Below, in pieces: positions 1 through 40,357 of a stretch of DNA of 40,357 nt (positions are counted from its first letter, which is position 1; each line of letters starts with the position of its first letter). Both the position numbers and the translations under genes were made by a program. The notes under the pieces are model-generated. The model did no database searches. It saw nothing but the letters and a program-made list of their open reading frames with translations, and was not told the DNA's origin. The DNA comes from an uncultured Gemmatimonadota bacterium (GTDB lineage Bacteria > Gemmatimonadota > Gemmatimonadetes > Gemmatimonadales > Gemmatimonadaceae): positions 1 through 40,357 of the forward strand of contig CAIUOO010000482.1 of the NCBI GenBank assembly GCA_903900795.1, given 5' to 3'.

Positions 1-129
1 CCCGAAGGTTAGGCGGCGAGCGCGAGGTTGTTGTTCGCGATTGGAATTTTCCCGAGTGTTTTACCAGGTGCTCGAGGACCTGGGCACGCAACCAGAGCTT
101 CACCAACCCCGTCGAAGCCAGTCACCCCC
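1..129 (-). ncRNA. ssrA: tmRNA (10Sa RNA), 5' portion, cut by left window edge
   Basis: Read on the minus strand from about base 129, the sequence opens with a G-rich acceptor strand followed by GACTGGCTTCGACGGGG. This is the conserved 5' signature of tmRNA, whose family form is a GG-run, then GA...GGNTTCGACGGG. A helix with CCAGGT/ACCTGG arms follows, then an A-rich stretch, then an mRNA-like reading frame ending in TAA at 11-9. The tag reading frame and its ALAA-type end confirm the identity. tmRNA with SmpB rescues ribosomes stalled on broken messages and tags the nascent chain for proteolysis. The 3' part (pseudoknots, T arm, CCA end) lies beyond base 1. The 5' end is approximate because the mature end is made by RNase P. 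No convincing promoter was recognised in 130-213. I am confident of the identity and less sure of the exact 5' base. Confidence 0.93.
9..38 (-). other. tmRNA tag-peptide reading frame
   Basis: The minus-strand codons GCG AAC AAC AAC CTC GCG CTC GCC GCC TAA encode ANNNLALAA. With the alanine carried by tmRNA itself, the full tag would be AANNNLALAA. The resume codon is inferred to be GCG at 38-36, by alignment with the E. coli layout in which GCA follows a short UAGUC-like stretch (here CAAUC). The C-terminal ALAA is the usual ClpXP/ClpAP recognition end. The three consecutive Asn codons replace the acidic residues of the E. coli tag. Confidence 0.85.
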
Positions 130-213
130 GGCTAACGGTCCAACACCAATGTGTACACTAGGGGAGCACCGGCGGTTCCCGCAACTCCCTGCCCGTGCCC
201 GGACCAGCCGAGA

Positions 214-1263
214 TCAGGCGATCTCGCAGGTGAGATCCGAGACATCCGGGTCACTGGCGGCGAGCCGCTGCGCCCGGTACTCCTCATAGTGCAGCAGGTA
301 GTTCGAGAAGATCTCCTCGACCTCGCCGAAGTCGCGCACCTGGTGCAACAGCTTCCGGAGGTCGGCGGAATTCGGGAGTCCCTTCACGTACCAGCCCAAG
401 TGTTTTCGGAACTCGAGGGCCGCGCCGATGGCGTCAACCTCGTAGCCCTGCACCAGCCGGGCGTGATCCAAGGCGATCGCGAAGCGCTCGTGCACACCCG
501 GCGTTGCCGGCATCGGTAGGCCGTCGAACAGCGCGCGGGCCTGCTTGAACACCCAGGGCTGACCGTACGAGCCGCGACCGAGCATGATGCCGTCAGCCTG
601 GGTATGGTCCAGCATGCGCTTGGCGTCGGCCGCGGTTTTGATGTCACCGTTACCAAGCACCGGAATGTCGAGCGCCTCAGCCACCTTGGCGATTTCGTCC
701 CAATTGGCCTGCCCCGTGTACATCTGCGTCCTGGTACGGGCGTGCAAGGCGAGCACGCGAGCACCCGCGTCCTGACAACGCAAGGCAATTCCCACGGGAT
801 CTCGCAACTCCTCGCTCCAACCGCTGCGGATCTTGCACGTTACCGGTAACGAGGTGGCCCTCGCCACGGCCCGGATGATCTCCTGCACCAAGTCAAGATC
901 GCGAAGACATCCCGACCCACCGTTCCGGCGCACAACCTTCTTGACGGGACACCCGAAATTGATGTCGACGAAGTCCGGCATGAAGAGGTCCGTGACCACG
1001 GCGGCCGCATCGGCCATCGCGGCGGGATCGGCCCCGAAAATCTGAACGCCGATCGGGTGCTCGTCAGGCGAGAACCGCAGTTTACTGATCGTCGCTTCAT
1101 TTTCCCGCCGGATACCCTCGGCCGACAGGAACTCGGTGACCACGACATCCGCACCGTGCGCATGGCACAGCCGTCGAAACGGAGACTCCGACACGCCGGC
1201 CATCGGGGCGAGATAGAGCGGCACCGCATGGGGCACACGGAACGGAAACAACTTACGGGACAT
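214..1263 (-). CDS. dusB: tRNA-dihydrouridine synthase, DusB family
   Basis: FMN-dependent enzyme that reduces uridine to dihydrouridine in the tRNA D-loop. The N-terminal TIM barrel shows the family motif LAPMAGVSESPFR near residues 18-30. The active-site block DINFGCP falls at about 100-106, with the predicted catalytic Cys105, and KIRSGW and LGRGSYGQPW follow further on. The C-terminal helical tRNA-binding domain is present. About 349 residues from the ATG at 1263, normal for the family. An in-frame ATG at 1287 would add eight residues. Neither start has a clear Shine-Dalgarno, so 1263 is chosen for fit to relatives. The gene is divergent from the PtsN-like gene, whose start is only 80 bases away. 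A 7-bp hairpin (209-226) overlaps the stop codon. DusB versus another Dus subgroup is a family-level call. Confidence 0.9.
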   Translation of the reverse strand: MSRKLFPFRVPHAVPLYLAPMAGVSESPFRRLCHAHGADVVVTEFLSAEGIRRENEATISKLRFSPDEHPIGVQIFGADPAAMADAAAVVTDLFMPDFVDINFGCPVKKVVRRNGGSGCLRDLDLVQEIIRAVARATSLPVTCKIRSGWSEELRDPVGIALRCQDAGARVLALHARTRTQMYTGQANWDEIAKVAEALDIPVLGNGDIKTAADAKRMLDHTQADGIMLGRGSYGQPWVFKQARALFDGLPMPATPGVHERFAIALDHARLVQGYEVDAIGAALEFRKHLGWYVKGLPNSADLRKLLHQVRDFGEVEEIFSNYLLHYEEYRAQRLAASDPDVSDLTCEIA

Positions 1264-1343
1264 CGGTGGAAGGTAGTGCGGCCGCATTGGTCGAGCAACG
1301 CGGAGGTTTGACAGCGGCGTCTCGAGGGTTAGGATTCACGGCT

Positions 1344-1796
1344 ATGGAACTGCGCGAGTTCTTCTCCGAAGACGCTGTCCAGCTCGAGCTTCATGGCACG
1401 AGCAAGGACGAAATTCTCAAGGAACTCATCGGGCTGCTCAAGCTCGATGAAAAGTCCGAGGGCATGCTGTTCAAGATGCTCAAGCGGCGCGAAAATCTCG
1501 GGTCCACGGGCATCGGCCGTGGAATCGCGATCCCGCATTGCCGCAGCCTTGTCGTCAACCGTCTGCGTGTGGCTTTCGGTCGAAAGACGGACGGTGTCGA
1601 CTTCAAGGCCATCGACGACAAGCCCGTCAACTTCTTCTTCCTCATCGTCGCGCCGCCGCTCGAGGTCTCGAACCAGTACCTGCCAGTACTGGGCAAGATT
1701 GCGCAGTTCAGCAAGGAGAGCGACGTACCAGGCCGCCTGATGGAGATCAGTTCTCCAGCCGAGTTCATGGCGCTGCTCGAAGAAAAGCGCGTCTGA
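1344..1796 (+). CDS. ptsN: PTS IIA-type (PtsN-like) phosphocarrier domain protein
   Basis: A 150-residue single-domain protein of the fructose/mannitol EIIA family. The signature GSTGIGRGIAIPHCR (about residues 53-67) contains the phospho-accepting His65, the residue phosphorylated by NPr/HPr in PtsN. No EIIB or EIIC domain and no sugar-transporter genes are nearby. A regulatory role like the nitrogen PTS is therefore more likely than sugar uptake, although this is an inference. The ATG at 1344 is preceded by AGGA about nine bases upstream. The open frame extends further 5' but without family similarity. It is one of the few plus-strand genes, divergent from dusB and convergent with the MATE gene (28 bases between stops). 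Confidence 0.88.
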   Translation: MELREFFSEDAVQLELHGTSKDEILKELIGLLKLDEKSEGMLFKMLKRRENLGSTGIGRGIAIPHCRSLVVNRLRVAFGRKTDGVDFKAIDDKPVNFFFLIVAPPLEVSNQYLPVLGKIAQFSKESDVPGRLMEISSPAEFMALLEEKRV

Positions 1797-1817
1797 ACGC
1801 CGCCGACTGACCGTCGT

Positions 1818-1836
1818 CGTCGATCAGTGATCGACG
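1818..1836. terminator. Hairpin between convergent gene ends (weak)
   Basis: CGTCGATC and GATCGACG form an 8-bp stem with a 3-base loop between the stop of the PtsN-like gene and the end of the MATE gene; the hairpin contains the MATE stop codon. No U-run follows on either strand, so termination is only a possibility suggested by its location. Confidence 0.3.
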
Positions 1837-3191
1837 TCGACGCGCCGAATATCAAGGCGCAGCCGATTCGTGACGCGAAGACTCTGTAGCAGGGCGGCAA
1901 CGGCCAGCCCGGCCACGAGCCCTAACCAGAGCCCGCGTTCTCGTAGCGGTGTCCGGAATCCCAGATACATCCCGAGTGGGATTCCCACGCCCCAGAACGC
2001 GACGAGATGCAGGATTGCCGGCACCCGGGTGTCTCCCGTGCCGCGCAGCACACCGCTCGTCACAGCCTGCAGACCGTCGAATACCTGAAACATGCCAGCC
2101 AGCGGAATCAGCGACGCCGCCACGGCAACCGTGGCACTTTCGGTCGTGTAGCGCGTCGCGAGCCATTCGGGCGCGACCATGAAGATTACACCGCTAATGC
2201 ACATCACGCCGCCGCCGCAGGCAATAGCGGCCACCGCATCGCGTCGCGCCGACGGCATGTCCCCGCGACCGATAGCCCGACCGACCACGGCGGCGGCCGC
2301 CCCGGAAATACCGAGCGGTACCATGAACGTCAGCGCGGCCAAGTTCAGCGCGATCTCGTGTCCCGCCAGCGACGCCGTGCCCATCCAGCCCATGAAGAGC
2401 GCCGTCACGCCGAAGGCGAAGCTCTCAAAGAACCACTGGACGCCGATCGGCACACCGATGCGTAGCATACGCATGAACGGCTGCCAATGCAGCGTCGCTC
2501 GCCGCCACGGCCGAATGGCTGGACGCAACAGAGGCCACGCCAGCGCGAGCAGCACGAGGGCCATCACCCACGTCGAGATGGCGGTGGCGTAGCCCGCCCC
2601 CTCGACACCGAGCCTCGGCGCACCCGCATGGCCGTAGATCAACAGCCAGTTCACGAACACGTTCACGATGTTCGCCGCCGCCGCGGCAAAGATGATGTGG
2701 CGGACGGGCCCCAACGCTTGCAGGGTTTGCCGGAATACGTTGAACGCAAAGAACGGCAAGATGGCGATCGCCCGTCGATGGGTGTAGACCGCCGTGTCTT
2801 TCACCACGTCCGCCGGCTGATCAAGCCTGAGCAGCAACCACTCCACCGGGATCAGCGCCAGGAGTACGAACACGGACACGACGGCGGCGAGAACAAGACC
2901 GCGCTGCACACCGCGCGCGACGCCCTCATGATCACCAGCACCGACCGCTTGCGCGACAACCGGATCGATCGCGCAGAGCAGCCCCATGCCGAACACACTC
3001 GCGTTGAAGAAATAGAAGTTCCCCAACGCCACCGCCGCGATCGCCGCCCCACCGAGCTTGCCGACCATCAGTGCGTCGACGACGCCCATGGCCTGAATGC
3101 CAAGATTGATCAACACGATCGGCATGGCGATGCGCGCCATGTCCCAGAGATCGCCCCGCCAGTCCCGGCTGGACCCGCCCACGAGGTTCAA
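1824..3191 (-). CDS. MATE family multidrug/metabolite efflux transporter (NorM-like)
   Basis: Polytopic inner-membrane protein of 455 residues, close to the typical MATE length, with about twelve hydrophobic segments in two six-helix halves. The first half contains the family-typical stretch PIVLINLGIQAMGVVDALMVG. The second half repeats the pattern with PIGVQWFFESFAF and the PLGISGAAAAVVGRAIG stretch. The family couples Na+ or H+ entry to export of cationic drugs or metabolites, and the substrate cannot be predicted here. The proposed start is TTG at 3191, which overlaps the stop of the upstream amidohydrolase in a TTGA junction and suggests translational coupling. An internal ATG (residue 18, just before the first helix) is the alternative. 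It is last in the long minus-strand block. Confidence 0.88.
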   Translation of the reverse strand: MNLVGGSSRDWRGDLWDMARIAMPIVLINLGIQAMGVVDALMVGKLGGAAIAAVALGNFYFFNASVFGMGLLCAIDPVVAQAVGAGDHEGVARGVQRGLVLAAVVSVFVLLALIPVEWLLLRLDQPADVVKDTAVYTHRRAIAILPFFAFNVFRQTLQALGPVRHIIFAAAAANIVNVFVNWLLIYGHAGAPRLGVEGAGYATAISTWVMALVLLALAWPLLRPAIRPWRRATLHWQPFMRMLRIGVPIGVQWFFESFAFGVTALFMGWMGTASLAGHEIALNLAALTFMVPLGISGAAAAVVGRAIGRGDMPSARRDAVAAIACGGGVMCISGVIFMVAPEWLATRYTTESATVAVAASLIPLAGMFQVFDGLQAVTSGVLRGTGDTRVPAILHLVAFWGVGIPLGMYLGFRTPLRERGLWLGLVAGLAVAALLQSLRVTNRLRLDIRRVDVDH

Positions 3192-4702
3192 CGGCCCGTA
3201 GCGCGCTTGGCGGAGGACACCAACTCTCGCACCTCACGGAGCAGGCGCTGGGCATCATACGGAACGCCGTCCTTGATCGTCCATGCCACCCCACCACCCG
3301 GACCGGCCGCCGCATCCGCGCGGGGCGGATAGAACACCTTGAGATCCTCGAGAGGGTTACCGTTGATCACCACCAGATCGGCCAGGAATCCCGGACGCAC
3401 GCGACCGAGGCGCGACTCTTCGCCGAGGATCCTGGCATTGTTCGCCGTGACATGCTGCAGCACGCGTAGCGGCGCAAATCCAGCCTCCTGATGCAACTCG
3501 AGCTCACGGATGAGGCCGAAGCCGTACACCTGGTAAATGAAGCCGGCGTCTTCACCCGCGCCGACGATGCCGCCAAGCCGCTCGAAATCACGAACGGCCT
3601 GAAACCAGATCCGGTAATTCTCCTTCCAGTACGCTTCGTCGGTGCTGCTCCAATTCGCGAAGTACGAACCGTGGTTCGACAGATCCGGCTTGAAATACTT
3701 GTCGAGCGTCGGATGCAGGTACTCCGCGAACCAGGGCTGCGTTTCTGCGCGCTGCAGATCGCGACTGGCCTCGTAGATCTCGAGCGTAGGATTCCACGCA
3801 ACGTTCCCCTTCACCATGGCCTTCAGCACGTCCTGCAGACGCGTCGGCTCGGCCTCGCGCCACAAACGGCCGGCGTACCGAAAGCGCATGCCCTCATCGG
3901 CGTAGTTGAAGTTCGATGGAAAACTCTGCAGGCCATCGGTGATCGCCGCATCAGGGACCCCGTACCAATGCTCGATGCTGGTGAGTCCACCCGCCGCGGC
4001 ATCCCATGCATTCGTCTCATCGACCGCCATGTGATGCGCCGTGCGCAGTCCAAGCTTGCGCGCTTCATCGAGCACCGCCGGATACACATCCTTATCCATG
4101 CCGAACAGCTTGAGTCCATCGACGCCCTGCGCCTTCAGATCGCGCACACGCTGTCGCGCTTCGACCTCGTTGCGCGGAACTGGCATGTACGCGTAGCGCG
4201 CGTACACATACAATCGTGGACCGACCAGGTCGCCGCTGAGGCTGCGCGCCCGCAGCTGTATCGTCTTCGGGGTCTCGCTGGAGACGTCACGGACGGTGGT
4301 GATGCCCATCCCGAGCCAGAGCTTCATCTGATACTCGAGTGGCTGCGCAATGCCGCCGCGCTCATCCTGCACATGCCCATGCGCGTTGATCAGACCCGGC
4401 ATCACATACTTGCCCGTCGCGTCGATGACCACATCGCCCGTAGGACGCCGTGCCGTACCGTCCTTGATCGCGACCGGATCGAGGGACACGATCTGTGCGA
4501 TGCGGTTGCCCTCGATCACGATATCCTTCGGACCTTCGGCGGGGGTACCGTTTCCCTCGATGATGGTGGCACCGCGGATCACCAAGCGCGCGGGACGCAC
4601 GCCGTGTGTCGGCACCGACTGCGCCGCCAACGAGACACTGTTGACGAGCGCGACCGTCATCGCGGCGAGCGTGAGGATCGTACGTGGATTGATCAGGCGC
4701 AT
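3188..4702 (-). CDS. Secreted metal-dependent amidohydrolase (imidazolonepropionase/prolidase-like superfamily)
   Basis: A 504-residue protein with an N-terminal signal peptide (basic MRLINPR, a hydrophobic stretch, then LAAQS near residue 29), so export is likely. The amidohydrolase metal-site pattern is visible: HGH at 108-110 following the MPGLINA lead-in, a candidate carbamylated Lys198 in DGLKLFG, His224 in TAHHMA, His245 in SIEHWYG and an Asp in GAGEDAG. The C-terminal strand block GFLADLVVINGNPLED is typical of the superfamily. The substrate is unknown; relatives act on amides, dipeptides and cyclic imides. The ATG at 4702 has GGAG eight bases upstream. It begins four bases after the guaA stop and overlaps the MATE start, so it sits in the same transcript, with no obvious metabolic link to GMP synthesis. 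Confidence 0.85.
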   Translation of the reverse strand: MRLINPRTILTLAAMTVALVNSVSLAAQSVPTHGVRPARLVIRGATIIEGNGTPAEGPKDIVIEGNRIAQIVSLDPVAIKDGTARRPTGDVVIDATGKYVMPGLINAHGHVQDERGGIAQPLEYQMKLWLGMGITTVRDVSSETPKTIQLRARSLSGDLVGPRLYVYARYAYMPVPRNEVEARQRVRDLKAQGVDGLKLFGMDKDVYPAVLDEARKLGLRTAHHMAVDETNAWDAAAGGLTSIEHWYGVPDAAITDGLQSFPSNFNYADEGMRFRYAGRLWREAEPTRLQDVLKAMVKGNVAWNPTLEIYEASRDLQRAETQPWFAEYLHPTLDKYFKPDLSNHGSYFANWSSTDEAYWKENYRIWFQAVRDFERLGGIVGAGEDAGFIYQVYGFGLIRELELHQEAGFAPLRVLQHVTANNARILGEESRLGRVRPGFLADLVVINGNPLEDLKVFYPPRADAAAGPGGGVAWTIKDGVPYDAQRLLREVRELVSSAKRATGR

Positions 4703-4706
4703 GAGG

Positions 4707-6248
4707 CTACTCCCACTCGATCGTGGCTGGCGGCTTCGAGCTGATGTCGTAGACCACGCGGTTTACGCCATCGACTTCGTTGATAATGCGATTCGAGATC
4801 CGCCCGAGCACTTCGTGCGGGAAGGCGAACCAATCAGCGGTCATACCGTCCGTGCTGGTGACGGCACGCAAGGCAATCACATGCTCGTAGGTCCGTCCGT
4901 CACCCATCACGCCCACCGAACGAACTGGCAGAAACACCGCGAACGCCTGCCAGATCTCCTGATACAGCCCGGCGGCGCGAATCTCCTCGAGATAGATCGC
5001 GTCGGCTCGTCGCAGAATATCAACCGCGTACGGAGTGACCTCGCCCAGCACGCGAATCGCCAGCCCCGGACCCGGGAACGGATGCCGTCCCACCATCTCC
5101 TCCGGGAGGCCGAGCTCTCGACCAACGTTACGCACCTCGTCCTTGAACAGTTCGCGCAGCGGTTCAATGAGCTGGAACTTCATGTCTGGCTTCAGGCCGC
5201 CGACGTTGTGGTGCGTCTTGATGGTGGCCGAGGGACCACCCTTCGCGCTCACCGACTCGATTACATCGGGATACAACGTGCCCTGAACCAGGAACTCGGC
5301 GCCCTGCCCCGCCTCCGCTGACGCATCCTCGAACACGTCAATGAACGTGTGCCCGATGATCTTCCGCTTCTTCTCCGGATCCCCTTCACCTGCCAATCCA
5401 TCCAGGAAGCGGTCTTCGGCGCGAACGGTGATCAGCTTGATGCCAAGATGCGCGCGCATCGTACGTTCAACCTGTTCGCGCTCATGCAGGCGCAGCAATC
5501 CGGTATCCACGAAAATGCACGTGAGTTGATCACCGATCGCTTTGTGTACCAGCGCTGCGGCCACACTCGAGTCCACACCACCTGACAGTCCGCAGATGAC
5601 TTGCTTGTCACCGACCAGTGCGCGGATCTTCGCGACCTCCTGATCGATGAAGTGTCCCGGTGTCCAATCCGGCGTGCAGCCGCACACACCAAACAGAAAG
5701 TTCTGAATGATCTCGGCACCGCGTACGGTGTGCGCGACCTCCGAATGGAACTGCACGGCGTGAATCGGACGCGTCGTGTGACGGAAACCCGCGAGCGTGT
5801 TTCCACTGTGCGCGGTCGCGACGTAACCGGGGGGAACCTGTTCCACATGGTCGCCGTGGCTCATCCACACGGTGGTCCGCTCGCCAGCATCAAAGCCGCT
5901 GAACAGTCCCGCCGGTTCGTCCACCGTGACTTCGGCGCGTCCATACTCGCGCCGACCGCCACCGACCACCGCTCCGCCTTCCAGATGCGCGATGAGCTGC
6001 ATGCCGTAGCACACGCCGAGTACGGGAGCGACGTCGAGCAGCGCGCGGGCAATCGTCGGCGCACCGTCGTCGGTCACCGAACTCGGTCCGCCGGACAGAA
6101 TGATGCCGTCCGGCTTCCACGCGCGGATCCAATCGAGTGATTTCGTGGGTGGATGAATCTCGGAGTACACGCGGGCTTCACGCACGCGGCGGGCGATCAG
6201 CTGCGTAAACTGCGAACCACAATCGAGGATCAGGATACGGCTGTTCAT
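4707..6248 (-). CDS. guaA: GMP synthase (glutamine-hydrolysing)
   Basis: Converts XMP, ATP and glutamine to GMP, the last step of guanine nucleotide synthesis. The N-terminal class I amidotransferase domain begins [20 protein letters not shown]. Its catalytic triad is visible: Cys80 in GVCYGMQ and His168/Glu170 in QFHSE. The ATP-pyrophosphatase P-loop SGGVDSS starts at about residue 222. The C-terminal dimerisation domain ends in the family-typical ATIEWE. It is 513 residues, close to the E. coli length. The ATG at 6248 is chosen because the amidotransferase motif starts there and it overlaps the upstream stop as TGATG. An open extension of 33 codons further 5' runs through the phosphodiesterase gene and is not real. 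Confidence 0.97.
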
Positions 6249-6760
6249 CAGTACTTCCACTCCGAACCGGAAAGCTTGAGAAACTCGACGGCCTTCGTAT
6301 CGAGATCGAGAATGGCACCCGTGGGGGCACCGTGCAGCCAGCCGCACCCTTCACCGGGATTCACCAGCAACGAATCGCCGCGGGATATCATCTCAGGAAT
6401 GTGCGTGAACCCATGCACCACGACTTCATGCCCGTCGATGGATCGCTGGTGTACATCAGCGAGATCGTGGATCAGCAGCACCGACTTGCCACCGAGGTCG
6501 AAGCTGTGCGGCGACTCGTACAATTCGGTTGCGCCGAAGCCGGACTTCGCCGCTGCCTGCAGTGCGTCATGGTCGCCGTCGTTGCGCCCAAACACGCCGA
6601 GGAGGGGAATCGACAGGTCGTGAAACGGCTGCAACGTGAATGGCGAGCAGTAGTCGCCGGCATGCATCACAATCGAGACGCCGCCGGCAATCATCTGGTC
6701 AAGCAACTCGCGGACGGCAGGCACGCGGTCATGGGTATCCGACAGTAAGCCGATCCGCAT
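6248..6760 (-). CDS. YfcE/MJ0936-type metallophosphoesterase
   Basis: About 170-residue calcineurin-like phosphodiesterase. Metal-binding motifs in order: SDTHDR at the N-terminus, [14 protein letters not shown] (a variant of GNHD/GNCD), LLIHD and a final HGFTH where the family normally has GHTH. The family hydrolyses phosphodiesters in vitro with Mn2+, and the natural substrate is usually unknown. The ATG at 6760 is preferred over an in-frame GTG at 6775: it overlaps the lysA stop as TGATG and has GGAGA about nine bases upstream. It is tightly packed between lysA and guaA, with one-base overlaps at both ends. Confidence 0.87.
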
Positions 6761-8070
6761 CAGGCGGTTCTCCACTGGAGGTGCGCACGCTCGAGGCGTA
6801 CGAGGTCTTCGAGGCGTTCGCGCTCGGTGATCACGGCAAAACGATCGCCATCCACCATCACTTCGGCGGGGCGCGGACGGGAGTTGTAGTTGGACGACAT
6901 CGTATAGCCGTACGCGCCCGCGGTCTGCACGGCGAGTAAGGCACCAGCTGCCACGTCCGGCATGGGCCGGTCTTTGGCGTAGAAATCGCCGGATTCGCAG
7001 ATCGGTCCGACGACATCGGCGACGACCGTGCCGTCTATCGCTTCCACGGCGTCGATGCGATGATACGCCTGATAGAGCGCCGGGCGCACGAGATCGTTCA
7101 TGCCGGCATCGGTTACGATGAAATCCTTGCCGGCGGCGTGCTTTCGATAGAGCACTTCCGTGATCAGCGCGCCCGCCTCGGCCACCAGGAACCGTCCCGG
7201 CTCGAGCAGCAAGGTCAGACCGGTTTCGCGGGCCGCCGCGAGCACAATCGCTGCGTAGTCATCCACGTCGGCATCCTGCTCATCGGCGTGATACGGCACG
7301 GCCAATCCGCCGCCGACGTCCATGTACGCGATGGGATGACCATCGGCGCGAGCGTTGGCGATGGCCGAGAGCAATCGCGGTAACGCGTCACGCATAGGGT
7401 CGGCGTTACCGATTTGCGAGCCAAGGTGCATGCCAAGCCCCCGCAGGGCGACATGCGGCAGCTCATGTACGATTGCCACCAGACGTGACACATCGTCACG
7501 CGGGATGCCGAACTTCTGTCCCTTTTCCCCGGTCTTGATGTAGGCGTGCGGCGAGTCGACCGTCACTTCCGGGTTGACTCGGATCGCGATGGGCGCCACC
7601 ACACCCAGGCGGCCCGCCACGGCGTCAATCGTGACCAACTCGGCTTCCGACTCGACGTTGATCAGCAGGACACCTACCTCAAGCGCCTGCTCGATCTCGC
7701 GTACCGTCTTGCCAACGCCGCTGAACACCACGTCACGGCCGGTGAAGCCGGCCTCCCGGGCTCGGAACAGCTCACCGCCGGAGACGATGTCGACCCCTGC
7801 CCCGAGCTCGTGGAGCAGACGCAGCACGGTCAGGTTCGAATTCGCCTTCATCGCGAAGTGAACGCGGTGCGGCACGCTCCCGAACGCCTGTTCGAGGCGC
7901 TCCAACCGTGCGCGAATCGTATTCGCGCAGTACACATACGTGGGGGTACCCACGGCCGCCACGATCGCTGGAATGGGCACCTGCTCCGCGTGCAGGACGC
8001 CTCCCCGCCGCGGGAATGCCAGTTGGGACTCTGACGATGGCATCACGTCGTTCAGTACGAGCGAGCCCAT
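6760..8070 (-). CDS. lysA: Diaminopimelate decarboxylase
   Basis: PLP enzyme of fold type III that decarboxylates meso-diaminopimelate to L-lysine, the last step of lysine synthesis. The cofactor lysine is Lys75 in HFAMKAN. The conserved [32 protein letters not shown] and [11 protein letters not shown] blocks follow in the expected order; the last one contains the substrate-binding and dimer active-site residues. 436 residues. The start at ATG 8070 overlaps the end of proS by 19 bases and has a GAGG-like element close upstream. An ATG at 8043, just after the proS stop, would remove nine residues and is the alternative. No other lysine-pathway gene is in the window, so this is a scattered pathway member. 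Confidence 0.95.
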
Positions 8071-9521
8071 ACGACCTCGTACTTCGCCGGCTCACCGGTC
8101 ACCATGCACGTCGTTGGCGCTTCCGGCGAACGGTACTCCAGATCAGGGATGACGCGGATCGTTGCCTTGGTCTCCTCCTTGACCTGCTGCTCCACAGCAG
8201 GATCACCGTTCCAGCCAGCGTACACAAATGCGCCAGGGCCTTCCATTACGTCTTTGAACTGGCCGTAGCTGATCCGCTCACGAATCGTGTTCGCCTCCAC
8301 GCGGGCACGGGCGGCGGCGAGCATGTCCGCCTGAATCGTGTCGAGTACCATCGGCAACTCGGCGCGCAGCGTGTCGAAGCTGATTGGACGCTTTTCTCGC
8401 GTGTCCCGACGGGCCAACATGCCGGTGTTCGACGCCAGATCGCGAGGGCCAATTTCCATGCGCAGCGGAATGCCGCGCAGCTCCCAGTGATAGTACTTCG
8501 CGCCCGGCTTCACGCCGACGCGGTCGTCGACGTGGACACGAATCCGCTCGTGGTCGGGACGTTTGAAGCTGCCCAGATCGTCCGCGATGCGTTTGGCCAT
8601 CTCTACGGTGGAGGCACGCTCTTCGTCGGTCTTCCAGATCGGCACGATCACCATCTGGATCGGCGTGAGTTTCGGCGGCAACCGCAACCCCGCATCGTCT
8701 CCGTGGGTCATCACCAATCCGCCAATCATGCGTGTGGAGACACCCCAGCTGGTGTTCCACGCGAACGCCTGCTCCCCCTGCTCGTTCTGGAAGCTCAGGT
8801 CGAACGCCTTCGCGAAATTCTGTCCGAGGTTGTGCGACGTGCCGGCCTGCAGCGCCTTGTTGTCCTGCATCATTGCTTCGCACGCGTACGTGCGCAGCGC
8901 GCCGGCAAACTTCTCAGAGTTCGTCTTCTGACCTGTGATCACGGGCATGGCCATGTATCCCTCCATGAACTCGCGGTACACGCCCAACATGCGGCGCGTC
9001 TCCTCCTCGGCCTCGTCGTGCGTGGTGTGTGCCGTGTGGCCTTCCTGCCATAGGAACTCCATCGTACGCAGAAATAGGCGCGTGCGCATCTCCCACCGGA
9101 CGACGTTGGCCCACTGATTGTACAGCAACGGCAGGTCGCGGTAGCTCTGCACCCATTTTGCGAACATCGAATAGATGATCGTCTCCGACGTGGGACGCAC
9201 AACGAGTCGTTCCTCGAGCGGCTTGCCGCCGCCCATCGTGACGACCGCGCACTCGGGGGCGAAGCCTTCCACATGCTCCGCTTCCTTCGAGAGGAAGCTC
9301 TCGGGAATGAACAGCGGGAAGTAGGCGTTCACATGACCGGTGGCCTTGAACATGTCGTCGAGCGCGCGCTGCATGCGCTCCCAGATGCCGTAGCCGTGCG
9401 GTCGGATGACCATACAGCCGCGCACGGGCGAGTAGTCGGCGAGTTCAGACCGCAGAACCAACTCGTTGTACCACTCGCTGAAATTGTCAGCGCGCGTGGT
9501 CAGCTTCTTGTCGTCACTCAT
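8052..9521 (-). CDS. proS: Prolyl-tRNA synthetase, short archaeal/eukaryotic-like type
   Basis: Class IIa synthetase that charges tRNA-Pro. At 489 residues it lacks the large editing insertion of E. coli-type ProRS and resembles the archaeal/eukaryotic type (often called ProS type 3). Visible blocks are [18 protein letters not shown] and [12 protein letters not shown] at the N-terminus, [12 protein letters not shown], the motif 2 region [24 protein letters not shown], and the motif 3 region [17 protein letters not shown]. The anticodon-binding domain and a C-terminal domain ending in Tyr follow. The C-terminal domain has one obvious Cys rather than a full zinc site. Start ATG 9521 overlaps hisS by eight bases, so two synthetase genes are adjacent and coupled. 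Confidence 0.95.
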
Positions 9522-10830
9522 GGGTGGTGTCCGTTCGATTCAGCGTCGACGATGCCCACGTGCTCAGGGCATCAAGGGTCTGCACGATCTCTTCCTGCGC
9601 GCCAGCGGCGCGCGCGCGGTAACACGCCGCGTCGCCCGACGTATCCACCACGATGCTGGCGAGACTCCCTGCTTTCCGGGCGGCCTCCAGCTGTTTCTCC
9701 ACGCGCTGATCCCGCAGCGCGTACTCCACCGCGTGCCCATCGGCCCGCAAACGCGACGCGGTACGCAGCATGGCCGCCGGATACGACGCGCTGTCAGGGG
9801 CCTGCGCGATCCACAGCGCCACGGCCGATGCCGGTGCCTTCATCAGCCCACGCGCCTTGAGCAGTTCGCCAAGCACGACGTCCCCCATGCCGAAGCCGAG
9901 GGCCGGAAGATCGGTGCCGCCGAGCGACTTGAGAAGATTATCGTACCGGCCTCCGCCACAGATCGCCCGGAACTCCCCGACGTTATCGAACAGCTCGAAA
10001 ACGATGCCGGTATAGTAGGCGAGACCGCGCACAATGGTCAGGTCGAAGCGCAGCCAGTCGGCGATCCCCAGCGCCTCACAGTGCGCGACGTACTGCGCGA
10101 ACCGCTCCACATGCGGGGCCACCGCCGGGGCGTGCCCGTAGCGCGACTGCAGCGTGGCGAAATCGAGCGTGGCGAACCCCAGAATTACCTTGACCGTCTC
10201 CGGCGGCAAACCGGCTGCGGCGAGCTTCTCCGCAGCGACCTCCTGCGGCTGGCGTTCGAGCTTGTCGAGCACGGCATACACGGTTGGCCACGTCGGCTCG
10301 TCGATCGCGAGATGCGCCAGCAAGCCGTTGAGCAACCGCCGATCACTCACGCGCGCGCGGACGTCGCTCGCCGTCAGCCCGAAGGCCGCCATGATCTCCA
10401 CGGCCACCGACAGCAGCTCCGCATCGGCGAGCACATCGGCCTCGCCGACAATATCCACGTTCAGCTGGAAGTGTTCGCGGAGACGCCCCTTCTGCGTCCG
10501 CTCGTAGCGGAACAGTTGCGGCATCGAGAACCACCGCACCGGCTTGCGCAGCGTCTGCGCTCGCGCACCCACCATGCGGGCGAACGTCGGCGTCATTTCC
10601 GGACGCATCGCGACCGCCCGACCGCCCTTGTCGACGAACTCGAACAGCTGACCGACGATCTCGTCGCCGCTCTTCTGCGTATAGAGGTCGAGCGGTTCGA
10701 GAGGCGGCCCATCATACTCCTGAAACGCATAGCGCCGCACGACGCGGCGCCAAGTCTCGAAGATGTGGGCTCGCTCGGCGAACTGCTCGGGATAGAAATC
10801 TCGGAAACCCGGGAGGAGCTTTGGAGGCAT
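9514..10830 (-). CDS. hisS: Histidyl-tRNA synthetase
   Basis: Class IIa synthetase that charges tRNA-His; 438 residues, the usual length. It opens with the family-typical [10 protein letters not shown]. Other blocks are [12 protein letters not shown] (motif 1 region), [18 protein letters not shown] (motif 2) and the histidine-specific [13 protein letters not shown]. The glycine-rich [16 protein letters not shown] and a C-terminal anticodon-binding domain follow. HisZ, the paralogous regulatory subunit of HisG, is a possible confusion, but the intact motif 2 arginine and the anticodon domain favour HisS. The ATG at 10830 lies nine bases after the folC stop. AGG directly abuts the ATG, with no well-spaced Shine-Dalgarno, which suggests translation depends on upstream folC. 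Confidence 0.94.
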
Positions 10831-10839
10831 CCTTGAAAG

Positions 10840-12123
10840 TTACCGAGCGAGCGGATCGACCTGCAACCGTTCCATGGCATCGCCGACCGTATGAAATGAT
10901 CCGGTCACGAGCACGGTAGCCGCCCGTTCACGCGCGCAGTCGAGCGCCGAGGCGAAACCGTCGACGCGCTGCACCGGCAGCCCCTCGGCCTCCGCCCACG
11001 CCATGACCTCGTCCAAATTCCACGCGCGTGATGCCGGCGCGGTGGGGGCCATCGTGACTACGATATGCGTGGCCACCCGCGCCACCGCCCGCAGGATCCC
11101 CGCCCAATCTTTGTCCCGCAAGACGCACACGACGGCGCTCACCGGCAACGGAGCACCAACCTCGAGCAGATTGGCCGCCACCGTCGCCGCGCCATCAGCG
11201 TTGTGCGCCACATCGAAGAGCCACCGATCGGACCGGTGAAACCGACCGGCCAGCCGTACCTGAGGCAACAGCGCTGCAGCATTCCGTTCGATCTCGCGCC
11301 AATGTCCGCCCGCCCCTCGCAGCATGGCCAGCGCGACGCAGGCGTTGTGCGCCTGAAACTCGCCAATCAGTGGCGTCGTGAGCCGACGCTCCCCCTCCGA
11401 CGTCACGAGTGTGAAGCTCGTCCCGGCGCCACCGACCGAAATGTCACGGACCTGCCAGTCGCGACCGGTGACCACGACGGGCTCGGCCCCCGCTTCCTCG
11501 GCGCGAGCCGTGAGCCGTGCGCAAATCTCCGGTCTCGCTTCGCCGACCACCGCCGCCGCGCCGCGCTTGTAGATCCCGGCCTTTTCGCCAGCAATCGACG
11601 CCAACGTGTCGCCGAGAAATTCCTGGTGATCGAAGCCGATCTGTGTGACGGCGGCGGCGAGGGGCTGCACCGTGTTGGTGGCATCGAGTCGGCCGCCAAG
11701 CCCGACCTCCACGATAGCCACATCCACCCGCTGCGCGGCGAACCAGTCGAGGGCCATAGCCGTGGTCGCCTCGAAAAACGTGGCGCTGAGACGCGTCAGC
11801 TCCGGCTCCCACCGACTCAGCCACGCGGTGATCGCATCATGCGGCATCGACGCGCCGTCCACGACCACACGCTCGGCGAAATCGACGAGGTGAGGTGACG
11901 TATAGCGACCGACGCGTAGTCCCGACCCGCGCAGCATGGCGTCGAGCGTGGCGACCGTACTGCCCTTCCCGTTCGTTCCGGCTACGTGGAAGACCGGGTA
12001 CGCGCCCTGCGGATTGCCCAGCAACGCGAGCAATTCCGCGACGCGCTCAAGGCCGAGCCGCCACGCGCCGCCGGTTCGAGCGAACAGCCGTTGGAGCGCG
12101 TCGCGATATGCCGAATCGGCCAT
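10840..12123 (-). CDS. folC: Folylpolyglutamate synthase / dihydrofolate synthase
   Basis: ATP-dependent Mur-ligase-family enzyme that adds glutamate to dihydropteroate and folates. The P-loop GTNGKGS is at residues 49-55, followed by the typical TSPHLVDFAER block. VGLGGRLDATN, IGFDHQEFLGDTLASIAGEKAGI and DVAHNADGA complete the Mur-ligase core and C-terminal domain. 427 residues. In many bacteria folC follows accD, as it does here: accD ends 50 bases upstream. Whether both activities are present cannot be told from sequence. Confidence 0.95.
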   Translation of the reverse strand: MADSAYRDALQRLFARTGGAWRLGLERVAELLALLGNPQGAYPVFHVAGTNGKGSTVATLDAMLRGSGLRVGRYTSPHLVDFAERVVVDGASMPHDAITAWLSRWEPELTRLSATFFEATTAMALDWFAAQRVDVAIVEVGLGGRLDATNTVQPLAAAVTQIGFDHQEFLGDTLASIAGEKAGIYKRGAAAVVGEARPEICARLTARAEEAGAEPVVVTGRDWQVRDISVGGAGTSFTLVTSEGERRLTTPLIGEFQAHNACVALAMLRGAGGHWREIERNAAALLPQVRLAGRFHRSDRWLFDVAHNADGAATVAANLLEVGAPLPVSAVVCVLRDKDWAGILRAVARVATHIVVTMAPTAPASRAWNLDEVMAWAEAEGLPVQRVDGFASALDCARERAATVLVTGSFHTVGDAMERLQVDPLAR

Positions 12124-12173
12124 CGAGGCCCGTTCCGCCGCCGACGGCAGCGGTGGGGCCAGCGGATTCGCCG

Positions 12174-13040
12174 TCAGTTTTCCTGCGCGTGCCCCGCCGA
12201 CGCGGGACGTCCGGTCATGTGCCGCATGAGCCGCGAGAGTGTGTCGCGGAGCTCCTTCCGATGCACGACCTGATCGACCATGCCCTTCTCGAGCAGGAAC
12301 TCCGCCGTCTGGAAGCCTTCCGGCAGGTCCTGCCCCAGCGTCTGTTTGATGACGCGGGGTCCCGCGAAACCGATGACCGCGCCCGGCTCCGCCAAAATCG
12401 CATCACCGAGCATGGCATAGCTCGCACTCACGCCACCGGTTGTGGGGTTCGTGAGCACCGAAATGTACGGAATGCGACGTTCGGCGAGCTGCGACAACAC
12501 CGCCGAGGTCTTCGCCATCTGCATGAGGGAGAGAATACCCTCCTGCATGCGCGCGCCACCCGACGCGCACACGATGACCAACGGATGCTTCTTCTCCAGC
12601 GACCGCTGGCCGAGTCGCGCGATCTTCTCGCCGACAACGGAACCCATCGATCCCCCCATGAAGGCGAAATCCATGATCCCGATCCCCACAGGAAGCCCCT
12701 CGAGGAGCCCAGCGACGGTGAGGATCGCGTCGCTGTCGCCAGCGTTCGTCAAGGCGCGCTTGAGGCGCGCCGGATAATCGGGGAATCCGAGCGGATCGAC
12801 GGAGCGCAGCTCAGTTCCCACTTCGACGGTCGATCCCTCATCGAGCAGCATCGCGGCGTAATCCCACGCCCGTACACGGCGGTGGAAATCGCATGCGGGG
12901 CAGACATTCAGATTCCGCAAGAACTTGTCGCGGATATCCGTATGGCCGCATGCCTCGCATTTCTCCCACGTGTCGGGGGGAATCTCGAGACGCTCGCGTC
13001 GCGGCTGTCGGGGCTTTCTCTCCTTCCGGAACCAGGCCAT
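12174..13040 (-). CDS. accD: Acetyl-CoA carboxylase carboxyltransferase, beta subunit
   Basis: Forms malonyl-CoA with the AccA partner, using carboxybiotin on AccB. The N-terminal four-Cys zinc ribbon is clear: Cys28/Cys31 in CEAC and Cys47/Cys50 in CPAC. The crotonase-like fold follows with GGSMGSVVGEKI, VCASGGARMQEGILSLMQMAK and NPTTGGVSASYAMLGD. 288 residues, normal length. accA is not in the window. The ATG at 13040 follows a 73-base gap after rodA, the largest gap inside this block, where an internal promoter could sit, though none was convincing. A second, different carboxyltransferase occurs at 37001-38557. Confidence 0.96.
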   Translation of the reverse strand: MAWFRKERKPRQPRRERLEIPPDTWEKCEACGHTDIRDKFLRNLNVCPACDFHRRVRAWDYAAMLLDEGSTVEVGTELRSVDPLGFPDYPARLKRALTNAGDSDAILTVAGLLEGLPVGIGIMDFAFMGGSMGSVVGEKIARLGQRSLEKKHPLVIVCASGGARMQEGILSLMQMAKTSAVLSQLAERRIPYISVLTNPTTGGVSASYAMLGDAILAEPGAVIGFAGPRVIKQTLGQDLPEGFQTAEFLLEKGMVDQVVHRKELRDTLSRLMRHMTGRPASAGHAQEN

Positions 13041-13113
13041 AGTCTGGTAATGTTGGCGGTCAAGCCCGCGAAGGCTAGACCTTGCGCGCAGCCGAGAACG
13101 GTGTCAGGAACGC

Positions 13114-14379
13114 TCAGAGGCCGATCTCGTCTGGCGGCCCGCGCCCTTCGGCGGATATTCGGAGCAGGACGGCAACCGCCGTCCAACTGACCAACAAGAA
13201 CGAACCGCCGTAGCTGAAGAAGGGCAGCGGGATGCCAGTGACGGGCATGAGGTTGAGCGTCATCCCCACGTTCACGATGACGTGTACGAACCACGCCGAT
13301 ACCAGGCCGAAGGCCACCAAGCTTGGAAAGGTGTCATACGCACGTGAGGCCACCCGCGTAGACCGCAGCAACAGCGCCAGGAACAAGGACAGCGCGATAC
13401 TGACGCCGATGAACCCGAGTTCCTCGCCAACAACGGAGAAAATGAAATCGGTGTGCCGCTCAGGCAGGAACTTGAGCCGTTTCTGGCTACCGAGCGTGAA
13501 GCCTTTGCCGAAGAGTCCACCGGAGCCGATCGCGACCTTGCTTTGCGTGATGTGATAGCCGGAGGCCTGCGGATCCACGGTGGGATCGAGGAACACGAGG
13601 AGCCGCTTCTGCTGATACGGCTTGAGCTTGTCCCAGAGCACTGGCGCCACCCCACCCATAATGACGTTCATCAGCACGATGACGACGCCTTCCAGGAGAA
13701 ATGGGCGGTACCAGAGCACCAACGCTACCAAAATCAGAAACCACGCGCCCCAGACCCCTGTGCTGAACGCGAGCACAAGACTGATGCCCGGACTCGCCAA
13801 CAGCAACAGCAGCGGCCACGGCACGCCCGCCCAGAAGAGCATGGCGAAGCAGATACCGATAAAGACGATGCCGGTCCCCAGGTCCGGCTGCGCCATGACG
13901 AGCAGCCACGGCACACCGACCACAAGCAGCGGGCGCCACAGATCCACGAGCGAACGGATCGATTCGCGCTGCGCGGCGAGCACGCGGGCGAGCATGAGCG
14001 TCGTCGCCAGCTTCGCCAACTCCGCTGGCTGACCGATGCGCACGCCTCCGATGCTGAGCCAGCTCTTCGCACTCGCCGCGGTGCCGGCACCGGTACCCAC
14101 GAACAGTACGAGCAGCAGCAACGTGCAACTCAGGGCGTAAAGCGGCCACGCGCTCCATTCGATCAGCCGTACCGATCCGCGCGAGATGACCCACGTGGCG
14201 ATCAGCGCGGCGCCGAACCAACCGAGCTGCCGCTTCCACGCGTTCTCGATGATCGGCGTCGGGCTGTCGATCTGCCCCGCGGAGAACACCATGGCGATGC
14301 CGAAGCCCGTGAGCAGCAGCGCAATGACCAACAGCGGTACGTCGATCGTCTGCCTGCGCAATATGGAAATACTGGCCAT
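13114..14379 (-). CDS. rodA: Rod-shape determining protein RodA (SEDS peptidoglycan glycosyltransferase)
   Basis: Integral membrane polymerase of lipid II that works with PBP2 in the elongasome. 421 residues, with about ten membrane segments. Family signatures are MAQPDLGTGIVF in the middle and the strongly conserved loop GSGGLFGKGFTLGSQKRLKFLPERHTDFIF (the two halves meet near LGSQ). This loop carries the acidic residue of the DFIF motif. VVGEELGFIG and the terminal PLPFFSYGGS complete the pattern. RodA rather than FtsW is supported by the neighbours mreBCD and mrdA. It starts 12 bases after the mrdA stop. The window's envelope genes for lipid carrier supply (uppS) lie in the other block. 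Confidence 0.95.
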   Translation of the reverse strand: MASISILRRQTIDVPLLVIALLLTGFGIAMVFSAGQIDSPTPIIENAWKRQLGWFGAALIATWVISRGSVRLIEWSAWPLYALSCTLLLLVLFVGTGAGTAASAKSWLSIGGVRIGQPAELAKLATTLMLARVLAAQRESIRSLVDLWRPLLVVGVPWLLVMAQPDLGTGIVFIGICFAMLFWAGVPWPLLLLLASPGISLVLAFSTGVWGAWFLILVALVLWYRPFLLEGVVIVLMNVIMGGVAPVLWDKLKPYQQKRLLVFLDPTVDPQASGYHITQSKVAIGSGGLFGKGFTLGSQKRLKFLPERHTDFIFSVVGEELGFIGVSIALSLFLALLLRSTRVASRAYDTFPSLVAFGLVSAWFVHVIVNVGMTLNLMPVTGIPLPFFSYGGSFLLVSWTAVAVLLRISAEGRGPPDEIGL

Positions 14380-14391
14380 GTGCGCGCGGCC

Positions 14392-16152
14392 TCAGTCGTT
14401 GACGATGGCGGTCATCGTCAACCGCGTCTTGAGATAGCGTTCCATCATCTTGGTTGCCGCACGAGCGGCTGTAGACCCGTGGAGCCCTTCCTCGATGAGG
14501 ATGGCGAGCACAATCGTCGGATCGTTAGCTGGCGCGTATCCCACAAACCACGCATTGTCGAGCTGTCCATTCACCTGGGCTGTACCCGTCTTGCCGGCGA
14601 TGGTAAGCCCCTGGATCTGTGCGCCTGCGGCCGTGCCTCGGGACACCACGTCGGCGAGCGCGAGCTGCACGCTCGCCAGCTGCGCCTTGTCGAGGTTGAA
14701 GATCCGTTTCCGTTCCGGGTCGCGCGTGACGACTTGGGGCGTCGGCGCCATGCCGTCAGTGGCCATCGCCGCGTAGAAGCGCGCCATACCGAGTGGTGTC
14801 TGCGCGTTGTCCGCTTGACCGATTGCCAGACTCAACACCACGGAGCGATTCCAACCGCGAGCGCCGTAGCGCTTATCGAAGTACGCGGTGCTTTCGGGCC
14901 AGCGCGGCGTGCGCTCGTTGGGGAGGTCGACGCCGGTGCTGTCGCGAAATCCCAGCGACACCCCCCCCGCCAGCAAACGCGTCAGCCCGATCTTGAGCCC
15001 GAGCTGATAAAAGTACACGTCGCACGACTTCGCGATCGCCTGCGCCAAGGTCAGATCACCGTGGCCGTGCTTGTCCCAGCACTTGAACGGGCGACCGTAC
15101 ACATAGACGCCCGTGCACGGCGTCTGCATACGGGTTTCCATCGTGACCAACCCAAGCTCCATACCAATGATCGCCGTGGCCAGTTTCCACGTCGACGCCG
15201 GCGCATACGTCCCCGATAGCGCGCGATTCACGAGCGGCCGGTGCGGATCGACCCGAAGGCTTTCGTAGAAGCTGGCTGACACGCCACCGATGAACTTGTT
15301 GATGTCGTAGCTCGGCGCACTATAGAGCGACAGCACACCACCGGTTTTCGGGTCGAGAGCCACCACCGCGCCGCGCAGCGAATCACCGAAGTATGCGTGC
15401 GCGAATCGTTGAAGATCGAGATCAATATTCGTGCGCAAGGCTGGCGACGCCTCCGGCTGTTCTTCCGGACGAACGCCATCATCGCGCACCACTCGATTGC
15501 GCGCATCAACTTCCACGAATCGGCGGCCCTCCCTGCCACGCAAATGCGCCTCATACTGCAACTCAAGGCCCGTCTTTCCCACCTGCTGGCCGGCCTTGTA
15601 GCTGTCAAATTTCGGTTTCGAAAGATCGTCTTCCGCGATTTCACCCGTGTAACCGATCAGCGCAGCCATCGCGGCGCCATCCGGATAGTACCGCTTCGGC
15701 GAGCTCTGAATGATCAATCCTGGAAACTCGACACGACGTTCCTCAAGCACCGACACGATCTGGAACGATGCATCGTTGAAGATCACCGCAGGGCGCGTAC
15801 GGGCGCGACGGAAACGGCGCACCGCGAGTTCCTGCTGCGCCGAGTCGATCTGAATCACCTTTGACAGCGTCGTCAGTGCGGATCGCAGCGAATCCTCCGT
15901 CGGACTCAAAATCGAAACCGTGTATCCCGGCAGATTTTCCGCAATCACTTCACCATGACGATCGTAGATCGTGCCACGGGCGCCGGGCAGCGGGACTTCG
16001 CGCAGTCGATTGTTCTCCGATCGCAGCACATACTCCGCATTCTGCAGCACCTGCGCGCGAAAGAACGCACCACCGAGTGACACAAACGAGGCGAACAGCA
16101 GCACTCGCACAAGCCGAGCGCGGCGCAGGATCGCATTCGGTTGGTAGCTCAC
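14392..16152 (-). CDS. mrdA: Penicillin-binding protein 2 (elongation-specific transpeptidase)
   Basis: Class B PBP that crosslinks peptidoglycan during cell elongation with RodA. 586 residues: a single N-terminal membrane anchor (about 15-34), a PBP dimer/pedestal domain with the GTIYDRHGEVIAENLPGY block, then the transpeptidase domain. Active-site motifs are S320-T-W-K323, S376-C-D (the SxN/D motif in its PBP2 form) and K521-T-G in AGKTGTAQV. The start is a GTG at 16152, four bases after the mreD stop. No in-frame ATG sits between that stop and the anchor. Located at the outer face of the inner membrane. Confidence 0.96.
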   Translation of the reverse strand: MSYQPNAILRRARLVRVLLFASFVSLGGAFFRAQVLQNAEYVLRSENNRLREVPLPGARGTIYDRHGEVIAENLPGYTVSILSPTEDSLRSALTTLSKVIQIDSAQQELAVRRFRRARTRPAVIFNDASFQIVSVLEERRVEFPGLIIQSSPKRYYPDGAAMAALIGYTGEIAEDDLSKPKFDSYKAGQQVGKTGLELQYEAHLRGREGRRFVEVDARNRVVRDDGVRPEEQPEASPALRTNIDLDLQRFAHAYFGDSLRGAVVALDPKTGGVLSLYSAPSYDINKFIGGVSASFYESLRVDPHRPLVNRALSGTYAPASTWKLATAIIGMELGLVTMETRMQTPCTGVYVYGRPFKCWDKHGHGDLTLAQAIAKSCDVYFYQLGLKIGLTRLLAGGVSLGFRDSTGVDLPNERTPRWPESTAYFDKRYGARGWNRSVVLSLAIGQADNAQTPLGMARFYAAMATDGMAPTPQVVTRDPERKRIFNLDKAQLASVQLALADVVSRGTAAGAQIQGLTIAGKTGTAQVNGQLDNAWFVGYAPANDPTIVLAILIEEGLHGSTAARAATKMMERYLKTRLTMTAIVND

Positions 16153-16156
16153 AAGC

Positions 16157-16681
16157 TTAGTGGGTGTGTGGTCGGTACAGCGGACGAAACACTGCGAGCA
16201 ACAGCACCGCCAGCAGCGCGGTCAGCACGGCCGACAGCGGGGACCACAGCAACAACGACACGACGAGCGACGCGCCGGCCCTCCCCCCGGTGAGCACGGC
16301 CATCGCGACGTCGAACGACCACTTGCCGCCGAATACGAATAGTCCGGTGAGGGCCACATGATCGGCGAAGAAGACTGCCTTGATCCACGAGGCGCCGAAT
16401 GCCACCAACGACAGCACGAGCGCCGACGCACCGAAGGTACCCGGTGCGAGCGCGTCGACGGCAAGGCCCGTCAGGAAGCCCACGAGCGCGGCCAGCCCAG
16501 GCCGCATGCGCGCGGCCGAAAAAAGAATGGCGATGATGATGAAATCGACGTTCGCGCGCCCCAAAAACAAGGGACGCACAACGAAGTGCGCGGCCAGCAG
16601 AAACGCGAATCCCAGCCAGGCACGGAACGCGCTCCCGAGTCTCGCGGTCTGTTGCGGCGGCCGACTCATGTGGAACGCCAT
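16157..16681 (-). CDS. mreD: Rod shape-determining membrane protein MreD
   Basis: A small, very hydrophobic protein of 174 residues with about five membrane spans and little sequence conservation, as usual for MreD. Identification rests on position between mreC and mrdA, size and topology, with a short MreD-like core (FLTGLAVDALAPGTFGAS, where Asp-Ala-Leu-Ala-Pro in a helix is typical). It belongs to the MreBCD complex that organises elongation. ATG 16681 is used, and an in-frame ATG four codons later (16669) is possible. It begins 10 bases after the mreC stop. Confidence 0.88.
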   Translation of the reverse strand: MAFHMSRPPQQTARLGSAFRAWLGFAFLLAAHFVVRPLFLGRANVDFIIIAILFSAARMRPGLAALVGFLTGLAVDALAPGTFGASALVLSLVAFGASWIKAVFFADHVALTGLFVFGGKWSFDVAMAVLTGGRAGASLVVSLLLWSPLSAVLTALLAVLLLAVFRPLYRPHTH

Positions 16682-16691
16682 GTCGTCTGCA

Positions 16692-17879
16692 TCATTGCCG
16701 CGTCATCGGCGGCGGGCCCGTACGCGGCGGCGGCACGACCACGCGCGGCTTGGCGGAGGCCGCTCGTGCGCGCGCGCGCATGATGCTATCGACGCGTGCA
16801 CGCGTCCGCACACTGTCCACCTTCGCGCGATCGGCGGCCGTGCCGAGGCCACCTGGGACAAACGCCAGTGTCGAATCCGCCAATGTGTCAGCCGCCGCAT
16901 CGCGCGCTGCACGCCGCGCGGCGAGTTCGTCGAGCGCAGCGGCACGCGCGAGCGAATCACCCGCTGCCGCCACTGCGCGCGCCGCACTGTCGGCCGCATG
17001 TACGGTGGTCCACACACCGTTGACGCCGCGCTCGGTGCGCGCCAACAACAATACGAGTACTGGGCCGATCGCCTCGGGGAGCACCGACGGCTTCACGAGA
17101 TACGTGCGGGCCCACTTCTCAGGCGTCGAGAGCTCGCCGAGCACGGTGCCAACGGGAATGCCACGCGGATAGGTCGCCCCTAACCCGGAACTCACAATGA
17201 GGGTGCCTGGCTCGAGCTTCGCGCGAAACGGCACGCCGCGCATCTCGAGCAACCAACGTTCCGCACCGGCTCCGAGGTGCGGCTGCACAATGCCGAACGC
17301 CCCCTCGTCCACGCTCATCACGCTGACACGAAAGTCGGGGTGCGCCCACGTAATTGCGAAACTCGTGGCACGATCCACACTCTGCACCATGCCGACGAGT
17401 CCATCCACCGTGACCACGGGAAGAAACGGCTGCACGCCGGCGTCAGAACCGGTTGCCAGCGCGATGGTGAACTCATCGCCGGCACCACGCGGTGGTAGCA
17501 AATCCGCGGGCACGAATCCGTCCTGCAAGCGCGCCGACAGCCCGAGCAACTTTCGCAGGGTGAGGTTCTCATCGGCAACGGCCTTCACCTGCAACGCCTG
17601 CGTGGCCACCCGACCACTCGTGATCAGCACGTCATTGCGCGCAACGATCGCCGCCCGTACTAACGAGGCACGCCCTTCCAACCCAACGAGCGGCGAGAGC
17701 AACGTCGTGCGCAGCGCAGCGGCAAATCCTTCGCGTGTGCGTCGAGGAAGGATCAGCGCAAAAACCGCCAACAATACACACACCAGCGCGAGGCCGGTGT
17801 CGAGTCGCCGATCGGATCGTACGCTTCTGGGCACCGCGCGATCAGGTTGTGAGGACGGACCAGTACTTCTCTTCGTCAT
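16692..17879 (-). CDS. mreC: Rod shape-determining protein MreC with long Ala/Arg-rich C-terminal tail
   Basis: Periplasmic scaffold of the elongasome. After a basic N-terminus there is one membrane helix (about 28-45). A short helical region with [12 protein letters not shown] (about 102-114) follows, then the beta-barrel MreC core (about 125-290) with [16 protein letters not shown] and [15 protein letters not shown]. About 100 further residues (294-395) form an Ala/Arg/Asp-rich, probably helical or disordered tail ending in a Pro-rich [12 protein letters not shown] segment, which E. coli MreC lacks. The ATG at 17879 overlaps the end of mreB by 38 bases. A GTG near 17833, just after the mreB stop, is an alternative start. 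Neither has a clear Shine-Dalgarno. Confidence 0.92.
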
Positions 17880-18879
17880 CAAGGATCTTGCCGGTCCCGC
17901 GCACGACGCACGTCAGAGGATCCTCGTCCACGTGAATCGGCAATCCGGTTTCCTGACTGAGCAGCATATCGAGTCCGCGAATTAACGCGCCGCCACCGGT
18001 CATCACGATGCCACGATCCACGATGTCCGACGCGAGTTCGGGCGGCGTGATCTCGAGCGCGCGACGCACGGCGTCGACGATCTGTTGAATGGGTTCCTGA
18101 ATCGCTTCGCGGATTTCGCTCGAGTGCACACGCACGGTTTTCGGAATGCCCGATACGAGATCGCGACCTTTCACTTCCATCTCCCGCTCGTCACCCACGG
18201 GATATGCCGAGCCGATTTGAATCTTGATCTGCTCCGCAGTGGGCTCACCGATCAACAAGTTGTAGTTCTTGCGCATGAACTGCACGATGCTGATGTCGAG
18301 CTCATCGCCACCCGTACGAATCGACGTGTCACTCACGATACCGGAGAGTGCGATCACGGCGATCTCGGTCGTGCCGCCGCCGATGTCGATCACCATGTTG
18401 CCGGTCGGTGATTCCACCGGCAGCCCCACCCCGATGGCCGCGGCCATCGGTTCGGTGACCATGAACACTTCCTTCGCGCCGGCGCCAAGCGCGGAGTCAC
18501 GCACGGCGCGCTTCTCGACTTCGGTAATGCCGGACGGCACGCACACGATCACGCGCGGTTTCACCTTGAACACGTGCTTGTCGATCACGAGCGTCAGGAA
18601 GTAACGCAGCATTTTCTCGGTCACATCGAAATCGGCGATCACGCCGTCTTTCATGGGCCGGACCGCCATGATGCCGTCGGGTGTGCGGCCGAGCATGCGC
18701 TTCGCTTCCAGGCCCACACCCTTGAGCTTCTTGGTCTCGCGATCCAGCGCGACGACGGAGGGCTCGTTCAGCACGATCCCCTCTCCCTTCACGTAAATGA
18801 GGGTATTGGCGGTGCCGAGATCGACGGCGATGGCGTTCGCCGGGAAGAACGAGTTGGACTTATTGAAGGGCCAGAACAT
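17842..18879 (-). CDS. mreB: Rod shape-determining actin homologue MreB
   Basis: Cytoplasmic ATP-binding actin homologue that forms membrane filaments directing lateral wall synthesis. 345 residues from ATG 18879, matching the family. The amphipathic N-terminus MFWPFNK precedes the phosphate-1 loop DLGTANT (20-26). [15 protein letters not shown], the phosphate-2 block [12 protein letters not shown], the TGGDELD motif and the adenosine motif [12 protein letters not shown] follow. An in-frame ATG at 18921 would add 14 residues unlike MreB proteins. It is the first gene of the 14-gene minus-strand block, with a possible promoter about 60 bases upstream. Confidence 0.97.
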
Positions 18880-18942
18880 CCAGATGTGTGCTCGACGGCG
18901 CGAGGCGCCGGGAAAGGGCATGCTGCGGCAGCAGTGAACGGT

Positions 18943-18971
18943 AAGGTACGTGTCGACCAGAGCAGTTACAA
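18943..18971 (-). promoter_or_regulatory. Possible sigma70-type promoter of the mreB block
   Basis: On the minus strand TTGTAA (18971-18966) and TACCTT (18948-18943) are separated by exactly 17 bases. Matches to TTGACA and TATAAT are four and three of six. It is the only reasonable candidate in the 157-base gap between ald and mreB, and would give a leader of about 55 bases. It is weak, resting on spacing and place. Confidence 0.35.
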
Positions 18972-19027
18972 GCTGTTGCGGCAGCGTGACCTAGCCCACG
19001 TGGCACGATCCGGCATGGAAACGATGA

Positions 19028-19058
19028 GAGGCCACCGGACACGGGTCCCGGTGGCCTC
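19028..19058 (-). terminator. Hairpin downstream of ald
   Basis: GAGGCCACCGG and CCGGTGGCCTC form a perfect 11-bp GC-rich stem with a 9-base loop, 21 bases beyond the ald stop codon. It is followed on the minus strand only by a short TTT, so the U-tract is poor. Its place at the end of the rpsO-pnp-ald block, before mreB, makes a transcription terminator or mRNA 3' stabiliser likely. Confidence 0.6.
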
Positions 19059-19078
19059 CGCTGGTCCCGCGGGTCGCC

Positions 19079-20194
19079 TTAGGCGACGAACGTCGCTGGG
19101 TCCGTATACGACATCCCGAAGGCATCGGCAACGCCCTGGTAGGTCAGCTTTCCTTCGGTCATGTTGAGCCCCTTGAGCAGCGCCCCATTCTCGCGGAGCG
19201 CCTTCTTCCAGCCCTTGTTGGCGAGCAGCAACGTGTACGGAAGGGTCGCGTTCGTCAGCGCCAACGTGGACGTGCGCGGCACCGCTCCGGGCATGTTCGC
19301 CACCCCGTAATGGATGATCCCATCCACGGTGTACGTCGGATTCTCGTGCGTTGTCGGATGGATCGTTTCCACGCAGCCGCCCTGGTCGACGGCGACGTCG
19401 ACAATGACCGCGCCCGGACGCATACGCGACAGGTCTTCACGGCGCACCAGCTTGGGCGCCTTGGCCCCGGGAATCAGCACGCCACCAATCACCAAGTCGC
19501 AGGTACTGATCTGCTCGAGAATGTTATGACGGTTGGAGTGCACGAGTTGCACGTTCGCCGGCATCACGTCCGAGAGGTAGCGCAAGCGCTCGAGCGACAG
19601 ATCGAGAACGACCACCTTGGCACCGAGCCCGGCCGCCATTTTGGCCGCGTTCACGCCCACGATTCCACCGCCGAGGATTACGACCTTGGCCGGCGCCACA
19701 CCCGGGACGCCGCCCAAGAGCACACCACGTCCGCCATAGAGCTTCTCGAGGTACTTCGCCCCTTCCTGGACTGCCATCCGGCCCGCCACCTCGGACATCG
19801 GGATCAGGAGTGGAAGATCGCGGTTGGGCAACTCGACCGTCTCGTACGCGATGCACGTGGCGCCGCTGGCCAGATGCGCGTTCGTGAGCACCTCGTCGGC
19901 CGCGAAGTGAAAGTAGGTGAACAAGGTCAGATCGCGACGCAGGAAGCCCCACTCCTGCTCGATGGGCTCCTTCACCTTCAGTAGCAATTCCGCCTTGCCC
20001 CACGCCGTCGCGGCGTTGGGAACAATCTCTGCGCCAACCGCGCGGTAGGCGTCGTCCTCGAAACCGCTGCCGATGCCGGCACCCGTTTCGACGAAGACCT
20101 GATGGCCGGACGCCGTTAGCGCTTCCGCGCCGGCCGGGACGAGGGCCACACGATTCTCGTTGGTTTTTATCTCTTTGGGTACGCCGATGCGCAT
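19079..20194 (-). CDS. ald: Alanine dehydrogenase
   Basis: NAD-dependent enzyme interconverting L-alanine and pyruvate plus ammonia. 371 residues, the exact family length. It begins RIGVPKEIKTNENRVAL, the typical N-terminus. Lys75 (KVKEP) and His96 (YFHFA) correspond to the known substrate-binding pair of the family. The Rossmann motif ILGGGIVGVNAA is at about 173-184, and VDVAVDQGGC and NMPGAVPRTST follow. The ATG at 20194 has GGA about 11 bases upstream. The frame stays open a further 137 codons 5' into the peptidase gene, but this extension is without similarity and is rejected. It sits 28 bases after the M16 peptidase stop and is the last gene of its block. Confidence 0.96.
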   Translation of the reverse strand: MRIGVPKEIKTNENRVALVPAGAEALTASGHQVFVETGAGIGSGFEDDAYRAVGAEIVPNAATAWGKAELLLKVKEPIEQEWGFLRRDLTLFTYFHFAADEVLTNAHLASGATCIAYETVELPNRDLPLLIPMSEVAGRMAVQEGAKYLEKLYGGRGVLLGGVPGVAPAKVVILGGGIVGVNAAKMAAGLGAKVVVLDLSLERLRYLSDVMPANVQLVHSNRHNILEQISTCDLVIGGVLIPGAKAPKLVRREDLSRMRPGAVIVDVAVDQGGCVETIHPTTHENPTYTVDGIIHYGVANMPGAVPRTSTLALTNATLPYTLLLANKGWKKALRENGALLKGLNMTEGKLTYQGVADAFGMSYTDPATFVA

Positions 20195-20222
20195 GGTCGC
20201 GATTTCCGTTAAGGGTGAGACG

Positions 20223-21461
20223 TCAGCGAACGGCCTTCGGGCCGAGGCTGACGAGAATCTGTCGATCGGGATCGAAGAACTCGCGCGCGACGTCGCGCAC
20301 CTGTTCCAAGTCGATGGCATCCACGAGCGCCTTGAGCTCATCGATGCTGCGGTACGGCTCGCCGTACAACGCCGTGAGCGCTGCGCGATACATGCGCGAC
20401 GACACGCCTTCCATGGACAATACGAGCTGTCCTCGCAACTGCCGCTTGCCGGCGGCGAGGTCGGCCTCAGAGAGCCCACGCATGGCGACGTCACGCAGCA
20501 CGTCGCGAACGGCGTCCAGCGCTTCCTGCGCCGTTTCCGGCGCGCTGGCGAGATATACGCCGTGCGCGCCGGCGTCGGCGTACGAGCTGCTGAAGGTCTG
20601 CACACTATAGGCGAGGCCCAACTCTTCGCGCACCTTCTGAAACAAGCGGGAGCTCATCCCACCGCCAATGAGCATATCGAGCAGCGCGAAGGCATACCGC
20701 CGAGGATCGCCGAAGGCGATGCCCTGCCCGCCCAGCACGATGTGCGTCTGCGCAATATCTTTGCGCGACACATGTTCGCTGTGCGCGCCGGCGGCTTCCA
20801 CCGGATCGAGCGGAAAGGGCGTCATGTCGCCGCGGTTCCGCGTGATCCACCCCGTGCCCTGCAGGACGTCGAGTAGTTGGTCGTGCTCCACGCGGCCGGA
20901 TGCCGCGACGACGAGACGGCCGGGATGGTAGGCGCGCTCGTGCAGATCGTGTAGATCCGCCACCGAGAGCGCCTTTACGGTGTCCCGCGTGCCGAGAATC
21001 GGGAAACCGTGCGGATGATCACCCCAAACGGCACGATTGTGCACATCGAAGATGATGTCGTCGGGCGTGTCATCGACCATGCTGATCTCCTCGAGAATCA
21101 CCTTCCGCTCGAGGGCCAGATCGGCCTGACGCAACAACGGCTCGAAAATCAACTCCCCGATGACCGATGCGGCCTCTGGAAGATGTTCGTCAAGCACGCG
21201 TGCCTGGTACGACGTGTGTTCACGCTCGGTGTACGCATCGAGCGACCCGCCCAGCGTTTCAAGCGCGAGCGCGATCTGCTGAGCACTACGCGTGCGCGTG
21301 CCCTTGAACACCATGTGTTCGAGCAGATGAGAGACACCCATCTGTTCGGGTCGTTCATGCAGCGTTGCGGCGCGGACCCATGCCCCGAAAGCAACCGACC
21401 GCGCCCCCGGAACGGATTCCGAGAGCACGGTCAGTCCATTGGGCAGATCCGTACGGTGCAA
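20223..21461 (-). CDS. M16 family zinc metallopeptidase (YmxG/processing peptidase-like)
   Basis: Zinc peptidase of the pitrilysin/processing-peptidase family. The inverted zinc motif HxxEH is HLLEH (His45, Glu48, His49 from the start used here), with the distal Glu in ILEEISM. A second M16 domain with GGGMSSRLFQKVREELGLAYSV follows. About 412 residues. The context rpsO-pnp-M16 matches the Bacillus-type arrangement in which ymxG/mlpA lies just downstream of pnp, and a cytoplasmic role is usual there. The start is uncertain. TTG 21461 gives the compact family N-terminus, several GTG codons lie upstream, and a GTG at 21557 would overlap the pnp tail by 71 bases. Confidence 0.9.
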   Translation of the reverse strand: MHRTDLPNGLTVLSESVPGARSVAFGAWVRAATLHERPEQMGVSHLLEHMVFKGTRTRSAQQIALALETLGGSLDAYTEREHTSYQARVLDEHLPEAASVIGELIFEPLLRQADLALERKVILEEISMVDDTPDDIIFDVHNRAVWGDHPHGFPILGTRDTVKALSVADLHDLHERAYHPGRLVVAASGRVEHDQLLDVLQGTGWITRNRGDMTPFPLDPVEAAGAHSEHVSRKDIAQTHIVLGGQGIAFGDPRRYAFALLDMLIGGGMSSRLFQKVREELGLAYSVQTFSSSYADAGAHGVYLASAPETAQEALDAVRDVLRDVAMRGLSEADLAAGKRQLRGQLVLSMEGVSSRMYRAALTALYGEPYRSIDELKALVDAIDLEQVRDVAREFFDPDRQILVSLGPKAVR

Positions 21462-21486
21462 CGTGGGCGCTTGCGCGCCCGATGTG

Positions 21487-23682
21487 TTAGCGCCGATCGC
21501 GACCACCACCACCGCTCCGTCCACCGCTGCGACCACCACGATCGCCACCGTCTTCACGACGCGGCGGGCGCTCGCCCGGCGTTTCTTCCGGCATGCCTTC
21601 GGGGCGCGGGAGCAGCGCCTTCATTGACAGACGGAGACGTCCACGCTCATCGCGATCGACCAGCTTGACGGTGACGCGATCGCCCTTCTTGACCACGTCT
21701 TCCGGCTTCTCGACACGTTCCCACTTCATCTCGGACACGTGCAGCAACGCTTCGGTGCCCGGCATGATCTCGATGAACGCGCCGAACGCCGTCACGGTCT
21801 TGACCGTGCCCTCGTACGTCTCGCCCACAACCGCCTCAGCGGTCATGCCTTCGACCATCTTGCGCGCGCGCTCCATCGACTCGGCACCGACGGCGGCGAT
21901 CGTCACCGTACCATCGTCGTCGACCGTGAGCTCGGCACCCGTCTCCTCCTGAATACCACGGATGTTCTTGCCCTTCGGTCCGATGAGTTCGCCGATCTTG
22001 TCGACCGGGATCTGCACCGTCACGATCCGCGGCGCGTACTTCGAGAGATCGGCGCGCGGCGCGGCGAGCGCCTTGTCCATCTCGGCGAGGATGTGCAGGC
22101 GGCCTTCCTTGGCCTGCAGCAACGCCTCTTCCATGATCTTGAGGTCGAGCCCCTCGATCTTGATGTCCATCTGGATCGACGTGATGCCGTCCTTCGTGCC
22201 CGCGACCTTGAAGTCCATGTCGCCGAGATGGTCTTCGGTGCCGAGGATGTCGGTGAGGATTGCGTACTTGTCGCCTTCCTTGATGAGACCCATCGCCACA
22301 CCGGCGACGGCGGCCTTCATGGGCACGCCGGCATCGAACAGGGCGAGCGAGCCGCCGCAGACCGAGGCCATCGAGGACGAGCCGTTCGACTCGAGGACTT
22401 CCGACACGATACGGATCGTGTACGGGAAATCAGCGAAGTCTGGCAGCACACCCTGCAGGGCGCGCTCGGCCAGGTTGCCGTGGCCGATTTCGCGGCGGCT
22501 GGTGCCACGCATCGGACGCACTTCACCAGTCGAGAACGGCGGGAAGTTGTAGTGCAGCATGAAGGAGCGCGTGGTCTCGCCCGCTTCGTTGATCGTGTCG
22601 AGACGCTGCGCATCCTTTGCGGTACCGAGCGTCGCGGCGACGAGCGCCTGCGTCTGGCCACGCGTGAAGAGCGAGGAGCCATGCGCACGAGGCAGCACGC
22701 TGTTGTCGATGCTGATGCCGCGCACTTCGTCGGGCTTGCGGCCGTCGACACGCAGATTGGTGCTTAGCACCTGCGCGCGCAGCTCGTTGTACTCGACATC
22801 GCCCAGGACATTGTGAATGTCCTTCGCGTTGTCGGGGAACTCGACGAGCAATTCGGCCGCGGCTGCCTTCTTGACCTTCTCGATCGCTTCGATGCGCGTG
22901 TGCTTGTCCTTCTGGTTCAGCGCTTCGCGAATGCGACCAGAGGCATGTTCCTTCGTGCGGGTGATGACGGCGTCGGGCGACTCCGTCTTCGTCCACGCCA
23001 TCTTCGGCACCTGCACCTTGGCCAGCAGTTCGTTCTGCATCGCGATGAGCTCGCGGATGCCGTCGTGCGAGAGGCGCAGCGACTCGAGGACGTCGGATTC
23101 CGACACTTCGAGCGCGCCACCTTCAACCATTACGATGGAGTCCTGCGAACCGGCGACGATCAGCTCCATGTCGGAGAAGGCCAGCTGCTGGAACGTCGGG
23201 TTGAGCACCCAGTGTCCCTGCACGCGACCGACGCGCACACCGCCGATCGGACCCATGAACGGGATCTTCGAGGCGTTCAGCGCAAACGACGTGGCGAGCA
23301 GCGCGAGCACATCGGCGTCGTTCTCCTGGTCGGCGGAGATGACGTACACGAAGACCTGCACTTCATTCTTGAAGCCTTCCGGGAACAGCGGGCGAATCGA
23401 GCGATCGATGATGCGGCACGCCAGGATCTCGTGATCATGGGGCCGCCCTTCGCGCTTGATGAATCCGCCCGGGATCTTGCCGGCGGCGTAGGTCTTCTCC
23501 TTGTACTCAACCGTCAAGGGGAAGAAGGGGAGCGGACTCTGGTTCTCGCTCACGGTAACGGCGGCGAGAACCATTGTCTCGCCGAATTGTACGATCGCGG
23601 AACCCGCCGCCTGCTTCGCCATACGACCGGTCTCGATGACCAGGGGGCGACCGGCGAACGTCCGCTCGATTCGATGCATCAT
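21487..23682 (-). CDS. pnp: Polyribonucleotide nucleotidyltransferase (PNPase) with Gly/Arg-rich tail
   Basis: Phosphorolytic 3'-5' exoribonuclease of RNA decay; 731 residues. Domains in order: first RNase PH domain (about 5-225, with TYAAGKIPGGFIKREGRP and RIIDRSIRPLFP), helical linker, and second RNase PH domain (about 310-545) with SRREIGHGNLAERAL and the catalytic-region GDMDFKVAGT. The KH domain contains IGPKGKNIRGIQEETG, and the S1 domain contains VKTVTAFGAFIEIMPGTEALLHVSE. A tail of about 35 residues is rich in Pro, Glu, then Gly/Arg (RGG-like). The ATG at 23682 (or the next codon) precedes HRIERTFAGRPL, and a TTG at 23709 is less likely. It follows rpsO after a strong hairpin, as in many bacteria. 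Confidence 0.97.
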   Translation of the reverse strand: MMHRIERTFAGRPLVIETGRMAKQAAGSAIVQFGETMVLAAVTVSENQSPLPFFPLTVEYKEKTYAAGKIPGGFIKREGRPHDHEILACRIIDRSIRPLFPEGFKNEVQVFVYVISADQENDADVLALLATSFALNASKIPFMGPIGGVRVGRVQGHWVLNPTFQQLAFSDMELIVAGSQDSIVMVEGGALEVSESDVLESLRLSHDGIRELIAMQNELLAKVQVPKMAWTKTESPDAVITRTKEHASGRIREALNQKDKHTRIEAIEKVKKAAAAELLVEFPDNAKDIHNVLGDVEYNELRAQVLSTNLRVDGRKPDEVRGISIDNSVLPRAHGSSLFTRGQTQALVAATLGTAKDAQRLDTINEAGETTRSFMLHYNFPPFSTGEVRPMRGTSRREIGHGNLAERALQGVLPDFADFPYTIRIVSEVLESNGSSSMASVCGGSLALFDAGVPMKAAVAGVAMGLIKEGDKYAILTDILGTEDHLGDMDFKVAGTKDGITSIQMDIKIEGLDLKIMEEALLQAKEGRLHILAEMDKALAAPRADLSKYAPRIVTVQIPVDKIGELIGPKGKNIRGIQEETGAELTVDDDGTVTIAAVGAESMERARKMVEGMTAEAVVGETYEGTVKTVTAFGAFIEIMPGTEALLHVSEMKWERVEKPEDVVKKGDRVTVKLVDRDERGRLRLSMKALLPRPEGMPEETPGERPPRREDGGDRGGRSGGRSGGGGRDRR

Positions 23683-23711
23683 CTGCTGAATAGCCTCATG
23701 AGAACGCAAAT

Positions 23712-23740
23712 CGCGCGGGAGGCATGACTGCCCCCGCGCG
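23712..23740 (-). terminator. Strong hairpin between rpsO and pnp (attenuator/RNase processing site)
   Basis: CGCGCGGG pairs with CCCGCGCG (8 bp). After one bulged A, GGCA pairs with TGCC around a TGAC loop, giving a 12-bp stem. It lies between the rpsO stop (23761) and the pnp start. Only a short ATTT follows on the minus strand, so it may be a partial terminator. In E. coli a hairpin at the same place is cut by RNase III and is the target of PNPase autocontrol, and an equivalent role here is an inference. Confidence 0.65.
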
Positions 23741-23760
23741 ACGACATGGCGTGGTCCGAC

Positions 23761-24021
23761 TTAGTATCGGAGACCAAGGTCCTGCACGAGCGTGCGATAC
23801 TGCTGCACGTCCGTACGCTTCAGATAGTCGAGCAGGCGGCGACGCTTGCCCACCATCTTGAGTAGCCCGCGGCGACCATGATGGTCCTTCGCGTGCGTAC
23901 GAAAGTGTCCCGTGAGGTAGTTGATGCGATCCGTAAGGATGGCAACCTGAACCCGGGTCGATCCGGTGTCCACATCGTGGGACCGGTACTTGTCGATCGT
24001 GAGTGCCTTATCGAACGCCAT
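23761..24021 (-). CDS. rpsO: 30S ribosomal protein S15
   Basis: Primary 16S rRNA-binding protein of the small subunit platform; 86 residues, typical length. The conserved blocks [37 protein letters not shown] and [15 protein letters not shown] cover the whole protein. ATG 24021 (MAFDKALT) is chosen by family fit, with a GAGA-like element about 12 bases upstream. A 43-codon open extension 5' runs through the promoter region and is not coding. S15 commonly represses its own mRNA; no leader structure was assigned with confidence. Confidence 0.97.
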
Positions 24022-24086
24022 CGTCGTAATATTCTCAGCGCGTGTCGTGCGCAGCCTTTTGTGCGCGCAATAGTAGGAAGAATAAT

Positions 24087-24115
24087 AGATTAGTCCGTCT
24101 TGCCCCGCCTGTAAA
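24087..24115 (-). promoter_or_regulatory. Possible sigma70-type promoter of rpsO-pnp
   Basis: On the minus strand TTTACA (24115-24110, five of six to TTGACA) is followed after 17 bases by TAATCT (24092-24087). An overlapping AT-rich TATTAT (24087-24082) is an alternative -10 with a longer spacer. The site is about 65 bases upstream of the rpsO ATG and in the only AT-rich patch of this gap. It overlaps the ribosome-binding region of the plus-strand kinase remnant. Confidence 0.45.
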
Positions 24116-24125
24116 GGACCTGTAC

Positions 24126-24321
24126 GTGCCTGAGCGCTATTTGGGGCCAAGAATCGGCAAATACCAAGTGACCGGCATCTCGGTTCGGGCGCCTTCTCAG
24201 GGGTATACGAGGCGATCGACCAGGCGTTAGAGGCGGTGGTCGCCCTGAAAATCCTACGGCTGGATTTTCAGGGACAGGGGCCCGCTGAAGTCCGCTTCCG
24301 TCGAGAAGCGGGCACCGCGGC
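24126..24321 (+). pseudogene. Ser/Thr protein kinase remnant: N-lobe only, frameshifted and truncated
   Basis: From a GTG at 24126, with AAAGGA seven bases upstream, the frame reads [17 protein letters not shown], the usual opening of a Pkn/PASTA-type kinase. After ATC at 24177 the frame must shift by one base (a single base lost near 24179). It then reads [17 protein letters not shown], the glycine-rich ATP loop, and [13 protein letters not shown] with the ATP-binding Lys at 24247-24249. GPAEVRFRREAGTAA follows, with the helix-C Glu. Kinase similarity then stops: there is no HRD catalytic loop, no DFG and no membrane segment before the convergent rseP end at 24422. The 100 bases 24322-24421 show nothing recognisable. 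An eroded gene is the simplest reading; a sequencing error would explain only the frameshift, not the truncation. Confidence 0.8.
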
Positions 24322-24421
24322 GACGCAAGGCCGATCGAAAACCGTTTCGTGCCCCACCACGGCGGTGCTGTCGTCACCGGCAACGATCTCGAAACGCGCG
24401 GCGACCGTGGCGTGCATCGAC

Positions 24422-25606
24422 TCAGTTCGTGAAGAGATTGCGCAGATCATTGAACGTGACGAGCACGATCAAGGCCAGCACGGCCAGGACGCCAACACGG
24501 GCAAAGCCCTCGCGCACGCGACCACTGAACGCGCTACCCTTCACGCGCTCGGCCAGCACCAACAGGATCTGTCCGCCGTCGAGCACCGGAATCGGGACGA
24601 GATTCAGAATGGCGATGTTAAGGCTGAGGAAAGCGATCAACGACCACAGTGTTTCCGAACCGCGCTTCGCCGCCTGCACCGACGTGCGCGCGATCTGAAT
24701 TGGCCCCCCAAGATTCTTGGCCGACACTTCTCCGGACACCAACCCGCCGAGTACGGACGCGACACTCGTCGCCATACGCCACGTCGCCTCTCCACCCGCC
24801 GACATCGACTCGACGAAGCTCAGTGTCTCATTAACCGTTGACGCGCGGACCTGAACGCCGATCCGGCCAACGGTCCTCTTGCCTCCAGTTACCGGATCGT
24901 CGATTTCCGCCGTCTGCGGCGTAATGTCCTTCGTGAAGCGCACGTCGCCGCGCTGAATCTCGACGCGCAGTGTGCCGGACGTCACCGGAGCCACGGCGTC
25001 GAGCACCTCGTCCCACGCTCGGATCGGATGGCCGTTAATCCCCACGATGCGATCACCGCCAGTAAGTCCGGCGACGGCCGCCGGTGCCCCGGCTACGACC
25101 GAATCGATCACCGCCGGCACGTAGGTGTTGCCCGCGCGATAGTAGATGCCGGTGGATACGACGAGCGTGAGCAGGATGTTCATGATCACACCCGCCGACA
25201 GAATAAACACACGGGCGAACGTCGATTTGTTCTCCACCCAGCGGTCGGCCGGCACGGCCTTGGGGCCGAACGGAGCCATCGATTCATCGTCCCACAATGC
25301 AGGGGACACATCAGCGGGGCGCTCGATCGCCGCGCCGAGTGAGCCGCGATCACTCCCGCCTTCGATGCCTGCCATCGACTCATCATCCCGGCTCGCCATC
25401 CGCACGAACCCGCCGAGCGGGATCAGCGACACGCGATAATCCGTCTCTCCGCGGCGCACGCCGAATAGCCGGTTGCCCCATCCGAGCGAGAAGACGGGCG
25501 CATAGACGCCGGTGAGCTTGGCGGCGAGGAAGTGCCCGAGCTCGTGCACAAAAACGACCAGGCCGAAGACGAGCAACGGCGCGATGTACGGTGTAATCGA
25601 GGACAT
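24422..25606 (-). CDS. rseP: RseP/site-2 family intramembrane metalloprotease
   Basis: Inner-membrane zinc protease of regulated intramembrane proteolysis, for example release of sigma factors from anti-sigma proteins. 394 residues. The zinc motif HELGH is at residues 21-25 in the first membrane helix. A PDZ domain spans about 160-240 (AGAPAAVAGLTGGDRIVGINGHPI across its ligand loop). The second active-site motif NLVPIPVLDGGQ is near residue 340, with a final hydrophobic helix. Between GGFVRM (about 70) and the second helix lies an acidic insert in which DDESMA occurs twice (74-79 and 106-111). ATG 25606 lies five bases after the dxr stop, the common dxr-rseP pairing. Confidence 0.95.
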   Translation of the reverse strand: MSSITPYIAPLLVFGLVVFVHELGHFLAAKLTGVYAPVFSLGWGNRLFGVRRGETDYRVSLIPLGGFVRMASRDDESMAGIEGGSDRGSLGAAIERPADVSPALWDDESMAPFGPKAVPADRWVENKSTFARVFILSAGVIMNILLTLVVSTGIYYRAGNTYVPAVIDSVVAGAPAAVAGLTGGDRIVGINGHPIRAWDEVLDAVAPVTSGTLRVEIQRGDVRFTKDITPQTAEIDDPVTGGKRTVGRIGVQVRASTVNETLSFVESMSAGGEATWRMATSVASVLGGLVSGEVSAKNLGGPIQIARTSVQAAKRGSETLWSLIAFLSLNIAILNLVPIPVLDGGQILLVLAERVKGSAFSGRVREGFARVGVLAVLALIVLVTFNDLRNLFTN

Positions 25607-25611
25607 CAGTA

Positions 25612-26778
25612 TCAGTACCCCACCTGGGCATTCACGTGGTCGCGCGCCGCGGCATCCGCTCGAAGCAGTTCATCGAGGGACGTGCCCGGCGCGCCAGCAA
25701 ACTCGTGCAGCGCAGCCGACACGCGCTCGGCGATCCCAGAGAAGCTGAGTCGACCGGCCAAAAAGTGAGCGACAGCGACTTCGTTGGCCGCGTTGAAGAC
25801 CGCCGGCGCTGCGCCTCCACGCCGTCCTGCGTCGATTCCGAGCCGCAGCATCGGAAAATCCGCGTACCGCACGGTTTCAAAACTCAGCCCCCCAAGTGCA
25901 ACAGGATCAAAGGATGGTACGCCGGAATCGGGAACACGTTCCGGATAGGTCAGGGCGTACAGGATGGGCAGTTCCATGGATGGGACGCCCATCTGTGCAA
26001 GCACGCTGCCATCCACGAACTCCACGAAGGAGTGGATGATGCTCTGCGGGTGCACCACGACATCAATCCGATCGTATGGTACCCCGAACAGATGGTGTGC
26101 TTCGATCACCTCAAGGGCCTTGTTCGCCAAGGTGGCGCTGTCGATCGTGATTTTGCTTCCCATCTGCCACGTCGGATGCTTCAATGCGTCCGTCACCGTG
26201 GCGGCAGCGATATGTTCAGTTGGCCACGTACGAAATGGACCGCCCGAGGCGGTAAGTACGAGTCGTCGCACTTCGTGAGGCTGACGACCTGCCAGGCACT
26301 GCAGGATCGCCGAATGCTCACTGTCGACCGGCACCAACTCACCGCCGTGGCGGCGCGCCGTGTCCGTCACGATCGCCCCCGCGACCACCAGCGTCTCCTT
26401 GTTGGCCAAGGCCACGCGCTTGCCCATACGAAGTGCGGCCAGCGTCGCCGGTAAACCCGCCGCTCCGACGACGGCATTGATCACGATCTGTGCATCAGGG
26501 TGCGTCGCCGCGGCCACGAGACAGTCGGCACCGACCCCCCAGCTGTCTGGCGCATCGGTGTGCGGCTGCACAAGTCCGGCGAACGAAGGCCTCCACGTCC
26601 GGACCTGCTCGGCGAGCGCCGCCAGGTTGCCGTTGGCCGTGAGCGCCACCGGCACAAAGCGATCCCGCTGTCGCGCCAGCACGCGCAGCGCACTGGTCCC
26701 GATTGATCCGGTTGACCCGAGGATGGCGACACCGGCTGGTGTGGCCGAAGTCGCCCCGGCCGTGACGGCTGGCGTCAT
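25612..26778 (-). CDS. dxr: 1-deoxy-D-xylulose 5-phosphate reductoisomerase
   Basis: Second enzyme of the MEP isoprenoid pathway; NADPH-dependent conversion of DXP to MEP. 388 residues. The nucleotide-binding GSTGSIG is at 21-27. Metal-site residues are in DSEHSA (Asp152, Glu154) and in NKALEVIEA (Glu223). The flexible-loop block KHPTWQMGSKITIDSAT and the C-terminal APAVFNAANEVAV helix region are present. ATG 26778 overlaps the cdsA stop as ATGA, indicating coupled translation. The pathway product feeds UppS, encoded two genes upstream. Confidence 0.97.
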   Translation of the reverse strand: MTPAVTAGATSATPAGVAILGSTGSIGTSALRVLARQRDRFVPVALTANGNLAALAEQVRTWRPSFAGLVQPHTDAPDSWGVGADCLVAAATHPDAQIVINAVVGAAGLPATLAALRMGKRVALANKETLVVAGAIVTDTARRHGGELVPVDSEHSAILQCLAGRQPHEVRRLVLTASGGPFRTWPTEHIAAATVTDALKHPTWQMGSKITIDSATLANKALEVIEAHHLFGVPYDRIDVVVHPQSIIHSFVEFVDGSVLAQMGVPSMELPILYALTYPERVPDSGVPSFDPVALGGLSFETVRYADFPMLRLGIDAGRRGGAAPAVFNAANEVAVAHFLAGRLSFSGIAERVSAALHEFAGAPGTSLDELLRADAAARDHVNAQVGY

Positions 26779-27635
26779 GCTCCCGGCGCCGGCAGGAGCA
26801 GCGCATAGTACAGCGCGTAGGTCACGGGAAGTACGAAGAACAACGAGTCGAGGCGATCAAGCACGCCGCCATGTCCAGGGAATAGCGTTCCGCTGTCCTT
26901 CACGCCGGCTTCGCGCTTCAGCAGTGACTCCGTGAGGTCGCCGATCTGTGCCGTCACGCTGATACAGACCGCGAAGAGGATCAACCCTTTCGGGCTGAAG
27001 GCGAGCTGTGCATGCGGTTTGAGCAGATAGTGCACGAAGGCCGCGCAGGCCCCCACGGTAGCGGCGACGGCACCCACCGCTCCGGAGATCGTCTTGGCCG
27101 GGCTCACCGACGGGATCAGTTTGGGTCCGCCCACCAGACGACCGGTAAAGTATGCGCCGGTGTCGCTGGCCCACGTGAGCACCACGGGCATGATGACGAC
27201 GAGCGCACCAGCCGTGTCGCCGACAGCGTACCCGAAGTAGCGCAACGCATAGATGTAGCTAAGCGTGCCACCGGTGTAGAGCGCACCGAAGATGGTGGTG
27301 GCCACGGCGCCGAGTGGTTTGCCGTCGACGCCTCGCGTCCAGATTGAAAGTGCCAACACGAACAGCGGCACCAGTATCCAGACCACGAGCGGTACGGCGA
27401 ACACGCCGAGTTGCTGGGCGTGAACAGCGAGCGGAATCATCGCCGAGAGTACGATCCCGACCACACTCATCGGCGCCGTGCCACCTTCACGGGCAATCCG
27501 ATAGTACTCCCACGCGGCGATCCCAGAGAGTGCACCGGCGAGCGTGGCCAGGGGGGCACCACCAACCCAGATAATCCCAAGCGCAATTGGCGCTCCGATC
27601 AGGGCGACTACGGCACGCCGGGCAAGTTCAGTCAC
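26775..27635 (-). CDS. cdsA: Phosphatidate cytidylyltransferase (CDP-diacylglycerol synthase)
   Basis: Integral membrane enzyme making CDP-diacylglycerol from phosphatidic acid and CTP. About eight hydrophobic segments. The C-terminal family signature spans GDLTESLLKREAGVKDSG and FPGHGGVLDRLDSLFF, with the metal-binding acidic residues. A GTG at 27635 gives 286 residues beginning MTELARRAVVAL, like most CdsA proteins. A GTG at 27713 would add 26 residues and overlap uppS by 47 bases. The start is therefore uncertain, though the product is not. It lies between uppS and dxr. Confidence 0.94.
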   Translation of the reverse strand: MTELARRAVVALIGAPIALGIIWVGGAPLATLAGALSGIAAWEYYRIAREGGTAPMSVVGIVLSAMIPLAVHAQQLGVFAVPLVVWILVPLFVLALSIWTRGVDGKPLGAVATTIFGALYTGGTLSYIYALRYFGYAVGDTAGALVVIMPVVLTWASDTGAYFTGRLVGGPKLIPSVSPAKTISGAVGAVAATVGACAAFVHYLLKPHAQLAFSPKGLILFAVCISVTAQIGDLTESLLKREAGVKDSGTLFPGHGGVLDRLDSLFFVLPVTYALYYALLLPAPGA

Positions 27636-27666
27636 GCGAGAGGGGAAGAGAGCGCGTACACGCGCA

Positions 27667-28416
27667 TCAGGTACTGACGCGGCCGAAGCGTCGATCACGA
27701 CGCTGAAAATCACCGATGGCTTCGTAGAGATCCGCCCGCCCGAAGTCCGGCCACAGGACGCTCGAGATGTACAACTCCGCGTAGGCGACCTGCCACAACA
27801 GGAAATTCGAGAGACGCTGCTCGCCGGACGTACGGATCAACACATCAGGATCTGGGCACGCGGCGGTGAACAGGCGCGCACGGAACTCCTCTTCGGTAAT
27901 CGCCTCCGGCGAGAGGCGGCCGGCCTGCACCTCCTCCGCCAACATCCGAGCAGCCCGCACCAATTCAGCGCGACCACCGTAGGAGATGAAGAGATTGAGA
28001 CCAAGCTTCGTTCCGCTCTCGGTAATGCGCATGACGCGCTCCACGGCCGCGGCGGCCGGCCCACCGAGTCGACCGAGGTCTCCATGAACGTGAACGCGAA
28101 CGCCCTGCTGCTGCAGGTCGTCCGCCTCGCGGGCGATGAATTCCTCCAACAGCGACATCAGCGCCGACACCTCGGTTTCCGGTCGCTGCCAGTTCTCCTG
28201 CGAGAACGCGAACAGCGACAACCACTCGACGCCAGCCTCCAGACAACCCTGAACGACCGCCCGTACCGCCTTCATACCGGACCGATGACCGAACGACCTG
28301 GGCATGTGACGCTCACGCGCCCATCGCCCATTGCCGTCCATGATGATCGCGATGTGCCGCGGCACCGCCCCGTGCACGCGTATGCGTGTCAGCAACTCTG
28401 TTTCGGTGTCAGCCAT
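27667..28416 (-). CDS. uppS: Isoprenyl transferase (undecaprenyl diphosphate synthase family)
   Basis: Soluble cis-prenyltransferase making the C55 lipid carrier for peptidoglycan from farnesyl and isopentenyl diphosphate. 249 residues. HIAIIMDGNGRWA at 21-33 contains the catalytic Asp27. FGHRSGMKAVR, LSLFAFSQENWQRP, LNLFISYGGRAELV and DVLIRTSGEQRLSNFLLWQ are the other signature regions. The ATG at 28416 is preferred to a TTG five codons earlier. No purine-rich Shine-Dalgarno is seen (the preceding bases are C/T-rich). It starts 48 bases after frr, in the standard frr-uppS-cdsA order. Confidence 0.96.
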   Translation of the reverse strand: MADTETELLTRIRVHGAVPRHIAIIMDGNGRWARERHMPRSFGHRSGMKAVRAVVQGCLEAGVEWLSLFAFSQENWQRPETEVSALMSLLEEFIAREADDLQQQGVRVHVHGDLGRLGGPAAAAVERVMRITESGTKLGLNLFISYGGRAELVRAARMLAEEVQAGRLSPEAITEEEFRARLFTAACPDPDVLIRTSGEQRLSNFLLWQVAYAELYISSVLWPDFGRADLYEAIGDFQRRDRRFGRVST

Positions 28417-28464
28417 GAAGGGCGGGGGCAAGGGGCATATCAGCGAGCGATCCGCGCGGCGGAC

Positions 28465-29016
28465 TCAAACCTCCAGGATCTCAGCTTCCTTCGTCTTGAG
28501 CAACCCGTCAAGCTTCGCGATGCAATCGTCATGTGCCTTCTGCAGATCTTTCTCCGCGTGCTTCTTGTCGTCCTCGGAGACGCCGTCAAGCTTCTTGACC
28601 TTGTCGCGCGCGTCGGTGCGAGCATGACGAATCGCGATGCGACCGTCTTCCGCCAACTTGCTCAACACCTTGACCAACTCCTTGCGACGCTGCTCGTTCA
28701 TCGAGGGGAGCGGCACACGGATCACGCCCCCTTGATGCGCGGGATCGAGACCGAGTTCCGACTCGCGGATCGCCTTTTCGATCAGTTTCGCCTGTCCCTT
28801 GTCGAACGGCGTGACGAGCAGAACTCGTGGCTCGGGAGCAGACACCTGCGCCACCTGATTCAGCGGCACCAGCGAACCGTACGCCTCGACCCTAATCGTG
28901 TCCAGCATGCTCGGCGACGCTTTGCCGGTACGGATACCGGCGAAGTCGCGCTTGGAGGCCTCGAGGGCCTTGTCCATCCCGCTCTTCGCGTCCTTCAGGA
29001 TCTGTGCAGTGCTCAT
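28465..29016 (-). CDS. frr: Ribosome recycling factor
   Basis: Splits post-termination ribosomes together with EF-G. 183 residues, typical. The conserved core [17 protein letters not shown] is near 25-41, with [33 protein letters not shown] and [14 protein letters not shown] follow, then a coiled-coil C-terminus. The ATG at 29016 overlaps the pyrH stop as ATGA, and a 33-codon 5' open extension lies within pyrH and is rejected. pyrH-frr adjacency is near universal. Confidence 0.97.
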
Positions 29017-29741
29017 GAGACCAGTGTCCCCACGCGTTCGCCGTTGATGGCGCGTGCGATCGCGCCTGGCGTGTGAAGGTTCAGCACGATCAGCGGCAAC
29101 TGATTCTCTTTGCACAGCGTGATGGCCGTCTGGTCCATGACGCGGAGCTCTTCGAGCATCACATCGCGATAGCTGATCGACTCGTACATCGTGGCGTTCG
29201 GATCCTTCTTCGGGTCCGCCGAATAGACCCCGTCGACGCTGGTGGCCTTGATGATGACATCCGCCTTCATCTGAATCGCCCGCAGCACCGCTGCCGTGTC
29301 CGTGGAAAAATACGGGTTCCCTGTGCCAGCGGCAAAGATGACCGTACGCCCCTTCTCGAAATGGCGCAACGCGCGCCGGCGAATGTAGGGCTCGGCCAAC
29401 TCTTCCATGCGAATGGCCGTCATGACGCGTGTGTCGAGCCCCTTCTTCTCGAGCACGTCCTGCATCGCCATCGCATTGATGACCGTGCCGAGCATGCCCA
29501 TGTAATCCGCGCCGACACGATCCATTCCCATCTGGGAGAGTTGCGTGCCGCGCACGATGTTACCGCCTCCGATGACCAGTCCGAGTTGCACGCCCATGCG
29601 CGCCACTTCGACGATCTGGTCGGCGAAGGAACCGATCCGTTCGAAATCGAACCCGACGCCGCGATCTCCGGCGAGTGCTTCGCCGGAGAGCTTCAGCAGA
29701 ATGCGCGTATACTTCCTGTCCGCGGCGCCCACGGCGCTCAC
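29013..29741 (-). CDS. pyrH: UMP kinase
   Basis: Amino-acid-kinase-fold hexamer that phosphorylates UMP to UDP. The GTG at 29741 gives 242 residues. [18 protein letters not shown] is the N-terminal phosphate-binding block. [47 protein letters not shown] and [17 protein letters not shown] are all typical. The start overlaps the tsf stop as GTGA. A second GTG three codons later is possible. The open frame upstream lies within tsf and is not used. Confidence 0.96.
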
Positions 29742-30625
29742 TCGGCGCCGAGTTGCAGGCGAGCAAAGCGATCGACGGTGATCATGCCACCGGCGCGCTC
29801 CGCGTGGTCCTTCACCAGTGCCGCGATCGTGATGGCGGGGTCGCGAACCCACGCCTGCGGAAGCAGCGTGACGTCCTTGAGGAACGCCTCGACCTTGCCG
29901 GTGGCGATCTTCTCGATCATGGCTTCCGGCTTCCCAGTCTCCCGGGCCTGCTCTTCGGCGATACGCTTCTCGCTTTCAATCTTCTCGGCCGGCACGCCGC
30001 TGCGATCGACCGCCAGCGGGGCTGAGGCCGCGATGTGCTCGGCGATGAACTTTACCAGCTGCTGCGTCGACTCATGCGCCGAGACTTCTGGCGAGGACGC
30101 GGTCACCTGCACCAGCGTCGCAAGCTTGCCGTTGTGGTGGCGATACATGCCGACCACACTGTTCTCGCCCGCATCGAAGCGGGCCACGTGCTTGACGTTC
30201 ACCGCTTCACCGGTCTTCGACGAGGCGATCTTTACGAACTCGGCCACCGACTGCGTCGTGTCGGCCGCGAACGGCTCGGCAAGGAAGGTCTCGACATCTG
30301 CCGCCGTGGAGTGGACGCGCTGCGCAACGAGCTGCGCGACGACCTTGCCGAAATCCTCGTTACGCGCGACGAAGTCCGTCTCGCACGCTACCTCAACGAG
30401 CACGCCGGAACGGCCGTCGTTGAAGATCTCTCCCCCGATCACGCCTTCGCTCGTGGAGCGGTCGGCGCGCTTCTCGGCCTTTGCAATGCCCTTCTTGCGG
30501 AGGTACTCGATGGAGGCGTCCATGTCTCCGCCATTCTCCTCAAGCGCCTTCTTGCAATCCATCATGCCGGCGCCGGTGCGCTGACGGAGTTCTGAAACAG
30601 CCTTCGCGGTGATCACCGTGGTCAT
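29738..30625 (-). CDS. tsf: Translation elongation factor Ts
   Basis: Guanine nucleotide exchange factor for EF-Tu; 295 residues. The N-terminal UBA-like domain has [17 protein letters not shown] and [15 protein letters not shown]. The exchange motif [11 protein letters not shown] follows, then the two-subdomain core and a C-terminal module. The ATG at 30625 has AGGG eight bases upstream. It follows rpsB after a 156-base gap holding a strong hairpin, and pyrH starts inside its stop codon. Confidence 0.97.
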
Positions 30626-30703
30626 CTTCGAGCCCTGTATATGCTGAGTGTCAGTAACTGCGATGCGATGGTACTGCGAACATTGCCGAGCTACTGCGTA
30701 CGA

Positions 30704-30730
30704 ACGCCGCCGGTGTTGAGCCGGCGGCGT
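30704..30730 (-). terminator. Hairpin between rpsB and tsf
   Basis: ACGCCGCCGG and CCGGCGGCGT form a perfect 10-bp GC stem with a 7-base loop in the gap between the rpsB stop (30782) and tsf start. There is no U-run downstream on the minus strand. Partial termination or mRNA processing between these genes is known in E. coli, and the same role is inferred here from position only. Confidence 0.5.
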
Positions 30731-30781
30731 CGCGGTGTTGCAGTGGAAGCCTGATCCGGCGGTCGTGCAACCGTCCGAATG

Positions 30782-31792
30782 CTACTCCTGTCCGGCCGAC
30801 CCAGCTCCCGCTTCTCCGGCCTCACCAGCGGCGCCCGAGGCGGCGCCTTCAGCGGCGCCTTCAGCGGCCGCTCCCTCGGAGCCCGGCTTCAGGCGCGCGG
30901 CGATGGCCTCCGGCTTGGCGCGGCGACGGCGCGGGCGATTTCCGGCCCCACCACCCGGGCCACCACCCTGACCACCACCACCCTGGCCGGCGCGATCTCC
31001 ACCGCGATCGCCCCCACGACCACCACGCTCACCACGCCCCGCCGGCTCCGTGCCACGGTCGCTGGAGAACGTGTAGCTCTCCTGCTCTTCGTCGCTCGGA
31101 CGGACGGGCGCCTCACGACGAGCCTCGTCGATGGTATCCGCAATCGCTTTCGCGATCAACTCCACCGACCGAATGGCGTCGTCGTTACCGGCGATCGGCA
31201 CGGTGATCAGATCGGGATCTGCGTTGGTGTCCACGATGGCGACGATGGGCACGCCGAGCTTGTTGGCTTCGGAGACGGCGATGCGCTCCTTCTTGGAATC
31301 GATGATGAACAGCAGCCCCGGAAGGCGGTTCATCGTTTTGATACCAGAGAGGTACTTCCCGAGCTTCTCGCGCTGACGCGACATGAGAAGCTGTTCCTTC
31401 TTCGTGTAATTCGCGAGCGTCCCGTCTTCCGTGCCCGCCTCGAGGTCCTTGAGCTTCTTGACCTGCTTCTTGACCGTCTGGAAGTTCGTCAGCATGCCGC
31501 CGAGCCAACGCTCGGTAACGAACATCCCGCCGCACCGCTCGGCCTCGGCCTTCACGATGGCGGCGAGCTGGCGCTTGGTGCAGACGAACAGCACGTTTTC
31601 GCCGCGCAACACGACCTCGCGGACGAGCTTCTGCGCCAGTTCGATCTGGCGGAGCGTCTTCTGCAGGTCGATGATATGGATGCCGTTGCGCTCGGCGAAG
31701 ATGAACCGGCGCATTTTCGGGTTCCAACGACGGGTCTGGTGCCCGAAGTGAACGCCCGCGGCGAGCAGCTGCTCGAGGGACGGAGTCGTCAT
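30782..31792 (-). CDS. rpsB: 30S ribosomal protein S2 with a long Gly/Arg and Ala/Gly/Glu-rich C-terminal extension
   Basis: Small-subunit protein of the head-body junction, contacting S1. The S2 core covers residues 1-228, with GVHFGHQTRRWNPKM, RWLGGMLTNFQTV, PGLLFIIDSKKERIAV and VPIVAIVDTNADPD. About 108 extra residues follow: an acidic patch, then a Gly/Arg-rich region with several RGG/RGxRGG units (about 252-292), then a helix-prone KPEAIAARLK. The end is an Ala/Gly/Glu-rich low-complexity run. E. coli S2 is 241 residues, so this protein is about 95 longer. The frame is open and continuous with no frameshift. ATG 31792 has a C/T-rich upstream region and no Shine-Dalgarno. Confidence 0.95.
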   Translation of the reverse strand: MTTPSLEQLLAAGVHFGHQTRRWNPKMRRFIFAERNGIHIIDLQKTLRQIELAQKLVREVVLRGENVLFVCTKRQLAAIVKAEAERCGGMFVTERWLGGMLTNFQTVKKQVKKLKDLEAGTEDGTLANYTKKEQLLMSRQREKLGKYLSGIKTMNRLPGLLFIIDSKKERIAVSEANKLGVPIVAIVDTNADPDLITVPIAGNDDAIRSVELIAKAIADTIDEARREAPVRPSDEEQESYTFSSDRGTEPAGRGERGGRGGDRGGDRAGQGGGGQGGGPGGGAGNRPRRRRAKPEAIAARLKPGSEGAAAEGAAEGAASGAAGEAGEAGAGSAGQE

Positions 31793-31932
31793 GGGAAAGA
31801 GTGCTCGGAGGTTTTAGAATTCGTCCGCTGTCGTCACCGCCGGCCGCGACCGGCTCCGGATAGGAGCTCGGTACCCGCGGCCGACTCGGACAGCGTGAGA
31901 GATACGCAGTACCGCGCGGCGAACCGCGTGGA

Positions 31933-32322
31933 CTAGCGCTTGGAGAACTGGAACCGCTTACGGGCGCCTGCGCGGCCCGGCTTCTTACGCTCGACTTCAC
32001 GCGCGTCACGTGTCATGAGGCCGTATTCGCGAAGCTTCTTCTTGTTGCTCTCGTCGATCTTGACGAGGGCGCGGGCGATCGCAAGACGCACGGCACCGGC
32101 CTGCCCGGCCACGCCACCACCGTCAAGGACGGCCTTGATGTCATACTTGCCCAGCGTGTCGGTCAGCGTAAACGGCTGCTGAATCGCGGAGACGAGCGTC
32201 GGACGCGGGAAGTACTCACCGAGCGTGCGGCCGTTGACGTCCCACTTGCCCGAACCCGGCGTCATGTACATGCGGCACACCGCACGCTTCCGACGACCGA
32301 TGGTCTGAATCTGCTCTGACAT
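31933..32322 (-). CDS. rpsI: 30S ribosomal protein S9
   Basis: S9 contacts P-site tRNA through its C-terminal tail. 129 residues. Conserved blocks are TIGRRKRAVCRMYMTPGSGKW (split across the first beta-strand), GGGVAGQAGAVRLAIARAL and REYGLMTRDAREVERKKPGR. The invariant basic end ARKRFQFSKR is intact. Its ATG overlaps the rplM stop as TAATG, so the two are co-translated. The 140 bases 31793-31932 before rpsB hold only a small 5-bp hairpin (31839-31854) and no promoter I would defend. Confidence 0.97.
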   Translation of the reverse strand: MSEQIQTIGRRKRAVCRMYMTPGSGKWDVNGRTLGEYFPRPTLVSAIQQPFTLTDTLGKYDIKAVLDGGGVAGQAGAVRLAIARALVKIDESNKKKLREYGLMTRDAREVERKKPGRAGARKRFQFSKR

Positions 32323-32771
32323 TACTTAGCCTCGGCGGAGGAGAAGGATAGCGTCGCCGGGACCTGCGCGACATGCGGATGCTCGGCACCCCCGTACACG
32401 CGCAACTTGCGCCGCAGTACCTGACGACCCAGGGCCGTCTTGGGGAGCATGCCGTACACGGCCTTCTCAATCACGCGCTCCGGATGCTTCGCCAACACCG
32501 AGGCAAAGGGCGTGTGCTTCTCGTGGCCCATGTAGCCGGTGTGGCTGAAGTAGGTCTTCTGCTCAGCCTTTCGGCCGGTCACCTGTACCTTCGACGCGTT
32601 GATCACGATGACGAAGTCACCCGTGTCCATATGCGGCGTGTACATGGGCTTATGCTTGCCGCGGATGATCTTCGCGACTTCCGACGCGAGACGGCCCAGG
32701 ACCATTCCTTCCGCGTCGACGATATACCACCGACGGTCGATATCCTTCGGGGTCGCGCTGTAGGTCTTCAT
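32322..32771 (-). CDS. rplM: 50S ribosomal protein L13
   Basis: Early-assembling large-subunit protein; 149 residues. [27 protein letters not shown] (the first half is the signature), [22 protein letters not shown] and [25 protein letters not shown] cover the family pattern. It is first in the ribosomal protein block, transcribed from a good promoter about 135 bases upstream, and followed by rpsI with a one-base overlap. The Shine-Dalgarno is weak (GGA, 12 bases upstream). Confidence 0.97.
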
Positions 32772-32901
32772 GCTAACGTGATCCGTGCGTGATTCGGAGT
32801 CGCCACCAGAGGCGCTCAGAAAGAGATAAAGGAACTACGAAGGGACAACAGGCACTGCTGATCGCACTACTGAAAGCCGATTCGCCCGGAAAACGGGACA
32901 G
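32772..32901 (-). promoter_or_regulatory. rplM 5' leader with hairpins (possible autoregulatory leader)
   Basis: The predicted leader is about 130 bases. It contains a short CCCG/CGGG hairpin (about 32886-32898). A second one lies at 32797-32817, in which GAG and CGCC pair with GGCG and CTC around a 6-base loop, with one bulged base, about 25 bases from the ATG. L13 leaders bound by L13 are described in other phyla, and any match to them was not tested here. Confidence 0.35.
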
Positions 32902-32907
32902 ACTCGT

Positions 32908-32936
32908 AGGTTACTCAGCATTGAAGTCTGTGTCAA
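32908..32936 (-). promoter_or_regulatory. Sigma70-type promoter of the rplM-rpsI-rpsB block
   Basis: On the minus strand a perfect TTGACA (32936-32931) is followed after 17 bases by TAACCT (32913-32908), which keeps the important T, A and final T of the -10 box. The predicted start is near 32901. It lies between divergent mscL and rplM, which is where a promoter for this block is required. Confidence 0.65.
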
Positions 32937-33070
32937 TCCGAGGGTTGAGGGTCGTTCCGGCGGAAAGACCCAAATTCGTCATGCTCCGGTTCGCTTGCCG
33001 GCCCGTCCGCCCCTCGACCGCGCTGTACCTTTCAATCGACGGCCCCCCAATCCCCCCGCACGGAGTGCGC

Positions 33071-33427
33071 ATGTCCATGACGTCGGAGTTCAAGGAATTC
33101 GCCATGAAGGGCAGTGTGCTGGACCTCGCGATCGGTGTCGTGATCGGCGGCGCGTTCCAAAAGATCGTCGACAGTATGGTCAACGACATTATCATGCCGA
33201 TCGTGGGACTCGCGACCGGCGGTGTCGACTTCTCCAACCGGTTTCTGGCACTTCAGGGCGGCCCGTTCACGACCCTCGAGGACGCGAAAAAAGCCGGGGT
33301 GGCGACCCTGAATTACGGTCTCTTTGCCAATCAGGTCCTGACGTTTCTGATCGTCGCCTTCACCCTGTTCATGGTGATCAAGGGCGTGAACCGGATGCGC
33401 CGACACGCGCCAATCGCCAAGGTCTGA
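33071..33427 (+). CDS. mscL: Large-conductance mechanosensitive channel MscL
   Basis: Pentameric inner-membrane channel opened by membrane tension during osmotic downshock. 118 residues, slightly shorter than E. coli MscL (136), mainly at the cytoplasmic C-terminal helix. The N-terminal helix and TM1 [27 protein letters not shown] (about 7-33) are strongly conserved. TM2 is about 80-102, followed by a basic [11 protein letters not shown] 33071 has GGAG five bases upstream, and a second ATG two codons later is equally close to it. It is divergent from rplM and convergent with the biotin carrier gene. Confidence 0.96.
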
Positions 33428-33443
33428 GCGCCTCGCGGGACCA

Positions 33444-33469
33444 ATCCCGTCGCCTTACTCCGACGGGAT
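33444..33469. terminator. Hairpin at the convergent ends of mscL and the biotin carrier gene
   Basis: ATCCCGTCG pairs with CGACGGGAT (9 bp, 8-base loop), 17 bases beyond the mscL stop and including the stop of the minus-strand gene. No U-tract is present on either strand. A shared terminator is plausible from location only. Confidence 0.4.
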
Positions 33470-33970
33470 CGGCCCCAGCTCGACCAGGAGCGCGCCTTTG
33501 TCGACCGCCTGCCCTGGGACCGCCAACACCGCCGTGACCACACCGGCCACCGAGGCCCGCAGTTCGTTCTCCATTTTCATGGCCTCGACCACCACGATTC
33601 CCTGCCCCGCGCTCACGGTGTCGCCGACCGCGACCGACACGCGCACCACGAGCCCGGGCATCGGCGCCATCAGCGGCGCCGGTCCGCTGGACGCCGCCGC
33701 CGCCGCGGTCAGATCACGGATCGCCCGCATGCGCTCATCCAGCGCCTCCGCGTCCACGCGCTGTCCGTCCAGGTCGAGGGTCCAACAGCCCCGTGACGTG
33801 CCACGACGCGCCACCAACCGATGTACCCGCTCCCCGATTCGCAGCAGCCGCACCGGCGTCCCCTCAATCGAGGACAGCGACGCGGCAACGCGCACGCCGT
33901 CCACGTCGGCATGCGCGCCATCAAGCTCCACGACCACGCGTTCGCCGTTCACATCCACGATGTACTTCAT
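33455..33970 (-). CDS. Biotin carboxyl carrier protein / acyl-CoA carboxylase biotinyl subunit
   Basis: 171 residues. The C-terminal biotinyl domain (about 98-168) carries the attachment motif EAMKMEN with Lys132 and the mirror-image PMPGLVVRVSVAVGD and GQAVDKGALLVEL hairpins. The N-terminal part (1-90) is a beta-rich segment resembling the linker domain of propionyl- or oxaloacetate-type carrier subunits. The Ala-rich stretch TAAAAASS is the usual flexible linker. ATG 33970 overlaps the methyltransferase stop as ATGA. With the biotin carboxylase and carboxyltransferase upstream it makes a complete acyl-CoA carboxylase set. The substrate (acetyl-, propionyl- or methylcrotonyl-CoA) is not decided by this sequence. 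Confidence 0.92.
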   Translation of the reverse strand: MKYIVDVNGERVVVELDGAHADVDGVRVAASLSSIEGTPVRLLRIGERVHRLVARRGTSRGCWTLDLDGQRVDAEALDERMRAIRDLTAAAAASSGPAPLMAPMPGLVVRVSVAVGDTVSAGQGIVVVEAMKMENELRASVAGVVTAVLAVPGQAVDKGALLVELGPIPSE

Positions 33971-35454
33971 GTCGTCGTCTCCGGACGCAGCACGCACACG
34001 GTCTCCACGTGCGCGGTTTGCGGGAACATGTCGAAACAGCGCACCGCGTCGATGCGCCATCCCGGCACGCGCGCGAGATCCCGCGCGAGCGTAGCCGGAT
34101 CACAACTCACATACACGACGCCGCGCACACCGCGACTCGCCGCCTGCTCCAAGAGCGCCGTCACGCCGATCGCCACGCCCGCGCGCGGCGGATTGAGCAC
34201 CACCACGTCCGCCGGCAGCGCCGACGCCAGCGCCGACTCCACCAGCGCGGTGACCACCTCGACCCGTTCGGCCAGGCCGGCGTCGACGACCCGACGGCGC
34301 GTGGCCGCTGTGCCCGAGGCGTCAGCTTCGATCGACACCACCTGCGCGCCGTCGCGCGCGAAGCGCTCCGTCAGTTCGCCGCTACCGGCATACGCATCGA
34401 TCACCCGCTGCGGCGAGAACGACCGAACCGAAGCGTAGACGAAGTCACGCAACGCCGTGGCGACCGTCGGATTCACCTGGGCGAAGGCGAGCGCTTCGCG
34501 CGCATCGGGCTCATAACGACCGGCCTCGGCCACCTCATCGAGCGGCGCACTCCCGCCGGGTGCTGCCATCTCGAGTTCCAGGGCGGCGCCCACGGTCGCG
34601 GCGTCCGTCGCCACGTCGCCCGCGAGCCCGACCGCCTCGCCACCACGCGGCAACCACCAGACCGCACGAACCGGCGACGACGCGCGCAGCAGTGCTGCGG
34701 CCCACTCGGCGCCCCCGCTCCATGTCTCGCCGCCCTGCACGACGACCGCCACGGTCTCCTCTCCCGCCGCGGCCGACAACAGTCGAAACGACACCCGCAG
34801 AAAACGATCCGTCGGCATCCCGTGCAGTCGCTCGCGCATGTCGCGCCAGCATTGCACGAGCACGGGATTCGCGATCGGGCACTCCTCGAGATTGAAGACG
34901 CGCGCCGCATCGTCATGCGGATGCAGACCACCCGTCCAACCGCGGCCGCGCGGCAGCAGCATGAGCGTCAGCCGTCCGCGGTACCCCCACGATTCACCGG
35001 TCACGAGTTCCGGCAGCTCGATCGTGCGCTTCCCGATACGAGACAGCGCATCCTGCACGATGTGGCGACGCGCTTCGCGCTGCGTCGCGTCATCGAGATG
35101 CTGCAACTGACAGCCGCCGCATCGGTCACGCTCGTAGTGCACGCAACGCGCGTCGACGCGATGCGCCGACGGTGTCACGATTTGCAGCACGCGCCCGCGC
35201 CCGTGCCGCGCATGCGCCACGTACGCCACTTGCGCCACATCACCTGGTGCCGTGCGCGGCACGAAACACGCCAATCCGTTCGCCCGACCGACACCATCAC
35301 CGCCCTTGGCGATGCGGTCGATCGTCATCGTGGCGATCTCCTCCACCGCCGGCTTCTCCGACACCCGGCGCGCGCCATGCCACGACGTCCCCGGGCGCGA
35401 GGCGCCGGACTGAGCCCCGCGTCCCGCGCGACGGTCCGGTCGTTTCTTCTTCAC
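33967..35454 (-). CDS. TrmA/RlmD family (uracil-5)-RNA methyltransferase
   Basis: SAM-dependent enzyme that methylates C5 of uridine in 23S rRNA or tRNA. 495 residues. A basic 42-residue N-terminus leads into a TRAM-like domain (MTIDRIAKGGDGVGRANG). The Fe-S cluster cysteines are Cys104, Cys112, Cys115 and Cys192. The methyltransferase domain has DAYAGSGELTERFA, the NPPRAG motif, the catalytic nucleophile Cys451 in VSCDPATLARDL and the base Glu484 in FPQTAHVETV. A GTG at 35454 overlaps the biotin carboxylase stop as GTGA, and the ATG at codon 43 is an alternative. RlmD versus RlmCD or TrmA specificity cannot be fixed. Functionally it is out of place between carboxylase subunits. Confidence 0.92.
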   Translation of the reverse strand: MKKKRPDRRAGRGAQSGASRPGTSWHGARRVSEKPAVEEIATMTIDRIAKGGDGVGRANGLACFVPRTAPGDVAQVAYVAHARHGRGRVLQIVTPSAHRVDARCVHYERDRCGGCQLQHLDDATQREARRHIVQDALSRIGKRTIELPELVTGESWGYRGRLTLMLLPRGRGWTGGLHPHDDAARVFNLEECPIANPVLVQCWRDMRERLHGMPTDRFLRVSFRLLSAAAGEETVAVVVQGGETWSGGAEWAAALLRASSPVRAVWWLPRGGEAVGLAGDVATDAATVGAALELEMAAPGGSAPLDEVAEAGRYEPDAREALAFAQVNPTVATALRDFVYASVRSFSPQRVIDAYAGSGELTERFARDGAQVVSIEADASGTAATRRRVVDAGLAERVEVVTALVESALASALPADVVVLNPPRAGVAIGVTALLEQAASRGVRGVVYVSCDPATLARDLARVPGWRIDAVRCFDMFPQTAHVETVCVLRPETTT

Positions 35455-37004
35455 GAGAACCGCAGCGAGTCACGCCGCGCCACGTCGCGCCACGTCGGAC
35501 CGTGCACGCTGCGGCTCGACTCACCGCTCGCGATCGACGCGTTGGACGTCGCCGGCCCGCCACTTCCGGCACGGCGTTCTTCGTGCGCGACCAGCGCCGC
35601 CGCAATGGCCGCGAGTCGAATCGACTCGCGACTCGTCGCCGGCGCCGTCAGTGCGGGCAGGTTCTGCTCGAGCCATTGAATAGTGATATCGCCACGCTGA
35701 AAGTCGGGGTGATCCATCACGCGCAGATGAAAACTCCGCGACGTCTCGATGCCATCAATCGTGAGCTCACGCAACGCCCGTCGCATGCGCGAAATGGCGA
35801 GTTCGCGCGTGGGCGCATGCACAATCAGCTTGGCCAGCATCGGATCATAGTGCAGGCCGATGTCACTACCCGACTCGATGCCGCCATCCCAGCGCACCCC
35901 CGGGCCGGTCGGCACATGCAGATACTCGATACGGCCGGTGCTCGGCAGAAACCCGTTCGTCGGATCCTCACTCGTGATCCGGCATTCCATCGCCCAGCCG
36001 CGCGGGACGAAATCCTTGTGTGGAAACGGCAGCGCCTCGCCGGCGGCCACGCGAATCTGCCACTGCACCAGATCGAGCCCCATCACGAGTTCCGTGACCG
36101 GATGTTCCACCTGAATGCGCGTGTTCATCTCCAGGAAATAGTACTGCCCATCCTTGTCCAGCAGGAACTCGCACGTCCCCGCGTTGACGTAGCCGGCGGC
36201 ACGGGCGGCCGCGACCGCCGTCGCCCCCATCCGCGCGCGCAACTCCGGCGACACGGCGACACTGGGGGCTTCTTCGATCATCTTCTGATGACGACGCTGG
36301 ACCGAACATTCCCGCTCGCCAAGATGCACGACATTGCCATGGGTGTCGGCCAGCACCTGAATCTCGACATGGCGCGGGCCCTCGATGTACTTCTCGATAT
36401 ACACCGCATCGTCACCGAATGCGTTCTGCGCTTCGCGCTTAGCGGACGCGAGCGCATCCGCCAGTTCCGACGCGGCGCGCACGATCCGCATGCCTTTTCC
36501 ACCGCCGCCGGCGGCGGCCTTGAGCAACACCGGAAAGCCGAAGGTCTCGGCGATCGCAATGGCTTCTGCGGCGTTGCGCACGCTCTCCGTAGTACCCGGG
36601 ACCACCGGCACACCGGCTGATATCGCCAGCTGTCGCGCCGCGGTCTTTGAGCCCATCGCCTCGATTGCTTCGGCGGGCGGTCCGATGAACACCAGGCCGG
36701 CATCACGCACTGCCCGTGCGAACCAGGCGCGCTCAGAGAGGAAGCCGTAGCCCGGATGAATCGCCTGCGCGCCGGTGCGGAGGGCGACGTCGATCAGCCG
36801 TTCACCCACGAGATAACTCTGGCTCGACGGCGGTGGGCCGATGAGCACCGCCTCATCGGCCTCGCGCACGTGCGGCGCGCGCGCATCCGCCTCGGAATAC
36901 ACGGCGACCGTCTTGACGCCGAGTTCCTGGCAGGCGCGAATCACACGCAGCGCAATCTCGCCGCGGTTGGCCACCAGCACTTTGCTGAACATCGGCGGCG
37001 TCAC
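35451..37004 (-). CDS. Biotin carboxylase subunit of acyl-CoA carboxylase
   Basis: ATP-dependent carboxylation of biotin on the carrier protein. 517 residues. The N-terminal domain starts [20 protein letters not shown], with HPGYGFLSE. The ATP-grasp domain has the [14 protein letters not shown] loop, [17 protein letters not shown] and the catalytic [14 protein letters not shown]. The C-terminal domain ends near residue 450, and about 60 further Ala/Ser/Arg-rich residues have no obvious counterpart in AccC. A GTG at 37004 overlaps the carboxyltransferase stop as GTGA, and an ATG four codons later is possible. Gene symbols such as accC or pccA would fit; the neighbours favour a propionyl/acyl-CoA type. 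Confidence 0.95.
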
Positions 37005-38557
37005 AGGGGAAGGTTTCCGTGCTTCTTCGACGGATTGCGATCGCGCTTACCGCGCAGTGCATCGAGCGCATCGATCAGGCGAGGCCTGGTGTCGCGCGGA
37101 TCGATCACATCATCCACGTAGCCACGCGCCGCCGCATTGTATGGATTGGCAAACTTCTCCGTATACTCGGCCACGCGGGCATCCATCGCTGCCTGTGGAT
37201 CGCTCGCCTCGGTGATCTCCTTCTTGTACAGGATCTCGACGGCTCCCTTGGGACCCATCACGGCAATCTCCGCCGTGGGCCACGCCACGTTGTAGTCGCC
37301 GCGGATGTGCTTGGAGCTCATGACGTCGTACGCCCCCCCGTATGCCTTGCGCGTGATGACCGTAAGCTTGGGCACCGTCGCTTCGCAGTACGCATAGAGC
37401 AGCTTCGCGCCGTGCTTAATGATGCCGCCATGCTCCTGCGTGACGCCGGGGAGAAACCCGGGCACGTCTTCAAAGGTCACCAGCGGGATATTGAAGCAGT
37501 CGCAAAAGCGCACAAAACGGGCCGCCTTGAGGGATGCGTTGATGTCGAGCACTCCAGCCAGCACGGCCGGCTGATTGGCCACGATGCCAACGCTGTAGCC
37601 ACCGAGATGTGCGAAGCCGACCAGGATGTTACCGGCGTAGTCCGGCTGCACCTCGTAGAACTCGCCGTCGTCCACGATGCGGCCGATGACCTCGTGCATA
37701 TCGTACGGCTTGTTCGGATTGTCGGGGATCACATCGAGCAGTGACTCTTCGCGTCGATCGCGCGGATCGCGCCCCGATCCACGTGGCGGGTCATCCACGT
37801 TGTTCGACGGCACGAAGCGGAACAGTTCACGAATCTGCTGCAGGCAGGCAGGTTCGGAATCGCAGGCGAAATGCGCGACGCCGCTCGTGCCCGCATGTGT
37901 GTCGGCACCGCCGAGCTGCTCCATGGTCACGTCTTCGTGGGTCACGGTCTTCACTACGTTGGGGCCGGTCACGAACATGTAGCTCGTGCCGCGCACCATG
38001 TAGATGAAGTCGGTGATCGCCGGCGAATACACGGCACCACCGGCGCATGGTCCGAGGATGGCCGAGATCTGCGGCACGACGCCCGACGCCATTGTATTGC
38101 GCAGAAAGATGTCGGCGTATCCCCCGAGCGAGACGACGCCCTCTTGAATACGCGCACCGCCGGAGTCGTTCAGTCCGATAACCGGCGCCCCGTTGCGCAC
38201 CGCCAGGTCCATGATCTTGCAGATCTTGGCGGCGTGCGCCTCCGACAGGGACCCACCGAACACGGTGAAGTCCTGAGAAAAGACATAGACGATCCGACCT
38301 TCGATCCGTCCGTGGCCGGCGACCACGCCGTCGCCGTAGATCGGCGTTTCGCCCTCGGCGAGCGAACGGGAGGTGACGAATCGGTCGATCTCGACGAACG
38401 AACCCTCGTCAAGGAGGACGTCGAGGCGCTCGCGGGCGGAGAGCTTGCCCTTGGCGTGTTGAGCGGCGAGGCGATTGGCCCCGCCGCCCTGTTCTGAGGC
38501 ATCGCGGGCGATGGCCAACCGCTCGAGCTTCTGGCGCATGGTCGTGGACTGTGACAT
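37001..38557 (-). CDS. Acyl-CoA (propionyl-CoA-type) carboxylase carboxyltransferase subunit
   Basis: 518-residue carboxyltransferase with both halves fused (PccB/AccD5 type), unlike the split AccA/AccD type encoded elsewhere in the window. The N-terminal half has [23 protein letters not shown]-like [13 protein letters not shown] and [16 protein letters not shown]. The C-terminal half has [44 protein letters not shown] and [12 protein letters not shown], the CoA and biotin oxyanion-hole regions. ATG 38557 starts at [14 protein letters not shown], and a TTG 17 codons earlier is not favoured. First of four overlapped genes. It transfers CO2 from biotin to propionyl-CoA or a related acyl-CoA. 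Confidence 0.94.
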
Positions 38558-38859
38558 AGCGCGGGAAGCTAGCGCCTCCGCGCCGAAAAACGAGGAGCCG
38601 AACCCCAACCGGGGACCAGCTCCCCGACCATCAGGGGCGGACCGTTACGTCGTGTTAATGATCGGCGGCACGACCTCCGACCGAATGACGACCCCGTTCA
38701 GCTTGCGCCCCCGCTACCGCGATCCATCCAGCTACAGGACAGTTTCGCGACGAGGCGTGCGTGACGGGCTTCACCTTTCCGCCGTCCACGAACAGTTTAC
38801 TTTCTAGTCACACGGCGATCGCTCCTTTGCTTTATCGACCTCCCCACTCTCTACTATAC
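38558..38859. other. Divergent intergenic region between the carboxylase operon and a membrane protein gene
   Basis: About 300 bases without a credible gene. It holds a small hairpin near 38610-38626 (CGGGGA/TCCCCG, 5-base loop) in the presumed carboxylase leader. An AT-richer patch just before the plus-strand gene includes TTATCG, 17 bases and TATACA (38832-38860), but that -10 would sit on the start codon. No promoter is claimed on either strand. Confidence 0.5.
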
Positions 38860-39390
38860 ATGTCTGATTTTTTCAATTTGCACGACGATTCACCGCTACG
38901 CCGCATCCTGTATCTCGGCGCGATCCTCTTGATCTGCGTCCCTCTTCTGCAAGTGGGATCACAGCTGTGGCCACTGCGGCTTGGGAATATCCAGTGGCGG
39001 TTCGGCGCGGCGAACGCGCTGTCCAGCGTCCTGTTGCTACCGTTTATCGGTCTCTCGACGCTGTTTGCCGTGTCCCGGGTACTCGAAAGCCGGGGGGTGT
39101 CGCGGGCGGTCGGTGGAATCGCGGTGATCTTGGCGATCGGCTTGCTCGGATCGCTCGTGGTTTTCTTCTTCGACGCCAGCGAATTGAAGGCGATCGTGAA
39201 CTCACAGATGCTGGCGACGTTCAAGTCCACCACACTGAGGGTAGGATCGGTCAGCACCCTGTTTTTCTTTGCCTTCGCCGTGCTCGCCCAAGCCGGCTTT
39301 TCGTCTCCGCGCAAGACCGACGCCGGCAGGAAATCGGGGAAACAGGAGGAGGACGTCGGATTGATCGTGGGGCATCAGGCGGAACGTTAG
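38860..39390 (+). CDS. Uncharacterised membrane protein with four predicted helices
   Basis: Family not recognised. 176 residues from ATG 38860. Predicted membrane segments are at about 15-33, 51-71, 83-104 and 127-147. A charged hydrophilic tail follows (RKTDAGRKSGKQEEDVG region). Short aromatic/charged loops (QWRFG; DASELKAIV) separate the helices. There are no Cys clusters or catalytic motifs. The reading frame is open 33 codons further 5', but the N-terminus MSDFFNLHDD looks like a natural start. No Shine-Dalgarno is visible, and the preceding bases are C/T-rich. It stands alone between the carboxylase operon and rpsA, on the opposite strand to both. Confidence 0.72.
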   Translation: MSDFFNLHDDSPLRRILYLGAILLICVPLLQVGSQLWPLRLGNIQWRFGAANALSSVLLLPFIGLSTLFAVSRVLESRGVSRAVGGIAVILAIGLLGSLVVFFFDASELKAIVNSQMLATFKSTTLRVGSVSTLFFFAFAVLAQAGFSSPRKTDAGRKSGKQEEDVGLIVGHQAER

Positions 39391-39417
39391 CGATCGGATC
39401 TACCGGACATGTGGACA

Positions 39418-39443
39418 GCCCCGCAGTCATAACGCCGCGGGGC
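39418..39443 (+). terminator. Weak hairpin after the membrane protein gene
   Basis: GCCCCGC pairs with GCGGGGC (7 bp, 12-base loop), 27 bases beyond the stop at 39390. No U-run follows, so it is a weak candidate. Confidence 0.35.
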
Positions 39444-39542
39444 CACTGATCGGATGAGCAGATGGGAAGAAATCATCTGCATTCGTGAGCGGGCCGCCGT
39501 CGTAACCGCAACGCCCTTTCGCCGCGCAAAAACCCCCGTTCG

Positions 39543-39578
39543 CGCAAAAAGCCCCGCTCTTTGGCGGGGCTTTTTGCG
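39543..39578. terminator. Bidirectional intrinsic terminator, 15-bp perfect stem
   Basis: CGCAAAAAGCCCCGC and GCGGGGCTTTTTGCG form a perfect 15-bp stem with a 6-base loop TCTTTG. Because A5 and T5 flank the GC core symmetrically, either strand gives a GC hairpin running into five U residues. It serves rpsA on the minus strand and could also stop plus-strand transcripts. GCGCAAAAA followed by a C/G-rich end also occurs at 39524-39537, so part of the arm is directly repeated. Confidence 0.85.
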
Positions 39579-39605
39579 TTCGAGCCCCTCGACAAGCCCG
39601 CATAC

Positions 39606-39639
39606 ACGAAGGCCCCGGCTTTTTTGCCGGGGCCTTCGT
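39606..39639 (-). terminator. Strong hairpin directly after rpsA
   Basis: ACGAAGGCCCCGGC pairs with GCCGGGGCCTTCGT (14 bp) around a homopolymer loop of six T (six A on the minus strand), 22 bases beyond the rpsA stop. With the 39543-39578 hairpin it makes a tandem terminator. The U-tract after it is absent on the minus strand, so it may mainly protect the mRNA 3' end. Confidence 0.75.
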
Positions 39640-39661
39640 CGCCCTACTCACCGCGTGCGTC

Positions 39662-40357
39662 TTACAGTCCGATCTCGTCTTCAGAGCTGTGCACCTTGCT
39701 CGGCTCGGCCGGCTTCGGCGGCTGCTCTTCCGGGACCGACGTCACGGCGAGCACGATACGGCGGTGGATGGGATCCACCTCCAACACGCGCATCACCAGA
39801 TTCATCGTTTCCCAGGCGAAATCCGCCGGGTTGGTGACCGTGCCCTCGGGGTTGAGCTGGCTCACCGGGACGAAGCCTTCGATATCGTTGCCGAGATCGA
39901 CGACCACGCCCTTGTCCATCAGGCGGACCACCTTGCCCGGAAGCTCGGTGCCGACCGGATACGTCTCACCGATGCGAAGCCACGGGTCTTCCTCAGCCTG
40001 CTTGAGGCCGAGCGAGATACGCTTGTTTTCGCTGTCGATGTTGAGGATGACCACGTCCACCGCGTCGCCTTTCTTCACGACTTCCGACGGATGCTGGACG
40101 CGCTTGGTCCAGGACATATCGGAGATGTGAATGAGGCCGTCGATGCCCGGCTCGATTTCGACAAACGCGCCGAACGAGGTCAGGTTGCGGACCTTACCGT
40201 TGATACGGGTGCCGACCGGGTACTTGAGCGGCAGGATCACCCACGGATCCTGCTCGGTCTGCTTCATACCCAGCGAAATCTTCTCTTCGGTCTCGTCGAC
40301 CTTGAGCACCACCGCCTCGATCGCTTCGCCGATCGACACGATCTTCGACGGGTGGCG
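39662..40357 (-). CDS. rpsA: 30S ribosomal protein S1, C-terminal part (cut by right edge)
   Basis: The minus-strand frame is open to the window end and reads RHPSKI before SIGEAIEAVV, so the start lies beyond 40357. It shows the end of one S1 repeat (to ISLGMKQ), a complete repeat (VGTRINGKVRNLTSFGAFVEI to KRISLGLKQ) and a last, more divergent repeat (VGTELPGKVVRLMDKGVVVDL to RRIVLAV). An acidic/Pro tail ending EDEIGL follows. The linker pattern EQDPW/EEDPW is characteristic of bacterial S1, which delivers mRNA to the 30S subunit. The S1 domain of PNPase is separate (pnp). Confidence 0.93.
   Translation of the reverse strand, partial: RHPSKIVSIGEAIEAVVLKVDETEEKISLGMKQTEQDPWVILPLKYPVGTRINGKVRNLTSFGAFVEIEPGIDGLIHISDMSWTKRVQHPSEVVKKGDAVDVVILNIDSENKRISLGLKQAEEDPWLRIGETYPVGTELPGKVVRLMDKGVVVDLGNDIEGFVPVSQLNPEGTVTNPADFAWETMNLVMRVLEVDPIHRRIVLAVTSVPEEQPPKPAEPSKVHSSEDEIGL

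Follow-up and report, generated by a model that had tools for sequence, protein, structure and literature searches.

Positions 24126–24421 of the window, the whole stretch of 40,357 nt that was analysed from an uncultured Gemmatimonadota bacterium, are almost certainly a two-gene graveyard. A kinase gene and a small envelope-protein gene have decayed there, and with them any pathway that they formed has gone from the lineage. The rpsO–rseP junction that holds the remains is 400 nt long, and both flanking genes lie on the minus strand (Table 1). What remains at 24126–24321 is the 5′ end of a gene for a PknB-like Ser/Thr kinase. As a pseudogene it is of a familiar, ordinary type; of greater interest is the pair that this kinase formed with the envelope protein, which is unstudied. 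To the initial annotation, which had described a truncated kinase, we add the missed neighbour gene, its repeated loss together with the kinase, and a likely promoter overlap. Below, G000 denotes the genome of the window, G001 onward the compared genomes, and L numbers denote loci. At the window edge, a partial tmRNA was also recorded (1–129, minus strand; Rfam RF00023, 56 bits).

Table 1 Features of the rpsO–rseP junction in the window
Feature	Position	Strand	Basis
rpsO (ribosomal protein S15), intact left flank	23764..24021	-	PF00312, E=2.9e-34
Candidate rpsO -10 box TAATCT, 17 nt from -35	24087..24092	-	TAANNT at the same spacing in 25/28 genus loci; mean column conservation 0.90
Candidate rpsO -35 box TTTACA	24110..24115	-	Invariant in 28/28 genus loci; overlaps the dead kinase's ribosome-binding site
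Former kinase ribosome-binding site AAAGGA	24113..24118	+	Sequence; overlaps candidate rpsO -35 box
Start (GTG) and first frame of kinase pseudogene, 15 residues	24126..24171	+	Translation; codon comparison with relatives
One-base loss in C run	24171..24173	+	Aligned to 6 relatives that have the kinase
Second frame of kinase pseudogene, with glycine loop, VALK and helix-C Glu	24172..24321	+	Partial PF00069 match; breakpoints
Envelope-protein gene remnant, 3′ part, after ~1.56 kb deletion	24330..24364	-	83% to G026 1863-1897
Envelope-protein gene remnant, middle (ARFEI.DDSTA region), after ~0.19 kb deletion	24361..24402	-	88% to G026 2091-2132
Envelope-protein gene remnant, start (ATG at 24417), after ~0.11 kb deletion	24394..24421	-	86% to G026 2244-2271
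rseP (site-2 protease), intact right flank	24422..25606	-	PF02163, E=4.3e-58, and PDZ

The ribosome-binding site, GTG and lost base of the initial annotation are all present: AAAGGA precedes a GTG at 24126, a one-base shift of frame follows near 24171, and the second frame runs on to ...RFRREAGTAA. The second-frame translation also bears out the intact glycine loop, VALK (ATP) lysine and helix-C glutamate, which were checked against the invariant columns of the full-length family and which we take to have the roles known for kinases in general. Kinase homology stops at 24321, and no HRD catalytic loop or DFG follows the stump, in agreement with the view that only the N-lobe survives; from 24330 the window matches an envelope-protein gene, not a kinase. 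Against PF00069, the second frame aligned at profile positions 4–49 (E = 7.7e-4, 19.4 bits) and missed the curated cut-off of 31.7. Taken by itself, without relatives, the window sequence is no more than suggestive of kinase identity. Synteny with kinase-bearing relatives settles that identity. Bases 1–300 of the junction are 82–85% identical to the same place in the four nearest of them (G002, G004, G026, G027) and 73–76% identical in two further ones (G022, G023). The G002 kinase reaches the PF00069 gathering score over residues 13–266 (156 bits, E=1.6e-45), with HRDIKPDN and DFG present.

The genus set comprised 30 genomes including that of the window, and the junction flanks were found in 28 (G016 and G024 gave nothing). 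A full kinase of about 530–600 aa occupies the junction in 20 of the 28, which supports the earlier proposal that a full kinase once sat here. Two others carry a kinase split over two contigs (G004, G019), and one (G026, L041) has full-length content with the frame broken midway. The kinase is lost in the remaining five, whose junctions have collapsed to 400 nt (G000), 372 nt (G005), 299 nt (G007), 174 nt (G028) and 124 nt (G011). Part of its front survives in G007 and G005, and no recognisable stump was found in G028 or G011. Both genes are gone in each of the five: the envelope-protein gene was not found in G000 or in the other four. In NSHR01000001.1 (Gemmatimonadetes bacterium Baikal-G1, L068), which is probably the G007 contig, the stump lies between rseP and rpsO. 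The frame break in G026 may be a sequencing error or the beginning of a sixth loss.

The region after the N-lobe, where the initial annotation saw nothing, holds the scrambled remains of the second, minus-strand gene (24330–24421). Aligned to G026, the window junction falls into four blocks (1–300/1–301, 309–343/1863–1897, 340–381/2091–2132 and 373–400/2244–2271), the last three of which lie within the small gene of G026 (about 1815–2267). The block positions therefore define three deletions in the window, of about 1,561, 193 and 111 bases, which removed the kinase remainder and most of the small gene. The blocks flanking the second and third deletions share 4 and 9 bases, an imperfect overlap of the kind expected from microhomology; at the first, 8 bases are assigned to neither block.

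All 23 kinase-bearing junctions of the genus contain a small minus-strand ORF between the kinase and rseP, about 130–170 aa long by script-chosen start codons. A hydrophobic segment at the N-terminus, in most cases a Cys, the conserved core RIPRDAxRFEID..DSTA..F and a C-terminal segment rich in glycine characterize its product; a simple lipobox pattern occurs in 15 of the 23 (with the same script-chosen starts). No match to the G004 protein was found in Pfam (E≤1) or NCBIfam (E≤0.01), and a profile search of solved-structure sequences gave none at E≤1. A distant relative in L074 is without a lipobox and carries an Ala-Gln-Ala stretch after the hydrophobic segment. Predicted alone, this protein has six strands at a mean pLDDT of 62.8, with blocks of residues 11–80 at 68–85. 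Foldseek returned no match to the model at E≤0.001, and the best solved-structure matches were barrel domains of rotary ATPases (Z up to 8.4), a common arrangement from which no function is drawn. The small gene of one distant genome (L208, G159) has an in-frame TAG. The gap that separates the kinase from the small gene tends to take up insertions and holds an open frame of 718–776 aa in L225 (G002), L231 (G009) and L233 (G001); the G002 frame is of sigma-54-activator type and scores under every NCBIfam cut-off shown.

Substitutions in the stump point to relaxed constraint. Against the codon consensus of G002, G004, G026 and G027 over 63 codons, the window stump has 21 nonsynonymous and 14 synonymous changes and the G007 stump 18 and 10, compared with 18 and 43 when the four kinase-bearing genes are each set against the other three and pooled (Fisher p = 0.005 for G000, 0.003 for G007); the test is rough, mixing shared and private changes, and G026, one of its references, is itself frame-broken further on. 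The counts run against purifying selection on the short ORF, which the initial annotation had named as one finding that would tell against decay. Identity of the G000 N-lobe to the four relatives is 77–81%, against 92% between G004 and G026; the corresponding figures for the 3′ half of rseP are 81–90% and 87%, and leader identity to the relatives stays at 92–95%. By a rough estimate, the ratio of nonsynonymous to synonymous rates is 0.135 in the relatives and 0.48 in G000, corresponding to around 40% of the lineage spent unconstrained. Given the N-lobe divergence, the three accumulated deletions and this estimate, the pseudogene is not very recent, and the earlier impression of recent decay is poorly supported.

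These substitutions also weigh on the view that the kinase is intact and the contig misjoined, or otherwise in error, which we regard as very unlikely. The assembly does invite it, being a draft of 580 contigs with 5.28% contamination; moreover, all five loss genomes are fragmented drafts (two of them about 57–59% complete), whereas the three single-contig genomes keep the kinase. Yet an assembly error would leave unexplained the relaxed substitutions across the remaining N-lobe, three separate deletions, and the four other genomes whose junctions collapsed at different breakpoints. It would also leave the second gene absent and the kinase without an orthologue elsewhere in the genome: with all 37 candidates in G000 scored, the best of 11 kinase matches reached 246 bits and none E≤1e-110, where orthologues in G001–G003 score 884–908 bits, and neither the kinase nor the small gene was found at another place in G000.

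The apparent ribosome-binding site is present as first annotated, with the correction that a candidate rpsO -35 box coincides in part with it: read on the plus strand, the bases of TTTACA are TGTAAAGGA, the ribosome-binding site of the kinase. Mean column conservation beside the invariant TTTACA is 0.70 just upstream and 0.72 in the spacer. The -10 hexamers that depart from TAANNT in the genus (3 of 28) read TTAGCT or TAAATA, and the 17-nt spacing is constant in all. G028 and G011 have lost the kinase entirely yet retain TTTACA, and AAAGGA is also kept there, or nearly so. It is mainly these two genomes that make the motif a candidate rpsO promoter; a scan of 23700–24500 with a generic promoter consensus gave no promoter-like site.

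Outside the genus, the motif occurs in 34 of 39 stretches upstream of rpsO. Together with a suitable -10, it is present at 32 of 34 loci that have a kinase, and the remaining two carry forms with one mismatch and an unchanged 17-nt spacing. Of the 5 kinase-less loci, 2 (L073, L106) have it; because of this difference, it could partly track the kinase's own start signals. In the kinase-less L070, L071 and L072 it was not found even with one mismatch allowed; in these three, rseP neighbours rpsO on the same strand, so transcription of rpsO may come from upstream. The rpsO-side edge of the stump was most likely preserved owing to the candidate rpsO promoter there. Given the overlap, the ribosome-binding site says little about the age of the kinase's death. 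More generally, the promoter of a neighbour may keep a dead gene's ‘ribosome-binding site’ intact, so that the decay seems younger than it is.

This overlap bears on a further reading, that the stump is kept for a new function as a short peptide or RNA. The N-lobe is still readable, AAAGGA–GTG is preserved, and G007 and G005 likewise retain some of the kinase front. However, AAAGGA overlaps the -35 candidate and persists, or nearly so, in kinase-less G028 and G011, which are themselves without a recognisable stump, and the coding part has diverged (77–81% against 92%) with an excess of nonsynonymous change; we consider retention for a new role highly improbable. That a stray kinase copy was inserted here is barely credible: the genome does hold 11 other kinase-domain matches at E≤1e-10, but the stump's best DNA match in its own genome is itself (the next scores 34.6 bits), and synteny contradicts the idea, the match being to the orthologue at the same junction in relatives.

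To place the losses, we used a tree of pnp, rpsO, rseP, dxr, cdsA and uppS proteins from 31 genomes, three of them outgroups, on which the five fall on separate tips. G011 is basal in the genus, G005 is sister to G014 and G021 (100), G028 adjoins the window clade (80), G007 is sister to kinase-bearing G004 (100), and G000 groups with G026 and G027 at low support (56). For G011 a primary absence is possible; a loss is simpler because the pair is present in other genera. G000 (24171–24173) and G007 (L043) each lack one base from the same C run of the kinase start. A single event behind these two losses, which the shared base loss and a few shared stump bases would suggest, was rejected, as G007 groups with G004 (100). 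The N-lobe of G007 is 89.8% identical to that of G004 and 76.9% to that of G000. At two-against-two sites from rseP to uppS, G000 pairs with G026 150 times, with G004 20 times and with G007 10 times; within the N-lobe itself the counts are only 5, 2 and 3, which is thin evidence there. We attribute the shared base loss to parallel slippage.

The five losers also have fewer PF00069 matches per completeness than the 23 keepers (8.5–30.2 against 12.0–63.5; Mann–Whitney p = 0.008; G016 and G024 excluded, as the junction was not found), in a comparison that ignores relatedness. Keepers near the window are low as well (10–15 matches in G022, G023, G026 and G027), and we treat the difference as a lead only. 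Kinase-domain matches number 8–15 each in G000, G007, G022, G023, G026, G027 and G028, compared with as many as 59 in other members of the genus; within the window's own clade, G004 (18) and G002 (50) have more. Shrinkage of the kinome in the window clade is possible, with completeness differing between genomes.

Across 179 genomes of the family, a kinase orthologue (E≤1e-110) was found in at least 59, from 16 of 35 genera, scoring the best 8 first-look candidates per genome, and the small gene in at least 62, from 18 of 35 genera, scoring the best 22. Among scored candidates, 57 genomes have both genes, 2 the kinase only, 5 the small gene only and 115 neither. In the small-gene-only genomes (G044, G049, G081, G097, G111), a kinase fragment (27–252 bits) next to the small gene is cut off where the contig stops. 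In the kinase-only genomes (G079 and G151, 72 and 95% complete), the kinase is truncated by the end of its contig, and no small gene was found elsewhere. No family genome clearly has one gene without the other, G151 being less certain.

The order rpsO–kinase–small gene–rseP holds in 25 of 39 loci outside the genus; 7 others hold a kinase fragment abutting the edge of a contig, and the remaining 7 have no kinase in the stretch. For the last group, the kinase lies about 4.4–4.5 kb away on the same contig in G073, G075 and G077, and on another contig in G095, G098, G099 and G100. Three members of another genus (L255–L257) carry about 4.4–4.5 kb of other sequence between kinase and small gene. Since the two genes are convergent and do not form an operon, yet are kept and lost jointly, a shared task is hinted at; the plain alternative is that they are neighbours. 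Their coupling rests on the co-occurrence of neighbours, and a single deletion can take both. A search of the non-subscription literature found no title on the kinase locus, and passages of PMC8547001 and PMC10581226 contain nothing on it.

The ancestral order was rpsO(-), kinase(+), small envelope protein(-) and rseP(-). The ancestral kinase combined a cytoplasmic PknB-like domain, one hydrophobic segment and a conserved C-terminal domain that we take to be extracytoplasmic. In this lineage the kinase lost one base in the C run, and a deletion took everything past helix C. The same deletion and two more reduced the envelope-protein gene to three fragments, leaving a remnant that is no longer translatable as a kinase. 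The two lost genes presumably worked together, with the kinase's outer domain receiving a signal from the envelope protein; a likely, if unproven, mechanism is that this protein gated the outer part and thereby the kinase. Tentatively, and with the balance tilted somewhat against it, the pair could be an undescribed envelope-sensing module of Gemmatimonadaceae. In such a module, a small β-barrel envelope protein would report to the outer domain of a PknB-like kinase, the two being inherited and lost as a unit at the rpsO–rseP junction and repeatedly discarded where the kinase set shrinks. The five separate-tip losses, beside species that keep the pair, form a natural deletion series and thus a route to the function of the kinase and its partner.

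Among known systems, the kinase resembles the PknB/StkP-type membrane Ser/Thr kinases. The kinase domain of the orthologues matches StkP/PknB structures (E down to 3.5e-65, profile positions 10–298), and 13 of 14 orthologues have a hydrophobic segment near residue 303–345 followed by a further C-terminal domain, which is conserved and contains invariant cysteines. Unlike these enzymes, the G002 kinase has no PASTA repeats (Pfam scan, E≤1) and scores 304.1 bits against the equivalog cut-off of 450 for the PASTA kinase PknB/Stk1 (NF033483), and the window copy is broken. For the pair as a whole, the comparison in principle is with QseG, a lipoprotein modulating the sensor kinase QseE in the periplasm (PMC6075780). 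QseE, in contrast, is a histidine kinase, and no sequence relation is claimed; the likeness is a working analogy only, in which a small envelope protein stands beside a membrane kinase with an outer domain.
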